NCBI GenBank assembly: GCA_027887005.1
Contig: JAPCJI010000001.1
Span: forward strand, 1 to 64,000
Length of the DNA: 64,000 nt
DNA from: Nitrososphaerota archaeon
Lineage (GTDB): Archaea > Thermoproteota > Nitrososphaeria > Nitrososphaerales > Gagatemarchaeaceae
Reading direction: 5' to 3'
The notes beneath the pieces were generated by a model, which saw only the letters and a list, made by a program, of their open reading frames with translations, was not told the DNA's origin and ran no database searches. Positions 1-64,000 of the stretch are shown one piece after another (position 1 is the stretch's first letter; each line of letters starts with the position of its first letter). The position numbers and the translations under genes were made by a program.

Positions 1-53
1 AACTCCGGGTCGGCCCCGGCCCCTATCGCGAAAGCTCTTGCCTTGGTGTCCAA
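1..53 (-). CDS. N-terminal fragment of an unidentified protein, cut by window edge
   Basis: A frame opens with TTG 4 nt after the stop of the ubiquitin-like gene and stays open to the window edge. It reads about 17 residues beginning MDTKARAFAIGAGADPE. The tight spacing is typical of the minus-strand unit that it would extend. Too little is visible to name a family, and it could be chance. Confidence 0.3.
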   Translation of the reverse strand, partial: MDTKARAFAIGAGADPE

Positions 54-57
54 TCGC

Positions 58-315
58 TCACCCTCCGTGCGAGAAGGGAATGAGCACTACGTTTTCACCG
101 TCCCTGACGGTCCTGTGGCCTGAAGCTGGAACAAACGCCTCACCGTCTTCAATCATTATCAGAGTGTTATACTTCGTAAACCCAGGGTCGGGCTTCCCAG
201 AGAGCACCCTCAACCTTTCTACGATTTCCGCGGCGTCCAGGTCCGAATCCTCAAGCTTGACCACCTTGGCGCCCAGGCTTGTGCCGATATGTCCTAGGCA
301 TCTCACCATGATCAT
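58..315 (-). CDS. MoaD/ThiS-like ubiquitin-fold protein ending in Gly-Gly
   Basis: A small protein of 85 residues ending in SHGG. A beta-grasp fold with a C-terminal diglycine is the hallmark of MoaD/ThiS sulfur carriers and of archaeal small ubiquitin-like modifiers (SAMPs), which are adenylated at the last glycine by an E1-like enzyme. The segment before it (DGENVVLIPFSHGG) matches the usual final strand of MoaD. It overlaps the upstream ParB/SerK-like gene by 4 nt, so the two are probably translationally coupled. No E1-like or molybdopterin gene is visible in the window, so sulfur carrier and protein modifier cannot be told apart here. Confidence 0.6.
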   Translation of the reverse strand: MIMVRCLGHIGTSLGAKVVKLEDSDLDAAEIVERLRVLSGKPDPGFTKYNTLIMIEDGEAFVPASGHRTVRDGENVVLIPFSHGG

Positions 316-1133
316 GGCGAGTTGAGTAGGAGGAGCCTTTCCTTATACCTTCGACCTCCGTAAAGTGAATTCGCGGGGAGCAGCTTGCTCCTCGACGCCG
401 CCAGTCTTCGACGGAGCTCTGTCCCGGTCAGGTCCTCCAGTTCCGCGAGCGGGAAGTTCATTGCCACCGGCCTGGGGTCGATCGTGTGCATCGATGTCTT
501 GCACGGGAAGAACCGTCCTGTTCGAGCCGCTCGCACCACGTCGTCCTTGGTCAACCGCTGGACAAGGATAAGGACAGCTGTCGGATCCTGCAACGCTGAA
601 TCGATTTCGTCTTCAGGGACAAACTCCCTGGCCCATCCCGCGCTCAGTGCGAACGCATCGAATCTCCGGACGACTTCGAACGCTTCTGGGAGTCCGATGT
701 GTGATTCAGGCAGGTAGACGCCCTCTGAGCTGAACGCCGCGAGCCCGCATGCGCGTCCTTCCAGCTCCAGGAACGCGTCGGCGATGGTAGTGACTTTCGT
801 CAGTCCGAGGTCGGTCAGCAAACGTGATGTTTCGTCTCGAAGAGGGGAGGAGTAGACCCTGGCCCATCTGTTCAGTCTCACCGCCTTAGAGCTGTAGTCG
901 ATTGAGCAGCAAATGACGTTCCCGATCTTGAGCTTCTTGAACGCAGCCAGTCGGTGCATTCCGTCAAGGACAGTTCCGCTTTCCGCGTCAACCACGATTG
1001 GATCCTTCTGAAGGGCATCCTGCATCAGCTGTTTCGTAATTCGCTCTACGTGTGAGGGAATCGTTTCTTCATGCGGCAGCAGCGACGAGACGGGCCTTAC
1101 ATCTAACCTGACCCCAGTTCCTTCCAGGGCCAA
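312..1133 (-). CDS. ParB/Srx-superfamily protein, SerK/SbnI-like
   Basis: A protein of 273 residues with an N-terminal ParB-like domain. Residues 21-23 (HEE) and the motif DGMHRLAAF at about 57-65 match the nucleotide-binding region of the ParB/sulfiredoxin fold. In the archaeal free-serine kinase SerK and the staphylococcal SbnI, this fold phosphorylates L-serine with ADP or ATP. The length is near that of SerK, which favours a small-molecule kinase over a chromosome-partition protein; no parA or parS-like repeats are nearby. The start is TTG, 3 nt after the S17e stop. The specific substrate is inferred only from family resemblance. Confidence 0.55.
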   Translation of the reverse strand: MALEGTGVRLDVRPVSSLLPHEETIPSHVERITKQLMQDALQKDPIVVDAESGTVLDGMHRLAAFKKLKIGNVICCSIDYSSKAVRLNRWARVYSSPLRDETSRLLTDLGLTKVTTIADAFLELEGRACGLAAFSSEGVYLPESHIGLPEAFEVVRRFDAFALSAGWAREFVPEDEIDSALQDPTAVLILVQRLTKDDVVRAARTGRFFPCKTSMHTIDPRPVAMNFPLAELEDLTGTELRRRLAASRSKLLPANSLYGGRRYKERLLLLNSP

Positions 1134-1136
1134 GTG

Positions 1137-1361
1137 CTACTCCTCGGTCACTTCACCTTTGGTTTCTTCTTCAGGCCCTTCTTCCGTCGTCGTGTCTTCC
1201 TTGAGCGACTTTGTTATGTACCCGGCAATGTGGTTCCTCAACTGCTTCGAAGGAATCAGGGCGAGTTCAAAGAGGGCCTTCTTGTTCTTCTGGTAGTCGG
1301 AGCTGAAGGCCTCGGGATGTCTCTGTAGAATCAGCTCGGAAAGCCTTCTAGTCCTGTCCAA
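1137..1361 (-). CDS. rps17e: Small ribosomal subunit protein S17e
   Basis: A 74-residue protein whose middle carries the S17e signature IPSKQLRNHIAGYITK (residues about 37-52), preceded by the helix with FSSDYQKNKKALFE. S17e occurs in archaea and eukaryotes, not bacteria. The acidic Glu/Thr-rich tail (about 55-74) is longer than usual. The start is TTG; an in-frame stop lies just upstream, so no longer form is possible. It sits between tatD-like and serK-like genes in a tight minus-strand unit. Confidence 0.9.
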   Translation of the reverse strand: MDRTRRLSELILQRHPEAFSSDYQKNKKALFELALIPSKQLRNHIAGYITKSLKEDTTTEEGPEEETKGEVTEE

Positions 1362-1390
1362 TCGATTTCATCCCCAAGTTGGCAGGGTGA

Positions 1391-2131
1391 TTAACCTTTG
1401 GTTCCTGAACCGAGGTAGGCGAGGCTGTTCGCCAGGACCGCTTGGGCGCATTCGTCGAACGTCGTTCCCCAAAGTTCCGAGATCCGGAACACCACGCTCG
1501 GGATGAGAGTGGGTCCGCTGGCCCTACCCAGTGCGGCAAAGGGAACGGGCCCGTCGGTCTCAACCAGTACCAGCCCTCGGGGGTAGGACTGGACCATCCG
1601 CTGCAGTCTCCCTGATGAGAGCAGGGCGGGACCGAAGGATACGAAATAGCCCCTTTCCTCCGTCTCTCGGAGCAGCTCCTCCCCCTGGAACCAGTGGAGC
1701 TGGACCGACCCAAGATGGAAGCTTGAGAGGACCTCCAGGCATTCCTTCTCGGCTCCCCTGGAGTGGACCTGGACAGGCTTCCTGGAGGCTTCGCCGGCTG
1801 AAAGCAGGTCGCTGAATGTGCTAAGCTGGGCTTCCATCGGCGATTCATTCTTGTATTTCGGGTCGAGACCTATCTCGCCCACTCCGTCTGCGCTAGAGAT
1901 GTACTCGGAGACCCACGAAAGGCCCTCCCCCTTACCCGCCTCAGCAGGGTGGACGCCTATGAAGGGTCTGATAGTCTGGGGGAACTCCTTGGCTAGGGCC
2001 AGAGTTCGCATCGAACTCGCCTTCCCTATCCCTGACGAGACGAGAACCATGTCTAACGCGACCGCCGCCTCCACCACACTCTCTGGGTCTTCATACTCTC
2101 CCAGATGTAGATGGGAGTCGATGAAACGCAC
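1391..2131 (-). CDS. TatD-family metal-dependent hydrolase
   Basis: An amidohydrolase-fold protein of 246 residues. The TatD metal ligands are visible: HxH at residues 7-9 (DSHLHLG), GVHPAE near 78-83, GEIGLD at about 103-108, VHSRG around 142-146 and the late acidic motif VETDGPVP. Family members act as 3'-5' DNases or deacylases with divalent metals. The GTG start lies about 25 nt from a TATA-like box (CTGAAATACC, minus strand, 2151-2160). It is the first gene of the unit running into S17e, the SerK-like gene and the ubiquitin-like gene. Confidence 0.85.
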   Translation of the reverse strand: MRFIDSHLHLGEYEDPESVVEAAVALDMVLVSSGIGKASSMRTLALAKEFPQTIRPFIGVHPAEAGKGEGLSWVSEYISSADGVGEIGLDPKYKNESPMEAQLSTFSDLLSAGEASRKPVQVHSRGAEKECLEVLSSFHLGSVQLHWFQGEELLRETEERGYFVSFGPALLSSGRLQRMVQSYPRGLVLVETDGPVPFAALGRASGPTLIPSVVFRISELWGTTFDECAQAVLANSLAYLGSGTKG

Positions 2132-2300
2132 GCCCTGCCCTCCCGATGGTGGTATTTCAGACCACTCCTCGCACTACCGACGCAAAAGCGGGACGCAGAG
2201 GGTTCCAAGCACGATTTTCCCACCTCTTTTCCAAATAGGGGCGAGTTGAGCCTCCGGAGCGCCAAATAGGGCCTGCGGAGCTCGTTTTTCAGCCCAAAGG

Positions 2301-2310
2301 TTTTTAAATA
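2301..2310 (+). promoter_or_regulatory. TATA box of the histone gene
   Basis: TTTTTAAATA centred about 27 nt before the histone ATG at 2334, preceded by purines as in a BRE. This spacing places the transcription start within 1-3 nt of the start codon, so the mRNA would be essentially leaderless. Confidence 0.6.
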
Positions 2311-2333
2311 CACCCCTCCATTCTGAATAGACG

Positions 2334-2561
2334 ATGTCCAGTTCGGAGTTCGGCCTAGCGGCTGTCTACAGGGTAATCAAGAAGGCAGGCGCAGACAGGG
2401 TTGGGGACGACGCGGCCATGGAACTTAGGACGGAGCTCGAGACAGTGGGCCTACAGATATCAAAGGCTGCGGTCGAGCTGGCGGCCCACGCTGGTAGAAA
2501 GACGGTCAAGCCTTCGGACATCAAGCTGGCCGCTAAATCTGTCCTCAAGCAGAACTCATAG
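2334..2561 (+). CDS. Archaeal histone
   Basis: A protein of 75 residues with a single histone fold. The first helix and loop contain [16 protein letters not shown], the long central helix spans about 24-48, and the last part has [17 protein letters not shown], the classical archaeal histone pairing surface. There are no N- or C-terminal tails. It forms dimers that wrap DNA as extended polymers. It is a single gene, divergent from tatD-like and with its own strong TATA box. Together with Alba at 35.5 kb it gives this organism two chromatin protein families. Confidence 0.95.
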
Positions 2562-2919
2562 GAACACCGCCTAGGCCGGCAGCAAGGTCTTCCTGCACAC
2601 TTGTCTTGGGATAATGCGAGCAACAAGGATCTTCAGCCTGAGGTCCATGAGTTTGGGCCCCCTGAAGCTGCCGGGCTCTGATTTTCGCCGACCTAGACTT
2701 CGACCCCGCCATGACAACCCTCCGTGTAAGGCTTCTGACTTGAATTCCGAAGCCTTCGCCAGAACAGTGATCTCAAGTTAGGAGTGGGTCATCAGGGGTC
2801 TTTGACGATGGTTCACGCTTCAGACGATCTTGTCTGCATTGTGGCTTGATGGGAGTATCGCCGACGGTCATGGCTGAATGACGGTTCCGATGAAACGCTT
2901 GCGGTGGCTTCGGCTTCTT
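2562..2919. other. Gene-poor stretch between histone and RDD gene
   Basis: About 360 nt without a credible coding frame. No tRNA fold, repeat or clear C/D-box guide was recognised. It holds the 3' ends of two convergent transcripts. Confidence 0.4.
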
Positions 2920-3486
2920 CTACTTGGAAACGACCGTCGTCCCGGCCATGGTGTCAGTGTACTTCTGCCGGGCGCCCTTCGACATGGCAAGGCCGCCTAT
3001 GATATCCAGTAGGAGGAGCAACCAGTAAATCTTGCTGATGTTCCTGATGAACGCCTCTGTTATGTTCGGCTTTCCGCCACTTTTCGACACCACTTTCAGC
3101 CCCATCACTCCCTTTCCAATGGTGGCACCTCTACTCGACTCCATGAATGCGAAATACAGAAGGAACAGGAAGCCGAAGAGGAAAATGAACCCTCCGAAGA
3201 AGAGACCGTAGCCGAACACCCCCCCCAGGAGGAAGGAGGAGAGCGCGAATAACGCGATTATGTACAGGACCACGTACACTAGGATGCCGTCGATTATCAG
3301 TGCGGCAAAGCGCTTTACCCACAGCTGCTGGACAGCTTGGTCCTTCGCCAACGTGTCGAAACCTGTGGTGCTGGGCGCAGCTGATGCCGATGAAGATTGA
3401 GTTGCCACGCCTACGGGGGCCCCACAATTCGGGCAGAATGCGACGCCCGCAGGAACTTCCTTTCCACAGCTCGCACAGAAAGCCAA
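2920..3486 (-). CDS. Zinc-ribbon plus RDD-domain membrane protein
   Basis: A protein of 188 residues. A zinc ribbon with two CxxC pairs occupies residues 4-22 (CASCGKEV...FCPNCG), followed by a Ser/Ala-rich linker. The RDD domain starts near residue 52 with WVKRFAALIIDG, which carries the family Arg and Asp, and has about three to four hydrophobic segments (60-85, 88-113, 150-170). RDD proteins are integral membrane proteins, some linked to ion exchange, most uncharacterised. A minus-strand TTAAATAC box at 3515-3522 lies about 30 nt before the ATG. It is a single gene, convergent with the histone gene. Confidence 0.8.
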   Translation of the reverse strand: MAFCASCGKEVPAGVAFCPNCGAPVGVATQSSSASAAPSTTGFDTLAKDQAVQQLWVKRFAALIIDGILVYVVLYIIALFALSSFLLGGVFGYGLFFGGFIFLFGFLFLLYFAFMESSRGATIGKGVMGLKVVSKSGGKPNITEAFIRNISKIYWLLLLLDIIGGLAMSKGARQKYTDTMAGTTVVSK

Positions 3487-3850
3487 GTCTCGCCGTCAAT
3501 GTGTTTTGTTAGGGTATTTAACGGATTTTCAAATGTCACGGGGGCCATGATTTCGTGGCAGCCGAGACACGGTACCGACAAACCCCAGCCTAGGGCCCGG
3601 ATGCTGGTAATCCCCGGGGCAAGGTAGGGGGCAGGTGTTCAAAACTCGCGGCCCCTAAACGGTGCTGTCTGTGACCCTTGCAACATCACAGTAATCTCCA
3701 GAACGACGCTAAACAACTCCTCTTTGAATACTGGCCAATCCATGGTGGGGCACACAGGAAGACTGGAGCCCTTCATGGCTTCCTCCTCCGCGAATGGCCA
3801 ACGTTGACGTGCAAAATCACTTTAACCACACGTCTTGATGCCCTCGCCGA
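3487..3850. other. Intergenic stretch before tRNA-Glu
   Basis: No credible gene. It contains the promoter of the RDD gene (3515-3522, minus) and, near 3821-3829, a CTTTAA element about 26 nt before the tRNA-Glu 5' end, which is the likely tRNA promoter. Confidence 0.4.
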
Positions 3851-3925
3851 GCCCCGGTGGTGTAGCCCGGTCAAGCATGTTACCCTCTCGAGGTAGCGAC
3901 GCGAGTTCAAATCTCGCCCGGGGCA
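3851..3925 (+). tRNA. tRNA-Glu (CTC)
   Basis: A full cloverleaf without an intron. Acceptor GCCCCGG (3851-3857) pairs with CCGGGGC (3918-3924), with discriminator A at 3925. The D-stem is GTGT/GCAT. The anticodon stem TTACC/GGTAG flanks loop CTCTCGA, giving anticodon CTC at 3887-3889. The T-arm is GCGAG-TTCAAAT-CTCGC. CCA is not encoded. Confidence 0.95.
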
Positions 3926-4074
3926 CTTGAGGATCCATTGTCTGATTCCGGCATTTCTTCGGGCTAGATTTCCAAAGGTTCCATGGGTTTCCCAAGTCCG
4001 ATTGGTTTCAAGGAACCATTCTCACAGCCTCCGGACGGGCAACCTTCAAAAGCCGCTCAAACCTGTTCCACCTC

Positions 4075-4473
4075 GTGGTGGCAGAAGGTGTCAAGGGGTC
4101 AGTCGATGCGCGAGAAGTGCTAGTGAAGATTACGGTAAGCGACCCCACGAAGTCGCGAGATTGGTATTCGCGACTCTTTGGGAGAGGCCCTGACCTGGAA
4201 CCCTTTCCCGGAAACGTTGAGTACAAGGTCGGGGGTGCATGGGTGCAAATCGTGGGCGGCAGGGTGCAGGCTTCGAGTTGGGCCCTTGAGTTGGAGGTCG
4301 GAGACCTATCTCGCGAGCGAGAGCGGCTCCGGGAGGGCGGGATCGCAGCGACAGAGATCAACACCGTTCCTGAGGTGATCAGTTATTTTGATCTCAGCGA
4401 CCCAGATGGCAATCGGATGAGGTGGTTCGAGGTGTTGACCTCCGACCCCAAGGTCACTGGCGCCCGTGGGTAG
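4075..4473 (+). CDS. VOC/glyoxalase-fold protein
   Basis: A protein of 132 residues resembling the vicinal oxygen chelate superfamily. It has a beta-alpha-beta-beta-beta repeat opening with LVKITVSDPTKSRDWYSRLFG and closing with YFDLSDPDGNRMRWFEVL, the usual final strand with a metal-ligand Glu (in WFEVL). Family members include glyoxalases, dioxygenases and antibiotic-binding proteins. Only part of the usual metal ligand set is apparent, so a binding role is as likely as catalysis. The start is GTG; the gene stands alone after tRNA-Glu. Confidence 0.65.
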   Translation: MVAEGVKGSVDAREVLVKITVSDPTKSRDWYSRLFGRGPDLEPFPGNVEYKVGGAWVQIVGGRVQASSWALELEVGDLSRERERLREGGIAATEINTVPEVISYFDLSDPDGNRMRWFEVLTSDPKVTGARG

Positions 4474-4601
4474 AAACAGGAATCTGTTCCTGAAGCGGAA
4501 GTCCACGTTTCCCAGTTTCGAAACTCACGATAGAGAGACCGTCTGTCATCCAATTTCTGGGAGACCCTAGTTTGTTCAGACGCATGTGGAATGTGTCGAG
4601 A

Positions 4602-5150
4602 CTACCGGCGGAGGAGCTCGAAGAATTCCTGCCTCGATTTCGCGTCCTGGAATTGGCCCCTTATCTCGGAAGTGATTATCTTGCTTCCGTTCTTCACCCC
4701 CCTCATCCTCATGCAGAGGTGTTCGGCTTCGACCACAACTATCACTCCCAAAGGCGAGAGGGTCGAGTCTATCGCTTCCGCCAGCTGCTTGGTCATTCGC
4801 TCCTGGAGCTGGAGCCTCTTCGAGTACCCGTCCACGAGTCTGACAAGCTTCGAAAGCCCCACGACCTTTCCTCTGGGGATGTAGCCGATGTGGACCTTGC
4901 CGAAGAAGGGCAGCAGATGATGCTCGCAGAGACTGAAGAATTCCACGTCCTTGCAGATTACGATTCCTGTTGTTTCGTTGAACTCAACTTGGAGCACCTT
5001 CTTCGGGTCCATCGAATACCCCTCCGTAAGTTCCTCCAGGGCCTCTGCCACCCTCCTCGGAGTGCCCCTGAGGCCTTCCCTCTGGGGGTCCTGCCCCAGC
5101 GAGTCAAGTATCGACCTCACAGAGGCTTCAATTCGCCCTTTGTTCTTCAT
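4602..5150 (-). CDS. folE: GTP cyclohydrolase I
   Basis: A protein of 182 residues, the normal length for FolE type I. It converts GTP to 7,8-dihydroneopterin triphosphate, the first step of pterin synthesis. Zinc ligands are present: CEHH at 75-78 and the Cys in EHLCMRMRG at about 146; the active-site region [16 protein letters not shown] is intact. Many archaea use the unrelated MptA (FolE2), so a bacterial-type FolE is worth noting. A minus-strand TATA box at 5178-5183 lies about 30 nt before the ATG. It is a monocistronic gene ahead of the FTR1-like gene transcribed the same way. Confidence 0.92.
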
Positions 5151-5229
5151 CTATCCTGACCGCCGCCTGATTCCCAGTTATAGAATTGTCCCTGGAGCAC
5201 GGCTGAACTGCGGTGCCGGGGCCCGCCTT

Positions 5230-5895
5230 CTAAGAGCCGCCCGCGAACGCGAGCAGGATTCCACTGGCAAAGAAGTATGTCCCGAAGGTCAGCAGTACGC
5301 ACCCAGCCAGCAGGTCGAGTGCCCACCTCGGGAACCTGATCAGGTAGTCATAGGACACCGCCGAGATCAAGACTATGAGTATCAGGCTCACCGCAGCTCC
5401 GGTGAGCGTCCACTGCAGGTTGATGGTCCCCGCGGCTGCGAGGACGAGGCTCGCCTCGAAACCTTCCGTCAACGTTATCGTGAACACGGGAAGTGCATTC
5501 AGCGGGGAAAAGGGTAGGACGTCCGGCCTCTTGTCGCCGTAGTGTTCCATATCCTTCTCCACGACCTCGGATTCGACCTTCTCCATTTTTGCCCGGAACG
5601 ACTTCTTCCCAAAGTAGTATCGCTTGAACCCCCGAAGGAACCTGTAGGAAAAGTACAGGATGACCGTCCCCGTGGCGACATCGATGACCGCTTCGGGGAA
5701 GAACAGGAAGACCTGGCGCACCCCGACGAAGAGAAAGACAGAGGCGGCGCCCCCGGCGAGGACCCCAAGGAGGACGTTGTTCTTACCGAGCTGCTTCACT
5801 GTTGCCAATGAAAGTATGGCGACCTCGCTCCCCTCGACAAGGATAGCCTTGAAGGCGAGGAGGAAAGACGCGACGATTACAACAGTGTCGGTCAA
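5230..5895 (-). CDS. FTR1-like membrane permease
   Basis: A polytopic membrane protein of 221 residues with about six to seven hydrophobic segments. Two E-G-x-E motifs occur in membrane helices: VEGSEVAILSL near residues 20-30 and TEGFEASLVLAA around 143-154. In FTR1/OFeT iron permeases the paired REGxE motifs bind iron, and the two-fold arrangement matches. The Arg before each EG is replaced (Val, Thr). A charged cytosolic loop (about 92-125) separates the halves. The substrate could be iron or another metal; no ferroxidase partner is adjacent. Confidence 0.6.
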   Translation of the reverse strand: MTDTVVIVASFLLAFKAILVEGSEVAILSLATVKQLGKNNVLLGVLAGGAASVFLFVGVRQVFLFFPEAVIDVATGTVILYFSYRFLRGFKRYYFGKKSFRAKMEKVESEVVEKDMEHYGDKRPDVLPFSPLNALPVFTITLTEGFEASLVLAAAGTINLQWTLTGAAVSLILIVLISAVSYDYLIRFPRWALDLLAGCVLLTFGTYFFASGILLAFAGGS

Positions 5896-5975
5896 GGCGA
5901 TTCCGCCTCCCGCCTTGGCGATTTAGCTCTTGTCGCGAGAGCAAGACATAAGATTGCGAGTGCCGAAACTGACCC

Positions 5976-7901
5976 GTGGCGCGTGCCGTCGCGGTCTCAG
6001 ATTTCACGCTGTATTCGATGCTCTCGGAACCCAGCCTTTCGCCGGACGGCAATAAGGTGGCCTTCTCCGCAAGGCGGGCCAACCTGAAGGAGGACGGCTA
6101 TGATTCAGAGGTGTACGTGGCCGATACCAAGAGGGGGAATCCAGAACTCTTCACCACCGGGAAGAAGGACTATGACCCCAGGTGGTCCCCAGACGGGAAA
6201 TCAATCCTGTTTCTCTCGAGGCGCCTCTTCGAGAAGGAGGACAAGGGGAACGCGCTCTACGTGATAGGGGTCAAGGGGGGCGAGGCCAGGCTGGTCTTCA
6301 AGTCGAAGGACGGCATCGACAACCCACAGTGGTCCCCGGATTGCCGGACCATCTACTTCCTTTCCTTCGTTTCGAAGAAGCAGAAGGAGGACGTCAAGGT
6401 GATCAGGAGGCTGACCTTCTGGTTCAACGGTATCGGGTTCATCTACAATCGAAGGAAGCACCTTTTCAAGGCCGACATCAGGACCGGAAAGGTCAAGCAG
6501 CTGACCAAGGGCCAATTCGACGTCGCAGATTTCGCCCTCTCTAACGACGGCAAGAGAATCGCCTATCTTTCATCCTCGGACGACCTGAAGCCGTACATCG
6601 CCGACGTGTATGTGGCCGACCTCTCCTCGGGCAATAGGAAGAAGCTCACGCGGTCCGACATGGAGATCACAGCTCTTGCCTGGGCCCCAGACGACAACTC
6701 GATTGCCATCTGTGGGGACGAGCTCCCAGCGGGGTTCGCCTCTCACGTCCGCATCTGGACTCTCGAAGTGAGGACCCGAAAGCTCTCGAAGGCCGAGTCC
6801 GTGGACAGGAACAAGGCGAATGCTCTGAACAGTGACGCGCGGGCGAAGGCCCACGGCCCTGGCAACATCATCTGGTCCAAGGAAGGCATCTACTACCTCC
6901 AGGCGGACGCAGGCTCGGTACACGTCTACAGGGCGAGGCCGGGGGGAGAGCCAGAACTCGTCGTGGGCGGCAAGAGGAGCGTAGAGGGATACGATGTCAG
7001 AGACGGAAAGATCGCCTTCGTCGCCATGGACGACAGCCACCTCGAGGAGCTCTACCTGAAGTCGGGGAGGGAACGGGCTCTCTCTGCCCTCAACCAGAAG
7101 GTCTACGAGGAGTTGAACATACTTCAGCCGCGGCAGGTCTCCTTCAAGGCGAGCGACGGCGAATCCATAGACGGCTGGGTCCTGATGCCTGAGCGGAAAG
7201 GAAAGGTACCGGGGCTATTGTATGTGCACGGAGGACCGAAGACCGCGTTCGGGGACGCCTACATGCACGAATTCCAGGCCTTCGCTGCGGCTGGCTATGC
7301 AGTCGTCTACTTCAACCCTAGGGGGAGCGACGGTTACTCTGAGAAGTTTGCAGACATTCGAGGTAGGTACGGCACCAGGGACTACGACGACCTCATGGAG
7401 GGTCTTGACTGGGTCCTGAAGAAGTTCCCCCAGATTGACGGACGGCGGCTCGCAATCGCGGGAGGTTCATATGGCGGATTCATGACCAACTGGGCAATCG
7501 GGCACACCAAGAGGTTCAGGGCTGCCGTGGCGGACAGGAGCATCGCGAACTGGATCAGCTTCTGGGGGACTTCGGACATCGGGCCCCACTTCACAGAGGA
7601 CCAGGTGGGCGGAGACCCATGGAGCGCCGAAGAGAAGCTGCTCAACGATTCGCCGCTCAGATACGCCCCCAACGTGGTAACGCCCCTGCTCTTGGTCCAC
7701 TCCATGGAGGACTACAGATGCTGGATGGTTGAAGGGCTCGAGTTCTTCACCGCACTCAAGAAACTGGGGAAGGAGGCAGAACTGGTGCTCTTCCCAGGCG
7801 AGAGCCATGACCTCTCAAGGGTGGGCAAGCCGAAGCACCGGGTCTCGAGGCTGAACCACTACATCCGCTGGTTAGACGAACACCTGAAGCGCAACAATTA
7901 G
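5976..7901 (+). CDS. S9-family prolyl oligopeptidase / acylaminoacyl-peptidase
   Basis: A protein of 641 residues. The first two thirds form a beta-propeller with repeated TolB/WD-like blades (for example SPDGNKVAF, WSPDGKSILFL). The C-terminal alpha/beta-hydrolase domain has GGSYGGFM with catalytic Ser about 498, Asp in SMEDYR about 579 and His in GESHDLS about 611. Such enzymes cleave short peptides or acylated residues in the cytosol. No signal peptide is seen. The GTG start is about 26 nt from CATAAGAT, so the mRNA is likely leaderless. It heads a co-directional run up to deoxyhypusine synthase. Confidence 0.9.
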   Translation: MARAVAVSDFTLYSMLSEPSLSPDGNKVAFSARRANLKEDGYDSEVYVADTKRGNPELFTTGKKDYDPRWSPDGKSILFLSRRLFEKEDKGNALYVIGVKGGEARLVFKSKDGIDNPQWSPDCRTIYFLSFVSKKQKEDVKVIRRLTFWFNGIGFIYNRRKHLFKADIRTGKVKQLTKGQFDVADFALSNDGKRIAYLSSSDDLKPYIADVYVADLSSGNRKKLTRSDMEITALAWAPDDNSIAICGDELPAGFASHVRIWTLEVRTRKLSKAESVDRNKANALNSDARAKAHGPGNIIWSKEGIYYLQADAGSVHVYRARPGGEPELVVGGKRSVEGYDVRDGKIAFVAMDDSHLEELYLKSGRERALSALNQKVYEELNILQPRQVSFKASDGESIDGWVLMPERKGKVPGLLYVHGGPKTAFGDAYMHEFQAFAAAGYAVVYFNPRGSDGYSEKFADIRGRYGTRDYDDLMEGLDWVLKKFPQIDGRRLAIAGGSYGGFMTNWAIGHTKRFRAAVADRSIANWISFWGTSDIGPHFTEDQVGGDPWSAEEKLLNDSPLRYAPNVVTPLLLVHSMEDYRCWMVEGLEFFTALKKLGKEAELVLFPGESHDLSRVGKPKHRVSRLNHYIRWLDEHLKRNN

Positions 7902-7912
7902 GCGATTCAAGG

Positions 7913-8875
7913 TTGGACGGGATCACCATCGGGGTTTTCGGGAGCGAACCTGAAGCTCGGACCGCCTTCGCGTCCTCCGTCGGGAAGAAGAGTGAGGCCG
8001 AGGGGATAATCGTCTATCACAGGACTGAGGGGGGGAGAAGGGTGTCGTTCCTAGATACTGCCGACTTCCCCGACCGGATCCAGGGGTACGCTCGGATAGG
8101 CTCGATCGTCGACCGCGCCTTGTACCTCTTCCCGAAGTCTGGGAAGCTAACCGCGCCTGACGGGGAGCTCGCGATCCTGCTGGGGTCCATGGGGCTGAAA
8201 GGGACCCTGGAACTCCTGGATGCGTCGGCCAGCCCCGAGATGGCTAGAGGCGCACTGCAGGGCACGTCAGTTTCAGAGTTCCCCATCGAGGAGCGGAACT
8301 CTTCTTCGTCGGTCATCGACCTCTCAAACGCTACGCCACGCGGAGGCCAGCCTCGTAAAGGGACCCTGGTCTATGTCGACCGGGTCTTCAGCGTCAAGGG
8401 CGTCGGGACGGTTGCCCTTGGTTTCGTCCTTTGCGGGAGCGTATCAATCCACGACCAGCTTCGACCCATCCCAGGCCCAGAAGAGTTGCGGCTCGATGTG
8501 AGGGGAATCCAGATCAACGACCAGGACTTCGATAGCGCAGGCAGGGGAATCCGCGTTGGACTCTCACTGCGCGGAGCGGAAGCCAAGGACCTTGACAGGA
8601 GCCATTGGCTTGACGACGGCTCCTTCGGACTTGCGGATACCATGAACCTGGACTTCCTGAAGTCCCCGTTCTACCGCCTCGGGGTTGAGGACCGAGACAT
8701 GCACCTGCAACTTCCGGGAGAGCTCGTGACAGCAGGGCTCCGTTCCGCGGCGGGTGGGCTCCTCCAAGCCAAACTGCCCATCCAAGTGCCGGTCTGGGAA
8801 GGGATGAGAGCTACAGTACTCGACCTGAATGGGAAAGGGCTCCGAATTGCAGGCGGGTCAACCCTCAAGCTTTAA
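7913..8875 (+). CDS. EF-Tu/SelB-like protein with degenerate G domain
   Basis: A protein of 320 residues. Residues 150-210 match translation-factor domain 2 (VYVDRVFSVKGVGTVALGFVLCG followed by VRGIQINDQDFDSAGRG), most like SelB/EF-Tu relatives. The N-terminal part keeps the position of a G domain (GVFGSEPEARTAF, then FLDTADF where GTPases have DTPGH) but has no Gly-Lys-Ser/Thr P-loop, no NKxD and a shortened length. It therefore probably cannot hydrolyse GTP. A C-terminal beta domain follows. It begins with TTG 11 nt after the peptidase stop, so it is likely co-transcribed. A role at the ribosome or with tRNA is inference. Confidence 0.65.
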   Translation: MDGITIGVFGSEPEARTAFASSVGKKSEAEGIIVYHRTEGGRRVSFLDTADFPDRIQGYARIGSIVDRALYLFPKSGKLTAPDGELAILLGSMGLKGTLELLDASASPEMARGALQGTSVSEFPIEERNSSSSVIDLSNATPRGGQPRKGTLVYVDRVFSVKGVGTVALGFVLCGSVSIHDQLRPIPGPEELRLDVRGIQINDQDFDSAGRGIRVGLSLRGAEAKDLDRSHWLDDGSFGLADTMNLDFLKSPFYRLGVEDRDMHLQLPGELVTAGLRSAAGGLLQAKLPIQVPVWEGMRATVLDLNGKGLRIAGGSTLKL

Positions 8876-8890
8876 TGGAGCCGATTCGAT

Positions 8891-9457
8891 ATGGATCCAA
8901 TGACTGAAAGAGAGACCGCGACATTCGGGAGCGGCTGCTTCTGGTGCTCGGAGGCGGTGTTCAGCGAACTCGAAGGAGTCGTGAAGGTGGAGCCTGGGTA
9001 CGCAGGAGGGAGTCAGCCCAACCCCACCTATGAGCAGGTCTGCACCGACGAGACAGGCCACGCCGAGGTCGCCCAGGTCACCTTCGACCCAGGCTCGATT
9101 TCCTACCGGGAGCTGCTCGAAGTCTTCTTCTCTACTCACGACCCGACCACACTCAACCGCCAGGGAGCAGACGAAGGGTCGCAATACAGGTCGGTCATCT
9201 TCTACACCGACGATTCCCAGAAGCTCGAGGCTCACAACATGATAACCGAACTCGGCGAAGAAAAGGTCTTCCGAAAGCCAATTGTCACGGAGGTTTCGCC
9301 ATTGGAGAAGTTCTACCCAGCAGAGGGCTACCACAGAGAGTACTACAAGCTGAACCAGAACAAGCCCTACTGCCAGGTGGTCATAGCACCCAAGCTCTCG
9401 AAGTTCAGGGCGCACTTCCAGTTCAAGCTGAAGAAGCAATTGGCCAGGCAGACCTGA
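8891..9457 (+). CDS. msrA: Peptide methionine-S-sulfoxide reductase
   Basis: A protein of 188 residues with the MsrA active-site motif [10 protein letters not shown] at about 15-24; the first Cys is catalytic. The later conserved blocks [18 protein letters not shown] and [21 protein letters not shown] are intact. It reduces methionine-S-sulfoxide in proteins, consistent with the aerobic life implied by the terminal oxidase at 13.5 kb. The ATG start is 15 nt after the EF-Tu-like gene, and AK6 follows after 8 nt. Confidence 0.95.
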
Positions 9458-9465
9458 AGCGCGTA

Positions 9466-10083
9466 ATGGGTACGCGTCGCGTTGGAAAACTTCTTGGGAT
9501 CACTGGAACTCCCGGGACTGGCAAGAAGTCCGTAGCTCCACTCGTTGCGACGAGGTTAGGTCTTACCTGCTACTCTCTCAATGATCTTGCTGGGGCGAAT
9601 GGCCTGGCATCCCCGGAATCGGGGACGGGTGAAGTGGACACCGGAGTCTTGAGGCGGATCGTGTCCAACACCATCCTTGAACCCGCGGTGATCTACGGGC
9701 ACCTCCTGCCCTACGTAGTCGATAGGACATGGATCTCAAAAGTGGTCGTCCTGCGGTGCGACCCTCTGGCCCTGAAGTCGCGTCTTCGCGCCCGGGGGTA
9801 CCCGCTGAACAAGGTGTTCGAAAACGTCGAAGCGGAGCTCATCGGCCTGATCTCGGTTGACACTCTCAAGGCATTCGGGAGAGAGAAGACCTTCGAGTTC
9901 GACACGACAGTGTCTCGTCCAGGCCCTTCCTCGGCCTCGATAGCTGCAGCACTGTCGGGCCCCTATCGATCTCCCCAGGTGATAGATTGGCTCGAGAACT
10001 ACGGCTCGGAGTCAAAGCTCCGCTCTTTGCTCTCAGGCAGGACCGGCGAGTCTGCCCTTACTCTTCCTACGCCCAAGAGTTAA
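9466..10083 (+). CDS. AK6/Fap7-type adenylate kinase-like NTPase
   Basis: A protein of 205 residues with P-loop LGITGTPGTGKKSVAPLVA at the N-terminus and the AK6-like LID region LRCDPLALKSRLRARGYPLNKVFENVEAE. AK6/Fap7 (hCINAP) acts in small-subunit ribosome maturation with uS11 and also as an adenylate kinase. The residue after the P-loop Lys is Lys rather than Ser/Thr, with a Ser one place later, which may alter magnesium handling. It is 8 nt after msrA and likely in the same transcript. Confidence 0.8.
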   Translation: MGTRRVGKLLGITGTPGTGKKSVAPLVATRLGLTCYSLNDLAGANGLASPESGTGEVDTGVLRRIVSNTILEPAVIYGHLLPYVVDRTWISKVVVLRCDPLALKSRLRARGYPLNKVFENVEAELIGLISVDTLKAFGREKTFEFDTTVSRPGPSSASIAAALSGPYRSPQVIDWLENYGSESKLRSLLSGRTGESALTLPTPKS

Positions 10084-10112
10084 AACAACAGAACGGACAA
10101 GCTTGAGTTCCC

Positions 10113-11072
10113 TTGAGACGGATATCAGGCCTCGTAAAGGTGCAGGACATACACGCCCGAGCCTCCGATGACATCGTTTCTATCGTCCATTCTATGGGGA
10201 GAGGCGGCGGGTTCATGGCGAAGAACCTTGCCGATACCGCAAGCATCCTGGATTCGATGGTCGCCCGCGAGAGCTGCACGAAGTTCCTCTCGTTCCCTGC
10301 AGCCTTGGTCGCGACCGGGACCCGGGGGCTCCTCATCGACCTGGTCAAGGCAGGCATGGTCGACGTGATCATAACCGCGAGCGGGACCCTCGACCACGAC
10401 ATCTCGAGGACCCTCGCAGATTACTACCACGGGGACTTCGATATGGACGACGTGAAGCTCCACAAGGACGGATACCATCGCCTCGGGAACGTCCTTGTCC
10501 CACTCGACGACTACGGCCCGCTGATAGAGAGGAGAATGCAGGCGCTCCTCGAGAAGTTGTACGGCCGAGGCGAAAAGGCCCCGACCACCGAGGAGCTTTG
10601 CAAAGAGATCGGCCGCGACCTCGGTTCGGAGAAATCACTGCTCTATTGGGCCTACAAGAAGCACGTCCCAGTCTTCGTCCCAGGGATAACCGACGGGGCA
10701 GTTGGGAGCCAGCTCTGGCTCTTCGCCGAGCGTCACAGGGACTTTCGGGTCGACCTGATTGGCGACGAGAGGAGGCTTTCGGACATTACCTCGGAGGCCA
10801 AGTCGACCGGGGCACTGGTGCTGGGGGGCGGCATCTCCAAGCATCACGTGCTATGGTGGAACCAGTTCCGAGGAGGCCTGGACTACGCGTGCTACATCAC
10901 TACCGCTTCAGAGTTCGATGGTTCGCTTAGCGGGGCCCAGGTGAGAGAGGCCGTCTCTTGGGGCAAGGTGAAGGAAAGAGCGAAGCGCTCCAACCTCTAT
11001 GCTGACGTGACTGCGGTTCTCCCCTTCCTGGTCTCCTACCTCCTCACCAAGCGGCACCGACGTTCGCGTTAG
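10113..11072 (+). CDS. dys: Deoxyhypusine synthase
   Basis: A protein of 319 residues with the full deoxyhypusine synthase pattern: ATGTRGLLIDLVKAG, ITASGTLDHDI, PVFVPGITDGAVGSQLW and the catalytic-lysine motif GGGISKHHVLWWNQ. It transfers the aminobutyl group of spermidine to a lysine of aIF5A in an NAD-dependent reaction. The TTG start fits a TATA-like TTAAAACA at about 10082-10089, which overlaps the stop of the previous gene and gives a leaderless start. Arginine decarboxylase for polyamine synthesis is encoded at 40.6 kb. Confidence 0.95.
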   Translation: MRRISGLVKVQDIHARASDDIVSIVHSMGRGGGFMAKNLADTASILDSMVARESCTKFLSFPAALVATGTRGLLIDLVKAGMVDVIITASGTLDHDISRTLADYYHGDFDMDDVKLHKDGYHRLGNVLVPLDDYGPLIERRMQALLEKLYGRGEKAPTTEELCKEIGRDLGSEKSLLYWAYKKHVPVFVPGITDGAVGSQLWLFAERHRDFRVDLIGDERRLSDITSEAKSTGALVLGGGISKHHVLWWNQFRGGLDYACYITTASEFDGSLSGAQVREAVSWGKVKERAKRSNLYADVTAVLPFLVSYLLTKRHRRSR

Positions 11073-11116
11073 GCTCTCATCGTTCGAAGTCCTTATAAAA
11101 CGAAAACCGAGGCGCC

Positions 11117-13252
11117 ATGAAACGTTTGGTCTTAGACTACGGTTTCCTTGCCCTCGGCGTCTCCGTCGTAGCGCTGTTATACGCCCTCGCCCTCTGGGCC
11201 TACCTCAGGCGTCAGAGCAAGGGCACTCAGAAGATGACCGAAATCTCCGACGCAGTAAGACAGGGCGCAGTCGCGTTCCTTGGGAAGGAGTACAAGGTGA
11301 TCTCGCCCATTGCCATTGTGATAACCATCCTGATCTTCGGGCTAATTGACCTGCCCAACGGGACCGGGGGTGCAACGGCGGCTGGGTTCGCCCTCGGGGC
11401 GACACTGTCAGCAGTCGCCGGCTACGTCGGCATGGCTGTAACCGTCAGAACGAGCTCGCGGGCGGCCGAAGCTGCGAAGCAGGGCCTTGGAAGCGCCCTG
11501 GCCCTGGCATTCAAGGGCGGTGGAGTCATGGGAATGACCGTCGTCGGGCTAGACTTGCTCGGTCTGTCCGTGTACTATCTCGCTTTCTCCAGCGCAATCC
11601 TCAAGACGCCGGTAATCCTGGCGGGATTGGGATTCGGCGCCTCTCTTATCGCCATGTTCATGAGGGTGTCAGGAGGAATCTACACCAAGGCCGCGGACGT
11701 TGGTGCCGACCTTGTTGGAAAGGTCGAGGCGGGCATCCCAGAAGACGACCCTCGTAACCCTGCAGTGATAGCGGACAACGTGGGCGACAATGTGGGAGAC
11801 TGCGCTGGAATGGGGGCAGACGTCTACGAGTCGTACGTGGTCACGGCCATAGCTGTGATGATACTGGGCGCTCTGCTGTCCGCGGGAGGGGCGCTGACCC
11901 TCTTGGTGTACCCCCTGCTGCTCGGGGCATCAGGCATCGTCGGAGCGATAGTCGCGAGCTTCTATGTGAGGAAAACTGTAAGGTCGAACCCGCTCAGAGT
12001 GCTGAACATCACCTTGCTGATCGCGGCAGCCATCACTGTGGTCTTGGATTACTTCCTTGGCCAGGCCCTCTTCGGGGGTTCGTCCCTTTCTAACTATCTG
12101 CTCGCGAGTGCCATCGTCGGGGTTGCGGTGGTCGTGGCAATTGAGAATGTCGCGAACTACTTCACTTCTTACAACTACTCGCCAGTGCGAGAGATCGCAG
12201 AATCAAGTAAGACGGGAGCGGCCACCAACTTCCTTTCAGGGTTCTCGAACGGGCTTTCGAGCACCGCCCCTTCTGCGGTCGTTCTGGTCTTGGCGATAAT
12301 CGTGTCCTACTTCCTGGGGTACGCCGGGTCAGGAGGGAATCAGCTGACCGGGGTCTACAGCACTGCAGTCGCTACGATGTCGATGCTCTCCCTGACCGGG
12401 GTTATCATGTCAATTGACTCGTTCGGCCCCATCACCGACAACGCCAACGGCATTGTTGAGATGGCCGGGCTGGAGTCCAGCGTCAGGACGGTGACCGACG
12501 AACTCGACGCGGTCGGAAACACGACCAAGGCCACGACCAAGGCCTTCGCAGTGACTTCTGCCGCGCTCGCGGCCGTCGCGATCTTCGAGGCGTTCCAGAA
12601 CGAGGTCAGCAACATAATCAGGAACGGTGGCTCGGCACTTGCAAGCAGGTACTCCTCGCACCTAGTAAACGGCCAGCTGAACTTCAGCCTGTCGGACCCC
12701 TACGTAGTCATTGGGCTACTGATCGGAGGCCTTCTCCCGTTCTACTTCTCGAGCTTCCTGATCAAAGCGGTGGGAAGAACTGCCTACACCATCGTGAACG
12801 AGGTCAGACGGCAGTTCAAGGAAATACCCGGCATTATGGAGGGGACCGCCAAGCCTGACTACGCAAAGTGCGTCGGCATATGCACCAGCGCGGCAATAAA
12901 GGAGCTTGCGAAGCCAGGGGCCCTGGCCGTCGCGACTCCCCTCGTAGTCGGCCTCGTGCTTGGACCGCTAGCTCTCGGCGGCCTCCTGATCGGCACTGTG
13001 GTCTCGGGAGTCTTCCTCGCGTTCACCATGACCAACGGCGGAGCTGCCTGGGACAACGCAAAGAAGTATATCGAAACAGGCCAACTGGGGGGCAAGGGCT
13101 CAGACGCCCACAAGGCCGCAGTGATGGGGGACACGGTGGGGGACCCCTTCAAGGACACCGCCGGACCGGCGATCAACTCCTTGATCAAGGTCGTGAACAC
13201 GATTTCGATAGTTTTCGTCTCCGCGATAGTATTGTATGCGCTCTTCGTGTGA
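11117..13252 (+). CDS. hppA: K+-independent H+-translocating membrane pyrophosphatase
   Basis: A protein of 711 residues with about 16 membrane segments. The catalytic signature DVGADLVGKVEAGIPEDDPRNPAVIADNVGDNVGD is intact around 195-230, as is the second aspartate-rich site DPFKDTAGPAIN near the C-terminus. The diagnostic motif reads GNTTKATTK: Lys and Thr at the two positions that distinguish K+-independent from K+-dependent enzymes (which have Ala and Gly/Ala). It couples PPi hydrolysis to proton export. A strong TTATAAAA box (11093-11100) ends only 16 nt before the ATG, closer than usual. Confidence 0.95.
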   Translation: MKRLVLDYGFLALGVSVVALLYALALWAYLRRQSKGTQKMTEISDAVRQGAVAFLGKEYKVISPIAIVITILIFGLIDLPNGTGGATAAGFALGATLSAVAGYVGMAVTVRTSSRAAEAAKQGLGSALALAFKGGGVMGMTVVGLDLLGLSVYYLAFSSAILKTPVILAGLGFGASLIAMFMRVSGGIYTKAADVGADLVGKVEAGIPEDDPRNPAVIADNVGDNVGDCAGMGADVYESYVVTAIAVMILGALLSAGGALTLLVYPLLLGASGIVGAIVASFYVRKTVRSNPLRVLNITLLIAAAITVVLDYFLGQALFGGSSLSNYLLASAIVGVAVVVAIENVANYFTSYNYSPVREIAESSKTGAATNFLSGFSNGLSSTAPSAVVLVLAIIVSYFLGYAGSGGNQLTGVYSTAVATMSMLSLTGVIMSIDSFGPITDNANGIVEMAGLESSVRTVTDELDAVGNTTKATTKAFAVTSAALAAVAIFEAFQNEVSNIIRNGGSALASRYSSHLVNGQLNFSLSDPYVVIGLLIGGLLPFYFSSFLIKAVGRTAYTIVNEVRRQFKEIPGIMEGTAKPDYAKCVGICTSAAIKELAKPGALAVATPLVVGLVLGPLALGGLLIGTVVSGVFLAFTMTNGGAAWDNAKKYIETGQLGGKGSDAHKAAVMGDTVGDPFKDTAGPAINSLIKVVNTISIVFVSAIVLYALFV

Positions 13253-13281
13253 ACTTTTACTCTAATGAGGTGGGGGTGGGA

Positions 13282-13313
13282 GACCCGGCTGCCGGGCTGC
13301 GTGCCCGGCGGCA
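13282..13313 (-). other. Noncanonical tRNA-Cys intron in the T-loop (position 59/60)
   Basis: A 32-nt insertion between G59 and T60. It forms a bulge-helix-bulge: outer helix GTGGG/CCCAC, central helix TCCG/CGGG (four pairs), three-nt bulges AGT and TCT, and an inner hairpin GCCGGGC/GCCCGGC with loop ACGCA. Cutting after the second base of each bulge yields exactly a seven-base T-loop. Confidence 0.85.
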
Positions 13314-13335
13314 CTCGGACCCACGTGAATGCGCT

Positions 13336-13350
13336 CACTGACGGGTTCCA
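13336..13350 (-). other. Canonical tRNA-Cys intron (position 37/38)
   Basis: A 15-nt insertion after G37. The flanking CTGC and TCAG form a central helix with three good pairs; the 3' bulge is TGA. This is a relaxed bulge-helix-bulge. Removal restores the seven-base loop CTGCAGA. Confidence 0.8.
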
Positions 13351-13504
13351 CTGCAGGCGCACGCGTAACCGCTCCGCCACCCCACCGCAATCGGGCCTCG
13401 AAGGTCTGAACTAATTATGCGTTCCAGAGTCGCCGAAAACCACGACCAATCGGCGAACGTCGTTTCCATAAAATCGTCCAACTTTCCTTCAGAAGTCCCA
13501 AAGC

Positions 13505-13510
13505 TTATAA
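13505..13510 (+). promoter_or_regulatory. TATA box of the terminal oxidase operon
   Basis: TTATAA within AAGCTTATAACC. Its centre lies about 37 nt before the ATG at 13545 and only 10 nt before the alternative TTG at 13518. Transcription would begin near 13534, so the ATG is the more likely start of subunit II. Confidence 0.55.
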
Positions 13511-13544
13511 CCGCAATTTGGGCTGGTTTCCTGCGCACGACCTA

Positions 13545-14210
13545 ATGTATTCGGGTATCCTGTCATCCCTGCCCTCGACGGTGGCAACCTATGACTTCCT
13601 CTTCAACTGGTACCTCTTCTTCGGCGTGGGCGCAGCGGTTGTCGTAATCTCGCTCCTCGTGTTCTTCATGTACAGGTACCGATACAGGGGCGAAAGCGGA
13701 CCTCCCCCGGTGCACAAGACCGAGGGGTGGAAGATAGTCCTGGTGACGGTCCTGATCAGCATCTCCGTCCTCACTGCGGCCGAGTATCAGACCTTCGCTA
13801 GCTTCGGAAACATCGAGATGCCCAGCCAGTGCTCCGCCATCCCCGACCCCTGCGTGACCATCCGCCTCTCCGCATTCCAGTGGGGCTGGAACTTCACCTA
13901 CCCCGACGGCAAGTTCGCGGTATCGACCCAGAACCAGCCTCTGACGGTCCCGGCAGGTACGATTGTGATCATGAACATCACGAGCAAGGACGTGTTCCAT
14001 TCGTTCGGGATCCCCATGCTGGACGTGAAGGAGGACGCTGTCCCCGGCAAGGTGAACCAGCTCTGGTTCATGGCTTCGAACACTGGATTCTACACCGACG
14101 CCATCAGATGCTTCGAGCTCTGCGGCGTGGGCCATGCGTTCATGCTGGGCAACGTCAGCGTCATCGACGCTGCGACCTGGCAGACCCAGTTCGGCGGAGT
14201 GAAACCCTAG
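13545..14210 (+). CDS. coxB: Haem-copper oxidase subunit II (CuA)
   Basis: A protein of about 221 residues with two N-terminal membrane helices (about 15-45 and 65-85) and an outer cupredoxin domain. The dinuclear CuA site is complete: His in DVFHSFGIP, then CFELCGVGHAFM with two Cys, the bridging Glu, His and Met. It accepts electrons from an outside donor and passes them to subunit I. A longer form from TTG 13518 would add nine residues, but its start precedes the predicted transcription start. The stop is immediately followed by the subunit I start. Confidence 0.93.
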   Translation: MYSGILSSLPSTVATYDFLFNWYLFFGVGAAVVVISLLVFFMYRYRYRGESGPPPVHKTEGWKIVLVTVLISISVLTAAEYQTFASFGNIEMPSQCSAIPDPCVTIRLSAFQWGWNFTYPDGKFAVSTQNQPLTVPAGTIVIMNITSKDVFHSFGIPMLDVKEDAVPGKVNQLWFMASNTGFYTDAIRCFELCGVGHAFMLGNVSVIDAATWQTQFGGVKP

Positions 14211-16583
14211 TTGGTTTCGTGGCTCAACCGCTGGCTCTACACCACGAACCACAAGGACGTCGGCATGCTCTACTTCTTCACCTCCCTCTACTTCGGTTTC
14301 GTAGGTGCCATCCTGGCCCTTCTCATGAGGGTCCAGCTGTCCGTTCCCAACAACAACTTCCTCTCGGCAGTCTACTACAACCAGGCTCTGACCATGCACG
14401 GTCTGATCATGATCTTCTGGTTCCTTTCACCGGTAGCACTCGGCCTCGCGAACTACTTCGTGCCCCTGCAGATAGGCGCCGACGACCTCGCCTTCCCCCG
14501 ACTCAACGCCATGAGCTACTGGCTCTACCTCGCCGGTGGCGTCCTTGCGGTGCTGAGCTTCTTCGTTCCCGGCGGGACTGCGAACGCAGGGTGGACAACC
14601 TACCAGCCCCTGGCCGTGCTCACCCCCGGCACCGGGCCAACCCTCGCCTACCTCGGCATGGTCCTCCTCGCCGCTTCGGTCACCCTCGGCAGCGTCAACT
14701 TCCTCGTCTCGATTATCTGGCTCAGGGCCCCGGGAATGACCCTGTCCAAGCTGCCCATGTTCACCTGGTTCATGCTCTTCACGATAATCGCCATGCTCTT
14801 CGCATTCCCCACCCTTATCGCGGCCTTCGTTCTCGCTTCCTCGGACAGAATCCTGGGGACGGTCTTCTTCACATCTACGGGCATACAGCCTTCGATCCTC
14901 TGGGACAACCTGTTCTGGTTCTTCGGCCACCCTGAGGTCTACATCGTGCTCCTCCCCGGCTTCGGGATAATCGCCAACATCCTCCCCTCGTTCACCGGCC
15001 GCCCCCTCGCTGCGAAGAACGCAATCCTGATCGCAACGGGTCTGATCGTTATCCCTCTGAGCTTCGGAGTCTGGATGCACCACATGTTCCTCACAGGCAT
15101 CCCCGTGGCCTTGCAGGGAGCCTTCAGCGTGGCCACCATAGCCATCTCGATACCCTTCGACGTGATCACCCTCTCCTTCATCGAGTCCCTCATCCGCGGC
15201 AGGGTGAAGTTCGCCACCCCCATGCTCTTCGCTCTGGGGGCGATCATCCTCTTCATCATCGGGGGAATCACGGGCGTCTTCCTCTCTTCGCCGGTCCTCG
15301 ACAGGGCCTTCAGAGGGTCATACTTCGTCGTGGCCCACTTCCACTACGTCATGGTCGGCGCAGCGATCTTCGGGATCATCGCCGGCATCTACTACTGGCT
15401 CCCCCGGATGACCGGCAAGATGTACAACGAAAGGCTCGGCAAGGTCCACTTCCTCATCTCCTTCGTGGGGTTCAACATCCTGTACTTCCCGATGAACCTG
15501 CTCGTCGACATGCCTCGGAGGATTTTCACCTACCAGAACGTCAGCGACTGGGCGACCCTGAACGGGATCGCCTCGGTGGGCGCGTTCATCTTCGCCGGGG
15601 CCCAGATTCTCCTGGCCTACAATCTCCTCTTCACCTGGTACCGGGGCCCCATAGCTCCGGCGAACCCCTGGGGCTCCCCCGACCTGGAATGGACTTCGCA
15701 GGCCGAAGGAATCGCCCCGGCCGTAGAGTCCGGGGCCACACCGCCTGTCGGAGGCTGGATCGGGCAGCTCGCGGCCGCACCTTCTCCCGCAGCCGAAGCG
15801 CACGGTCACTACGCTCACCTGAGCTCGAGGCCAATCCAGATATCCCTTGGAGCCATGCTCTTCCTAATCGGAGCCGCCTTCTATCCGGACATCCTGGGGC
15901 TGGGCCTCCTTGGCCTGGGGGGGATCGTAGTGGTCTATTCCTTCTACGGCTGGGCCCGGGACGACCTCCGCGGCAGGTTCCAGATTCCCCCTGAGCCAGA
16001 GGGGGACCGCTGGCCCTTCTCTGCCGTCCCCAAGATGAAGCTGGGCATGTGGGTCTTCCTCTCATCGGAGGTCGTGCTCTTCGGGAGTTTCCTCGGAGCC
16101 TACATCTTCATCCGAGCTGCGTCCGGCATCTGGCCCATCGCAGGGAGCATCCACGAAGTCCCCCTCGGCACCTTCAACACTCTGGTGCTCGTGACCAGCG
16201 GCCTGACCATGTTCATGTCGCTTCAGGCCATACGAAACGGGGACCAGCGCGGGTCCATCAGCTGGATGGCAGTCACATTCGTCCTCGGGGCGGTGTTCAT
16301 GGGCGTAAAGGTCTCTGAATGGACCAACCTCGGGGCCACCGGCTTCGCCCTGACCTCCGCCAACCCCGGGATAGGCCTCGCAGCCAGCGCCTACTACATA
16401 ATCGTCGGCCTCCACGGCGCCCACGTGACCGCGGGGCTCCTGATGATGGTCTACCTGATGAAAAAGTCCGCGAGCGGCTTCTACACCAAAGACTCCCATG
16501 AGGCGATCGAGAACTTCGGGCTCTACTGGGCCTTCGTCGACATCGTCTGGTGCTTCGTCTTCCCGCTCTTCTACCTCCTGTGA
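14211..16583 (+). CDS. coxAC: Haem-copper oxidase subunits I and III fused
   Basis: A protein of 790 residues. Residues 1-480 are subunit I with about 12 helices: haem and CuB ligands in MHGLIMIFWF, GHPEVYI (about 242-248), HHMF and VAHFHYVMVG. The A1-type Glu of GHPEV and the D-channel Asp of GADDLAFPR are present. The K-channel block, normally PTGIK, reads PFDVI, so the channel Thr and Lys are missing. After a linker (about 490-540), residues 545-790 form subunit III (MKLGMWVFLSSEVVLFGS, LHGAHVTAGL, YWAFVDIVWCFVFP). The start is TTG directly after the subunit II stop. Confidence 0.95.
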   Translation: MVSWLNRWLYTTNHKDVGMLYFFTSLYFGFVGAILALLMRVQLSVPNNNFLSAVYYNQALTMHGLIMIFWFLSPVALGLANYFVPLQIGADDLAFPRLNAMSYWLYLAGGVLAVLSFFVPGGTANAGWTTYQPLAVLTPGTGPTLAYLGMVLLAASVTLGSVNFLVSIIWLRAPGMTLSKLPMFTWFMLFTIIAMLFAFPTLIAAFVLASSDRILGTVFFTSTGIQPSILWDNLFWFFGHPEVYIVLLPGFGIIANILPSFTGRPLAAKNAILIATGLIVIPLSFGVWMHHMFLTGIPVALQGAFSVATIAISIPFDVITLSFIESLIRGRVKFATPMLFALGAIILFIIGGITGVFLSSPVLDRAFRGSYFVVAHFHYVMVGAAIFGIIAGIYYWLPRMTGKMYNERLGKVHFLISFVGFNILYFPMNLLVDMPRRIFTYQNVSDWATLNGIASVGAFIFAGAQILLAYNLLFTWYRGPIAPANPWGSPDLEWTSQAEGIAPAVESGATPPVGGWIGQLAAAPSPAAEAHGHYAHLSSRPIQISLGAMLFLIGAAFYPDILGLGLLGLGGIVVVYSFYGWARDDLRGRFQIPPEPEGDRWPFSAVPKMKLGMWVFLSSEVVLFGSFLGAYIFIRAASGIWPIAGSIHEVPLGTFNTLVLVTSGLTMFMSLQAIRNGDQRGSISWMAVTFVLGAVFMGVKVSEWTNLGATGFALTSANPGIGLAASAYYIIVGLHGAHVTAGLLMMVYLMKKSASGFYTKDSHEAIENFGLYWAFVDIVWCFVFPLFYLL

Positions 16584-16593
16584 GATTGAGAAA

Positions 16594-16851
16594 ATGAGAA
16601 CCTGGGTCGCGTTCGGAGTCTGGGCGTACATGATGGCGGCCGTGCTGGCAGAGGTGGAGACGTTCTACCTGATCGGCAGCTTCTCCACCGTCGCTGCGAT
16701 CGTCCTGATCCTCGCCGCAAGCCAGGCGGTGGCGATCGTCACGTTTTACATGAACCTGAAGGACGAGCCAGGCTCCCTCCGGCTCTTCGCGCTAATCCCC
16801 ATCATGTTCCTCGCGGCCCTCGTAATCGCCATGCTGGCGTCCCTAGGGTGA
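16594..16851 (+). CDS. Haem-copper oxidase subunit IV-like membrane protein
   Basis: A protein of 85 residues with three hydrophobic helices: about 4-24, 30-48 and 60-82. The pattern WAYMMAAVLAEVETFYL, then AIVTFYMNLKDEP, fits the small CtaF/CyoD-like subunit IV family. It begins 10 nt after the I+III stop and ends 5 nt before the cupredoxin, so it belongs to the oxidase operon. The ATG at 16594 is chosen because the upstream open frame overlaps the subunit III coding region without family features. Confidence 0.75.
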   Translation: MRTWVAFGVWAYMMAAVLAEVETFYLIGSFSTVAAIVLILAASQAVAIVTFYMNLKDEPGSLRLFALIPIMFLAALVIAMLASLG

Positions 16852-16856
16852 GCTAG

Positions 16857-17291
16857 ATGGAGACAGAAGAGCCGACCAAGCCGGGCAATGGATTCCTGTG
16901 GGCCCTTGGCATAGTAGCCATCCTGCTGGGTGCGCTCGTCGCTGCCGAGCTGGCCATCCCGCTCCAGCCGGGGCTCGGTGCGGGGGGCGCTTGCCCCTCA
17001 GTGTCCTCCTGCGTCGCCATGCCTCCGAACGCTGCGTCGGCCGGGTTTTCGTCGGACAACATCACGGTCATCGTGGGGGTCAACAACACGGTCATCTGGA
17101 CGAACCAGGACACCGTGGCCCACACCGTGGTCTCGACTCAGGTCCCCCAGGGGGCCTCCACCTTCGCATCGGTCGTCCTTGCCAAGGGGGACACCTTCAG
17201 CCAGTCCTTCACGACCCCGGGGGTCTACAGCTACGAGTGCAGCATCCATCCGCTCACGATGAAGGGGACGGTCGTCGTCAAGCCCGCCTAG
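16857..17291 (+). CDS. Membrane-anchored plastocyanin-like cupredoxin
   Basis: A protein of 144 residues. A membrane anchor covers about 13-35, followed by a Cys-containing linker and a cupredoxin domain from about 58. Type 1 copper ligands are visible: His in VAHTVVS, then YECSIHPLTMKG giving Cys, His and Met. It is probably bound to the outer face of the membrane. Its place in the oxidase operon, without a cytochrome c gene, suggests that it is the electron donor to CuA. Confidence 0.88.
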   Translation: METEEPTKPGNGFLWALGIVAILLGALVAAELAIPLQPGLGAGGACPSVSSCVAMPPNAASAGFSSDNITVIVGVNNTVIWTNQDTVAHTVVSTQVPQGASTFASVVLAKGDTFSQSFTTPGVYSYECSIHPLTMKGTVVVKPA

Positions 17292-17347
17292 CCCCTTACC
17301 GCAACTTATTTACCCACGGACGCCGCGCTCCGCCCTAGCTCTCCCCC

Positions 17348-18334
17348 TTGGACAACAAAGAAGAGCCGAACGTCTTCCCCGGAAACTGGGACATAGTGTC
17401 GGAGACGCTCCTCAAGACCTACGAACTCTGGTTCCCCCAGAACTGGAGCCCGGTCGACCTTCCCTGGGAGGAGTGCGACGCCAAGAACTTCTCCTCCGAC
17501 GAGGCAGTCGCCCAGGCGTACTGGCTCTCCAAGCTGGCGCTCTTCGAGAAGTCTGGAATCGGCGCCTTCGGCATGGCAGCCGTCCAGGCAGCCACCCACG
17601 GCTACGAGGACCCGACGAAGAAGTTCCTCTCCGCGGTGGCCTTCGACGAATGCAGACACGACGAGGTCTGCAGGCGCGCCTGCGCCCGGGTCTGCCCCAA
17701 CTTCCCCTACAGGTTCAAGCCCCAGAACACCCTCGAGGCCAAGGCCCACGCCAACATCATGGCTCTCTATGACAACGGCAAGAGGTACTGGAGCGCGTTC
17801 AACCAGGCCTGGGGCAAGTACCCTCTCGAGCTCATATTCTCCAGCTTCTTCTTCGCAGAGATCGGCGCCCAGCTCATCTTCAAGGAAGTGGGCGAACGGT
17901 CGTCGAACAAGGTCTACGCCTCCGCCTTCAGGAACATAACCAGGGACGAATCGAGGCATCTCACGGGAACCCTGGCCATGCTCGAGAGGGTGGCCGAACG
18001 CATGACCGATGAGCAGAAGCTGATGGTCTCGCGCCAGCTCAAGCACGGCTTCATCTACCTCTCCCCACTGCTCTTCAAGCCCATGACCGACTTTTGGAAG
18101 CTCCCCAACGACTTCTTCGAGTACGACCAGAAGCTCGAGTACCTTGCCGCCAAGTCCGGACTGGGCGTCCCCAAGGTCGAGGACCGGAGCGACGCCTGGA
18201 TGAAGGCGATAACCCGGCACAGGTCGAAGATCGAGGAGCTTGGAATCCCGGTCCCGGAGATCAAGGAGATCGGCGTGGCGGGGCTGGAAGTCAGCGTGAA
18301 AAAGGGGGACGAGATCATCGCTACGCCGCTCTAG
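17348..18334 (+). CDS. R2-like diiron carboxylate protein
   Basis: A protein of 328 residues in the ferritin-like/R2 superfamily. Metal ligands follow the R2 spacing: Glu67 (LALFEKSG), Glu101-xx-His104 (DECRHDE), Glu171 (FFAEIGAQ) and Glu201-xx-His204 (DESRHLTG). Relatives include ribonucleotide reductase R2, R2-like ligand-binding oxidases and hydroxylases. No large reductase subunit or monooxygenase partner is nearby, so an oxidase or oxygenase role is more likely than nucleotide reduction. The start is TTG, 56 nt after the cupredoxin. The substrate is unknown. Confidence 0.7.
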   Translation: MDNKEEPNVFPGNWDIVSETLLKTYELWFPQNWSPVDLPWEECDAKNFSSDEAVAQAYWLSKLALFEKSGIGAFGMAAVQAATHGYEDPTKKFLSAVAFDECRHDEVCRRACARVCPNFPYRFKPQNTLEAKAHANIMALYDNGKRYWSAFNQAWGKYPLELIFSSFFFAEIGAQLIFKEVGERSSNKVYASAFRNITRDESRHLTGTLAMLERVAERMTDEQKLMVSRQLKHGFIYLSPLLFKPMTDFWKLPNDFFEYDQKLEYLAAKSGLGVPKVEDRSDAWMKAITRHRSKIEELGIPVPEIKEIGVAGLEVSVKKGDEIIATPL

Positions 18335-19503
18335 TCGCCGACCCCTTCCTTCAAGGCCAGCAGCGGGACCGTGAAGAGGAGCGCGAGGAGCGCGCCCCCC
18401 AACCAGGCATAGGAGTACCCGGAGACCCCGACCAGATAGGCGAAGACCAGTGGCGGCCAGAACGAGCCGAAGAGCCCGATGCAGTTGACCCAGGCTATCG
18501 CAAGCGAATCGTACTCCGGGCCCGCCCGGTTGATGTCTCTGGCGGCGGCGAAGGCCACGGTGAAGCTGATGCTCGCGGCGATCCCCAACGCTACGGTGCA
18601 TACCAAGGCGGCGAGGATGCTCGGCACCGAGCAGACGACGAGCGCCGCCACCACTCCCAGATTGCCAAGGAGCATTAGCAGCCTGGGCCTCGGGAGCCTA
18701 TCGTAGACCCTCCCTCCCCAGAGCGTGGAGAAGATTGCGACTGCGAAGACCATCCCACCGACCAGCCCCGCCACAGCGGGCTGCACGCCTAGAGAATTGA
18801 CCAAGTAGTAGACGACGAACCCGGCGACGAGGTTCATCCCAATGTCCGTTCCGAGGACCCCCAGCCCTATGAGGATCAGCCTCTTCTCCTTCAGCACCCC
18901 CACGAGTTTCGGAAGGATAACGCCTCCGTCTCCCTGGGGTGTATCCCCAGGCACAGTTAGCAGGACCAAAGCACCGGTGCCAATGCCGATGGCGCCGCTA
19001 AGGAAGAGGCTCGGCCTCCACCCTTCGTAGCCTGCGACCACGATCCAGGCGAAGGTCCCGAGGATCCCCCCTATGTCGAAGGCCGAATTGTACAGTCCTG
19101 CCGCCATCCCGGACCTCCTCCCCGACATGAACCTCGCCACGAGCACCACCGCCGGCGCGAAGACGAAAGCCATGCCTGCGCCTACCACGAACCTGAAGAC
19201 CGCCGCCTCGAGAAGAAACCCGGATGCAGACGTCCCCAGGACCGCAAAGGAGGACATCATTATCCCGAGAGTGACCACTCGCCGGGGCCCCCAGCGGGCG
19301 GCCAGCACTCCCCCCGGCACTTGGAAGATTCCTAGGCCCATGAAGAACGCGGCCGTCAGGACCCCGAGGCCGCCGACCCCTGCGTGGAGGTCCGGCTCCA
19401 TCAGAGTGTAGATCGGTCCGAGGTTTACCCAGTTGACCGCGTAGATTATCCGGGCAGCGACGAGGGAGGCTACCGAGTAAAGACTCCGCCTCGACTCGAA
19501 CAA
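18331..19503 (-). CDS. Major facilitator superfamily transporter
   Basis: A protein of 390 residues with 12 predicted helices. The loop 2-3 signature appears as GGVLAARWGPRRVVTLG and the second-half equivalent as GGRVYDRLPRPRLLML. Transport is driven by ion gradients; the substrate cannot be deduced. The TTG at 19503 is chosen because a TATA box sits about 33 nt upstream (19533-19538) and the extra upstream open frame is Pro/Arg-rich without membrane character. It overlaps the convergent diiron-protein gene by 4 nt. Confidence 0.8.
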   Translation of the reverse strand: MFESRRSLYSVASLVAARIIYAVNWVNLGPIYTLMEPDLHAGVGGLGVLTAAFFMGLGIFQVPGGVLAARWGPRRVVTLGIMMSSFAVLGTSASGFLLEAAVFRFVVGAGMAFVFAPAVVLVARFMSGRRSGMAAGLYNSAFDIGGILGTFAWIVVAGYEGWRPSLFLSGAIGIGTGALVLLTVPGDTPQGDGGVILPKLVGVLKEKRLILIGLGVLGTDIGMNLVAGFVVYYLVNSLGVQPAVAGLVGGMVFAVAIFSTLWGGRVYDRLPRPRLLMLLGNLGVVAALVVCSVPSILAALVCTVALGIAASISFTVAFAAARDINRAGPEYDSLAIAWVNCIGLFGSFWPPLVFAYLVGVSGYSYAWLGGALLALLFTVPLLALKEGVGD

Positions 19504-19841
19504 ATCCGCTCCACGACCTGCGCCCCTGGCTCTATAATTCAATCGCCCCCACGCGGGACGACAACAAGTTGAATTCAAGCCGCTAGGCACCGTCCAAGCG
19601 TTTTTCTCACCCATTCTGACCGAATCGGACATCTCGCAAGGTCGAGTCGGACGGGGGTTCTCTTGGGGCCCTGCCTGGATTGTGCAACGAGGGGATGACA
19701 GACGGTCGAAGCCTTCAATCGCTGGCGATTCTGGAAGCATCGGGGGCTCCCCAACCTTGACCTCGAGCCTGCGCATACCAGAATCGCCCTCGGACTAGCG
19801 TCCTGGCCCTAAAACCCCCAATTCGAGCCGTTTAGGTCATG
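19504..19841. other. Intergenic stretch with MFS promoter
   Basis: No gene is recognised. TATAAT at 19533-19538, read from the minus strand as ATTATA, is the likely MFS promoter. The rest shows no RNA gene or repeat that I can support. Confidence 0.4.
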
Positions 19842-19850
19842 TTTATATAT
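19842..19850 (+). promoter_or_regulatory. TATA box of the small zinc-protein gene
   Basis: TTTATATAT, one of the strongest AT-rich boxes in the window, centred about 39 nt before the ATG at 19885. It predicts a short leader of roughly 12 nt. Confidence 0.55.
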
Positions 19851-19884
19851 CAAATCGAGCGAATTGGAGCCGAGGAAACCAGCA

Positions 19885-20034
19885 ATGGTAACCGGATACT
19901 GTGTGTACGAAAAGAAGAAGAACAGGGAGATCAAGAATCCCAAGCAAATCAAACTGAAGAACGGCAGGCCGGCAATCAAGGGGACATGCGCCTCTTGCGG
20001 CAAGCAGATCTTCAGGATAGGTAAGCTCAAGTAA
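19885..20034 (+). CDS. Small zinc-ribbon protein (DUF5679-like)
   Basis: A protein of 49 residues: an N-terminal YCVYEKKKNREIKNP, the block KLKNGRPAIKGTCASCG and a final IFRIGKLK. The order, with an NGRPA motif followed by CxxCG and FRIG, matches the short archaeal proteins grouped as DUF5679. Usual members have CxxC at both ends; here the first pair is reduced to a single Cys (YCVY). The function is unknown. The strong promoter suggests abundant expression. Confidence 0.75.
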   Translation: MVTGYCVYEKKKNREIKNPKQIKLKNGRPAIKGTCASCGKQIFRIGKLK

Positions 20035-20088
20035 TTCCATCTCCCGTTCCTTTTATTTTCCATCTTGTCACAGGGTAGGTGCTAGCAT

Positions 20089-21492
20089 TTGCTCAGATTG
20101 TACAACAGCATGGGTCGGACGGTGCAGCCCTTCAGACCGATCAGGGATGGCGAGGTCCGGATGTACACCTGCGGTCCCACCGTCTGGAACTACGCCCACA
20201 TCGGGAACTTCAGGACCTACGCCTTCGAGGATCTGCTGAGGAGGTTCCTGCTCTTCAAGGGCTTCAGGGTGACCCAGGTGATGAACATCACCGACGTCGA
20301 AGACAACATCATCAAGGGGATCAAGCTCTCCGGCAAACCCCTGGGCGCGCTGACGTCATTCTACACAACCGCGTTCATGGAGGACCTGTCAGCCCTCGGG
20401 ATCCAGAAAGCCGAGGTCTATCCCAGAGCCACCGAGCACATCAAGGAAATGGTCGCCCTGGTCCTACGACTCCTCGCGAAGGGCGACGCCTACAGGGCTC
20501 CCGACGGGTCCGTGTACTTCGACGTCTCCAAGTTCAAGGAATACGGCGCCCTCTCCGGCGTAAAGCCTGGCGCAGGGAAGGCGGCAGGAAGGGTGGCCCA
20601 GGACCACTACGAGGAGAAGATGGAGGCCGCCGACTTCGCCCTCTGGAAGGCCTGGGACGCGGACGACGGCGAGGTATTCTGGGAGACCGAGCTAGGCAAA
20701 GGACGGCCCGGCTGGCACATCGAATGCTCGGCCATGTCGATGAAGTACCTGGGTGACACCTTCGACATCCACACCGGCGGGCTTGACAACAAGTTCCCCC
20801 ACCACGAGAACGAGATAGCACAGTCGGAGGCCGCGACCGGGAAGAAGTTCGTCAACTACTGGCTCCACTCGGCCTTCCTGACGGTTGGTGGAGAGGCGAT
20901 GCACAAGTCGGTGGGGAACGTCGTCTATCTCCGCGACCTGATGAAGAAGGGCTGGGACCCGCTGACCGTCCGTCTATTCCTGCTCTCCTCGAGGTACAGG
21001 GACCCGGTCGACCTTACCGACAAGGCCCTCAAGCAGTCCCGGGCCCAGCGGGAACGCCTTCAGGATTTCATCGATCGGCTCAAGCGGGTCAAAGGAGGGC
21101 CCAGGGCGAAGGGGGACCTGGCCGCTGGTCTTCTCTCGAGATTTGAAGGAGCGATGGACGACGACCTGAACGCGCCTCAGGCGCTGGCCGTGCTGTTCAC
21201 CTTCGTCAAGAGCGTCAACGGGAAGATCGACTCTTCCAGCCTAGGCAGGAGTGGAGCGTCGGAAATACTGGCCGCCCTTGAACGAGTCAACTCGGTCCTA
21301 GGGGTCATGAAGTTCGAGGGGGAGGGTGAGCTGCCCCCGGAGCTTTCCAACCTCCTCGACCAGAGGAACGAAGCAAAGAAGCGGAAGGACTTCGCAGAGG
21401 CGGACAGGCTGAGGGAGGCCCTGCTGGCAAATGGGATCCTCCTGGAGGACACGCCCTCGGGGACGCGGTGGAAGCGGGCGAAAAGTGGTTAA
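20089..21492 (+). CDS. cysS: Cysteinyl-tRNA synthetase
   Basis: A class I synthetase of 467 residues, normal length. HIGH-type motif AHIGNFRTY lies near 35-43; zinc ligands are the Cys of YTCGPTVW, the Cys of HIECSAMS and the His-Glu of HHENE. The KMSKS loop reads AMHKSVGN, keeping the second Lys-Ser but not the first Lys. It charges the split tRNA-Cys found at 13.3 kb. The TTG start follows a T-rich stretch (about 20050-20060) that may act as terminator of the previous gene or as promoter. Confidence 0.95.
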
Positions 21493-21564
21493 CACTCCGA
21501 ACGTAGTAGCTCAAGTTCAGTGAATCCTCCCGATATTATGCGATGAAGGACACCTCAGGATGGC

Positions 21565-23880
21565 TTGGGAGTCACCGAAGAGGCGGTCCAAGGCAGAGGT
21601 CAGGGCATAAGGTCGTCCGCGATCAGGAAGGCCATCTCGCTGAAGTCGAACGGCCTCAGGATAGCTGTCGAACCGGACAGCTCGGTCCGGTCCTTCGATT
21701 CCCTTGAGGAGGGAAGGTCCCTGTTCGGCTGGGACCACCTATGGATCTACAAAGTCAAGTCTGGGATAGTGATACCGTCGGGAAGGACCGACTGGTCGCT
21801 CAGGCCCGCTCCCAGGTCCGTTCAGTTCAGTGGGAAGGTCTTCGATTCCATAGAGGTCTCGCAGTCCATCGACTTCTACCAGGGCACTTCCGCCGGCTAC
21901 CTGAGGCGGGTCAGCATGAAGAATTCAGGGACCGCCCCGGCCACCATACGCCTGATTTCGATGCTCGACCCGACCGCAGCCCAGCTCGGAGTCGAGGCGG
22001 ACACCCGGGGCTCCCTGGGCATAAACGCCTTCAATCGGGGGAGCCACATCGCCATGGACGAGATATCAGACCCTCCCTCGGCGAGGGTCATCGGCTCGGT
22101 GCCTGAGCCCAGGAAGTTCTTCATGACCGCCGACAAGACCAGAGCCCTCGACCTGCTCCAGTCAGGCGAGCTCCCAGATTCCACCGCCGGGATGTCAGGC
22201 CAGGTGGTCATAATGTCGTTGCACGAGCTGGAGCTCTCCCCTTCAGAGGCCAAGGAAGTCATGTTCGCAGCGCTTTACAACAAGTCGAGACTCGAGGAGG
22301 CCCTGGCTGCCTTCGGTCGGCTCCAGTCGGGTCTGAAGACGCCGGCACCCAGGGTTCCTGGCTTCGCCTGCTCCAGCCAGGCCGTGACAGACGCAGCTGG
22401 ATGGGCCATTTCCGCCCTCGACGGACTCGGTTTCGTCTCCGACCACCTCGACAGGTACGAAGCGCTGAAGGCCGCCGCCCTAGTCGACCCAGAGGGGACG
22501 AAGTCGATTCTCCAGTCAGCGAAGTCGAAGCTGCGACGGGACGGCTCCGTACCTCACTCCCTCAATCAGACCACCCCCGGCGTGCTGGAATCGGCACTCT
22601 TCCTGGAAGGGGAATCGGCGTTCTTGCTCCGGTCAGGGGACAAGAAGCTGGCCCGTTCGCTCTACCCGCAGCTGAGAAAAGTCTCGTCCTACCTGCTCGG
22701 GGCCTCCAAGGAAGCTACCGTGCTGACCGACCCAGCGCTCCCCCAGGGCTGGCGTCGACTCACCGGGAGGGGATATCCCACAGGGGAGATCCCAGAGGTT
22801 TCCCTCGCCACCGCGGCAGGCCTTTCCAGCGCCGCCAAGGTGGCCAGGATGCTGTCGAAGTCAGGGGACTCAGGGAGCTTCCGGGAGCGCTCTGACATGA
22901 TCGTCGACCGGGTGAGGAAGCATCTCCTAGACGAGAGGGGATTCCTGTGCCACAGCCTCGACTCCTCTGGGCGACTGAGGATCGACGAGACCATCGACAT
23001 GGCCGTCGCCGCGGCACGACACCCGTTCATGGAGTCGGCGGAGCAGGCGGCAGCCCACAGGCTCCTCGAGAGGGACTTCGAGACCCCCTACGGCCCGAGG
23101 ACGGTCCCGCAGTCAAACAAACTCTACTTCAACCCTAGCTACGGCCAGGGACAGCTCGGAGGGTTCTGGACCAGGGCTGCCCTTGCCCACGCCCTGCTCT
23201 GCTACAGAGTGGGGTTGGCGGGGATTGGAAGCCTCGCCATAGAACGGGTCGCCAAGCTCGTCATGGAGGATTCGGTCAAGCTCGGCTCCTCTCCAGGGGA
23301 CTTCCCCACCTGGGTGAACGTCGAGGCGAAGGAGGCCCACGGCAAGGACAGCGACGTCGTCGCCGCCTCCCGGTTCATCGAATGCCTCGCGGAAGGAGAG
23401 CTGGGCATGAAGCTCGAAGACGGCCAGACGACCTTCTCCCCCGCGCTGACGTCGAGTCTCAAGTGGGCCCTCGCCGCAGAGATCTGGACCGAGGGGAAGA
23501 CGACGGTCTTCGCGGGAAGGGGAGGAGGGAAGGTCCACGCGTTCGCCGGGGGGAGCCGGGTCTCCGTGGAAAAAGGGGCTGGATACTCGAACGCGGAACA
23601 GCTCGACCCCCCCGCGAGGGGCCTCCACGCCGTCTCCCTCTTTGGGCCAGGCCAGGTAATCTGCGTCGGCAGCTCCTCGGCCCTGCCCGTCCGAGGTGCG
23701 CTGAGATTCACCCCGCGGGCGCCTGAGCTCGCGAAGCGGCTCAGCACTCCCCTGGAGGAATATGACCGGACTAAGAGCTCCTGGGTCAAGGTCGCGAGCC
23801 TTCGGGTGTTCCCGACGATGACCTTCGACGTCGCCGTGCAGCCAGGCGATTGGAAAGCGTTCAGGGTCTCGACAGCTTAA
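21565..23880 (+). CDS. Six-hairpin glycosidase family protein
   Basis: A protein of 771 residues. The N-terminal third is a beta-sandwich (about 30-240; FDSIEVSQSIDFYQGTSAGY), then an alpha/alpha barrel (about 270-640) with the late motif NPSYGQGQLGGFWTRAALAHALLCY, then a beta-rich end. The layout resembles glycosidases and phosphorylases of the GH15/GH63/GH94 type and glycogen-debranching relatives. Catalytic acids cannot be placed with certainty. There is no signal peptide, so the substrate is probably intracellular. TTG start with GATATTATG about 27 nt upstream. Confidence 0.6.
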   Translation: MGVTEEAVQGRGQGIRSSAIRKAISLKSNGLRIAVEPDSSVRSFDSLEEGRSLFGWDHLWIYKVKSGIVIPSGRTDWSLRPAPRSVQFSGKVFDSIEVSQSIDFYQGTSAGYLRRVSMKNSGTAPATIRLISMLDPTAAQLGVEADTRGSLGINAFNRGSHIAMDEISDPPSARVIGSVPEPRKFFMTADKTRALDLLQSGELPDSTAGMSGQVVIMSLHELELSPSEAKEVMFAALYNKSRLEEALAAFGRLQSGLKTPAPRVPGFACSSQAVTDAAGWAISALDGLGFVSDHLDRYEALKAAALVDPEGTKSILQSAKSKLRRDGSVPHSLNQTTPGVLESALFLEGESAFLLRSGDKKLARSLYPQLRKVSSYLLGASKEATVLTDPALPQGWRRLTGRGYPTGEIPEVSLATAAGLSSAAKVARMLSKSGDSGSFRERSDMIVDRVRKHLLDERGFLCHSLDSSGRLRIDETIDMAVAAARHPFMESAEQAAAHRLLERDFETPYGPRTVPQSNKLYFNPSYGQGQLGGFWTRAALAHALLCYRVGLAGIGSLAIERVAKLVMEDSVKLGSSPGDFPTWVNVEAKEAHGKDSDVVAASRFIECLAEGELGMKLEDGQTTFSPALTSSLKWALAAEIWTEGKTTVFAGRGGGKVHAFAGGSRVSVEKGAGYSNAEQLDPPARGLHAVSLFGPGQVICVGSSSALPVRGALRFTPRAPELAKRLSTPLEEYDRTKSSWVKVASLRVFPTMTFDVAVQPGDWKAFRVSTA

Positions 23881-23909
23881 AAATCCAGCCCGCAATCTGC
23901 TGACAAGAC

Positions 23910-24902
23910 TTGGGAGGCGCAAAGGTCTCTTCCAACGGCGGCATTCAGGTCGACGCCGACGGGACTAGGTTCATCCTCGACCCCCGGGGCGCCGTCAGGG
24001 CAGACTACGCCTTCGTCTCGCACGCCCACCTCGACCACATGCACAACCCTTCGAGGACCGAGCGTGTAATCGCATCAGACGCAACCAGGGACCTCGCCAA
24101 GGCGAGAGGGTACGACCTGGGCCAGACTGTCGAAGAGGTCGAAGGGGTGGAGCTCCTGGACTCTGGGCACATCCTGGGCTCCAGGGCCATCCGCATAGCC
24201 GACGAAGTCTACTACACTGGCGACGCTTCGGGAAGAGAAAGGGCCTTCCTCGGCAAGTGCAAGACGAGGCGGGCGCGCATCCTCATCATGGAGACAACCT
24301 ACGGGAGCCCCGAGTACCACTTCCCTCAGACCGCGAAGCTCGTCAAGGAGGTCAACAGCGTTATCGGAGGGGCATACGACAGAGGAAAGCCGGTGGTCCT
24401 GATGGGCTATCCCCTAGGCAAGGCCCAGCTCCTCTCCTACTACTTCTCCAGCTGGGAGCCGCTCTTCTTCCACGAGAAGGTGGCTGCGATGAACAAGGTG
24501 CACGTCGACTACGGGGTCCCACTGAAGGAGGGGTCGGTCTTCGACCCCCTGAAGGACTCCGACTCCCTCCCCGACGGACCCTGGCTGATGGTATCGCCCA
24601 TGTCCAGCGGGAGGAGCAGGCTGATGTCGCACCTGAAGAAGCGCCACGGGGCCGTTCTCATCGCCTTCAGCGGCTGGGCTGTCGGGGGAGGCTACAGCTT
24701 CTCCATGGGGGCGGACTACGCCTTCCCCCTGAGCGACCACTGCGACTATCCTGAGCTCATCAGATTGGTCGAGGCGGTCTCCCCGGAGCTGGTCTATACC
24801 ACCCACGGGTTCGCTGCCGAGTTCGCCTCAGACCTCCGAAAGATGGGATTCTCCGCCCGCACCCTCTCCGCCTACCAGTCCTCCCTGTCAGACTACCCGT
24901 AG
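23910..24902 (+). CDS. Metallo-beta-lactamase-fold exonuclease, RNA-processing type
   Basis: A protein of 330 residues. The metal site is complete: HAHLDH at about 36-41, the His of LLDSGHILGS, the Asp of YYTGDASG and a late SDHCDY. These motifs and the length match the archaeal predicted RNA-processing exonucleases related to CPSF73. TTAAAAAT at about 23877-23884, overlapping the glycosidase stop, gives a leaderless TTG start. It is distinct from the larger CPSF-like gene at 44.2 kb. Confidence 0.8.
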   Translation: MGGAKVSSNGGIQVDADGTRFILDPRGAVRADYAFVSHAHLDHMHNPSRTERVIASDATRDLAKARGYDLGQTVEEVEGVELLDSGHILGSRAIRIADEVYYTGDASGRERAFLGKCKTRRARILIMETTYGSPEYHFPQTAKLVKEVNSVIGGAYDRGKPVVLMGYPLGKAQLLSYYFSSWEPLFFHEKVAAMNKVHVDYGVPLKEGSVFDPLKDSDSLPDGPWLMVSPMSSGRSRLMSHLKKRHGAVLIAFSGWAVGGGYSFSMGADYAFPLSDHCDYPELIRLVEAVSPELVYTTHGFAAEFASDLRKMGFSARTLSAYQSSLSDYP

Positions 24903-24939
24903 AGCTGCTGCACCGACTTTATAGCCCGACCTTCTTGGC

Positions 24940-26463
24940 ATGGACGCTTCCTCAATGGATAGCGCAGCAAAGGTAGCCAGGGGAGTGGCCGCCCTCTACC
25001 TCGCCAACATCCTCACCTTCCTTCTCAACACACTCTTCCTCGTGCTCCTGACGAACTTCTCGGCCGCTGCCCTGGTGGGGCAGTTCTCCCTCCTGAACGT
25101 CTTCGTTGTCTCCGCCGCCACCCTCGCAGTCCTGGCGCTCCCGATGACCGGGGCAGGTGCCTCTGCCACCCCTCCCGCCGTGACGCGTTTTCTTGCCGGG
25201 ACAGAGGAGCCAGGGGAGGCGTCCCCGAGGCGCATCCTCGCGATCTCCGCTTCTGTCTGCGGCCTCGTTTCTCTCCTGATCCTGACCGCGACCGCGCTGC
25301 AGGGAGGCGCTTCCGTGCTGTGGGCGGGGGCGGATGCGGTGGCCTTCTCCTTCGTACAGCTTGGGGGCTACTCGCTTCTCGGAGCGCACCGGCCCACGCT
25401 CGCTGGGAAGGTCATGATCTCCTCCGGCTTGCTGAGGTACTTCCTCGCGGCCCTGTTCCTCCTCGGCAACTTCGGGCTCCCCGGGGTCTTCTTCGGCTTC
25501 GCCCTGGGGGACGGGGTGGTGGCTGTCTACGCGAACCTCGAAGCGTCCAGGCAGGTGGTATCCACGAAGGCGACGGTGGGGTCCCTGAGGCCGGTCTTCG
25601 GGTACATGGCATCCGTCTTCGTCGCCGCCCTGGTCGGACTCGGGGTCACCCAGACGGACAAGCTGCTGGCCTTCTTCCAGCAGGGCTTCGCCAACCTGGC
25701 GCTCTACAACGTGGCCACGGTAGGGGCGGCCCTGGCGGCCTTCGCCCCCGCCGCAGCTACCAACGTCCTCGTGCCGGCCCTGAGCTCCTTCGGAACGGAC
25801 AGCGTCAAGGTCCGCGAGACCATGAACAACTACACTCGATACGTCAGCCACATTTCTCTGCCGATAGGGTTCGGGCTGGCTGCCATATCACCCGCCCTGC
25901 TCAGGATCTTCGGGGATTACTACGTCTCCGCCTCCCCCCTCCTGGCCCTCGTAGCGGTCGCTGTCGCCCTGACGGCCATGGGGTCGGTGTACACTTCGAG
26001 CCTCCTCGCCTACGGGCGGGCCCTCCAGTACACGGTGAGCAGCGTCCTGGGGCTGGCGGCACTTCTGGTGGTCGCCCTGGGGACTGTGCCGTATCTCGGC
26101 CTTCTCGGGATTGCCCTGGGGAGGGCGTCGATGCTCTTCGTCATGCTTGGCGCACAGGCGTACTTCGTCCACCGGAGCGGCAGGTTCGTCCTCGACGTCA
26201 GGGCCTACGTCAACTCCCTTGCAGCCTCGGCCGCCATGGCAGTCTTCGTCTACGGCGTGATGACCGGGGTCAGCGTCCTCCTCCCCCTGAGCCGGGCGGG
26301 AACGGTCGCCGCCTCTCTGGGTGTCTTCGCCTTCGGGCTCGTCCTCTACCTTGTGATGATGAAGAACCTTGGCGGCTTCAACGAGTCCGACATCGACTTC
26401 ATAGAGGCCCTCCTGCCCAAGAGGCTGGCCTGGGTGGGGGAGCTGGCGAGGAAGTTCCTCTAG
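24940..26463 (+). CDS. Wzx-like oligosaccharide flippase
   Basis: An integral membrane protein of 507 residues with about 12-14 helices across its whole length, beginning VARGVAALYLANILTFLLNT. It fits the polysaccharide biosynthesis (MATE/MVF superfamily) flippases that turn lipid-linked glycans across the membrane. The PMT-type glycosyltransferase at 52.4 kb would act in the same surface-glycan process. TTTATAG at 24918-24924 suggests transcription from about 24947, so the second Met (24955) may be the real start. It overlaps the convergent ileS by 4 nt. Confidence 0.75.
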   Translation: MDASSMDSAAKVARGVAALYLANILTFLLNTLFLVLLTNFSAAALVGQFSLLNVFVVSAATLAVLALPMTGAGASATPPAVTRFLAGTEEPGEASPRRILAISASVCGLVSLLILTATALQGGASVLWAGADAVAFSFVQLGGYSLLGAHRPTLAGKVMISSGLLRYFLAALFLLGNFGLPGVFFGFALGDGVVAVYANLEASRQVVSTKATVGSLRPVFGYMASVFVAALVGLGVTQTDKLLAFFQQGFANLALYNVATVGAALAAFAPAAATNVLVPALSSFGTDSVKVRETMNNYTRYVSHISLPIGFGLAAISPALLRIFGDYYVSASPLLALVAVAVALTAMGSVYTSSLLAYGRALQYTVSSVLGLAALLVVALGTVPYLGLLGIALGRASMLFVMLGAQAYFVHRSGRFVLDVRAYVNSLAASAAMAVFVYGVMTGVSVLLPLSRAGTVAASLGVFAFGLVLYLVMMKNLGGFNESDIDFIEALLPKRLAWVGELARKFL

Positions 26464-29400
26464 CCGACGTCCAGGAAAATGGGCCTTCCGTCCAGGTCGT
26501 CCTCAAACCACCTCTGCTCCGCAGTCTTTTCCTTGCCCAGGGAGACTTCCTTCACCCGGACGAGGAATGCGATCTCCTTCTTAATGGAGGCAAGCAGCTC
26601 CAGGTCTTCGTCCTCCAACCCAGCGACCGCAGCTCTCCCAAGCATGGCGGTGGGCTTGAAGCCCCTGGCCTTCCTGAGCGCCTGAAGCCTCCTCGCGACG
26701 TCCCTTACGAGCCCTTCGGCCATCATGGCTCTGTCCCTGACTTTGCTGGCAGCCACGAACACCCCCTCTTTCTCGCCGACCTCGTACCCCTCGCGTGGGG
26801 AGACATCCAGGATGTAGGCCGACACGGGCACCTCAAACACCCCCGTGCCCGTGGTGACCCTGACGGGCCTAGCGGAGAAGTAGGCGCCGACCGCACGGTC
26901 TCCCTCGAGGGCCTTGGCCGCGGAGAGCACCTCTCTCGTCCTTTCCTTGAAGAGGGCCCCGAACTTCGAGGGGTTAGGCTTCAGGACGAACGAGGCCGGG
27001 AACTTCGATGCGGAAGTCATGAGGGTCACAGCCTTGACGTTGCAGAGGGACGCGGCTGTCCTCCTGGAGCTCCTGGCGACCTTCGCCGAGCGAGCCGGCA
27101 CCAGCACCTCCAAGTCCTTCAGGGGCCACCTCCTCTTCAAACGTGCCTTGGTCCGGGCGGAGTTGCAGGCCTCCTCGATCGTAAGGGCGAATTCCACCGT
27201 CCCCTCCGCTGCCGCCCCGGCCCTGACCCCGACCGCCTTCGAAGTCCCCCCGGCAAGGAGGGGCGAAGTCCATCCCTTCGCTGCGAAGAGCTCCTGATGC
27301 AGGAACTCCGTGCAGAATGGGGTTATGGGATGCATCATCTCGTCCAGCGACCTGAGGGCGTACCCGAGGACGGCGTAGATCGCAAGCCGCCTCCCCCTTT
27401 CCTTCGGTGCGTCGTTCCATAGCTCGCTCCTGACCAGTCGTACGTAGGTCTGGCTTACGTGGATGATGACCAGCCCCTCCAGCACCTTGGCAGCCTCGTT
27501 GTACCTTCCCGAATCGTAGGCATCTTGGACTCGCTTCCGCGCCGACGAGAGCTTCGAGAGGAGCCATCGGTCGACCAGGGTGAGGTGGCCACGGGCAGAT
27601 GCCCACCCCACAGTGTGTTTCTGGCTGTCGTATCCGTCGACAGCGCCGTTCTGTGACAGGTAGACGTGGAGGTGGTAGAGGGTGTTGAGCACCTGGTAGG
27701 GCCTCCCAGTCATTTCGCTGAGGTCCAGGCTGACCGAATCCTCAGGAGAGCTCTTCCAGGTGATATAGAATCTCGAGACGTCAGCCGAGTTGTTCCGGAG
27801 GAGTTCCAACCCCTGGATGACGTTGCCCAGGCTCTTGCTCATCTTGGTTCCCTCCTTGTCCAGCACGTGGCCCTGGAAGAGGAACGACCTGTAGGGCGCG
27901 ACCGGCTTCCCCGAAAGTATGACGTTCAGGACGAGGAGGGTGTAGGCCCAGCCCCTGGTCTGGTCGATCCCCTCGGTGAGGAACTCGACAGGGACAAGCC
28001 TCCGGTATTCCTCGTCGCTGTAGGAAGCATAAGGTGAGGAACCGCTGTTGTGCCAGGTATCAAGCACGAAGGGCTCCCGCATCGCCCTTCCCCCGCATTC
28101 GGGACACCTCAGGACCACCCTGTCCACCCAGGGCCTGTGGAGCTCGAAGTCCTTTCCGTCGGGAAGTTCCAGAGCGAGCTCGACTATCTTCTTTCTCGAA
28201 AATGCCCCCACCTTCTTGCCGCACTCCTGGCAGACCCAGATAGGAAGCGGGGTCCCCCAGATCCTCTCCCTGGTGATGCACCAGGCAGGCGATTCACCTA
28301 TCGAGGAGAGGAACCTGTTGCGCGGGGACTCGAAGAAGTATTCGACCTTCTCCGCAGCCTTCAGCAGCCTATCCCGGAGCCGGTCTACCCAGTAGAAGTA
28401 TTCGCGGCGGGCCAGCCAGATGAGCCTGTGCCCCGAGCGCCAGCAGACGGGGTAGTCGTGGACCAGGCGACCTGCCTTGAGCAGCGCCCCCTTCTCCCCG
28501 AGGGCCTCGATCACTTTCTCGTCCGCATCCCTGGCGAACATACCTGCGAACCTTCCAGCCTCCTCGGTGAAGTTCACCCGGTCGTCGAACGGAGCGAAGA
28601 CGGGTACCCCTCGCCTCGTCGCTACGCCGAAGTCCTCCTCGCCGTTCGCCGGCGAGATGTGGACGACGCCCGTGCCCGTGGTCGTGTCCACGTATTCTTC
28701 TGCCACGACCCGGTGGATCTTCCCGCTGTACTCGGGCTTCGAGAAACCCGGTATCATGTCCGAGAGGGGATGGGCGTACTCGAACCCCTCCAAATCGCTG
28801 CCCTTGACCTTCTTGACCGTCTCCCCGAACTCGACGTCGAGCTCCTTCGAAAGGGCCTCCTTCCTCTCCGAACAGACCACCCAGGTCTCGCCACCGACCC
28901 GGACATACTCGTAATCGGACTCTGGCTTCACCCCGACCAGCTCGTCGGTCACCACTGTGAAGGGCATGGTCGTCCAGAGGGCGAGGTACGCCCCGTCGGG
29001 CATCCTCACCTTGTAGTAGAGGCTCGGGTCGTCCAGCTTTTCGTAGCCTCCGAGCGCCACCTCCCCCGCGCTCAATGCAGTCTGGCAGCTGGGGCAGTAG
29101 GGCACGACCTTGAACCCTTCTCCCAGGATTCCCGCCTTCCAGGCTGTCTGGAGGTACTTCCATTCCCTCTCGATGTACGAGTCCAGGTAGGTCACGTAGG
29201 CCCTCTCGTGGTCTATCATGACCCCGAGGAGCTCGTCCGCCTCGACCCAATCCTTCTTGTACTTCTCAACGAGACTCTTGCACCCTTCGACCAGCCTCTC
29301 GACCCCGACCGCTTTGAGGTCCTCCCACTTGTTTCCGGAGAGCCCCATCTCCTTCTCGGCCTGGAGCTCCACCGGGAGGCCCTGGGTGTCCCACCCTCCT

Positions 29401-29675
29401 CTGAATACTATGTTCGCTCCCTGGAGGGTCCTGTGCCTGTACCACAGGTCCTTCATCATCCTCCCGCGTATGTGACCGACGTGAGGCTGGTTGTTGAGGG
29501 TCGGGGGCCCGTCGACGTACCCCACGGGTTTCGTGCCAGACAGGCTTCGGGCGATCTTCTTGGTGACGTCCGGGTCGGCGTAGAACTTGCGGACTCTGGA
29601 TTCGATCTTCTTCCAGTCGTATTCGGAGCTGAGTGAGTCCTTTTCCTTAGAACGGGGCGCTAATTTTGTAACCAC
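26460..29675 (-). CDS. ileS: Isoleucyl-tRNA synthetase
   Basis: A class I synthetase of 1071 residues, the archaeal/eukaryotic-like long form. HIGH-type motif PHVGHIRG lies near residue 60 and KMSKSLGN near 605. The editing domain contains TTMPFTVVTDE and DTTTGTGVVHISPANGEEDF. Zinc-finger cysteines occur in the insertion (CQECGKK, CPECGG). The GTG start is about 30 nt from a minus-strand ATTAAAATA box near 29703-29711. It appears monocistronic. Confidence 0.97.
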   Translation of the reverse strand: MVTKLAPRSKEKDSLSSEYDWKKIESRVRKFYADPDVTKKIARSLSGTKPVGYVDGPPTLNNQPHVGHIRGRMMKDLWYRHRTLQGANIVFRGGWDTQGLPVELQAEKEMGLSGNKWEDLKAVGVERLVEGCKSLVEKYKKDWVEADELLGVMIDHERAYVTYLDSYIEREWKYLQTAWKAGILGEGFKVVPYCPSCQTALSAGEVALGGYEKLDDPSLYYKVRMPDGAYLALWTTMPFTVVTDELVGVKPESDYEYVRVGGETWVVCSERKEALSKELDVEFGETVKKVKGSDLEGFEYAHPLSDMIPGFSKPEYSGKIHRVVAEEYVDTTTGTGVVHISPANGEEDFGVATRRGVPVFAPFDDRVNFTEEAGRFAGMFARDADEKVIEALGEKGALLKAGRLVHDYPVCWRSGHRLIWLARREYFYWVDRLRDRLLKAAEKVEYFFESPRNRFLSSIGESPAWCITRERIWGTPLPIWVCQECGKKVGAFSRKKIVELALELPDGKDFELHRPWVDRVVLRCPECGGRAMREPFVLDTWHNSGSSPYASYSDEEYRRLVPVEFLTEGIDQTRGWAYTLLVLNVILSGKPVAPYRSFLFQGHVLDKEGTKMSKSLGNVIQGLELLRNNSADVSRFYITWKSSPEDSVSLDLSEMTGRPYQVLNTLYHLHVYLSQNGAVDGYDSQKHTVGWASARGHLTLVDRWLLSKLSSARKRVQDAYDSGRYNEAAKVLEGLVIIHVSQTYVRLVRSELWNDAPKERGRRLAIYAVLGYALRSLDEMMHPITPFCTEFLHQELFAAKGWTSPLLAGGTSKAVGVRAGAAAEGTVEFALTIEEACNSARTKARLKRRWPLKDLEVLVPARSAKVARSSRRTAASLCNVKAVTLMTSASKFPASFVLKPNPSKFGALFKERTREVLSAAKALEGDRAVGAYFSARPVRVTTGTGVFEVPVSAYILDVSPREGYEVGEKEGVFVAASKVRDRAMMAEGLVRDVARRLQALRKARGFKPTAMLGRAAVAGLEDEDLELLASIKKEIAFLVRVKEVSLGKEKTAEQRWFEDDLDGRPIFLDVG

Positions 29676-29715
29676 TCAACGCTCCCCTTGCTCCCCCTTC
29701 GGTATTTTAATCCTA

Positions 29716-30486
29716 TCAGGTTCCTTTCGAAAGCCGAGAAGCGTTTTGCTCGGGGAGGCCTTTCTCCCTGATTTTCGCAGCTGCCCTTTCGTAGTCGTAC
29801 TCGACCCGGCGGACCTGCACCGACACCGACTCTCCTTCCGTCCGAACGACCGCGAACGACGCCCTCCTGTCCCCGTCCCTCGGCTGCCCCACCGACCCCG
29901 GGTTGAAGACCGTCCCCTCCTTCCCCTTCCAGACGAAGGGGATGTGGGTGTGCCCCAGGCCGAGGAGCCCTGCCTCGAGCTTCGACAGGTAGTAGCCGAA
30001 GAGCTGCGAGTGGGTGACCGGGTGGACGTACTCCCACAGCGCATCGTCGGGGCTCCCGTGGGTCAACACTGCGCGGACCCCTCCGACTTCGAGGGTCACC
30101 TGCCGTGGAAGAGTCCGGAGGTATCCCAGGCTGCGCCCCGTGAGCTCCCTGGTGGTCCAGTTGGCCGCCATGGCTGCCCTCGCATTGAACATCCCGGTGT
30201 CGGCGGTCACGGCTGCGTAGTCGTGGTTCCCCATGACCGAAACCGCCGTCTTCCTCCTCAGCAGCTCCACAACCTCGTTGGGGTTCGCCCCGTAGCCGAC
30301 GATGTCCCCGAGGCAGTAGAGAGGGAGGTCCCCCGCTTCGGATAGTACTTCCTCCAGTGCCTCTAGGTTCGAATGGACGTCGGAGACCACCGCCACTTCA
30401 TCCAAGGCGGCTACTTCCCGTCGAATAGGCGGACCCTGACCCCCCGGTTCTCGAGCATCGGATTGGTTTGTCAACGCAAGGAACAA
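29716..30486 (-). CDS. YfcE/MJ0936-type metallophosphoesterase
   Basis: A calcineurin-like phosphoesterase. Motifs: VVSDVHSNLEAL, LGDIVGYGANP, GNHD, THGSP and GHTHIPF, covering all metal ligands. Members hydrolyse phosphodiesters; a role in RNA or nucleotide turnover is possible. The start is ambiguous: TTG at 30486 matches a TATA-like element (30507-30518) at leaderless distance, but the conserved domain begins only at about residue 29, and TTG 30405 would also serve. The AT-rich element may also drive the divergent ESCRT-III gene. Confidence 0.85.
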   Translation of the reverse strand: MFLALTNQSDAREPGGQGPPIRREVAALDEVAVVSDVHSNLEALEEVLSEAGDLPLYCLGDIVGYGANPNEVVELLRRKTAVSVMGNHDYAAVTADTGMFNARAAMAANWTTRELTGRSLGYLRTLPRQVTLEVGGVRAVLTHGSPDDALWEYVHPVTHSQLFGYYLSKLEAGLLGLGHTHIPFVWKGKEGTVFNPGSVGQPRDGDRRASFAVVRTEGESVSVQVRRVEYDYERAAAKIREKGLPEQNASRLSKGT

Positions 30487-30564
30487 TTCTTAATGCGGTG
30501 GTGAAGTAATTTTAACTTTCCACCACTTAGAGAATTTCGGCTCGCATGATATTCGAAGCTACCG

Positions 30565-31215
30565 ATGAGTACGTTCGCAGGAAAGTGGGAAAAGCAGAAC
30601 AACCAGAGTTTCGGAACAAAGGTCAAGGACTCCGTAAGGAATCCAGGTCCTCTGAAGCCGAGGCTCGATCTAGCAGTCCGACAAATCCAAGTCCAAGTCG
30701 CCAAACTCGACTCAACAACCAACAAACTCAGAGAGAGAGACAACTCGATCTTCGGTAAGGTCGTAGCCTCTCTACAGAAACACGACACACAGCACGCGTC
30801 TGTCTTCGCGAACGAGCTTGCCGAGATCAGAAAGATGAACAAGATGGTCACACAGGCAAAGCTCGCTCTGGAGCAGATAGTGCTCAGACTCAACACAATC
30901 ACAGAACTCGGTGACATAGTAGTCACCTTGACTCCGGCGATGGCAGTCATACGCAACGTCAAGCAAGGCTTGGTGGGCGTGCTGCCTGAGGCGGAAAGCG
31001 AGATTGGAGAAATCTCTGGTTTGCTGAGTAGCATCCTGGTGGACGCAGGGACGGTCGGTGGGTACTCACTGAACTTCGAAGCTGCAAACGAGGACGCGGA
31101 GAAGATCCTATCCGAGGCATCCGCGGTCGCGGAGCAGCGCATGAAGGACAAGTTCCCCGAAATACCCTCGACGCTGCCCTCTGCCGAAGCCGGGACTGAG
31201 ACCAGCGCATATTAG
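30565..31215 (+). CDS. ESCRT-III-like protein, CdvB paralogue without C-terminal domain
   Basis: A protein of 216 residues with an Snf7-like core. A basic N-terminus is followed by a long helical hairpin (about 30-110; RQIQVQVAKLDSTTNKLRERDNSIFGKV) and an acidic C-terminal helix (about 155-190). It aligns by pattern with the full CdvB downstream (ASVFANELAEIRKMNKMV versus ASVYANEWAELRKVGKVV) but lacks the winged-helix tail, like CdvB1-B3 of crenarchaea. It probably polymerises at the division neck. It has its own TATA box (30507-30518) and a terminator before cdvB. Confidence 0.85.
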   Translation: MSTFAGKWEKQNNQSFGTKVKDSVRNPGPLKPRLDLAVRQIQVQVAKLDSTTNKLRERDNSIFGKVVASLQKHDTQHASVFANELAEIRKMNKMVTQAKLALEQIVLRLNTITELGDIVVTLTPAMAVIRNVKQGLVGVLPEAESEIGEISGLLSSILVDAGTVGGYSLNFEAANEDAEKILSEASAVAEQRMKDKFPEIPSTLPSAEAGTETSAY

Positions 31216-31218
31216 AGA

Positions 31219-31258
31219 CGGGAACCAAAAGTTCCCGCACTCTTTTTCTTTTGTTTTG
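31219..31258 (+). terminator. Hairpin plus T-rich terminator after the ESCRT-III paralogue
   Basis: CGGGAAC pairs with GTTCCCG (seven pairs, loop CAAAA), followed by GCAC and the T-rich tail TCTTTTTCTTTTGTTTTG. It starts 4 nt after the stop codon. This is the clearest terminator-like element in the window and separates the paralogue from cdvB-cdvC. Confidence 0.75.
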
Positions 31259-31412
31259 TGAAAAGAAAACCTGACGCCCTGCTCGGAGATTCAGTATTCG
31301 GGCTCGATTTGGAATCCTTTCGAGCAAATTCGTCGACAAAGAACAAAGATTCACTTGTTGGTATTGATGTTGTTGACTTAGCCTGTGATTATGGAGATGC
31401 GAGTTTGGAGCC

Positions 31413-32282
31413 TTGTATTTGTCCGCTCGCGTTCCTCTGAAGTTTTTTGGGCTGAAAAGGGAAGATAGCGTCAAACCAAAGATCGCCTCCACCATCAAGG
31501 AGATAGAACTTCATCGCAGGGAGCTGGAGAACCTGAGAGTGAAGCTTGAGCAGAGGCGGAAATCGCTCTTCGAGACTACAATCAAGGCAATGATGGCCAA
31601 AGACAAGTCTAAAGCCTCAGTGTACGCCAACGAGTGGGCAGAGCTTCGGAAAGTGGGCAAGGTCGTCTACGCCAGCGAGCTCGCCCTCACCCAGGTCGTC
31701 CTGAGGCTGGAGAGCATCGTAGACGTGGGCGATGTGATGTCGCACATGAGCATGGCATTCAAGGTCCTCCGAAGGGTGAACAAGACAGTCCAGGGCCTCG
31801 TCCCGTCCCTCGACCAGGCATCGGACGAGATTAACACTGCCCTCACCGAGACCATGGCGGAGATGGGCAACGTCTCTCCCTCGATTTCCCTGAACATACA
31901 GACCGAGAGCGGCGAAGAGCTTATCGAACAGGCAAGAAAGCTCGCAGAAGAGAGGGCCGAGGAGATGAAGCGCACGCTGGTCGTTTCCCCGCGGCAGATT
32001 CAGAGGCAGGCTGAGGAACTCGAAAGGAAGGTCCCCCTGTTGGCCACCGGCGAGGAGCAGGACGAGGAGGCGGCGCTTCTCGGGACTCTCTACCGAACTC
32101 CTGACGGCCAGGAGGTCGAGGAGCAGGTCCTGCAGTACGCCGCGATCCACAACGGCAACGTGGACATCACCGACGCCTCGACGGTGCTAAAGATGCCCTC
32201 CGACGACGTGGAGCAGGCGATGCTCAAGCTCCTCTCTGAAGGCAAAGTCAAGGTCAACCAGACAGGAGGCCCAGAGAAATGA
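31413..32282 (+). CDS. cdvB: Cell division protein CdvB (ESCRT-III)
   Basis: A protein of 289 residues. Residues 15-190 form the ESCRT-III helical core; about 205-225 is a linker with KVPLLATG, possibly an MIT-interacting motif; about 232-285 form a winged-helix-like domain (EEQVLQYAAIHNGNVDITDAS...LLSEGKVKV). In crenarchaea that tail binds CdvA. No cdvA is in this cluster, as also seen in other Thaumarchaeota where it is unlinked. The start is TTG 31413 or TTG 31419. It overlaps cdvC by 4 nt, giving translational coupling. Confidence 0.92.
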   Translation: MYLSARVPLKFFGLKREDSVKPKIASTIKEIELHRRELENLRVKLEQRRKSLFETTIKAMMAKDKSKASVYANEWAELRKVGKVVYASELALTQVVLRLESIVDVGDVMSHMSMAFKVLRRVNKTVQGLVPSLDQASDEINTALTETMAEMGNVSPSISLNIQTESGEELIEQARKLAEERAEEMKRTLVVSPRQIQRQAEELERKVPLLATGEEQDEEAALLGTLYRTPDGQEVEEQVLQYAAIHNGNVDITDASTVLKMPSDDVEQAMLKLLSEGKVKVNQTGGPEK

Positions 32283-33496
32283 GCGTGGTCGCGGCCAAGG
32301 AACTGGAAGACGACGCAAAGAAATACGCCTCCGAGGCGATCAGGCTCGACTCCCAGGGGGCCCACGGGATGGCGATCCAGATGTATCAGAAGGCAATCTC
32401 GACCCTCGTCAAACTGGTCCATCTTTACCCCGACTACCGGCTGAACAAGCAGTACACCGAACGCGCGATGGCATATCAGGAGCGGGTCAGGGCGATACAG
32501 GCGGCCCACGGCCTGCTCCCTCAGGAGCAGGGGGCGACCTTCGACCTCCCCGACAGGAGCAAGGGGGGAGGGGACGCGGCCCTGACCAACGGCAAGGGGC
32601 CACAGGTGGTCCAGCAGCTCAAAGCCACCTTCAGCGAACTCGTGATCACAGAGAAGCCTGACGTCAAGTGGGACGACGTGGTGGGGCTTGAAGACTGCAA
32701 GGCAGCCATACGCGAATCGATCGTCTTCCCCTTCCTCAGGCCGGACCTGTTCAAGCTCGGGTGGCCCCGGGGAATCCTCCTCTACGGACCTCCCGGATGC
32801 GGGAAGACCATGATCGCCGCAGCCACCGCTGCGGAAATTGACGGGTACTTCATCTCGGTCGATGCAGCATCGATCATGAGCAAGTGGCTCGGCGAAGGGG
32901 AGAAGAACGTGGCGAAGCTCTTCAACAACGCCCGGAAGATGCTCTCGGACAACAAGCCGGTCATCATCTTCGTCGACGAGATCGACTCCCTGCTGGGGAC
33001 CCGGGGCCAGGAGGTCGGCGGGGAGGTCAGGGTCAGGGACCAATTCCTGAGGGAGACAGACGGCATCAACGACAAGGGAAAGAACCTCCACCTGTACGTG
33101 ATCGGGGCGACCAACAAGCCCTGGACCCTCGACCCGCCATTCCTGCGCAGGTTCGCCAAGAGGATATTCGTTCCGCTCCCGGACGCCGAAGCCCGGACCT
33201 CACAGTTCAGGAACTACACCGCGCCCCTCACTCTCTCCGAGGACGTGGTCCTCGAGACCCTGATGAAACTCAGCGAGGGTTACTCGGGAAGCGACATCAA
33301 AGACATCTGCCAGGGAGTCCAGCTCAGAGTCGTTAGGGAGCTTTTCCAGAGCGGCAAGGCCCTGGACAAGGAGACCACGACCAGGCCGATCACCGTGTCG
33401 GACTTCAAGGAAGTCATGCGGTCGCGCAGGCCCTCGGTGTCCCCCCAGATGGTGTCCGCCTACACCCAGTGGTCCGAGAACTTCAAGGCCCTCTAA
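32279..33496 (+). CDS. cdvC: Vps4-like AAA ATPase CdvC
   Basis: A protein of 405 residues. An N-terminal MIT domain (about 1-80; EAIRLDSQGAHGMAIQMYQKAIS) binds ESCRT-III tails. The AAA domain (about 125-400) has Walker A GPPGCGKT, Walker B VIIFVDEID and arginine fingers in DPPFLRRF. It remodels and disassembles CdvB polymers during division. The start ATG overlaps the cdvB stop (ATGA). The ATPase length and order match Vps4. Confidence 0.95.
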   Translation: MSVVAAKELEDDAKKYASEAIRLDSQGAHGMAIQMYQKAISTLVKLVHLYPDYRLNKQYTERAMAYQERVRAIQAAHGLLPQEQGATFDLPDRSKGGGDAALTNGKGPQVVQQLKATFSELVITEKPDVKWDDVVGLEDCKAAIRESIVFPFLRPDLFKLGWPRGILLYGPPGCGKTMIAAATAAEIDGYFISVDAASIMSKWLGEGEKNVAKLFNNARKMLSDNKPVIIFVDEIDSLLGTRGQEVGGEVRVRDQFLRETDGINDKGKNLHLYVIGATNKPWTLDPPFLRRFAKRIFVPLPDAEARTSQFRNYTAPLTLSEDVVLETLMKLSEGYSGSDIKDICQGVQLRVVRELFQSGKALDKETTTRPITVSDFKEVMRSRRPSVSPQMVSAYTQWSENFKAL

Positions 33497-33528
33497 CCTA
33501 ATATCATCGCCAGGTCGACCCGCTGCCA

Positions 33529-34842
33529 TTGCACGAGCTCCTCTCACCAGACCAGGTCAAGGACAGGGTCGGCAAGGATGTCCTCCTGGCAGGTTGGGTA
33601 CATGACGTTCGGGTCCTCGGCGGGATCAGCTTCGTGCTTCTCAGGAATTCCAAGGGCATAGTCCAGGTGGCGGCCCCCAAGAAGGAAGTCGGTCCGGAGG
33701 TCCTCGAGGCCATCGCAGGTCTCCACCAGGAGGACGTCATCACCTGCACCGGCCGGGTCAAGGAGAGCAAGGCCGCCCGGCTCGGGTTCGAGATAATCCC
33801 TACTTCCGTGAAGCTAGTGAGCAAGGCGGCTTCCCCCCTGCCCCTCGACCCGCGAGGGGTGACACCCGCCGCCCTGGACACCCGGCTGCAATGGCGCTCC
33901 CTCGAGCTTCGACGCCCCGAGTCTTCAGCCATTTTCAAGATCGAAAACGCCATCGTCCAGGGGTTCGAGGAGTACCTCAGAGCCGAGGGTTTCATCCGTG
34001 CGTTCACCCCCAGCATACTCGGTGGTGTATCCGAAGGCGGGTCGGAGGTCTTCAGGGTCGATTACTACGGGAAGCCGGCCTTCCTCAGGCAGGACCCCCA
34101 GCTCCACAGGCAGCTGACCATCGCGGGGGGCTTCGACCGGGTCTACGACCTGGGAACGAACTGGCGGGCCGAACTCTCCCACACGCCGCGCCACCTGAGC
34201 GAACACAGGACGATCGCCCCGGAGATGGCCTTCATCGAAGACGAGCGGGACACGATGCGGGTCCAGGAGCGGATGGTGGCCCAGGGCATCCGGGAGGCCC
34301 TCGAGGACTGCACCGGCGAGTTCTCTACCCTGAAGGTGGAAATGACCGTGCCGAAGACCCCCTTCCCCGAGGTAGCCTTCCCTGCGGCCTACGAAGCTCT
34401 GGCGAAGCTGGGGAAGAAGCTTCCGCGGAACCAGGACATCGACGAGGCCTCCCAGAGGGCCCTGGCGGAGCAGATCAAGAAAGAGACAGGTTCGGACTTC
34501 TTCTTCCTTAACAGGTTCCCGTCGGCTGCGAAGCCCTTCTACGTCATGAGGGTGGACGACGAACCCGAGTTCGCAAGGTCGGTCGACCTCGTCTACAGGG
34601 GACTGGAGCTGTCTTCGGGTGGCCAGAGGGAGCACAGGCACGACAGGATCGTCGCCCAGATCAGGGAGAAGGGCTTCGACCCTGCGAACCTGAAGTGGTT
34701 CACAGAGCCGTTCAGGTACGGGGTCCCGCCCCACGGGGGCTACTCCTTCGGCATCGAAAGGTTCGTCGCCTACCTCCTCGGAATCCAGAACATCAAGGAA
34801 GCGGCCCTCTTCCCCCGGGACCCGGATACGCTGCAGCCCTAG
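33529..34842 (+). CDS. aspS: Aspartyl-tRNA synthetase (archaeal type)
   Basis: A class II synthetase of 437 residues with an N-terminal OB-fold anticodon domain (about 1-105) and a catalytic core with motif 2 (NWRAELSHTPRHLSEHRTIAPEMAF) and motif 3 (GGYSFGIERFVAYLLG). It lacks the bacterial insertion, as in archaea. Whether it also charges tRNA-Asn cannot be decided here. TAATAT at 33499-33504, just after the cdvC stop, gives a leaderless TTG start. It overlaps the convergent NusA-like gene by 4 nt. Confidence 0.93.
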   Translation: MHELLSPDQVKDRVGKDVLLAGWVHDVRVLGGISFVLLRNSKGIVQVAAPKKEVGPEVLEAIAGLHQEDVITCTGRVKESKAARLGFEIIPTSVKLVSKAASPLPLDPRGVTPAALDTRLQWRSLELRRPESSAIFKIENAIVQGFEEYLRAEGFIRAFTPSILGGVSEGGSEVFRVDYYGKPAFLRQDPQLHRQLTIAGGFDRVYDLGTNWRAELSHTPRHLSEHRTIAPEMAFIEDERDTMRVQERMVAQGIREALEDCTGEFSTLKVEMTVPKTPFPEVAFPAAYEALAKLGKKLPRNQDIDEASQRALAEQIKKETGSDFFFLNRFPSAAKPFYVMRVDDEPEFARSVDLVYRGLELSSGGQREHRHDRIVAQIREKGFDPANLKWFTEPFRYGVPPHGGYSFGIERFVAYLLGIQNIKEAALFPRDPDTLQP

Positions 34843-35372
34843 TAGGCCTTGTACGACGCCTCGCGTTCTGTCTCGACGAGGAGCTCGATGCCCCTGGCCT
34901 GCTTCACCGCGTTCCGAAGCTTGTCGAAGTCTCCGATACGCCTCTCGCTCCGCCGCTCTGGGACTATGACCTTGGTCCTCTTCCCGCCGTCCGGAAGCCA
35001 GACAGTGTTGACGGTCAGGACCTTGGCCGGAAAGAAGACGTCCTCGAGGAACTTCCTGTCGGACCCCCCGGCTCCGACCAGCCACACCTTTCCCTTCAGG
35101 GCCTCCTCGAGGTCGGCCTGGACCCTGGGGTTGGACCTCATGGCCTGGACGTCCTGCTGCTCGAACTCCAGGACGTAGGAACCGCCTGCCTCGGAAGCCC
35201 GTCTAAGTGTCACCTTGTTCAGTTCGGGGTGCGCGTCGGCGAGCCTGATGACCACCTTGGAAGCCTCGACGTCGGCCTTGCCTATCTCCCCGCGACCGAG
35301 CCGCGCTTCGCAGTTCGCGCAGAGAATCCCCGTCTTTGCGTCGAAGTTGCATATCGGGAGCTTCAGAGGCAA
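34839..35372 (-). CDS. Archaeal NusA-like KH-domain RNA-binding protein
   Basis: A protein of 177 residues. An N-terminal zinc-knuckle-like segment (C8, C18, C21 in CNFDAKTGILCANCEARLG) is followed by KH-like repeats: VGAGGSDRKFLEDVFF and VIVPERRSERRIGDFDKLRNAVK, which resembles the NusA KH2 phrase with a degenerate GxxG. Archaeal homologues are annotated as NusA-related transcription factors. The start is TTG. It is convergent with aspS. Confidence 0.75.
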   Translation of the reverse strand: MPLKLPICNFDAKTGILCANCEARLGRGEIGKADVEASKVVIRLADAHPELNKVTLRRASEAGGSYVLEFEQQDVQAMRSNPRVQADLEEALKGKVWLVGAGGSDRKFLEDVFFPAKVLTVNTVWLPDGGKRTKVIVPERRSERRIGDFDKLRNAVKQARGIELLVETEREASYKAY

Positions 35373-35479
35373 GTTCAGAAATTCCCGAATTCAGCCCACG
35401 GATAAGATTATCGCAGGATTCCTCCGGTACTGCTCACGCTGGGAGACCCAGAGTCAAAGCGGAAAAGAGGCGTTCTGCC

Positions 35480-35788
35480 CTACTTCTGGAGTTGGATTTC
35501 TATTGACGAGACGTTGCTCATTCCGCCCGTCACCGTGCTCTTCACCTGCTCGGTGTTGATGGCGACGCTCTTCACCTTGATGTCAGTGGAGAATCTCTTT
35601 GTGAGGATCTGAGCCACGTCGACTGCCCGGGAAATGGCGTTCCCCCTGGCCTTCACAGTGACGAGGTCCGAGCCGTTTTGGATCTGAGTTAGGCAGGCCA
35701 GCACGTAGTTCATGACTGGTTTCTTCCCTACGAAGACCGTGTTTGGCTCTCGAGGTGGTCGGTTCTCTTGCTCTGGTTGTGTGTCCAT
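35480..35788 (-). CDS. albA: Alba DNA/RNA-binding protein
   Basis: A protein of 102 residues. The Alba signature NTVFVGKKPVMNYVLACLT lies at about 16-34, with the acetylatable-lysine region GKKP, followed by VTVKARGNAISRAVDVAQIL. It is a dimeric chromatin and RNA-binding protein. The N-terminal tail of about 15 residues is acidic and Pro-rich. TATATTA around 35811-35817 (minus strand) is centred about 26 nt before the ATG, a textbook leaderless promoter. Confidence 0.95.
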   Translation of the reverse strand: MDTQPEQENRPPREPNTVFVGKKPVMNYVLACLTQIQNGSDLVTVKARGNAISRAVDVAQILTKRFSTDIKVKSVAINTEQVKSTVTGGMSNVSSIEIQLQK

Positions 35789-35927
35789 GGGGGGCGCGAC
35801 CGCCTTTGATTATATTAGTATGACGGACTGATTGTCCATTTTCCCACAAAGTCGTTTTACGAGAATCAGAGTCGTTGGCGGAGTGGGAATGCGTAACCCT
35901 TATTCAGAGTCGGAGGCCGGCCGAGTT

Positions 35928-37019
35928 GTGCGACTTTTCGAGTACCAGGCCAAGGAACTTTTCAATAAGTACGGAATCCCTATCCCAAGGTCGGTCCTGG
36001 CCCACGACGTCAAGGAGGTCGCAACGGCGTTCAAGGCGCTCAACCATCCAGTGGTCCTGAAATCGCAGGTCCTGGCAGGGGGGAGGGGAAAGGCCGGGGG
36101 CGTCGTCGTGGTAGACGACTCTGCGAAGGCTGAAAGCGAGGCTGCCCGGATCTTCGACCTGCCAATCGGCGGGGAGAAGCCCGCAGTACTGCTCGTGGAG
36201 GAGGCAAGTCCCCATGACTTGGAAATGTACCTCTCCGTGACCCTCGACAGGGGGGAGAGGTCCTTCGTTGCAATCGCTGCCTCCGCCGGAGGCATCAACG
36301 TCGAATCGCTTGCCGGGAAGGTTGTCAAGAAGATTCCCCTCAACGGGATCGACGGGAAGTTCGCGGAGGAAGTGGAGAAGCAGCTCGGCCTGGACGCGGG
36401 CCTGTCCGTTCAGTATTCTTCGATACTGCTCGCCCTTGAGAAGCTTGCGCGCGAAAAGGAGTGCGAGCTCGCTGAAATAAACCCCCTCGCGGTCAGTGTG
36501 GGTTCGCTCATTGCTCTCGACGCCAAGGTCATAGTCGACGACAACGCACTTTTCAGGCACCCTGAGTTCGCCAAGCTCCACCCGGAGGACGAGTTCGAGG
36601 GGGAGGCCTCGAGGCAGGGGTTCGCCTTCGTGAGGCTCGGAGGGAACATCGCCGTGGTCGGGAACGGGGCCGGCCTGGTGCTCTCGACCCTCGACCTGGT
36701 GGGGGACGCAGGGGGCAGGCCCGCTTGCTTCCTCGACCTCGGAGGAGGGGCGCAGCAGGAGAGGATCGAAGCTGCATTGAGACTGGTCAACCGTCTCCCA
36801 GGAGTCGAAAGGATACTCGTCAACATCTACGGAGGGATAACAAGGACCACGGACGTCGCGGAGGGGATTAGGGTGGTGCTTTCGGAGGGGCCGGTGAAGC
36901 CTTTGTTCGCGCGCGTCAGCGGAGCCGAGGAGGAGGAGGCGCGGAAGTTGCTCGCAGGGTCCCCGGTCAAGCTCTACCAAGACGCACTTTCGGCCGTGAA
37001 CGCGGCGGTGAGCCCCTGA
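35928..37019 (+). CDS. sucC: Succinyl-CoA synthetase (ADP-forming) beta subunit
   Basis: A protein of 363 residues starting VRLFEYQAKELFNKYGIPIP, the standard N-terminus of SucC. The ATP-grasp domain contains KSQVLAGGRGKAGGV, and the CoA-ligase domain contains GNGAGLVLSTLD and NIYGGITRT. It catalyses the interconversion of succinyl-CoA and succinate with ATP synthesis. GTG 35928 is chosen over the upstream ATG 35832 because family homology begins there and CTTATTC (35899-35906) is about 26 nt upstream. The stop overlaps the sucD start by 1 nt. Confidence 0.95.
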   Translation: MRLFEYQAKELFNKYGIPIPRSVLAHDVKEVATAFKALNHPVVLKSQVLAGGRGKAGGVVVVDDSAKAESEAARIFDLPIGGEKPAVLLVEEASPHDLEMYLSVTLDRGERSFVAIAASAGGINVESLAGKVVKKIPLNGIDGKFAEEVEKQLGLDAGLSVQYSSILLALEKLAREKECELAEINPLAVSVGSLIALDAKVIVDDNALFRHPEFAKLHPEDEFEGEASRQGFAFVRLGGNIAVVGNGAGLVLSTLDLVGDAGGRPACFLDLGGGAQQERIEAALRLVNRLPGVERILVNIYGGITRTTDVAEGIRVVLSEGPVKPLFARVSGAEEEEARKLLAGSPVKLYQDALSAVNAAVSP

Positions 37020-37891
37020 TGATGCTCCCTAGGCAGGGTGAACCTGTTCTGGTCCAGAACATCACCGGGCGGTATGGGCGCCTCCACACGAAGCTCATGC
37101 TCGAGTACGGAACCAACATCGCAGGGGGCGCGGCCCCTGGAAAGGGCGGTCAGCAGGTCGAGGGGGTCCCGGTGTTCGGCTCGGTCGCAGAGGCGGTGCA
37201 GAAGACGGGAGCGAAGTCTTCAATCTGTTTCGTTCCCGCAGAATTCACCTTCGCCGCAGGCCAGGAGGCGCTCGAGGCAGGGATCAAACTGCTGGTCATC
37301 ATCACCGAGCACGTCCCGATTCGTGACGAACTCAGGCTGGTTCAGCTGGCCCAGAGCAAAGGGGCGTCGATAATCGGGCCCAACTGCCCGGGGGTCATAG
37401 TTCCCTCGCAGAGGGTGAAACTCGGGATAATGCCGGCTCCCTCCTACGCAGCAGGGAGCGTCGCCCTTTACTCCAGGAGCGGGACGCTCATGTACGAGAT
37501 CGCGGGCCAGCTCACCGGCCACGGTTTCGGACAGTCGGTAGCAGTCGGCATAGGCGGGGACCCAATCAACGGCACCACCGCCATCGACTGGATGGACTTC
37601 ACCCAGGCGATGGAGGAGACCGAGGCCGTGGTGGTCGTCGGAGAGATTGGGGGGGATGCCGAAGAGAGGCTCGCGAGGCACATCGAAAAGTCAGGCTACA
37701 GGAAACCGATTGTGGCATACATAGCTGGCAGGCACGCCCCCAAGGAGAAGAAGATGGGACATGCTGGGGCCATAATCTACGGCGATTACGGTACAGCGGA
37801 TTCCAAGATCAGGGCTCTCTCAGGCGCTGGGGTTAAGGTCGCCATGACGCCCATGGAAGTCCCGAAGCTCGTCGCCGAATCGCTCAGATGA
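37019..37891 (+). CDS. sucD: Succinyl-CoA synthetase alpha subunit
   Basis: A protein of 290 residues with a CoA-binding Rossmann domain (VQNITGRYGRLHTKLMLEYGT, PGKGGQ) and the phosphohistidine motif GHAGAIIYG at about 251-259. It partners the overlapping sucC gene product in the TCA cycle or related succinyl-CoA use. Only the TGATG-type junction separates the two frames, so synthesis is coupled. Confidence 0.97.
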   Translation: MMLPRQGEPVLVQNITGRYGRLHTKLMLEYGTNIAGGAAPGKGGQQVEGVPVFGSVAEAVQKTGAKSSICFVPAEFTFAAGQEALEAGIKLLVIITEHVPIRDELRLVQLAQSKGASIIGPNCPGVIVPSQRVKLGIMPAPSYAAGSVALYSRSGTLMYEIAGQLTGHGFGQSVAVGIGGDPINGTTAIDWMDFTQAMEETEAVVVVGEIGGDAEERLARHIEKSGYRKPIVAYIAGRHAPKEKKMGHAGAIIYGDYGTADSKIRALSGAGVKVAMTPMEVPKLVAESLR

Positions 37892-37997
37892 ATTATCGCA
37901 GGACGACGCCACTTTCCGCCGATTACGGGGCCCTGCGCCACCGAAAGCTTCATAGTCGGCGGGTCAAGGGCGTTTTCTTCAACAGGTCAAATTTCGT

Positions 37998-38165
37998 ATG
38001 CCAATCGCAGATGCCGCCAAGAAGCAGATAGCCCAGAAGCGGCGCCTCTTTCTGCAGGTCTGCCTCCGCTGCGGGGCTAGGAACCCATTGGACGCCAGCA
38101 GGTGCAGGAAGTGCAAGTCCTCCGACCTGAGGCTCAAGAACAGGTCCGTCGGCCTGAAGAAGTAG
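37998..38165 (+). CDS. rpl40e: Large ribosomal subunit protein L40e
   Basis: A 55-residue basic zinc protein: MPIADAAKKQIAQKRRLFLQ, then CxxCGARNPLDASRCRKCKS and a Leu/Lys-rich end. Four cysteines form the L40e zinc ribbon. Unlike eukaryotes it is not fused to ubiquitin. It lies alone between sucD and tRNA-Val. Confidence 0.93.
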   Translation: MPIADAAKKQIAQKRRLFLQVCLRCGARNPLDASRCRKCKSSDLRLKNRSVGLKK

Positions 38166-38232
38166 GAACACAAATATCCTCATCCTGGGTTGGTCCGAAC
38201 TAGGGCCCGTGGTCTAGTCTGGTTAGGACGTC

Positions 38233-38249
38233 AGGTCTCTACCCGTCAG
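38233..38249 (+). other. tRNA-Val intron inside the anticodon 5' stem (position 28/29)
   Basis: A 17-nt intron with an exact bulge-helix-bulge. Central helix GACG (38227-38230) pairs with CGTC (38244-38247); bulges are TCA and AGG; the inner helix is GGT/ACC with loop CTCT. Cutting after the second base of each bulge joins TC to GCT, which restores the anticodon stem. Confidence 0.85.
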
Positions 38250-38265
38250 GCTCTCACACGGCGAA

Positions 38266-38293
38266 CTGAGTGCCTCGAAGGCGCTCACGCCAG
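38266..38293 (+). other. Probable tRNA-Val intron in the variable region
   Basis: An insertion of about 28 nt with a seven-pair hairpin GAGTGCC/GGCGCTC (loop TCGAA). The flanking GGCG (38260-38263) can pair with CGCC (38288-38291), as in a bulge-helix-bulge. Removal leaves a five-base variable region AAATC. The exact ends may be off by one or two bases. Confidence 0.7.
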
Positions 38294-38484
38294 AATCCCC
38301 GGTCCAATTCCGGGCGGGCCCACCAATGATTAGTTCGGGATGGTCTCCATTCGACCGGATGCGCAAGATTCCCGCTACTCATTTGACTTATTCTGACGTC
38401 CGGATCCTACTTCCATGCGGTCTCTGTCATCTTCGTGCTCGTCCCAAAATGGCTTTAACGTAGACACCAATCCGGGAAAAAGCA

Positions 38485-40416
38485 ATGTCTCAAGGCGAGC
38501 GCAGACTCGCGGCGATAATGTTCACAGATATCGTCGGTTATACCGCGCTGACTCAGACCAACGAACAACTGGCCATGAAACTCCTCGAGAAGCACAGGGA
38601 GCTGGTCCGCCCAATCTTCCCGAAGCACTCGGGGCGCGAAGTAAAGACAATCGGGGACTCGTTCTTGGTCGAGTTCGCAAGCGCCCTGGAAGCCACCGAG
38701 TGCTCTGTGGAGATGCAGAAAATCCTCCACGACTTCAACGAGAGCGCCAGTGAAAAGCTGCGCGTCAGGGTCGGAATACATGTGGGGGATGTGATCCATA
38801 GGGACGACGACGTCTACGGCGACGCTGTGAATATCGCCTCGAGGATCGAGCCCTTGGCAGAGGCCGGAGGCATCTGCATCTCCGAACAGGTCTACGACCA
38901 GGTAAGGAACAAGGTCCGATACAAACTCGTGAAGCTTGAGCCGCTTGCGCTCAAGAACGTCTCGTTCTCGATAGACGTCTATAAGCTGGAGCTGCCCTGG
39001 CTGGCGTCGAACATGGAATCGGAGGTGCGATCGGCCCCCCGGACGAGGATCGCCATTCTCCCCTTCTCTAACATCAGCCCAGACCAGAGCGACGCTTATT
39101 TCGCAGACGGAATGACGGAGGAGCTAATCAACACTATCTCACACAATCACCAACTCAAGGTCATAGCTAGAACCTCGGTCAGTCGGTACAAGGGGAGCCA
39201 AAAGTCAATCTCCGAAATAGGGAAGGAGATCGGAGTCGGCTCCATACTGGAAGGGAGCGTTCGGAAGGCGGGGAACAAGATACGGGTCACGGCCCAACTA
39301 ATCGACGCTGCGACCGAAGACCACATGTGGTCGGACAACTACGACAGGCAACTTGACGACGTCTTCTCCATACAGAGCGAGATAGCGGAGAGCGTTTCCG
39401 CCGCTTTGATGGTCAGGCTAGTCCCGGAGGAGAAGAGGACCGTCGAGAAAAAAGCGACGAGAAGCCCGGCGGCATACGTCCGCTGCCTGAGGGGACGAAC
39501 GGCGTTGCGCGACAGGACTGAGAACGGGATGAAGGAAGCCAAGAGGCTCTTCGAGGAAGCCATCGCAGAGGACGGAGATTATGCTGAGGCCTACGCCGGA
39601 TTGGCCGATGCATACTTTTTGCTCGGTAACTACGAACACATGCCGAAGGGAGAGGCCAACGAGAAGGGGAAGAAGGCTTTGGACAAAGCGTTATCCCTGG
39701 ACGGCGGATTGGCAGATGCGCACAACACGCTCGCGATCTACCTGCAGGACGACTATCGGTTCGGTGAGGCCGACGGAGAGTACAGGCGTGCAATTGAGCT
39801 GAACCCCAACTATTCGCTGGCGCACCACTGGTACGCAATTTGCCTTCATGAAATGGGGAGATTGACCGATGCGGTCGAAGAGACGCGTCGAGCGCAAGAG
39901 CTGGACCCACTTTCGCCAACGCTCGCAGTCAACATGGCATGGGGTTATGCCGTAATGGGCGACGGGGCTGAAGCCCAGAAATGGGTGCAGAGACTGAAGG
40001 AGGTCGATTCGGTTCGCCAGTTCTTCGACACCACACTGGCGCTGGTCCTGGAACAAAGCGGAGACTTCGAAGGAGCAGCCGCGCACATGGAGGATGCCAT
40101 GAAGCTGCACCCTACCATCTCTGGGTATGCTTCCTCACTTGGTTTCTACTACGCAATGCTAGGGAAGCGCAAGGAAGCGGCCGTGATGCTGGAGAGGCTC
40201 AATGCACTTTCCAACGACAAGTTCGGAAAGCCGTTCGACATTGCGATGGTCCATGCAGGGCTTGGAGAGAAGGACGAGATGTTCAGGTACTTGGAACTAG
40301 CCTTCGCCGAACGCTCTATACTTTTCCGCGCACTCAGGTACGCCCGATTCGACCCGAGCATACGGGAGGACCCGAGGTACGTTTCGCTCTTTCAAAGGGC
40401 GAACCTGAGTTCCTAG
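38485..40416 (+). CDS. Class III nucleotidyl cyclase with TolB-like and TPR domains
   Basis: A protein of 643 residues. The N-terminal cyclase domain (about 5-170) has metal Asp in [24 protein letters not shown] with the adenine-specific Lys and second metal Asp, and [13 protein letters not shown]. Residues about 185-310 resemble the TolB/FlgO-like domain ([27 protein letters not shown]). TPRs fill about 340-620. This three-part layout is common in bacteria and suggests lateral acquisition. The product is probably cAMP. The TATA box CTTTAACG near 38452-38459 lies about 29 nt before the ATG. Confidence 0.88.
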
Positions 40417-40610
40417 TGAGGAGGCAACTGTAATGCTGCCCGATTCGCACACTAGACGGGTTGGTTCCGGGCGGGACCATCGGAGCCAAGAATCGAACCG
40501 CACATGCGTCAAGGTTCCTTCGGCTGCTGGCATTGAGCTTGGATGCTGTCAGCGTGTCGCCTTGGACCCCGGGCGCTGCCGCCACCGGTGTCAGAAGAGG
40601 ACTTTTAGAA

Positions 40611-41204
40611 GTGCCAATTAGGACCCCTCGTGACGTGAACCTGGTCCCGAAGTACTACTTCCTCACCAAGGGCGTCGGGAGAGACCGCGAGAACCTCGCC
40701 TCCTTCGAGGCGGCGCTCCGGGACGCCGGCATAAGCAAGTACAATCTCGTGACTGTCTCGAGCATAATCCCTCCGAACTGCGTCAAGATAGCCCGCGAGC
40801 AGGGGGTGTCCATGCTCAAGCCGGGGGAGATAGTCTTCCTCGTCCTTGCCCGCAACTCCACCAACGAAGACCACCGCCTCGTCGCGGCGACCATAGGCTT
40901 GGCGTTACCCTCGCACCCGGATGAAGTAGGCTACCTCTCTGAACACCACTCTTTCGGCGAGACCGACGAAGTCGCTGGGGACTACTCTGAGGACCTCGCG
41001 GCTTCGATGCTCGCGACCACCATGGGGATACCCTTCGACATCAACGCGGCCTGGAACGAGAAGGAGCAGGTCTTCAAGGCCTCGGGGAAGATCATCAGGA
41101 CCACTAACATCACACAGTCGGCGGTGGGAGACAAAGGGGTCTGGACTTCGGTGGTCGCCGCAGCGGTGTTCATCATGGACGCGGGAGATATCGCGGCCCC
41201 TTGA
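40611..41204 (+). CDS. pdaD: Pyruvoyl-dependent arginine decarboxylase
   Basis: A protein of about 197 residues. The self-cleavage site VTVSSIIPP (Ser-Ser, about 46-54) generates the pyruvoyl group; [11 protein letters not shown] and [14 protein letters not shown] also match PdaD. It makes agmatine, the first step to polyamines, which feed deoxyhypusine synthase (10.1 kb). GTG 40611 is chosen because homology starts there ([20 protein letters not shown]); the upstream open frame shows no family features. It stands alone on the plus strand. Confidence 0.9.
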
Positions 41205-41224
41205 ATCCGCTCGGGGTTCTTGGA

Positions 41225-41566
41225 CTATCTCTGTGACTTGCCGCAGCTCGGGCAGTACACGCTGCTCGGAGACAGGGCGTGGCCGCAGAACTTGCATGGC
41301 TGTCCCCCGGCATATGCGGTTGAGCTGTAGCCCATCGAAGCTGGCTCGAGGGGACTTTCACTCCCCGTGACTACGAACTCCGAAATGCCGACGACCCTGC
41401 TTAGTGGCACCTGCATCTCAGTTCCGTCCTTCTTGTCGACCACTAGGACGACCCTTCCGTCGAGGCTGAATGCTAGGTCCTTGACCTTGCCCGTCGTCTG
41501 ACCGGTTGAATCAATGACAGTCTTTCCCACGACTTCCTCCCTGGTGAATAGGTGCGACGAGGGCAT
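41225..41566 (-). CDS. PRC-barrel protein with C-terminal zinc ribbon
   Basis: A protein of 113 residues. A PRC-barrel beta domain covers about 5-65 (EEVVGKTVIDSTGQTTGKVKDLAFSLDGRVVLVV). A zinc ribbon follows near the end (CKFCGHALSPSSVYCPSCG). PRC barrels occur in RNA-processing and CdvA proteins; here the function is unknown. The Met at 41566 is preferred over 41587 because the box GATAAATACC (41590-41601, minus strand) predicts transcription from about 41571. Confidence 0.7.
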   Translation of the reverse strand: MPSSHLFTREEVVGKTVIDSTGQTTGKVKDLAFSLDGRVVLVVDKKDGTEMQVPLSRVVGISEFVVTGSESPLEPASMGYSSTAYAGGQPCKFCGHALSPSSVYCPSCGKSQR

Positions 41567-41672
41567 CGAAAACTTCCGAAATGGCATTGGTATTTATCGG
41601 TTCGGAGAACACTGACCTTGGATTCGGAAGCCTAATGGTCCTTCCAAGTCGGACTACTGACCAATTCCCCGG

Positions 41673-42083
41673 CTAACGCTTGAATTTCTCATATGCTACT
41701 CTTGAGAGGAGGTCGGCTTCCTGGTTCCTTTCGCGTGGAACCCACTCAAATGAAATCGACCCGAACTCCCGCAGGAGGTCCCGCGCCTCCTTCAGCTTCT
41801 GTATGTACCCTCCCCCCTTGACATCCCAACCCTTGGACATCTGGCCCACCAGGAGCTGAGAATCAGATCTGATGTTCAAGTCCCCTTCTACTCGGAGCTC
41901 CTTCAGCTTCTTCAACGCCTCAACGAGCGCCGTGTATTCCGCATAGTTGTTCGTGACTTCGTACCCGGCGAGGCCGTTTCCCTCCGCCAGCCTCCTCTCC
42001 CCGTCATAGATCACGAAGCCGTAGGTGCCGGTGCCCGGGTTCCGAGGCTCTGCAAGACCATCGATGTACGCCACCACGCTCAA
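41673..42083 (-). CDS. rnhA: Ribonuclease HI
   Basis: A protein of 136 residues with the RNase HI catalytic residues: Asp in AYIDGLAEPRNPG, Glu in NNYAEYTALVEAL, Asp in IRSDSQLLV and the final Asp in RNQEADLLSR. It cleaves RNA in RNA-DNA hybrids. It lacks the basic protrusion of E. coli RNase HI, as typical for archaeal and Bacillus YpdQ-like forms. It lies 15 nt after the CBS gene in the same unit. Confidence 0.9.
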   Translation of the reverse strand: MSVVAYIDGLAEPRNPGTGTYGFVIYDGERRLAEGNGLAGYEVTNNYAEYTALVEALKKLKELRVEGDLNIRSDSQLLVGQMSKGWDVKGGGYIQKLKEARDLLREFGSISFEWVPRERNQEADLLSRVAYEKFKR

Positions 42084-42098
42084 GCAGAGAACACCCTC

Positions 42099-42527
42099 CT
42101 AGGCCTGTGGGGCGTGCAGTTTGCTTATCTGGGAGGAGACCTTGTCAACATATTCTTCCAGTCGGGCGAGCATCGTCTTGGCAGTGATGAACCCTACCAC
42201 CTTGTCCCCTTCCTTCACGATCAATCGTCTGACTCCCTTTTGGGTCATGATCTGAGACACCTCGGAGATACCCATTCCTACGTCGACGGATATCAGATTC
42301 GTGGACATGATTTCTCCCAGAGTCACTTTTCTGATGTCGCGTCCTTCCGCCACCACCCTAGAGACGATATCCCACTCTGTGACTATCCCCTCTGGGTTGG
42401 AGGGGGCGCCTATGACTGCGAAGCCGTGCCTTGACCCCTTCATCGCCTTCGCCGCCTCCAGGACAGAAGTTCCGTCAGGCAGTGAGATGAAATCCTTCTC
42501 TAGGATGTCCCTCGCATAAAGAACCAA
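42099..42527 (-). CDS. Tandem CBS-domain protein
   Basis: A protein of 142 residues consisting of two CBS motifs: about 8-62 (LPDGTSVLEAAKAMKGSRHGFAVIG) and about 75-132 (VGMGISEVSQIMTQKGVRRLIVKEGDKVVGFI). Such Bateman modules bind adenosyl ligands and act as stand-alone sensors. The TTG start lies about 28 nt from the minus-strand box ATTTATC at 42551-42559. It precedes rnhA, probably in one transcript. Confidence 0.85.
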   Translation of the reverse strand: MVLYARDILEKDFISLPDGTSVLEAAKAMKGSRHGFAVIGAPSNPEGIVTEWDIVSRVVAEGRDIRKVTLGEIMSTNLISVDVGMGISEVSQIMTQKGVRRLIVKEGDKVVGFITAKTMLARLEEYVDKVSSQISKLHAPQA

Positions 42528-42673
42528 GGTTCGGTTGATGGGAGCATCGATGATAAATTCTTTCTGGGTTCCCCCCTGGTTCCGGGTAGAAACACCGCCA
42601 CTGGCTATTTGAATAGAAAACGGAGCGGCCGTCTCTTGAGATGGCCGCCAGAACGGAAGAAGGTCCCGGGGAC

Positions 42674-42997
42674 CTACATTCCTGCGTCGTCGCTTGTGGG
42701 GGCGTCGCCGCTGCTTGCCGTGGACATGCCCTCAGAACCACCAACAACTGCGCCCGTGGCGAACCTGTTGGCTACCTGAGTGACCTTGATCTTGCCCTGC
42801 CAGCCCTGCTTGGCTCCGGCCACGAAGATGACGAAACCGTCAACCTTCGCAATGCCGTCTCCACGCCTGCTGATCTCGGAAATGGTGACGTCGTACTCCT
42901 TTCCTACTTCAACCGGCTTTGGCTTAAAGGACCTGAATCCACCGCTGCTTCCGCCGCTGCTTCCGCCGCGGTTGTAGCTCCCTCGTCCGAAACTCGT
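42674..42997 (-). CDS. Glycine-rich TRAM-domain protein, apparent ACG start
   Basis: A protein of about 107 residues: a Gly/Ser-rich tail (SFGRGSYNRGGSSGGSSGG), then a TRAM domain (PVEVGKEYDVTISEISRRGDGIAKVDGFVIFVAG...NRFATGAVV). Archaeal TRAM proteins bind RNA as chaperones. No ATG, GTG or TTG exists in this frame; ACG at 42997 would give the usual MSFG-like N-terminus. An ATG directly followed by TGA lies 8 nt upstream in another frame. The minus-strand box TTAATAA at 43053-43060 predicts a leader of about 33 nt. One extra T in this assembly is an alternative. Confidence 0.75.
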   Translation of the reverse strand, partial: TSFGRGSYNRGGSSGGSSGGFRSFKPKPVEVGKEYDVTISEISRRGDGIAKVDGFVIFVAGAKQGWQGKIKVTQVANRFATGAVVGGSEGMSTASSGDAPTSDDAGM

Positions 42998-43152
42998 TCT
43001 TTCACATCCTAGCGCTCTTCGGTATCGCTGAAATATCGTCCACGAATTCGGGTTATTAAGCTTGATGGCGGATTTGCATTATTTCTGCAAACCCACCCGA
43101 TTCCCCTAGGACTTCAACAGGCTTCATAAGGGGCTCACGGGGACGTGTGCCG

Positions 43153-43347
43153 ATGCCCAAGGAGCTCAAGAACAAAGAGGAATTCGAGAAGGTCCTAGAA
43201 TCTGCCCAGGAAGTCAGGGTCGTCAAAGCTGGGGACGGGGCCAAGGTCAAGCTCAGAACGAAGGACACACTTTACACCTTCAAGACCACTTCGGAGGAGG
43301 CGGACTCCCTCGTGAAGTCGACCAAGGTCCCTGTGGTCGAAGTCTAG
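43153..43347 (+). CDS. rpl38e: Large ribosomal subunit protein L38e
   Basis: A protein of 64 residues: MPKELKNKEEFEKVLESA, VRVVKAGDGAKVKLRTKDTLYTFKT and a final KSTKVPVVEV, matching the full L38e family. L38e is found in eukaryotes and some TACK archaea, which supports the taxonomic placement. ATG 43153 is chosen over GTG 43147 by homology. It overlaps the convergent presenilin gene by 4 nt. Confidence 0.9.
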   Translation: MPKELKNKEEFEKVLESAQEVRVVKAGDGAKVKLRTKDTLYTFKTTSEEADSLVKSTKVPVVEV

Positions 43348-44210
43348 AGCAGAAATGCGCCGAGGACGATCAGCCCCAGAAGCATTGGGATAGGCAGCCC
43401 AGGGAGCAGCCGCTTCCTCGAAAGCAGGAAGAGCGTAGCCACCACTCCCGCGTCGATGGCAACTATGGTAAGGCCCGATGCAAGAGGCGTCCTGTAGAAG
43501 AGCGCAAGCGACGGGAGCATGGTGTAGAATACGATGTCCCCCAGCCCCAGGGTGAACTCCCCCGCCTTGATTGACATCCCCACCAGGGCTATGTTCGGTG
43601 CCGTCCCGATGAGGGCCTTCAACGGCCCCTTGAACACAGCGTAGATGTCGTAGATCGAGAACGCGGCCGGCAGGATGAGGGCGGTGTACAGGGGGAGGCT
43701 CGACGCGAAGAAGCTCCCGACCTCGGCCCCGATGAAGGCGAGGAGGACCGTAGACAGCCACAGCCTGTCCTTCACGAAGATTGTGTACCCTACGAGGAGG
43801 ACGACAGCCACCGCGCTGCCAAACGAGACGACCAGTTCTAGGCTGCGGGGGAGATAGGTGAACGCGAAGCTGTCCGCGGTTATCAGTGTCAGGATGAAGG
43901 ACGACAGTGATACGGACCCAAAGACCAGGACCTTGAACGAGCCGACCATCTTCCTCCTCAGCAGCCAGACCAGACCCAGCGTCAGGCCGAACGCCAGGGC
44001 CACGAGCAGGATCGCGTTCCCGGCAGAGCCCTGCGGCGTCGATCCGAGCGGATTGTAGCTGTAGTTACCCGCCGCGACTATGGGCTGATAGACGGGCAGG
44101 TTCTGGTTCGTGATTGCCAGGGCAACTAGTTGAATGGCTGCGACGATTCCGATGGCAACTGCTAGGTTGAGCGGGGTTACTCGCTTGTGTTCGGGGGGCT
44201 TTTCGCTCAA
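43344..44210 (-). CDS. Presenilin/signal-peptide-peptidase-type intramembrane aspartyl protease
   Basis: A protein of 288 residues with about nine membrane segments. The catalytic motifs are in order: SIYDIYAVF (YD), then LGLGDIVFY (GxGD), and a PxL-like element GLPIP near the end. These match the archaeal presenilin homologues (PSH), which cleave membrane-spanning helices. It overlaps the upstream CPSF-like gene by 4 nt, so the two are co-translated; the functional link is not known. Confidence 0.85.
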   Translation of the reverse strand: MSEKPPEHKRVTPLNLAVAIGIVAAIQLVALAITNQNLPVYQPIVAAGNYSYNPLGSTPQGSAGNAILLVALAFGLTLGLVWLLRRKMVGSFKVLVFGSVSLSSFILTLITADSFAFTYLPRSLELVVSFGSAVAVVLLVGYTIFVKDRLWLSTVLLAFIGAEVGSFFASSLPLYTALILPAAFSIYDIYAVFKGPLKALIGTAPNIALVGMSIKAGEFTLGLGDIVFYTMLPSLALFYRTPLASGLTIVAIDAGVVATLFLLSRKRLLPGLPIPMLLGLIVLGAFLL

Positions 44211-45463
44211 ACCACGAATTCTTCGCCGGCCATCGCGGCCGTAGCCTCGACGCCCATGGTCGCGTGGAGCTCGTCCGCCAAAGCCAGGCAGGAGGCCTCT
44301 TCGCCGTGTACAGTGAGGAATTTGGGAGAACCGCCCACCCCCTTCAGGTCGCTGAGGAGCGCCGACTTGCCGCTGTGGGAGGAGAAGTCGAAGCGCCTCA
44401 CCTCGGCCTTGACCGGGGTCGGTTTTCCTCTGTAGATCGTGAGCCCCTTATCGATGAGGGTCCTACCGGGGGTCCCTGGGACCTGGAAGCTGACTATGGC
44501 CACCCCGTTCTTCGGGTCCATCGAAAGGTGCTCGTTGTAGAATATCGATGACCCCCCTACCAGCATGCCAGCGGGCGATACGATGACGCCTGGCCTCCTC
44601 ACCAGCCGCCTTCTTTGAGTCCAGCTGGTCACTTCCTCGATCGTCTCAAGCATCCGCCTGAGGGCGGTCGGGTCCTTGAGGAACTCCTGGTGCTGGAGAA
44701 GGATTCCGTTCACCTTGAGGGCCATGCCGTCCATGGCGACGGGATGCCTGAACCCGTTCTTCACCAGAGTCATCGCAATCTCCTGGGCCCTCCCGACCGA
44801 GAACGCTGGCACGAGCAGAACCCCTCCCCTTTCGACCACTGCGTTGGCGAACTCCACTAGCTCCGCCTCAGCCTTGGACCTGTGCGGGTGGTCGGCGGTC
44901 GCGTAGGTGCTTTCCGTGATAACCATGTCGGCCTCCCCTAGGTTCTTCCACGACCCGGCGAGCAGGTTGGTCTCCTCGCCGTTGATGTCCCCAGTGTAGA
45001 GCAGCCTCTTCGACCCCGCCTCGACCGCGACGATGGCCGAGCCCGGGATGTGCCCGGCGTCGTAGAATGTGATGGTGAAGTCCCCCACCTGGAAGGGCTC
45101 CATGTACCCGTGATTCACAGTGTTCGAGTTCATGGCCATCAGGTCAAGGAACTCGAAGGGGAGGTACTGGCCCGAGATCTTGATGAAATCGTTGATGAGC
45201 AGGTTTGACAGGTCGGCCGTCACCGGGGTCGAGTGCAGCTTCATCTTCCCGCCGAGGAAGTGCAGGGGAGCGGCGCCCGAGTGGTCGAGGTGGGCGTGGC
45301 TGAGGACGATGGCCCGGATGTCCTTCGGCGGCACGTGCATCGGGAAGCCGGGGACCTTCGTGGTCATTGCCCCGTAGTCTAGCAGGATCTTGCTGTCATT
45401 GTGCGTGACCAGAAAAGCGGAGCGGCCGACCTGCCGGGCGGCTCCCAGAACTTTAACCTCCAA
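44207..45463 (-). CDS. Beta-CASP metallo-beta-lactamase ribonuclease (aCPSF2-like)
   Basis: A protein of 418 residues. Metal motifs: HAHLDHSG (about 56-63), DAGHIPGSA, YTGDINGEE; the beta-CASP part has VPAFSVGRAQE and the late SSHSGKSALL and VHGEE. No N-terminal KH domains are present, so it fits aCPSF2 rather than aCPSF1/FttA. Such enzymes cut or trim RNA 3' ends. A minus-strand TTTAAAG-like box at about 45499-45508 lies upstream. It leads the two-gene unit with the presenilin-type protease. Confidence 0.88.
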   Translation of the reverse strand: MEVKVLGAARQVGRSAFLVTHNDSKILLDYGAMTTKVPGFPMHVPPKDIRAIVLSHAHLDHSGAAPLHFLGGKMKLHSTPVTADLSNLLINDFIKISGQYLPFEFLDLMAMNSNTVNHGYMEPFQVGDFTITFYDAGHIPGSAIVAVEAGSKRLLYTGDINGEETNLLAGSWKNLGEADMVITESTYATADHPHRSKAEAELVEFANAVVERGGVLLVPAFSVGRAQEIAMTLVKNGFRHPVAMDGMALKVNGILLQHQEFLKDPTALRRMLETIEEVTSWTQRRRLVRRPGVIVSPAGMLVGGSSIFYNEHLSMDPKNGVAIVSFQVPGTPGRTLIDKGLTIYRGKPTPVKAEVRRFDFSSHSGKSALLSDLKGVGGSPKFLTVHGEEASCLALADELHATMGVEATAAMAGEEFVV

Positions 45464-45577
45464 TACTCTAACTCTTTCAATGAACAGCGATTTTTCATCG
45501 TCTTTAAGCCTTTCTGACAGTTAGTATGGTGAAAGGCTCGGCTCGGCGTCAGAAAAATAACGAGCTGCCCAGACCCG

Positions 45578-45895
45578 TTACCAGATCGTGGGCAGGTGTT
45601 CGGTCCACTTCGATACCTCCTCCAAAGAGCTTGTCATGTAGAACTCGAAATCGTTCCACGTGCTGAGCCCCGAGTCGTAGGCGAAGTCCCTGACCGCTTC
45701 GGCGCTAGGCGCATCCACGACCCACAGGACCTTGTGCCCTGGGTCGAGGTGCAGGAGTACCTGGGCGTTGACCTTGTGCTTCTGCATCATCGGGGGGAGG
45801 CTCTTCCCCAGGTTGTCCCCAATCACGCGGAGCGCCTTGTTGGCTGATGGGCAGCTGTTTGGAGGATGGTTTGAGATGACGACGTACTTCGGCAT
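45578..45895 (-). CDS. DUF3303-like small protein
   Basis: A protein of 105 residues with a ferredoxin-like alpha/beta pattern: MPKYVVISNHPPNSCPSANKAL, a central VLLHLDPGHKVLWVVDAPSAEAVRDF and a Trp-rich end. This resembles the small proteins grouped as DUF3303, whose function is unknown. It is divergent from the giant subtilase and ends about 110 nt before the CPSF-like start. Confidence 0.55.
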   Translation of the reverse strand: MPKYVVISNHPPNSCPSANKALRVIGDNLGKSLPPMMQKHKVNAQVLLHLDPGHKVLWVVDAPSAEAVRDFAYDSGLSTWNDFEFYMTSSLEEVSKWTEHLPTIW

Positions 45896-45966
45896 GTTCT
45901 CCCTTAGACCGACATAAGGACGGATAAGCTTTCCTGGGCAAATTTCAACACTCCTTCAAACAATCC

Positions 45967-45972
45967 TTATTA
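45967..45972 (+). promoter_or_regulatory. TATA box of the subtilase gene
   Basis: TTATTA within CCTTATTACC, centred 27 nt before the TTG at 45997. It predicts a leaderless mRNA and supports the TTG as start. Confidence 0.55.
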
Positions 45973-45996
45973 CCCTGAAACTGTACTTCCCTCCGT

Positions 45997-48900
45997 TTGG
46001 GGCTCGGGCTGAAACTGGCAGTTCTTCTCGTCCTCGGCCTATTCGTCCTCTCCCCTGGTGCTTACCTCCTTTCGAACCCTAGCACGTCCGAAACTCTCCT
46101 GTCGTCGAAGATCGACGCTTCCCTCCTCTCGGCCAATGGGGGTTTGGAGCGTGTGGTCGTTCTCTCTTCAGGCACTCCACAATCGCTCGCCTCTCACATG
46201 ACGCTGACCTTCTCACTGGGCTCCCCGGGGAACTACGTTGCGTTCGGTTCTGTGCCGCGGTCCGGACTCGATGGACTCGCATCACTGCCCCAGGTGACAA
46301 GGGTCTACCCTGACGTGGCGATCAGCTACAACGACAGCCGTGTGGACGCGACCGGCGGCGGCCTCTTGCAAACTGACACCTTCAGGATCAGAGATTTGAC
46401 TGGCGTCAACTTAGTCAACTCGACGTTGCACCTGCAGGGCGATGGGGTAAAGGTGGCCATCGTCGACACCGGAACTGACTTCGCGAACCCGAACATGGCG
46501 ACCTCCTACGCCCGGGACCTAAACGGTGCTCCGATAGCCATCGACCCGGACGGGGCGGGCATAGTCCTGACCAACTCGACGCTCAGAAGCTTCACCAACT
46601 CCACGGGAGTCTACCTGAACATGCTCCAGGGGGGCAAGGGCACAAGGGTCTCCGTCTACCTCGGGGCTGCCACATTCCCCCAAACCGTCGTCCCGCTCGG
46701 GTGGAACCTGACCAACTACAAGATCGGCGTCGACTCTTCACACTACATAACGTCGAAGAGCGGCATTTACCACTTCGGGATCGCGTTTGAGTGGGTTCCT
46801 CAGGGCTACTATTTCTTCCCGACTCTGGTCGTCGATTCGAAGACTGCGGGCCTCTACGACACTGTCTACATCGATTTCAACTCGGCCCCGCTCCTTTCAG
46901 AGCTGCTGGTCGCTCAGACTCTGCCGGGGGCGGACAAGGCCGACTGGAGTTTCTATGACGACTCCCCTCATCGCATCGGGGACGGCACGGAGGTACTCTC
47001 GGCGTCAATCGGCGGGAGCGGGGCACCCGACATCAGCGCAGGCCTTCTCGGGGCGCACGTGCTTGACGTCTTCGGGGCCGTGACCGGGGCCTCGAGCCGG
47101 TTCGACTTCGACCTGGGAGCCCTGAACGGAAGCCTCCTGGCTCCCATGGACCCCCGGGGGAACTACTATGGAGTGATGTACGACTTCCAAGGACACGGAT
47201 CTCAGACGGCCGCAGACGTCGCGTCCTCGGGGTCCACCCCCTACGACATCTACGGGAACGCCACCCTGTACCATCTCCCTGGAATGGCCCCACACGCCAA
47301 GATCATCCCGGTGAAGGCCCTGTGGATAGGGGACGTACTCTACGGCTGGATGTGGACCAGCGGATTCGATTATTCTTCTTCCCTGGGGCAGTGGGTCTAC
47401 AGCGGAGAACACAAGGCGGACGTCGTGAGCAACAGCTGGGGAATCTCCAGCTGGCCCCTGTTCCAGTCCGGTCTCGGCTACGACGTGCTCAGTTTGTTGG
47501 AGGACGCCCTTTCAATCCCGCACAGCTTCTCTACGAAGTACCCCGGGACCCTATTCGCCCAGGCCATGGGGAACGGCGGCCCCGGCTACGGCACGATAAC
47601 CTCTCCCGCCTCGAGCTCATTCGCAATGAGCGTGGGCGCTTCGACAAGCTGGCACGTCGCGATCCAGTTCTCTTCCACCGGCCTGACCTACTACGGCGGC
47701 CAGTCCTCATATAGCGGGGATGTCATCGGATGGTCCGACCGGGGACCCGCCCTCACTGGGGAGACAAAGCCCGACGTAGTCAACATCGGCGCCTTTGGTT
47801 TCTCCCCCATCAGCGTGATGGCGTCCCACGGGAATACCAGTGCCCAGTGGGCCTACTTCGGTGGCACCAGCCAGGCGACCCCGCTGACTGCAGGCGTAGC
47901 CGCTCTTGTGTTTCAGGCCCTCCAGTCCAAAGGGGTCTCCGGTAACCCCTCGCTGGTCAAGCAGATTCTCATGGGCACCGCCACGGACCTGGGCAACGAC
48001 CCCTTCGTCCAGGGGGCGGGGCAGGTCAACGCGTCTGCAGCGGTCTCCTTGGCCCTCGGAGGCTCGACCCTCTTGAACGGCGCATTCACCGTCGGTACAC
48101 CAAGCACCTTCGACAAGCTGTCGTCCACAGTCTCGGGAGCGATGGCATCCCTGACGGGGCTTGTTGGCCAGCAGGTGGTCCTGCCCTCCACTCCGCTCCA
48201 GTCTGAGAATTGGTTCGCAGGGCAGGTCTCCCCAGGCACCACCGTGTCCACGACTTTCACTGTTGCCGACCCAACTTCGCAGAAGGTCGCGGTGAATGTG
48301 TCGTCGTCCTCCTACAAGCTGATGGGCTTCAAGACCTTCTCCAAGGTCAGCTCCCCCGGGAAAAGCGTCTACATTGACCTCACAAGGGAGGTGGGACAGA
48401 TCCCCGCAGGGACCGACCTGATGGTAGTGCGTGAGTACTTTCCGTTAAGCACTTGGTACAACAGCACAGTCTCTCCGTACTTCGCGGACGCGCTCACCAG
48501 GCTTCGGCTCCAGGTCTTCAATTGGGTGGACGGCAATCACGACGGCGTCGTCCAGTCCAACGAAGTATCCCTCGTTAACACCAACTACGCCTGGGGAGAT
48601 GCCGAAGAGGTGAGAGTCAGCCACCCGTTAGCGAAGTTCACCGGGACGCCGGTCCTCGGAGTCTATCAAAACCCGACCCTGGCCTCCTATTGGAACTTCA
48701 ACAGTAACAGGACCGCCATTCAGGTCAATTTCTCCGTCACCGTCTACTTCTACCAGAAAGTCCAATGGTCCTTGGTCTCCTTTGGCGGCACCAAAGTACA
48801 GGTCAGCCCTAATGGGAACGCGACCTTCCGTGCCACTATCACTGTTCCGCGGAATGCGACTGCGGGCACCTACCAAGGCTACATCAATCTAAGGGGGTCC

Positions 48901-50163
48901 ACCGGCCAGGTGACTCAGGTTCCCGTCTCCTACGTCGTGCCGCTTGCCCCTCCCGACAAGGGGGTCCCCTACGTGTTCGGAGGCAATTCCACTGGGGACG
49001 GGGTGATGTACGACAACGGAGCCGTCTTCGGCGCCTCTGATTTCTCCTGGCGGTACGAGTCGGGCAACTGGAGAGCGTACCAGCTGCAAGTCACAGACTC
49101 ATCAGTGAACCAGGGGACCGTCAAAGTGGACTGGAATTCGTCGATGACCAGCATCAACCTGCTCATTTTGGACCCGCAGGGAAGGATCATCGGGTCCTCG
49201 GCGCCCCCAGGGCTCTACAAGTCGATAACACGGAGCTTCTTCCAGGGCCTTCCTCTCTCCCCCAGCCCGAGCAACGACTACCTCCAGTGCCCGGTATCAT
49301 ATGGGGGGTTCTTCATACCCTGCCCTGGCTGGGGAGGTGGCTTCGCTCCATCGCAGAACAATGGTCCCTCCTCCTCCATCTTGCAGTTCCCGGTCAACCA
49401 AACGGGCACCTACACGATCGTGGTCCACAACACGCTCTTCAGCGGTCTGACGCCCTACGAGCGGTTCGTCGGGACCGTCGAACTCAACACAGTGGCTCCA
49501 GTTACAATCCTCCCGTCGGTCTCTGTCACTGCCCCAGTCGCGCCTGTGAAGGGGACAGTGACTGTGCCAGTAGGAATCTCGGGACAGGAACTGTCAACCG
49601 TCACCTATTCCGTTGACCTGAATCCTCCGGTAGTGATCAATGTAACTCACAACTTGGGCGACATCAGGATCGACACCACGAAGTTGGCAGACGGGCCCCA
49701 TTACTTCACGGTCACTGCGACCGACTCCGTCGGGTACGCGAACTCTTCCTCTTTCGAGATGGTGGTGCTCAACACGCCTCCCCAGGTCTTCATCGGTAAC
49801 CCTGTTAACGGGACCACTATGAGTGGCAAGGTCACCCTTTCGTTCTTCGCCAAGACGAGTTACCTCGCCAACCTGACCGCAGAGCTCGACGGCAAGCCAA
49901 TGCCCGTCTCCGGTGGCTCCTATGCTTGGGACTCTTCGGCCGTCCCAGACGGCAGCCACAGACTGACCGTGACCGCGACGGACCAGGCAGGGAACTCGAG
50001 GACGGTCACCTCACTGTTCGACACAGGCAACGGCGCCCAGGCAACATTCCGCACCTACATCATCGCAGCCGCAGCCGTTTCCGCGATCGCGGGCGCAGCC
50101 GCCACATATGCCATCGGGCGGGCTCGGCGGCCGAGATTGGCCGCTTCCCGGCCCACGCCTTAA
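45997..50163 (+). CDS. Giant secreted, membrane-anchored subtilisin-like protease
   Basis: A protein of 1388 residues. A signal peptide (about 1-25) and prodomain-like region come first. Catalytic residues: Asp about 157 (VAIVDTGTDF), His about 400 (QGHGSQTAAD) and Ser about 625 (FGGTSQATP). The Asp-His spacing of about 240 residues is far longer than in ordinary subtilases and holds a beta-rich insert. After the S8 domain come beta-sandwich modules, two Ig-like repeats (about 1165-1350) and a membrane helix (about 1350-1372) with a basic tail. It faces outward and probably degrades extracellular protein. Confidence 0.93.
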   Translation: MGLGLKLAVLLVLGLFVLSPGAYLLSNPSTSETLLSSKIDASLLSANGGLERVVVLSSGTPQSLASHMTLTFSLGSPGNYVAFGSVPRSGLDGLASLPQVTRVYPDVAISYNDSRVDATGGGLLQTDTFRIRDLTGVNLVNSTLHLQGDGVKVAIVDTGTDFANPNMATSYARDLNGAPIAIDPDGAGIVLTNSTLRSFTNSTGVYLNMLQGGKGTRVSVYLGAATFPQTVVPLGWNLTNYKIGVDSSHYITSKSGIYHFGIAFEWVPQGYYFFPTLVVDSKTAGLYDTVYIDFNSAPLLSELLVAQTLPGADKADWSFYDDSPHRIGDGTEVLSASIGGSGAPDISAGLLGAHVLDVFGAVTGASSRFDFDLGALNGSLLAPMDPRGNYYGVMYDFQGHGSQTAADVASSGSTPYDIYGNATLYHLPGMAPHAKIIPVKALWIGDVLYGWMWTSGFDYSSSLGQWVYSGEHKADVVSNSWGISSWPLFQSGLGYDVLSLLEDALSIPHSFSTKYPGTLFAQAMGNGGPGYGTITSPASSSFAMSVGASTSWHVAIQFSSTGLTYYGGQSSYSGDVIGWSDRGPALTGETKPDVVNIGAFGFSPISVMASHGNTSAQWAYFGGTSQATPLTAGVAALVFQALQSKGVSGNPSLVKQILMGTATDLGNDPFVQGAGQVNASAAVSLALGGSTLLNGAFTVGTPSTFDKLSSTVSGAMASLTGLVGQQVVLPSTPLQSENWFAGQVSPGTTVSTTFTVADPTSQKVAVNVSSSSYKLMGFKTFSKVSSPGKSVYIDLTREVGQIPAGTDLMVVREYFPLSTWYNSTVSPYFADALTRLRLQVFNWVDGNHDGVVQSNEVSLVNTNYAWGDAEEVRVSHPLAKFTGTPVLGVYQNPTLASYWNFNSNRTAIQVNFSVTVYFYQKVQWSLVSFGGTKVQVSPNGNATFRATITVPRNATAGTYQGYINLRGSTGQVTQVPVSYVVPLAPPDKGVPYVFGGNSTGDGVMYDNGAVFGASDFSWRYESGNWRAYQLQVTDSSVNQGTVKVDWNSSMTSINLLILDPQGRIIGSSAPPGLYKSITRSFFQGLPLSPSPSNDYLQCPVSYGGFFIPCPGWGGGFAPSQNNGPSSSILQFPVNQTGTYTIVVHNTLFSGLTPYERFVGTVELNTVAPVTILPSVSVTAPVAPVKGTVTVPVGISGQELSTVTYSVDLNPPVVINVTHNLGDIRIDTTKLADGPHYFTVTATDSVGYANSSSFEMVVLNTPPQVFIGNPVNGTTMSGKVTLSFFAKTSYLANLTAELDGKPMPVSGGSYAWDSSAVPDGSHRLTVTATDQAGNSRTVTSLFDTGNGAQATFRTYIIAAAAVSAIAGAAATYAIGRARRPRLAASRPTP

Positions 50164-50190
50164 AGACCTCTGACAAGAAGGGTCCCAGGA

Positions 50191-50892
50191 TTGGTCTTGA
50201 AGGTAATTCCAAAGGATGCAAAGCTAGACGGCACGTCGCTGTTGGCGGGATTCCACGGGATTGGTGCGACGGGATACTGGACTGTGAAGTTCCTGATCAC
50301 CGAACTGAAGGCCGAGAGGAAGCTGTTCATCGACTACGAGCATTCCCCGGCCGTAGCCTCCCAGGCCTCAGGGAGGATCGCCACCCCCTACGAGGTCTTT
50401 GTCTCAGGCGACCTCTCCCTCCTCAAGGCCGAGGTCTCTCCCACACGGGAGAATGAGAACGAGTTCTACAGAGAGCTGGCTGAGTGGATAATGAGCTCCG
50501 GGGTCAAGGAGGTCGCGCTTGTCGGGGGGCTGGACGAAGGACTGAGGACCGACCAGAGCCCCTACCGCGTCGCCATGACCAGCGAGTTCCTGTCGCGGGG
50601 CGGTCTTCCGGGCGAGCCTCTCTTCGAAGAGGACAGGATGATAGTCGGTCCCGTCGCCTCCCTCCTGAACGCCTTCGAGATGAACTCCTTCCCCGCGTTC
50701 GCCGTGCTCGCCTACTCCAGCACCGACAGGGTGGACCCAAGGGCGGCGGCATCGGCAGCAGATTTCCTGGCGAGGAGGTACGGTTTCTCGGCCAACACCG
50801 GTCCCCTAATCAAGGGCGCCGAGGTGATCGAGGGGGAGATGAAGCAGATCGAGGAGAAGGAGAAGGGCCCCGCCGACTCCGTCTACTCCTGA
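50191..50892 (+). CDS. PAC2-family protein (proteasome-assembly-chaperone-like)
   Basis: A protein of 233 residues with the PAC2 pattern LLAGFHGIGATGYWTVKFLI, then VALVGGLDEGLR and a Glu-rich C-terminal helix. Archaeal PAC2 proteins resemble eukaryotic proteasome assembly chaperones; PbaA/PbaB are relatives. TTAAAG (50160-50165), overlapping the subtilase stop codon, is about 28 nt before the TTG start. The last 83 nt overlap the convergent tgtA. Confidence 0.82.
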   Translation: MVLKVIPKDAKLDGTSLLAGFHGIGATGYWTVKFLITELKAERKLFIDYEHSPAVASQASGRIATPYEVFVSGDLSLLKAEVSPTRENENEFYRELAEWIMSSGVKEVALVGGLDEGLRTDQSPYRVAMTSEFLSRGGLPGEPLFEEDRMIVGPVASLLNAFEMNSFPAFAVLAYSSTDRVDPRAAASAADFLARRYGFSANTGPLIKGAEVIEGEMKQIEEKEKGPADSVYS

Positions 50893-52345
50893 CTCGCTTC
50901 CTTCGGGCCGGAGGCTCCGGCTTCCCGACCTTGACTAACCTGTACCCCATGGCCTTCAGGGAGGCTAAGGCCTCCTTCAGGCTGGGTGGATTCGCTGTTC
51001 CCTGGCTTGTTGTGGACTGGGTGAAGGGGAAGACGAAGTCAAGCTCCGAGGGGTAGAGGCCAAGGGCCGGGTGCAGGCGGTAGACGTCCGACTTCTTCCC
51101 CGAGCCCCTGTGAGGCCCCTTCTTCCCCACCGGGTTGGTCGGGTCCGAAAGCAGAACGGTCGCCCTCTGTGAATCCCTCCTAGTGGCCTGCTTGAGCCTC
51201 CACACCGCGGACAGCACCTCAGGCCTCGATAGGTCCTCGGCCGAGCGGATGAACAGCCCGCGCTCCTTCAGGAGGGGAGTGCCACCTGCAAGCAGCTCAT
51301 AGTGCCTGGGCAGAACCGCGAACGCTTCGCGGAGCCTCGGGTGCGCCATCGACTTCTCTTCGACCAGGTCCCAGAGCCTCCCCTCTGCGATCGCTTGCTT
51401 GCACGCCTCCATCTCCTCCCGGAGGACCCACAGGTTGTGCTCGGCGAGATTCTTCGTGCGTTCTTTGAACTCAAGGTCAAGCAGCCCTCGCACGCTCGTC
51501 CTCGAACAGACCGGGCAACTGCACGGCAGGAACTTCATCGCATCGAGGGTCATCACGACCGACCGGGTCATGTAGCGCCCGCTCCTCGCAAACAGGATGT
51601 AGCTCGCAGAGTCGAAGGTGTCGCACCCAAGCGCCACCGCGAGCGCCATGGTCAGGGGATGGCCGGCCCCGAACAGGTGGAGCGGGACTGAGTAGGGCAT
51701 CGAGGACCTCGCAGCCACCACCATGCTCACAAGGTCGGCGAACATGTAATTCTGCATCACCTGCACAGGGCTCCCCAGTGCGAGGAACTCGAACCTCGAC
51801 TTCACCAGGGCCTTCGCAGACTTCCTGACCAAATCCTGGTAGAGTCCCCCCTGGACTGGCCCGACCCAGGTGGTCGCCTTGGCGCCGAACTCCTTCAAGG
51901 TCGCGACCGCGTTCTCCAGGCTGTATTCGACCGTCTCCTTCGCGTAGGCCCTCGACTGGGGATACCCTGTGGGCCTGTCGAGAGTCACCGCAAGCTCCGA
52001 CCCTATGCCCGCTTGGAACTCCGCCACCTGGTCGTAGCTCAGCTCCAGTCCTCCATACTCGAGGACCTGGTACCCCCCCGAGTCTGTCATGAAGACACCG
52101 TCGAAGCCGAGCATCTGGTGTATCCCCTTCTCGATTGCCTCCTCCCGCCTCCTCGAGTAGATGATGTACGAATTGGTCATGAGGGCCTTGAACCCCATGG
52201 CCCTCAGGTCCCCTACTGGGACCGCCTGGCTCACAGGGTGGATCACCGGCATCAGGCAGGGCGTCTCCAGGGTCTTCCCCCCCACCCTCAGGGTGCCTAT
52301 CCTTCCAAGCAGGTCGGACTCCCTCACTTCGAACGAGAACGACAA
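50810..52345 (-). CDS. tgtA: Archaeosine tRNA-guanine transglycosylase
   Basis: A protein of 511 residues. The TIM-barrel part (about 1-350) has MTDSGGYQ with catalytic Asp, TLDRPTGYPQSRAYA and the zinc motif CSCPVCSR. It inserts preQ0 at position 15 of tRNAs on the way to archaeosine. A C-terminal region (about 400-470) follows, and the last 35 residues are Arg/Ser/Pro-rich, encoded opposite the end of the PAC2 gene. The TTG start has a minus-strand ATTTAAG box (52373-52380) at about 30 nt. The PUA-type domain is not obvious. Confidence 0.92.
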   Translation of the reverse strand: MSFSFEVRESDLLGRIGTLRVGGKTLETPCLMPVIHPVSQAVPVGDLRAMGFKALMTNSYIIYSRRREEAIEKGIHQMLGFDGVFMTDSGGYQVLEYGGLELSYDQVAEFQAGIGSELAVTLDRPTGYPQSRAYAKETVEYSLENAVATLKEFGAKATTWVGPVQGGLYQDLVRKSAKALVKSRFEFLALGSPVQVMQNYMFADLVSMVVAARSSMPYSVPLHLFGAGHPLTMALAVALGCDTFDSASYILFARSGRYMTRSVVMTLDAMKFLPCSCPVCSRTSVRGLLDLEFKERTKNLAEHNLWVLREEMEACKQAIAEGRLWDLVEEKSMAHPRLREAFAVLPRHYELLAGGTPLLKERGLFIRSAEDLSRPEVLSAVWRLKQATRRDSQRATVLLSDPTNPVGKKGPHRGSGKKSDVYRLHPALGLYPSELDFVFPFTQSTTSQGTANPPSLKEALASLKAMGYRLVKVGKPEPPARRKRVRSRRSRRGPSPSPRSASSPPRSPRRP

Positions 52346-52383
52346 CTTCGCGGCACCTGTCTAAGTTTCATTCTTAAATCCCG

Positions 52384-54237
52384 TTGCGCGGAGCGACCCC
52401 CGTGCTTCCGTGGGCGCCGGTCAAGCTCACTGCGATCCTTTCCCTTCTGCTGGTGACAGTGCTTGTAGCCCTCCTTACGGCCAACGTCTTCGGCCTGGGC
52501 ACCGCATACCTCGGCCTAGCCCAGTTCGTGGCGCTCGGAGCCCTCGCGTCCGGGCTTGTGGCCCTTGTCCTGGGCCTGGTCCAGCTCGAAAGGTCCAGGC
52601 CTGAGCTCCGGAGGCCCCTCGTCGTCCTCGGGGCCATCACACTTGCCGTCCTCGTCCTCCACCTTTACATCATCAACTCACCCCCCACTTCATCCGACTC
52701 GTCCATCGAGGGAGGGGTGAACACCAGCTTCCACGACGCCTACATCCAGGTCTCCTCGACTCTGGCCGGGTCCCAACTTACCGTCAGCGTCTCCGACTCG
52801 GGCTCCAACGCTATCTCCCAGGTGGTAGTTTCCTTGAACGAGGAGCCGCTCCCGACCTCGGGCCTCTTCCACACCCCCACGGTGTCGAACCCCCTGGAGC
52901 CGGTCAATGCCTCCAACTACGGATACATGTCCTCGGTCAGCGGCAACTGGGTGGTCAACGCAGCCCCTTCCGCTTCGCTCAGGGTTGACTACACCTACCT
53001 CTCCTGCTTCCACGTCCCCAATCCGAACGGCACCCGGGCAGCCTACGGCTGCATAATGGACGAGGTGTACTACGTCCCGGCCGCTCTGAGCATCCTCTCG
53101 AGCACTCGTTGCCCACTCCCTCCGATGCTCGACCCCTGCAACTACGAGCACCCTCCTCTGGCCAAGGCCCTCATCGCTGGGGGCATTGCAGTCTTCGGCC
53201 TCAACGACCTTGGGTTCAGAGTATCCAACGCTGTCCTCGGGACGCTCAGCATCCCGCTCGTGTTCGTGCTCGCCTACGTCGCCACAGGTTCCAGGCGCCT
53301 CTCGTACTTCGCCACCCTGATCCTCGCTGCTGACACCCTCTTCTTCGTCCACTCCTCAGCCGCTCTTATCGACGTCCCTTCTGTCTTCTTCACCCTCCTC
53401 GCCTGCATCTTCTACTTCTGGCGAGCCTCGTGGTGGAAGCTGAACAACTACGCCCTCGCCGGGGCCTTCTTCGGGCTCGCCGCCCTCTCCAAGGAGACCG
53501 CGATATTCGTCCTTGCGGGGGTCGCGACCTACGAGCTCCTGTTCGGAGGCCAGGGACTCGGAGCGTCCGCGAAGAGGGTCGCCACGATGGCTGCTGTGGC
53601 GCTTCTCGTGTTCGTCGGGGTCGTCCAGCTCTATGACTCGACTCTGGCGTCCACAGTGCTCCCCTGGTTCTATCAGCACATCAGCTTCATGTTCACCTAC
53701 GGGTCCACGCTGAAGGGCCTGGGGTGGACGGACCCATTTCTTCACGGGTACATTACCCCGCTGAACTGGCTCCTAGCCTACGCCCCCGTCCCCTACCTCG
53801 TTGTCAGGGTCACCGTAACATTCGCGGGGACGGCCATGTCCTATGTCTCCGTGGGCTACTATGGGATAGCCAACGAGGTAATCGTCTGGATGGTCTTCCT
53901 GTGGGTCCCACTTTCGTTCTACAGATACGTGAAGGGGAGGGCCCCCGAAACGGTGCTGAACAAGGAGGACAGGTTCGGCCTATTCCTCGCGGTGTGGTTC
54001 CTCTGGTCCTACATCCCATACATCGCCCTCTGGGCATACGGGAGGGCCACCTATCCGTTCTACATCCTCCCGGCCGTCCCTGCCCTGGCAGCGGGCGCTG
54101 CCTACTTCCTGACACGGGATTGGTTCCCGAGGAAGGTCGCCCTCGTATACGTCGCCGCCGCATTGATCATCTTCTTCCTCTACTTCCCCGTCAAGGATTT
54201 CCTGCCCGTCGTCGTCAGGGCCCTGCTTACCCGCTGA
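52384..54237 (+). CDS. PMT-type (GT39) membrane glycosyltransferase
   Basis: A protein of 617 residues with about 12 membrane helices. An outer loop carries the acidic-His motif YEHPPLAKALIAGG (about 257-270) typical of PMT/ArnT-like transferases that use lipid-linked sugars. An N-terminal pair of helices and a beta-rich outer region (about 95-245) precede it. It probably glycosylates S-layer or secreted proteins, together with the flippase at 24.9 kb. The start is TTG 52384 or, given TAAGTTT at 52362-52368, GTG 52402. It diverges from tgtA with overlapping promoters. Confidence 0.82.
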   Translation: MRGATPVLPWAPVKLTAILSLLLVTVLVALLTANVFGLGTAYLGLAQFVALGALASGLVALVLGLVQLERSRPELRRPLVVLGAITLAVLVLHLYIINSPPTSSDSSIEGGVNTSFHDAYIQVSSTLAGSQLTVSVSDSGSNAISQVVVSLNEEPLPTSGLFHTPTVSNPLEPVNASNYGYMSSVSGNWVVNAAPSASLRVDYTYLSCFHVPNPNGTRAAYGCIMDEVYYVPAALSILSSTRCPLPPMLDPCNYEHPPLAKALIAGGIAVFGLNDLGFRVSNAVLGTLSIPLVFVLAYVATGSRRLSYFATLILAADTLFFVHSSAALIDVPSVFFTLLACIFYFWRASWWKLNNYALAGAFFGLAALSKETAIFVLAGVATYELLFGGQGLGASAKRVATMAAVALLVFVGVVQLYDSTLASTVLPWFYQHISFMFTYGSTLKGLGWTDPFLHGYITPLNWLLAYAPVPYLVVRVTVTFAGTAMSYVSVGYYGIANEVIVWMVFLWVPLSFYRYVKGRAPETVLNKEDRFGLFLAVWFLWSYIPYIALWAYGRATYPFYILPAVPALAAGAAYFLTRDWFPRKVALVYVAAALIIFFLYFPVKDFLPVVVRALLTR

Positions 54238-54288
54238 GCACTCCTCCCGTCGAATCCGCTGTTTGGGAGAAGACTAATACACACACCC

Positions 54289-55053
54289 GTGCAAAGACCC
54301 TCGATAGGAAAAGTGAGCAGGGTCTCGGACGTGAAGACGCGGATTTCGTCGGTAGAGCTCCTCGCTACCCTGAAGAAGACCTACAGCTACAAAGAGCTCT
54401 CCGCACTGCTCGACCTGTCCGCGCCAATCCTGAGCCGCTACGTCCGCGGCCACGTCCTGCCTAGCGCCGCTAGGTCGGAGAAGTTCATCGCCACCTTCCG
54501 CGAGAAGCTCCTAAGGAAGATGGTCATGGACGAGGTGAAGGTCAGCTCGGATGGTTCCTACGACATCAGCGCGGTCGTCTCGAACGTGGGCCTCCTCCGG
54601 CAGATCGCGAAGGTGGTCTTCAGCGAGTTCAGCCTTGTTTCAGTGGACAAGGTGATGACCATGGAGGTGGACGGAGTCCCTCTCGGGGCCGAGGTCGCAG
54701 GAGAGTTCAATGTCAACCTGGCGGTGGCTCGGGCTGAGCGGGACCTCGGGATAGAGGACTTCCTGGAGCAGAAGGCGGTCTACTCGCCATCCTCCGTGAA
54801 GTATCTTTACCTGCCCCGGTCCGCGCTGAAGAAGGGGGAGCACATACTCATCGTCGACGACATGGTGAGGTCGGGGACCACCATCGAGGCGCTCACACGA
54901 ATCGCGGAAAAGGCCAGGGCGAAGATCGTGGGGGTGTTCGCCATCGCCTCGGTGGACCAGTCCATGCCCAAGCTGAAGGGGAGGCTGGGGCTCACCTGCC
55001 CGATCGAGTCCCTCGTCACCCTCGAACAGAAGTCGAGGCGCTACAACTACTAG
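54289..55053 (+). CDS. GfcR-like HTH-phosphoribosyltransferase regulator
   Basis: A protein of 254 residues. An N-terminal HTH (about 20-60; YKELSALLDLSAPILSRYVRG) is joined to a phosphoribosyltransferase domain with the PRPP motif HILIVDDMVRSGTT (about 185-198). This pairing is seen in the haloarchaeal glycolytic/gluconeogenic regulator GfcR, where the PRT domain is a ligand sensor. Orotate PRT activity is less likely. The start is GTG 54289; GTG 54313 is possible given the TATA-like ACTAATAC near 54272-54279. It leads the unit with nnrD and a methyltransferase. Confidence 0.8.
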   Translation: MQRPSIGKVSRVSDVKTRISSVELLATLKKTYSYKELSALLDLSAPILSRYVRGHVLPSAARSEKFIATFREKLLRKMVMDEVKVSSDGSYDISAVVSNVGLLRQIAKVVFSEFSLVSVDKVMTMEVDGVPLGAEVAGEFNVNLAVARAERDLGIEDFLEQKAVYSPSSVKYLYLPRSALKKGEHILIVDDMVRSGTTIEALTRIAEKARAKIVGVFAIASVDQSMPKLKGRLGLTCPIESLVTLEQKSRRYNY

Positions 55054-55063
55054 GGGGTGCGGC

Positions 55064-55924
55064 ATGAAGACAATAACCGTCGACGCGTCATTCGTTGCGA
55101 AGGCGGTCCCGCCGAGGAAGGCAGACTCGCACAAGCGGATGAACGGGACTGTCTGCGTCGTCGGGGGGAGCAGGCTGTACCACGGCGCACCCTTCCTCTG
55201 CGCCAGCGGAGCCATGCGGTCGGGGGTCGACCTCGTCTACATCGCAGTCCCGGCGACCATAGCCCCTTCCATCAGGGCCCTCTCCCCGGACTTCATCGTG
55301 ATTCCTCTGCCGGACGGGAGGCTTACGCGTGGGAACGTTTCCAAGCTCATCTCCTGGGTCAGCGGGGTCGACGCGTTCGCCCTGGGACCAGGCCTGGGGC
55401 CGCAGAACCCTGCGGACCTGGCCCGTGCGGTGAATGAAATCAAGGGCGAGGGGAAGGGGGTCGTCCTGGACGCTGACGCCCTCCGAGCCCAGGTCCTCCC
55501 CTCGGTCAAGGGCACCAGGGCAGTTGTTACGCCCCACGCAAAGGAGTTCGAGAGGCTCTTCGCCACGACCCTCCCAGCCGACCTGGAGGGCCGGGTCGAG
55601 GCAGTCTCGTTCAGCGCCAGGGGGGCGGGGGTGACCGTACTCCTCAAGGGGCCCACGGACGTGATCAGCGACGGAGACCGCGTTGCCCTCAACGAGACCC
55701 ACTCCCCAGCCATGACCGTCGGCGGGACGGGGGACGTGTTGACCGGGGTCACTGCCGGGCTCCTCGCGAAGGGGGTCGCTCCCTTCGAAGCCGCGGCGGC
55801 CGCTGCGTTCATCAACGGGTCTGCCGGGGTCGAGGCCGCACGACTCCTCGGCCTCCACATCACTGCGTCGGACGTTGCAAACCAGATTGCAAACGCGATG
55901 AAAAGGTTCGACCGGGTCGAATGA
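55064..55924 (+). CDS. nnrD: ADP/ATP-dependent NAD(P)H-hydrate dehydratase
   Basis: A protein of 286 residues with the ribokinase-like NnrD fold: VCVVGGSRLYHGAPFLCASGAMRSGVDL, ALGPGLG and the nucleotide site MTVGGTGDVLTGVTAGLLAKG. It repairs hydrated NAD(P)H. In many archaea it is fused to the epimerase NnrE; here the N-terminal NnrE domain is absent. It starts 10 nt after the GfcR-like gene and overlaps the methyltransferase by 4 nt. Confidence 0.92.
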   Translation: MKTITVDASFVAKAVPPRKADSHKRMNGTVCVVGGSRLYHGAPFLCASGAMRSGVDLVYIAVPATIAPSIRALSPDFIVIPLPDGRLTRGNVSKLISWVSGVDAFALGPGLGPQNPADLARAVNEIKGEGKGVVLDADALRAQVLPSVKGTRAVVTPHAKEFERLFATTLPADLEGRVEAVSFSARGAGVTVLLKGPTDVISDGDRVALNETHSPAMTVGGTGDVLTGVTAGLLAKGVAPFEAAAAAAFINGSAGVEAARLLGLHITASDVANQIANAMKRFDRVE

Positions 55925-56601
55925 AGCAGAGAAGGCGGGGCCTGCAGACGAAGTGGGCCTACATCGTGAACTCTCTCCAGGAGATCATCCCCTCCTACGA
56001 GCAGGCCTCGAGCCTCATCTCTCTCCACGCAGACAGGCGCATGCGCCCCGAAGCCGTGTCCTTCGCCGTTTCTCCCGGCGGGCTCGTCCTCGACCTCGGC
56101 GCAGGCCCAGGGACCATGTCTTCGTTCGTAGTCCGCGCGGGAGGAGAGCCTGTCCTGCTCGACGCGTCCAGGCTGATGCTCCGCGCGTCGGATTTTCCGA
56201 ACCGGGTCCAGGCGACCTTCGAGAACATGCCCTTCCGCGACGGGGTGTTCGACGGCGCAGTCTCCGGCTTCGCGCTCCGGGACGCCTACGACCTGAAGAA
56301 AGCCTTGGCCCAGCTCTCCCGAGTGCTCAAGGTTGGAGGTAGGTTCAGCCTCTGCGACCTCGGCAAGCCTGATTCGGCCGTCGGGACCATCCTCCTGGGG
56401 GCGTACATGCGGATCGTCCCCAATGTCGTGGGGCTGATCTCGGTGGGCAGGTCCGGGCTCCGCTACGGTTCGCTTTTCGACACCTTCGTCCTAACCCCTC
56501 ACAACGGCGAGCTCGTCTCGCTCCTCTCGAGGTTCTTTCGGGAGGTCCACATACACGCGACCCAGCTGGGAGGGTCGATAGTAGTGAAGTGCGTCAGGTA
56601 G
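55921..56601 (+). CDS. UbiE/MenG-like SAM-dependent methyltransferase
   Basis: A class I methyltransferase of 226 residues. SAM motif I is VLDLGAGPGTMSSF (about 57-70), followed by PVLLDAS, ENMPFRDGVFDGAVSGFALRD and LSRVLKVGGRFSLCDLGKP. The FALRD phrase and the late GGSIVVKC resemble UbiE/MenG enzymes that methylate demethylmenaquinone, which would suit an aerobic respiratory archaeon, but the substrate is inferred. The ATG overlaps the nnrD stop. Confidence 0.78.
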   Translation: MKQRRRGLQTKWAYIVNSLQEIIPSYEQASSLISLHADRRMRPEAVSFAVSPGGLVLDLGAGPGTMSSFVVRAGGEPVLLDASRLMLRASDFPNRVQATFENMPFRDGVFDGAVSGFALRDAYDLKKALAQLSRVLKVGGRFSLCDLGKPDSAVGTILLGAYMRIVPNVVGLISVGRSGLRYGSLFDTFVLTPHNGELVSLLSRFFREVHIHATQLGGSIVVKCVR

Positions 56602-56617
56602 GCCCGGGGCCCTCCGC

Positions 56618-57574
56618 CTATACTCTTCGTGCCAGGGCCTGAAGCATCTCATCCGCCTTCGAAGTGGGGATGCGGCATCCGGCGGCCATCTTGTGCCCCC
56701 CTCCGTTGCCCCCGAGCCTGCTCGCTATCCTGACTATGGTCCTCCCAAGGTGGGCTTTGCACTCCGACGTGCACCGCAGGCTCACCTCGTACCAGCCTTC
56801 CTCCTTTTCCTTCAGGGAGACCCCGACGGGCACCTCGAACGCCCCGATGAGGAGCTTGGCGACGTTCCCCGTCGAATGCTGTGTCGTGACCATGTATGCC
56901 AGCCGTCCCAGCACCTTGCCTTCCCTCTTGACCTCCTCTCCGAGCCGGACCACGACCTCAAGCTGCTCCACCGCGAGCTCTGGGACCCCCTCAATCTCGT
57001 GGGGGTGCTTCATCTTGGAGAGCTCGCGGACCACCTTCTCTGGGAACCCGTCCTGGCCCCCCTTCCTGCCAAGGGCGTAGGCGAGCATCGAGGCCTCGAG
57101 GAGGACGAACTGCCTATCCGCCTGCTCCATCATCTTCTTCGCGGAGGGTGAGGTATCCATGTAGTCAGTGACGGCTCCGCAGAGCGCGATGAGCCGAGCC
57201 CTCTCTGGCAGGGCGGCCCTGAAGGTCAGATACGTAAGCATGCTTGAACATTCCGTGACGTCGTGGACCAGCTTCACCTTGGCAGCCCTCAGCCTCCTCT
57301 TCGTCGCTTCGGACATGTAATGGTGGTCCACGTAGGTCACCTCCGCGTAGGCCCGGATCTTCTTTAGCTGGTTGACGAATCCATCTAGGTTGGCGTTGTC
57401 CGCACCGATGTCGCAGAGGACGAAGGTATCCACGTCGTCGGGGACTCGGCGCAGGTTATCGATCAGGTCGTCGTAGTCGGAGAGGAGGACTTCAGCTCCA
57501 ATTGCGGCGGAGACGAGGGCCGCCGACCCCAGCCCGTCCACGTCCTTGACATGGGAGATGCAGAAGGCCTTCAT
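56618..57574 (-). CDS. DHH-family phosphoesterase with DHHA1 domain
   Basis: A protein of 318 residues. Motifs: CISHVKDVDGLGSAAL, DIGADN, the DHH triad in YVDHHYM and, in the DHHA1 domain, GGNGGGHKMAAG. Relatives include RecJ-like nucleases and oligonucleotide phosphodiesterases (nanoRNase). Archaeal GAN/RecJ proteins assist the replisome, but this copy is shorter. The ATG 57574 is supported by homology and by a minus-strand TTAAATC box (about 57600-57608) at about 30 nt. It is convergent with the methyltransferase. Confidence 0.82.
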   Translation of the reverse strand: MKAFCISHVKDVDGLGSAALVSAAIGAEVLLSDYDDLIDNLRRVPDDVDTFVLCDIGADNANLDGFVNQLKKIRAYAEVTYVDHHYMSEATKRRLRAAKVKLVHDVTECSSMLTYLTFRAALPERARLIALCGAVTDYMDTSPSAKKMMEQADRQFVLLEASMLAYALGRKGGQDGFPEKVVRELSKMKHPHEIEGVPELAVEQLEVVVRLGEEVKREGKVLGRLAYMVTTQHSTGNVAKLLIGAFEVPVGVSLKEKEEGWYEVSLRCTSECKAHLGRTIVRIASRLGGNGGGHKMAAGCRIPTSKADEMLQALARRV

Positions 57575-57602
57575 CGATATTCTGCGGCACTTCGTCGGTG
57601 AT

Positions 57603-59339
57603 TTAAGCTGATGCGGGAGCCGGAGGCGCTGGGACTGGCGGCGGCGTCGGGGCCTGGACCGGGGGATACGGCTCGAGGTCCTTGGCACGTCTCATCACAA
57701 ACCCTCCGACTATTCGAACGACTGCTCCGGCGAGGAAGAGGTATGCTCCAACCCCGAAGCCCCAGGCGACGGTGGTCGCGCCGACGACAGGGAAGGTCTG
57801 GCTCGCTGTGCCTCCTATCGGATTCGAGGCCACGGTGGAGACCAGCTGAGTGGCTGCAGGTGGGATCGACTGGCCGCCGAGGAGGGAGGATGCCAGGGGA
57901 ACGAGGTTCGGGAGGTAGGCCACGAAAGCGTAGATGAACACGAACGGCAGGAGAGAGAAGATGGCCGAGAAGATAAACTTCCTTCCGAGTCTCTTGCCGC
58001 TCTTGACCCCTATCACGTCGAGGAGGAGCAGGCCTATGCCGACGGCGAAGAGGATCGCGAACGGGAACTGGGCGGACGCGAAGCTAGTGAGCCCCGACGA
58101 GGCGTCCGCGTTCGGTCCGGTCAGGAGGTTCACGCTGAGGCCGTGGATGCCGTCGACCGACATCAGGGGCACAGCGGTCGGTCCCGAGAACACCCCGTTC
58201 TGCGACGTGGCGGTCACGGTGTACCAGGGTAGGAAGAGGGCTGCGAGGGTGATGGCCATTCCGAGCAACCCGACTGCCAGCCCTGCCCCTCCCCTTCCCT
58301 TGAGGAACTTGCCCACCCCAAGCCCGCCCTTCTTCGAAAGCCTGTAAATCCCGAAGAGTTTCCAGAGGCCTCGGATCCCTGCGTAGGCGAGCCAGATCAG
58401 GAGGAAGTTCGCCACGAACCAGGCGAGGTAGAAGTAGTAGGTGCCGACGGTGAACGTCCGAACCAGGTAATCGTAGGGGGCTCCCCACCTCTGGCCGTTG
58501 TCATTGAAGACAGGACCCAGAGGACCCGCCATCCCAGTCGCTATCTCCGTATCCGTGCCTGTGTACCCCCAGCGGCCAGGGAAGGCGAGCCAGCTCTGGT
58601 CCGCGGGCCTGCTCGCTCCGTCTGCGAGGGTGACAAGGGTAAGCTGCTGGGGCTGAATCGTGAGTCCGCCCGAATTGACGACGTCGTTCTCGATGCCGAT
58701 CCTCCCCTGATAGGACCTGAAGTAGTTCGCATGGGACCCGAGGGCCACGTAGACCACAGGGTGCCCGTTTTGGGTCTCCACGTCGCTCCAGACCGCGTTC
58801 TCCCCTGCCAGGTGTTGAGAGTAAAGCGCCTGCACCGGGGACCCGTCTGCGCCCAAAAACACCTGCACTACCTCGATGTCCGACTGGTGGTCGTTCAGGG
58901 GCCCGTTGTTGTATGCATAGAAGAGCCAATACTGGATTACCGTCTGGCCGCTGACGTCCGCGAGGTGCACATAGGCGAAGTACCCCTGGCCCTGGCCGTT
59001 GGCCGCGTAGTCCGCGGCTATGGCGTCGAAGGTCGCGTGCTTGTTGTCCAGGAAGTACTGGTCCGAGTTGAAGGTTCCGAGGGTGGAGGGGGTCGGGGCT
59101 GAGTTGACGAGGGTCGCGCTTCCGCTCGACGAACGCTGCATGAGGGTCGAGCTGGAGATGAGGTAGTCGACCGACGTCGGGTAGAACTTCTCCCCGGACG
59201 CGAACTGGAGGACGGGGGCGTACTTCTGTGCAAGCCCGGCCGTGGTCTGCGCCCTCGAGGCTGGAAGATAGGCTGCGAAGCTGAGCAGGAACAGTGCGAT
59301 GACGGCTGCGACGGCGACGTTCCGAGGGAACCTCCCCAT
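57603..59339 (-). CDS. Secreted/membrane Vps62-like protein
   Basis: A protein of 578 residues. A signal peptide (about 1-31) precedes a Vps62-like domain (about 35-260): KYAPVLQFASGEKFYPTSVDYLI, IQYWLFYAYNNGPLNDHQSDIEVVQVFL and VYVALGSHANYF. About six membrane helices follow (285-540) and a Pro-rich tail ends the protein. Vps62/DUF946 domains are known from fungi, plants and some prokaryotes, with unclear function. It follows three small membrane protein genes by 42 nt and may share their transcript. Confidence 0.7.
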   Translation of the reverse strand: MGRFPRNVAVAAVIALFLLSFAAYLPASRAQTTAGLAQKYAPVLQFASGEKFYPTSVDYLISSSTLMQRSSSGSATLVNSAPTPSTLGTFNSDQYFLDNKHATFDAIAADYAANGQGQGYFAYVHLADVSGQTVIQYWLFYAYNNGPLNDHQSDIEVVQVFLGADGSPVQALYSQHLAGENAVWSDVETQNGHPVVYVALGSHANYFRSYQGRIGIENDVVNSGGLTIQPQQLTLVTLADGASRPADQSWLAFPGRWGYTGTDTEIATGMAGPLGPVFNDNGQRWGAPYDYLVRTFTVGTYYFYLAWFVANFLLIWLAYAGIRGLWKLFGIYRLSKKGGLGVGKFLKGRGGAGLAVGLLGMAITLAALFLPWYTVTATSQNGVFSGPTAVPLMSVDGIHGLSVNLLTGPNADASSGLTSFASAQFPFAILFAVGIGLLLLDVIGVKSGKRLGRKFIFSAIFSLLPFVFIYAFVAYLPNLVPLASSLLGGQSIPPAATQLVSTVASNPIGGTASQTFPVVGATTVAWGFGVGAYLFLAGAVVRIVGGFVMRRAKDLEPYPPVQAPTPPPVPAPPAPASA

Positions 59340-59381
59340 CTGCGAGCCACTCTGTCGAGCTCCACGCTATTTAAGGACGAA

Positions 59382-59831
59382 TCAGACTTCGTCAGGAACA
59401 AGCCTCGCGACCTCGCTCTCCTCCAGGAGGAATGTCAGGGGGGCGCGCAGGGCCCCAAAAAGAGAAGGGAGCATGATGAGGAAGACGATCGGCCGGAAGG
59501 CAAGGGTGATGTCGACGCCTGCCGCGGTCAGGGGCAGGTTCCCACCGTCCGTGGCCACCCAGATGTAGTACGCAGACACGACGTAGGAGCCGGACACGAA
59601 GGGGATCGACAGTGCCTTCCCCTCGGTCAGGGCCCCGAGGACCTGGAGGCCAGTTATGATGGCCCCGAATTCGTAGATGAATAGAGGGATGGTCAGGGGG
59701 CTCGAGGGGAGTGCCCTGGAGATGAAGGCCCCCAGGATCGATGGCACGAGTATCCAAAGAGTCGCGTTCAGCACGAGCACGAGTGTTGCCTTCAACACCC
59801 GCCGCGAAAGGGGTACCTCTGGGCCAATCAT
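59382..59831 (-). CDS. Small polytopic membrane protein, unknown
   Basis: A protein of 149 residues with about four hydrophobic helices (14-37, 45-65, 78-93, 105-130) and charged ends. No family is recognised. It starts 3 nt after the preceding gene's stop, so it belongs to the unit 60.6 to 59.4 kb and probably works with the neighbouring membrane proteins. Confidence 0.55.
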   Translation of the reverse strand: MIGPEVPLSRRVLKATLVLVLNATLWILVPSILGAFISRALPSSPLTIPLFIYEFGAIITGLQVLGALTEGKALSIPFVSGSYVVSAYYIWVATDGGNLPLTAAGVDITLAFRPIVFLIMLPSLFGALRAPLTFLLEESEVARLVPDEV

Positions 59832-59834
59832 CCT

Positions 59835-60314
59835 CTAGGCACCTCCCACGTGGACCAACGAGCCGAAGTCCAGGGAGGCGGAGAGCCCTGCGAAGGGAAC
59901 GAGCTCGAAGCTCATGGTGCCGTTCACGTGGAGCATTCCCGAGCTGCTCAGTGTCTGGGTGTAGTCGGCCACGGACATGCGGAAGTGGAGCGTCCCCACC
60001 TTCCCCGGGCCCACGGTCATGGTGGCCGCGTCGCAGGCTACGTTGGTCTGGCCCGAAGCGCAGGAGATGCCCACCTGGAGGGGCAGGAGGCCCTGGTTGG
60101 GCACCGTAACGTTGAGGTAGAAGACGAGGGTGGACCCCTGGACCACAACCTTTCCCGTGGCTGCCGACGTCCCGCCCCGCGACGCGTTAAGGACAGCGCT
60201 GTAGTCCGAGTAGGCCGAATAGACCACCGCCGAGAAGGTGAGAATCGACACCAGGGTGATCGCAAGACCCACCCCTCTCAGCGCCCCCGCCGCGGTCGAG
60301 CGCTCCTGCTTCAA
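59835..60314 (-). CDS. Single-span membrane protein with outer beta domain, unknown
   Basis: A protein of about 159 residues. An N-terminal helix (about 13-35; GVGLAITLVSILTFSAVVYSAY) anchors a beta-rich domain with VVVQGSTLVFYLNVTVPNQGLLPLQVGISC and a pair of cysteines, possibly a disulfide. No family is recognised. TTG 60314 overlaps the upstream stop by 4 nt (TTGA). The frame is open further up to GTG 60635, but that part is explained by the next entry. Confidence 0.55.
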   Translation of the reverse strand: MKQERSTAAGALRGVGLAITLVSILTFSAVVYSAYSDYSAVLNASRGGTSAATGKVVVQGSTLVFYLNVTVPNQGLLPLQVGISCASGQTNVACDAATMTVGPGKVGTLHFRMSVADYTQTLSSSGMLHVNGTMSFELVPFAGLSASLDFGSLVHVGGA

Positions 60315-60565
60315 GAGCTCGTCTTTTCTTCGTCCGTCTGCTGGGTCATCACCCCAACCCCCTTGTCGACCTTGAACGTCACAACCCCGACCCCTCTCTC
60401 CACTTTCGCGAAGTCGATCCCCCTCAGCATCAGCAGCGACCCGACCCACCCCATCAGCCCCAGGAAGAGCGCCTGGATTGCTGCATACAGGAGGGTGCTC
60501 ATCGAGCTCGCTAGGTCGCTTCCGGCAGTCGCGCTGCGATAGGCTGCGAACACCCCGTACCCCAT
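60311..60565 (-). CDS. Small membrane protein, probably frameshifted at its N-terminus
   Basis: Read from ATG 60565 the protein has 84 residues and one long hydrophobic region (about 24-48). The promoter evidence points further upstream: TTAAATAA (about 60657-60664) predicts transcription from about 60635, exactly at a GTG that opens MKTTGMLGLVSALLG. A single-base shift near 60583-60590 would join this to SLLLFTFAMGYGVFAAYRS and create a complete first helix. The gene is either frameshifted, misassembled or begins at 60565. Confidence 0.5.
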   Translation of the reverse strand: MGYGVFAAYRSATAGSDLASSMSTLLYAAIQALFLGLMGWVGSLLMLRGIDFAKVERGVGVVTFKVDKGVGVMTQQTDEEKTSS

Positions 60566-60729
60566 GGCGAAGGTGAAGAGGAGGAGCGAGGCCCAGCAGG
60601 GCTGAGACGAGGCCCAGCATTCCCGTGGTCTTCACAGGGGTGCGACGGTGACCTTCGTTATTTAACCGATGGTCACTTGGTCAGGTTCATCTGCCGATTG
60701 CAGCTCGGCAGGGGTCACCCGTTGTTGTC

Positions 60730-61626
60730 CTAACACACCACAACAGGCTTTCCTCGTCCAGGGTCGTACCACGCACGGCCCATCGCCTCGGTGTTCCAAG
60801 ACGCTCCCACGCGACCCTTCGGATCGACTGTGATTATCCCGGCCGTTCCCTTTCCTGCAGACCTCGTCATCAGACTGATCGAACGTCTCGCGGCGACCCG
60901 TGCGTCCACCTTGCGCATCAACTCGCAGGCCCTCAGGCAGAGCGCGTTTCTGATTATCTCCTCCCCTGTCCCGGTCGCGCAGGCCGCGCCTGCTTTGACG
61001 TCTGCGTAGATCCCCGCGCCGATGATGGCCGAGTCTCCGACCCTCCCGGGAAGCTTCAGCCACATGCCCCCGGTGCTGACGGCCGCCGAGGGGACCCCCG
61101 CGCTGTCCAGGGCCACGGCCCCTACCGTGTTTCCTTGCTGCAGGCGGCGCCAAAGCTCCAGCTTCTTCGTCCCGTCGGGCGTGCTTCTCAGAAGTCTGAA
61201 CCTTTTCAAGGTCTTGGCAAGGGGGACGAGTTCCTCTACTTCAAGCCCCGCTGCCCTGGCGTATGACGAGCACCTCTCGCCCGCTAACAGAACGTGAGGG
61301 GTGTTCTCGGAGACCCATCTTGCCAACGAGACCGGGTTGTGGGTACAAGTAACCAATCCTACACCCGCCCCCCTCCGCCTCCTCGCGGTCATGACGGCCG
61401 CATCAAGCTCAGCCTCGCCCGCGGCATTGAGGCAGGCCCCCCTGCCGGCGTTGAAGGCTCCTGAATCCTCCATGTACCTGACAGCGGCCTCGACACCGTC
61501 CAGCGAAGACCCCTTCTTCATCGCCGACATTCCTTCTTCCACGGCACGCTGAAGCTCGTGGAATCTCTTGTCACCCTGGACGTACTTGCCACTCCCGGCA
61601 CCGCCATGGACGATTATTGCAGGGAT
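60730..61626 (-). CDS. Plant-type (Ntn) asparaginase / isoaspartyl peptidase, no canonical start codon
   Basis: An Ntn-hydrolase with the self-cleaving nucleophile Thr in QQGNTVGAVALD, then GTGEEIIRNALC-like contacts (ATGTGEEIIR). The family N-terminus PAIIVHGGAGSGKYVQ lies upstream of the first GTG (61542) and is needed for the fold. That frame contains no ATG, GTG or TTG before the stops near 61673. ATC at 61626 would give the usual start (I/M)PAIIVHGG, with AGGGTGA 10 nt upstream; ACG 61659 and ATT 61656 are other options. It hydrolyses asparagine or isoaspartyl peptides. Confidence 0.8.
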   Translation of the reverse strand: MPAIIVHGGAGSGKYVQGDKRFHELQRAVEEGMSAMKKGSSLDGVEAAVRYMEDSGAFNAGRGACLNAAGEAELDAAVMTARRRRGAGVGLVTCTHNPVSLARWVSENTPHVLLAGERCSSYARAAGLEVEELVPLAKTLKRFRLLRSTPDGTKKLELWRRLQQGNTVGAVALDSAGVPSAAVSTGGMWLKLPGRVGDSAIIGAGIYADVKAGAACATGTGEEIIRNALCLRACELMRKVDARVAARRSISLMTRSAGKGTAGIITVDPKGRVGASWNTEAMGRAWYDPGRGKPVVVC

Positions 61627-61673
61627 TACTTCCGGTTCACCCTGGCTGAGGTGAATCGTGCCCTTCCAAAAGC

Positions 61674-61681
61674 GTTATTAA
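61674..61681. promoter_or_regulatory. Symmetric TATA element serving two divergent units
   Basis: GTTATTAA reads as a TATA-like TTATTAA on plus and TTAATAAC on minus. It lies about 30 nt before the antitoxin ATG (61709) and would start minus transcription near 61652 for the asparaginase gene. Confidence 0.5.
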
Positions 61682-61708
61682 GACTGGTTGTATTACACCT
61701 TGTAGGAC

Positions 61709-61927
61709 ATGCCAACGGTCAGCGTTCGGATTTCTGAGGAGGAAAAGAGGAGGCTGTTGAAGGACGGCACCCTCTCGGATACAATTCGGAATGCTGTGAA
61801 GCTCTACCTGGACAGAAAGGAATCGGATAAGCTTCTCGCGAAGCTCGAGGAGCTGCAGCGTGCGAGCCCCGTTAGGACTTCCTCATCAGAAATCGTTAGG
61901 ATGATAAGAGAGGACCGGGCGCGTTGA
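61709..61927 (+). CDS. CopG/RHH-type antitoxin (VapB-like)
   Basis: A protein of 72 residues. The N-terminal strand and helices (MPTVSVRISEEEKRRLLKDG, TLSDTIRNAVKLYLDRK) fit a ribbon-helix-helix DNA-binding domain, followed by a charged C-terminal segment that would wrap the toxin. It overlaps the PIN gene by 4 nt. RHH antitoxins usually repress their own promoter; the shared TATA element just upstream is a natural target. Confidence 0.75.
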   Translation: MPTVSVRISEEEKRRLLKDGTLSDTIRNAVKLYLDRKESDKLLAKLEELQRASPVRTSSSEIVRMIREDRAR

Positions 61928-62301
61928 TCATTGCGGACAGTAGCTATGTTTCAGAAGGGATTCTGGTCGACAGGGGCCTGCTTGGACATGAGCAAATCCT
62001 TACTGCAGACTTGGCCGTATTCGAGACTGCCAACGCGATATGGAAGCACCAGGTCCTTCTGCATGAGATCGATGACGGTATCCCATTTCTCTCGGTTCTT
62101 TTTGGCCTGTTGAGGACGAACTCGGTAATCGCAATCAAGCCTGACGAGCAACTCATGAAGGTTGCGTACCAACTCGCTTCGCGGCACAACGCTCCAGTCT
62201 ACGATATGGTCTTCGTCGCTCTCGCACTGGGCACAGGCCTCGAATTGAAGTCCTTCGACGATTCGCAGATGGCGATAATGAAGAGCGAATCCAACCGATG
62301 A
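61924..62301 (+). CDS. PIN-domain toxin (VapC-like)
   Basis: A protein of 125 residues with the PIN acidic set: Asp in IIADSSY, Glu in VFETANAIW, Asp in PVYDMVFVALA and Asp in LKSFDDSQM. VapC toxins cut tRNA or rRNA with magnesium. The TTG start overlaps the antitoxin stop (TTGA), so the two are coupled; its stop overlaps the padR-like ATG. Confidence 0.85.
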   Translation: MIIADSSYVSEGILVDRGLLGHEQILTADLAVFETANAIWKHQVLLHEIDDGIPFLSVLFGLLRTNSVIAIKPDEQLMKVAYQLASRHNAPVYDMVFVALALGTGLELKSFDDSQMAIMKSESNR

Positions 62302-62672
62302 TAAGCGCCCCCAAGGGAGTCCTCCGCCTGGCTGCGCTCAAAATGCTCTCTGATTCCTCGCTTTCTGGCACCGACCTTGCTCAGCAGATCAGGAGAGTCA
62401 GCGACGGTGAATGGAAGCCCGGACCAGGTTCCATCTACCTGATACTGGGAGAGCTTCTCAAGAAGGGTCTGATTACTGAGCTCCCGAAACGCGAAGGAAA
62501 CGTCCGCCGTTACATTGTCTCCGGCAAGGGGAAGATGGAGCTCGCAAGGCTGACGAAGGAAGCAAGCGCCGAGGTCCAAAAACAGCTCAGGCTCCTCGCA
62601 GTGTACTCCTCCCTCGCAGGGGAACCGGAGCTTCAGAAGCGCGTCCGTTCCTTCGCCGACTCCCTTTCCTGA
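62298..62672 (+). CDS. PadR-family transcriptional regulator
   Basis: A protein of 124 residues with a winged helix: LRLAALKMLSDSSLSGTDLAQQI, then KPGPGSIYLILGELLKKGLI and a wing RREGNVRRYIVS-like (KREGNVRRYIVS). A C-terminal helix for dimerisation follows. It is the third gene of the vapB-vapC unit, joined by an ATGA overlap, which is unusual for a toxin-antitoxin module. Its target could be the unit itself or the permease gene 51 nt downstream. Confidence 0.85.
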   Translation: MISAPKGVLRLAALKMLSDSSLSGTDLAQQIRRVSDGEWKPGPGSIYLILGELLKKGLITELPKREGNVRRYIVSGKGKMELARLTKEASAEVQKQLRLLAVYSSLAGEPELQKRVRSFADSLS

Positions 62673-62723
62673 CATGCCAGTCGCCAAAGCCTAAGAATAC
62701 CCGATAGGCGACTCAAACCTGCC

Positions 62724-64000
62724 TTGTCTGACAAGCCGGTCGCGGTCGAGAAGGTCGGAATCGAGCACGTAACGGAGGAGCAGCGCCACGGTTCTCCCGG
62801 GCGGAACTTCACCCTCTGGTTCGCCGCCAACCTCACCGTCGCAGACTACGTGATCGGGGTGCTGACAACGGCGGTCTTCCATCTGCCGCTTAGCCAGGCG
62901 ATCCCTATCTTCCTGTTTGGCAACCTCCTCGGAGGCCTGTTTCTCGGTTTCGCCGCGGCCATGGGGCCGAGCCTTGGATTCCCACAGATGCTCTCGTCGC
63001 GGGCGTCGTTCGGTCGGTTCGGGAACTACCTGCCTGGGGGTCTGAACTGGGTCAGCACGGTGGGCTGGTTCACTGTGAACACGATCCTGGCCACCGAGGC
63101 GGTCCAGGTCCTTTACCCAGGCGCCAACTTCGCCGTGGTGGCGGTTCTGCTCGTGGTCGTCCAGGTCCTCATCGCCGTCTACGGTCACGACTTCATCCAC
63201 CTCTTCGAGAAGGTCATGGCGGTCGTCCTCGGCCTCCTCTTCCTATGGCTGTTCTACCTGGCGACTCCAGACCTCGGGCCCGCGGCCTCGGTCGGTTCGC
63301 CGGCTGGCATCGGGGTCCTGGCTACGGTCTTCGCCATCGTCTTTTCATATCTGATGTCTTGGGCTCCCTACGCCTCCGACTACTCGAGGTACATCCCTTC
63401 GGGAGCGTCGAGGAGGAAGATCCTAGTCCTGGCCCTTGCGGGAGGAGCTGCTTCGTCCTTTGCCATCGAGGCGATAGGGGGAATCGTCGGGGTCCTCTCC
63501 CCACCCCACGCCCTTCCGAGCGGCGGGCTCAATTACTTCGGCGCCCTCAATTCGTTCGCTGGCTCGTCCGGGGCCCTGGCCATGCTGACGATAATCCTGG
63601 GGGCCCTGGCCGCGAACGCGCTCAACCTTTACACCAACGCCCTATCCGCGTTGGTGCTCGACGTCAAGGCCCGGCGCTGGGTGACAGTCGTAGCGGGCGG
63701 TGTGGTCGGCTTGGCCCTAACAATTGTATTCGGCTCCGACTTCGAACCCTTCTTCGAGAACTTCCTCCTCGCCCTCGCCTACTGGATCACGCCATGGCTC
63801 GGAGTCATCCTGGTCGACTTCTACCTCGCTAGGCGGACTTCGGTTGAAAGCACTCTCGGGGCGCCTCGAATCGACGGCCCCGCCCTCGGAGTCTACCTCG
63901 TTTCGCTCCTTGTATCGGTGCCATTCATGGTGCCCCTCCTGTCGTACTCCTTCCCGGTTGGCTCCCTCGCCTCAGTCTTCGGAGGGGCAGACTTGAGCTA
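62724..64000 (+). CDS. NCS1-family nucleobase permease, C-terminus beyond window
   Basis: The first 425 residues of a 12-helix permease. The N-terminal VTEEQRHGSPGRNFTLWFAANLTVADYVIG is the NCS1 start, followed by SSRASFGRFGNYLPGGLNW and SWAPYASDYSRYIP, as in CodB/allantoin-type transporters for purines, pyrimidines or hydantoins. TAAGAATA (62692-62699) is centred about 28 nt before the TTG start, giving a leaderless mRNA. Most of the protein is visible; only the final part is missing. Confidence 0.88.
   Translation, partial: MSDKPVAVEKVGIEHVTEEQRHGSPGRNFTLWFAANLTVADYVIGVLTTAVFHLPLSQAIPIFLFGNLLGGLFLGFAAAMGPSLGFPQMLSSRASFGRFGNYLPGGLNWVSTVGWFTVNTILATEAVQVLYPGANFAVVAVLLVVVQVLIAVYGHDFIHLFEKVMAVVLGLLFLWLFYLATPDLGPAASVGSPAGIGVLATVFAIVFSYLMSWAPYASDYSRYIPSGASRRKILVLALAGGAASSFAIEAIGGIVGVLSPPHALPSGGLNYFGALNSFAGSSGALAMLTIILGALAANALNLYTNALSALVLDVKARRWVTVVAGGVVGLALTIVFGSDFEPFFENFLLALAYWITPWLGVILVDFYLARRTSVESTLGAPRIDGPALGVYLVSLLVSVPFMVPLLSYSFPVGSLASVFGGADLS

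Follow-up and report, generated by a model that had tools for sequence, protein, structure and literature searches.

Gene anatomy and identity

Can a tRNA gene that is interrupted twice, the second time within the T-loop, be functional? This question is raised by a short region of the window (the whole 64,000-nucleotide stretch analysed) between two plus-strand genes, both named from a reading of their translations: a membrane pyrophosphatase gene, whose end is at position 13252, and a gene resembling that of cytochrome oxidase subunit II, which begins at approximately 13518. The initial annotation placed here a tRNA-Cys(GCA) with a 15-nt intron at 37/38 and another intron, with a complete bulge-helix-bulge (BHB), at 59/60. 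This interpretation was upheld by every test; the coordinates 13268–13386 are exact, and the strand, originally left unstated, is minus (Table 1). With high confidence, we interpret the locus as a functional tRNA-Cys(GCA) gene with two archaeal BHB introns, belonging to a soil thaumarchaeon from the former group 1.1c, now Gagatemarchaeaceae (PMC10640624).

Table 1. Elements of the twice-interrupted tRNA-Cys(GCA) gene, running from 13386 to 13268 of the window, and the cysteinyl-tRNA synthetase gene
Feature	Position	Strand	Description	Remarks
TATA-like promoter box	13412–13420	-	26–34 nt before the 5' end of the tRNA	GCATAATTA
Exon 1	13351–13386	-	Positions 1–37: acceptor 5' strand, D-arm, anticodon GCA, G37	GGTGGGGTGGCGGAGCGGTTACGCGTGCGCCTGCAG; conserved in 27 family members
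Intron 1	13336–13350	-	15 nt, canonical 37/38, relaxed BHB	TGGAACCCGTCAGTG
Exon 2	13314–13335	-	Positions 38–59: anticodon stem 3' strand, variable loop, T-stem 5' strand, T-loop UCCGAG	AGCGCATTCACGTGGGTCCGAG
Intron 2	13282–13313	-	32 nt, T-loop 59/60, strict BHB, strong inner hairpin	TGCCGCCGGGCACGCAGCCCGGCAGCCGGGTC
Exon 3	13269–13281	-	U60, T-stem 3' strand, acceptor 3' strand	TCCCACCCCCACC
Discriminator U73	13268	-	CCA not encoded	U73 in every homologue read
Cysteinyl-tRNA synthetase	20086–21490	+	Likely charging enzyme	7 kb from tRNA-Cys

Removal of both introns yields a standard 72-nt tRNA, in which all cloverleaf stems are intact. Cysteine identity, initially deduced from U73 and the anticodon, stands: both identity marks are present, the discriminator is shared by the homologues, and ARAGORN recognises the doubly spliced 72-mer as tRNA-Cys(gca). 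TGC codons occur in genes of the window. The promoter box is conserved: most of the 27 tRNA-Cys genes of the family have the core ATAATTA or TAATTA at about -32, and the rest have looser variants. A second, intronless tRNA-Cys gene, whose possible existence had been pointed out in the initial annotation, was looked for, and no second tRNA-Cys gene of any kind was detected in the genome, a 26-contig assembly that is 96% complete, the incompleteness of a MAG restricting claims of absence and leaving a small chance of another copy with different interruptions.

Splice motifs

When the whole precursor is simply folded, no cloverleaf results (z = -2.1), the minimum-energy fold pairing across exons and introns; hence, the splice motif was tested directly. 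Pairs of introns of 11–60 nt meeting loose BHB rules were enumerated blindly within the gene. Sixteen of 509 admissible two-intron splices leave a tRNA accepted by ARAGORN, and the best BHB score belongs to the combination of the 15-nt intron at 37/38 and the 32-nt intron at 59/60, yielding Cys(gca). Thus, a search permitting two introns, as originally proposed, ranks the claimed pair first of 509. The blind scan with one intron yields no tRNA at this locus, and hence two introns are needed.

The 59/60 intron, initially described as having a complete BHB and a strong inner hairpin, contains all of these elements. Its central helix, UCCG/CGGG, is formed by four pairs out of four, the two bulges (AG|U and UC|U) are 3 nt each, the outer helix is the 5-bp T-stem, and the inner helix consists of nine pairs with one mismatch. 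When the intron's own sequence was shuffled, 0.02% of the trials matched its score (p = 0.0002), and moving the register by 1–3 nt destroyed the motif. The claimed register is the best-scoring one in 13 of 13 distinct genes tested, with an outer helix of 5 bp and three to four central pairs of four. Position 55 covaries with its partner in the intron, forming C55–G in most genes and U55–A in genome G180. The motif of the 37/38 intron is weaker and relaxed, with three of four central pairs and almost no inner helix. The 3' part of this intron (CCGTCAGTG) is strongly conserved genus-wide, more than the relaxed motif seems to require, and its 5' part is variable.

Thermofilum pendens and Cyanidioschyzon merolae have permuted tRNA genes whose exons are joined at the same position, 59/60, via a BHB (PMC3218864), and the coincidence with the Thermofilum junction might suggest a permuted or split tRNA instead of a cis-spliced one. 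In contrast to the permuted genes, the halves here stand in the normal order, the 5' half followed by the 3' half and contiguous over 119 nt, the splice motif is closed in cis, and the intron would be removed in cis; this order excludes permutation or splitting, whose probability we consider vanishingly small.

A group I intron was rejected as well: it requires a catalytic core of approximately 200 nt or more, whereas the introns are 15 and 32 nt long, and Rfam yielded no group I hit anywhere in the window.

The T-loop intron in related genomes

The comparison covered 40 relatives, a public genome scan, and 46 family genomes; the group falls among Nitrososphaerales/Thaumarchaeota MAGs, one of which is Ca. 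Gagatemarchaeum stordalenia. Of the 21 tRNA-Cys genes found in genus g1, 13 contain a 59/60 intron of 20–33 nt, and 8 are without it; 10 further g1 genomes, mostly incomplete, gave no tRNA-Cys match. A 38-nt version is present in G180, a member of another genus (g21). Thus, the comparison across relatives that had been suggested at the outset reveals introns at 59/60 in 13 of 21 g1 genes and in G180. The intron is absent from G057, G095, G114, G140, and G169. The 37/38 intron was observed in all g1 homologues read and is absent from G057, G114, and G140. When 300 genomes of the order were scanned for the pattern, tRNA-Cys T-loop introns turned up only in g1; this is a lower bound, since the scan missed G180, whose acceptor differs.

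The 59/60 intron sequences are widely divergent among relatives. The uninterrupted T-loops of intron-free relatives are what splicing at 59/60 predicts, i.e., 7-mers TCCGA(A/G)T in G001, G003, G011, G104, G107, and G114. The patchy distribution across the genus would also fit a small mobile element or repeat that stays unspliced, an enlarged T-arm being tolerated by the cell. This explanation is extremely improbable, as the genome contains no other copy of the intron within three mismatches, the insert is always located at 59/60 together with the BHB pairing, and a T-loop left unspliced would be unable to adopt the standard elbow. The T-loop insert belongs to a known type of archaeal tRNA intron and is present in some close relatives but absent from others.

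Indeed, noncanonical introns, including those in the T-arm, and multi-intron tRNAs have been described in Crenarchaeota and Caldiarchaeum, and noncanonical introns also in Thaumarchaeota (PMC3293823, PMC8450103). The tRNA-Cys gene resembles the noncanonical BHB introns of Thermoproteales, Ca. Caldiarchaeum subterraneum (T-arm), and Thaumarchaeota in that the introns are short, several occur in one tRNA, and a heteromeric endonuclease is encoded in the genome (PMC3293823, PMC8450103, PMC4090602). Unlike these cases, it comes with intron-plus and intron-minus relatives in one genus. In the literature consulted, we found no published description of such introns in group 1.1c or in tRNA-Cys. A single tRNA with several introns, one of them in the T-arm, is also known from C. 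merolae, whose tRNA-Ile(UAU) is interrupted in the D-, anticodon, and T-arms (PMC9602550); that organism is a eukaryotic red alga, and the tRNA and the enzyme are different. Close relatives within the genus offer the same gene both with the T-loop intron and without it, a compact natural series that should be useful for studies of archaeal tRNA intron gain and loss.

Gain and loss of the intron

The state of the T-loop intron was mapped onto a tree of one gene, RpoB, from which G130 was left out because of its abnormal branch. The mapping requires six changes vs. a mean of 9.2 for shuffled states, with 25 of 1000 shuffles being as low or lower. G107, lacking the T-loop intron, groups with G004 (bootstrap 97) and next to the genome under study, G000 (93), both of which are intron-bearing; its loop TCCGAGT is identical to the predicted mature loop of G004 and G000. 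Three other genomes without the T-loop intron, G001, G003, and G011, are nested among intron bearers, support around G011 being weaker (72). All four of these T-intron-free g1 genes retain the 37/38 intron.

The simplest reading of the tree is precise losses of the 3'-proximal intron; repeated parallel gains at 59/60 are a possible alternative. A more specific scenario, which we regard as speculative and rather unlikely, is that the T-loop intron was precisely lost several times (in G011, G107, G001, and G003) with the 37/38 intron kept, which would fit a 3'-biased gene correction templated by a partly spliced or partly copied precursor RNA, and that C55, earlier than or independent of the intron, may have helped the intron to become established through a stronger splice helix. 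If true, the 3'-biased correction would make a route of archaeal tRNA intron loss testable.

The T-loop of tRNA-Cys departs from the general tRNA feature U54 U55 C56 in having C at position 55 (UCC), U55 being near-universal in tRNAs (PMC7912444). C55 is common to tRNA-Cys of most of the genus and of the intronless G114; on the tree, it requires two changes, a number as low as this was observed in none of 1000 shuffles, and it is independent of the intron. It is no argument against the tRNA-Cys identity, because position 55 varies among homologous tRNA-Cys genes. Among the other tRNAs of two genomes, about one in ten also has C55, in the context TCCRAAT, at loci L029, L035, L044, and L052 of the genome under study and L163, L176, and L182 of G004. 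A Pus10-like gene is present despite C55.

Processing machinery and the proposed pathway

The genome encodes two paralogues of the splicing endonuclease EndA, a catalytic and a structural one. The first has its best alignment to the archaeal tRNA-splicing endonuclease chain 3p1z_B (E = 2e-41), which we take to be the Aeropyrum catalytic subunit. It retains Tyr, His, and Lys, and one of its lysines aligns with residue 44, i.e., Aeropyrum K44, presumably the lysine of the crenarchaea-specific loop. In the second paralogue, the fold is kept and His is missing. Heteromeric splicing endonucleases have been associated with noncanonical introns (PMC4090602, PMC4033280), and the genome is predicted to encode an enzyme able to use such BHB motifs. 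RtcB is encoded as well, and a second CysRS-like gene, in addition to the one listed in Table 1, was observed in the same genome (G000:C15:17439-18308).

Based on these genes and motifs, we propose the following pathway. The tRNA-Cys gene would be transcribed from the TATA-type promoter. In the precursor, the T-stem would serve as the outer helix, and U54-C55-C56-G57 would pair with CGGG near the 3' end of the intron, exposing the bulges AG|U and UC|U. The heteromeric endonuclease, composed of the catalytic and the structural subunits, would cut at 37/38 and 59/60, and the exons would be joined by an RNA ligase, presumably RtcB. Removal of the intron would restore the 7-nt T-loop UCCGAGU and hence the usual fold, and the mature tRNA would then be charged by CysRS.

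Detectability and annotation of interrupted tRNA genes

The unspliced gene yielded no tRNA call at this locus in ARAGORN, run with and without introns, and the locus was missed by the Rfam model RF00005 both at the gathering cut-off and at E up to 10. When only the T-loop intron was removed and introns were allowed, ARAGORN misread the gene as tRNA-Ser. Intronless homologues pass the Rfam cut-off, whereas G107 and G104, containing only the 37/38 intron, fall below it, and ARAGORN frequently assigns relatives with the 37/38 intron alone to Ser, Leu, or Gly instead. Thus, the T-loop intron suffices to make the gene invisible but is not required for this. The initial claim that this intron hides the gene agrees with the ARAGORN and Rfam results, but the effect cannot be ascribed to the T-loop intron alone, as the 37/38 intron already causes misses and misreadings in relatives.

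The related suggestion that tRNA-Cys may be reported missing from such genomes applies to simpler tools, as tRNAscan-SE 2.0 by default performs an iterative search for noncanonical introns and has a model trained on Thaumarchaeota (PMC8450103). The latter program was used in the study of Gagatemarchaeaceae, the main text of which does not mention introns (PMC10640624). For the closed relative G004, Rfam gives just 25 tRNA matches above its cut-off and 38 at E up to 10, none of which is the tRNA-Cys of this genome. The practical consequence is a warning for annotation, as standard searches undercount tRNAs in these genomes.

Invisibility to generic finders is also what might be expected of a decayed tRNA-Cys pseudogene with a chance hairpin, the working tRNA-Cys being encoded elsewhere. 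We consider this highly improbable, given the intact cloverleaf stems, the conserved promoter box, and the lack of any other detected tRNA-Cys copy. Moreover, 13 members of the genus keep the interrupted arrangement, and the splice motif is maintained in them even though the intron sequence is not conserved. The interpretation as a functional, twice-interrupted gene provides a complete and checkable account of a tRNA-Cys gene of group 1.1c Thaumarchaeota that is missed by generic tools.

Other tRNA loci of the same genome (L049, L055, L082, and others) look interrupted at noncanonical positions. The one-intron blind scan, whose low specificity at these loci makes its matches leads only, points, e.g., to tRNA-Phe(GAA) with a 14-nt insert in the D-loop and tRNA-Gly(GCC) with a 22-nt insert. 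The genome seems to be rich in noncanonical tRNA introns.
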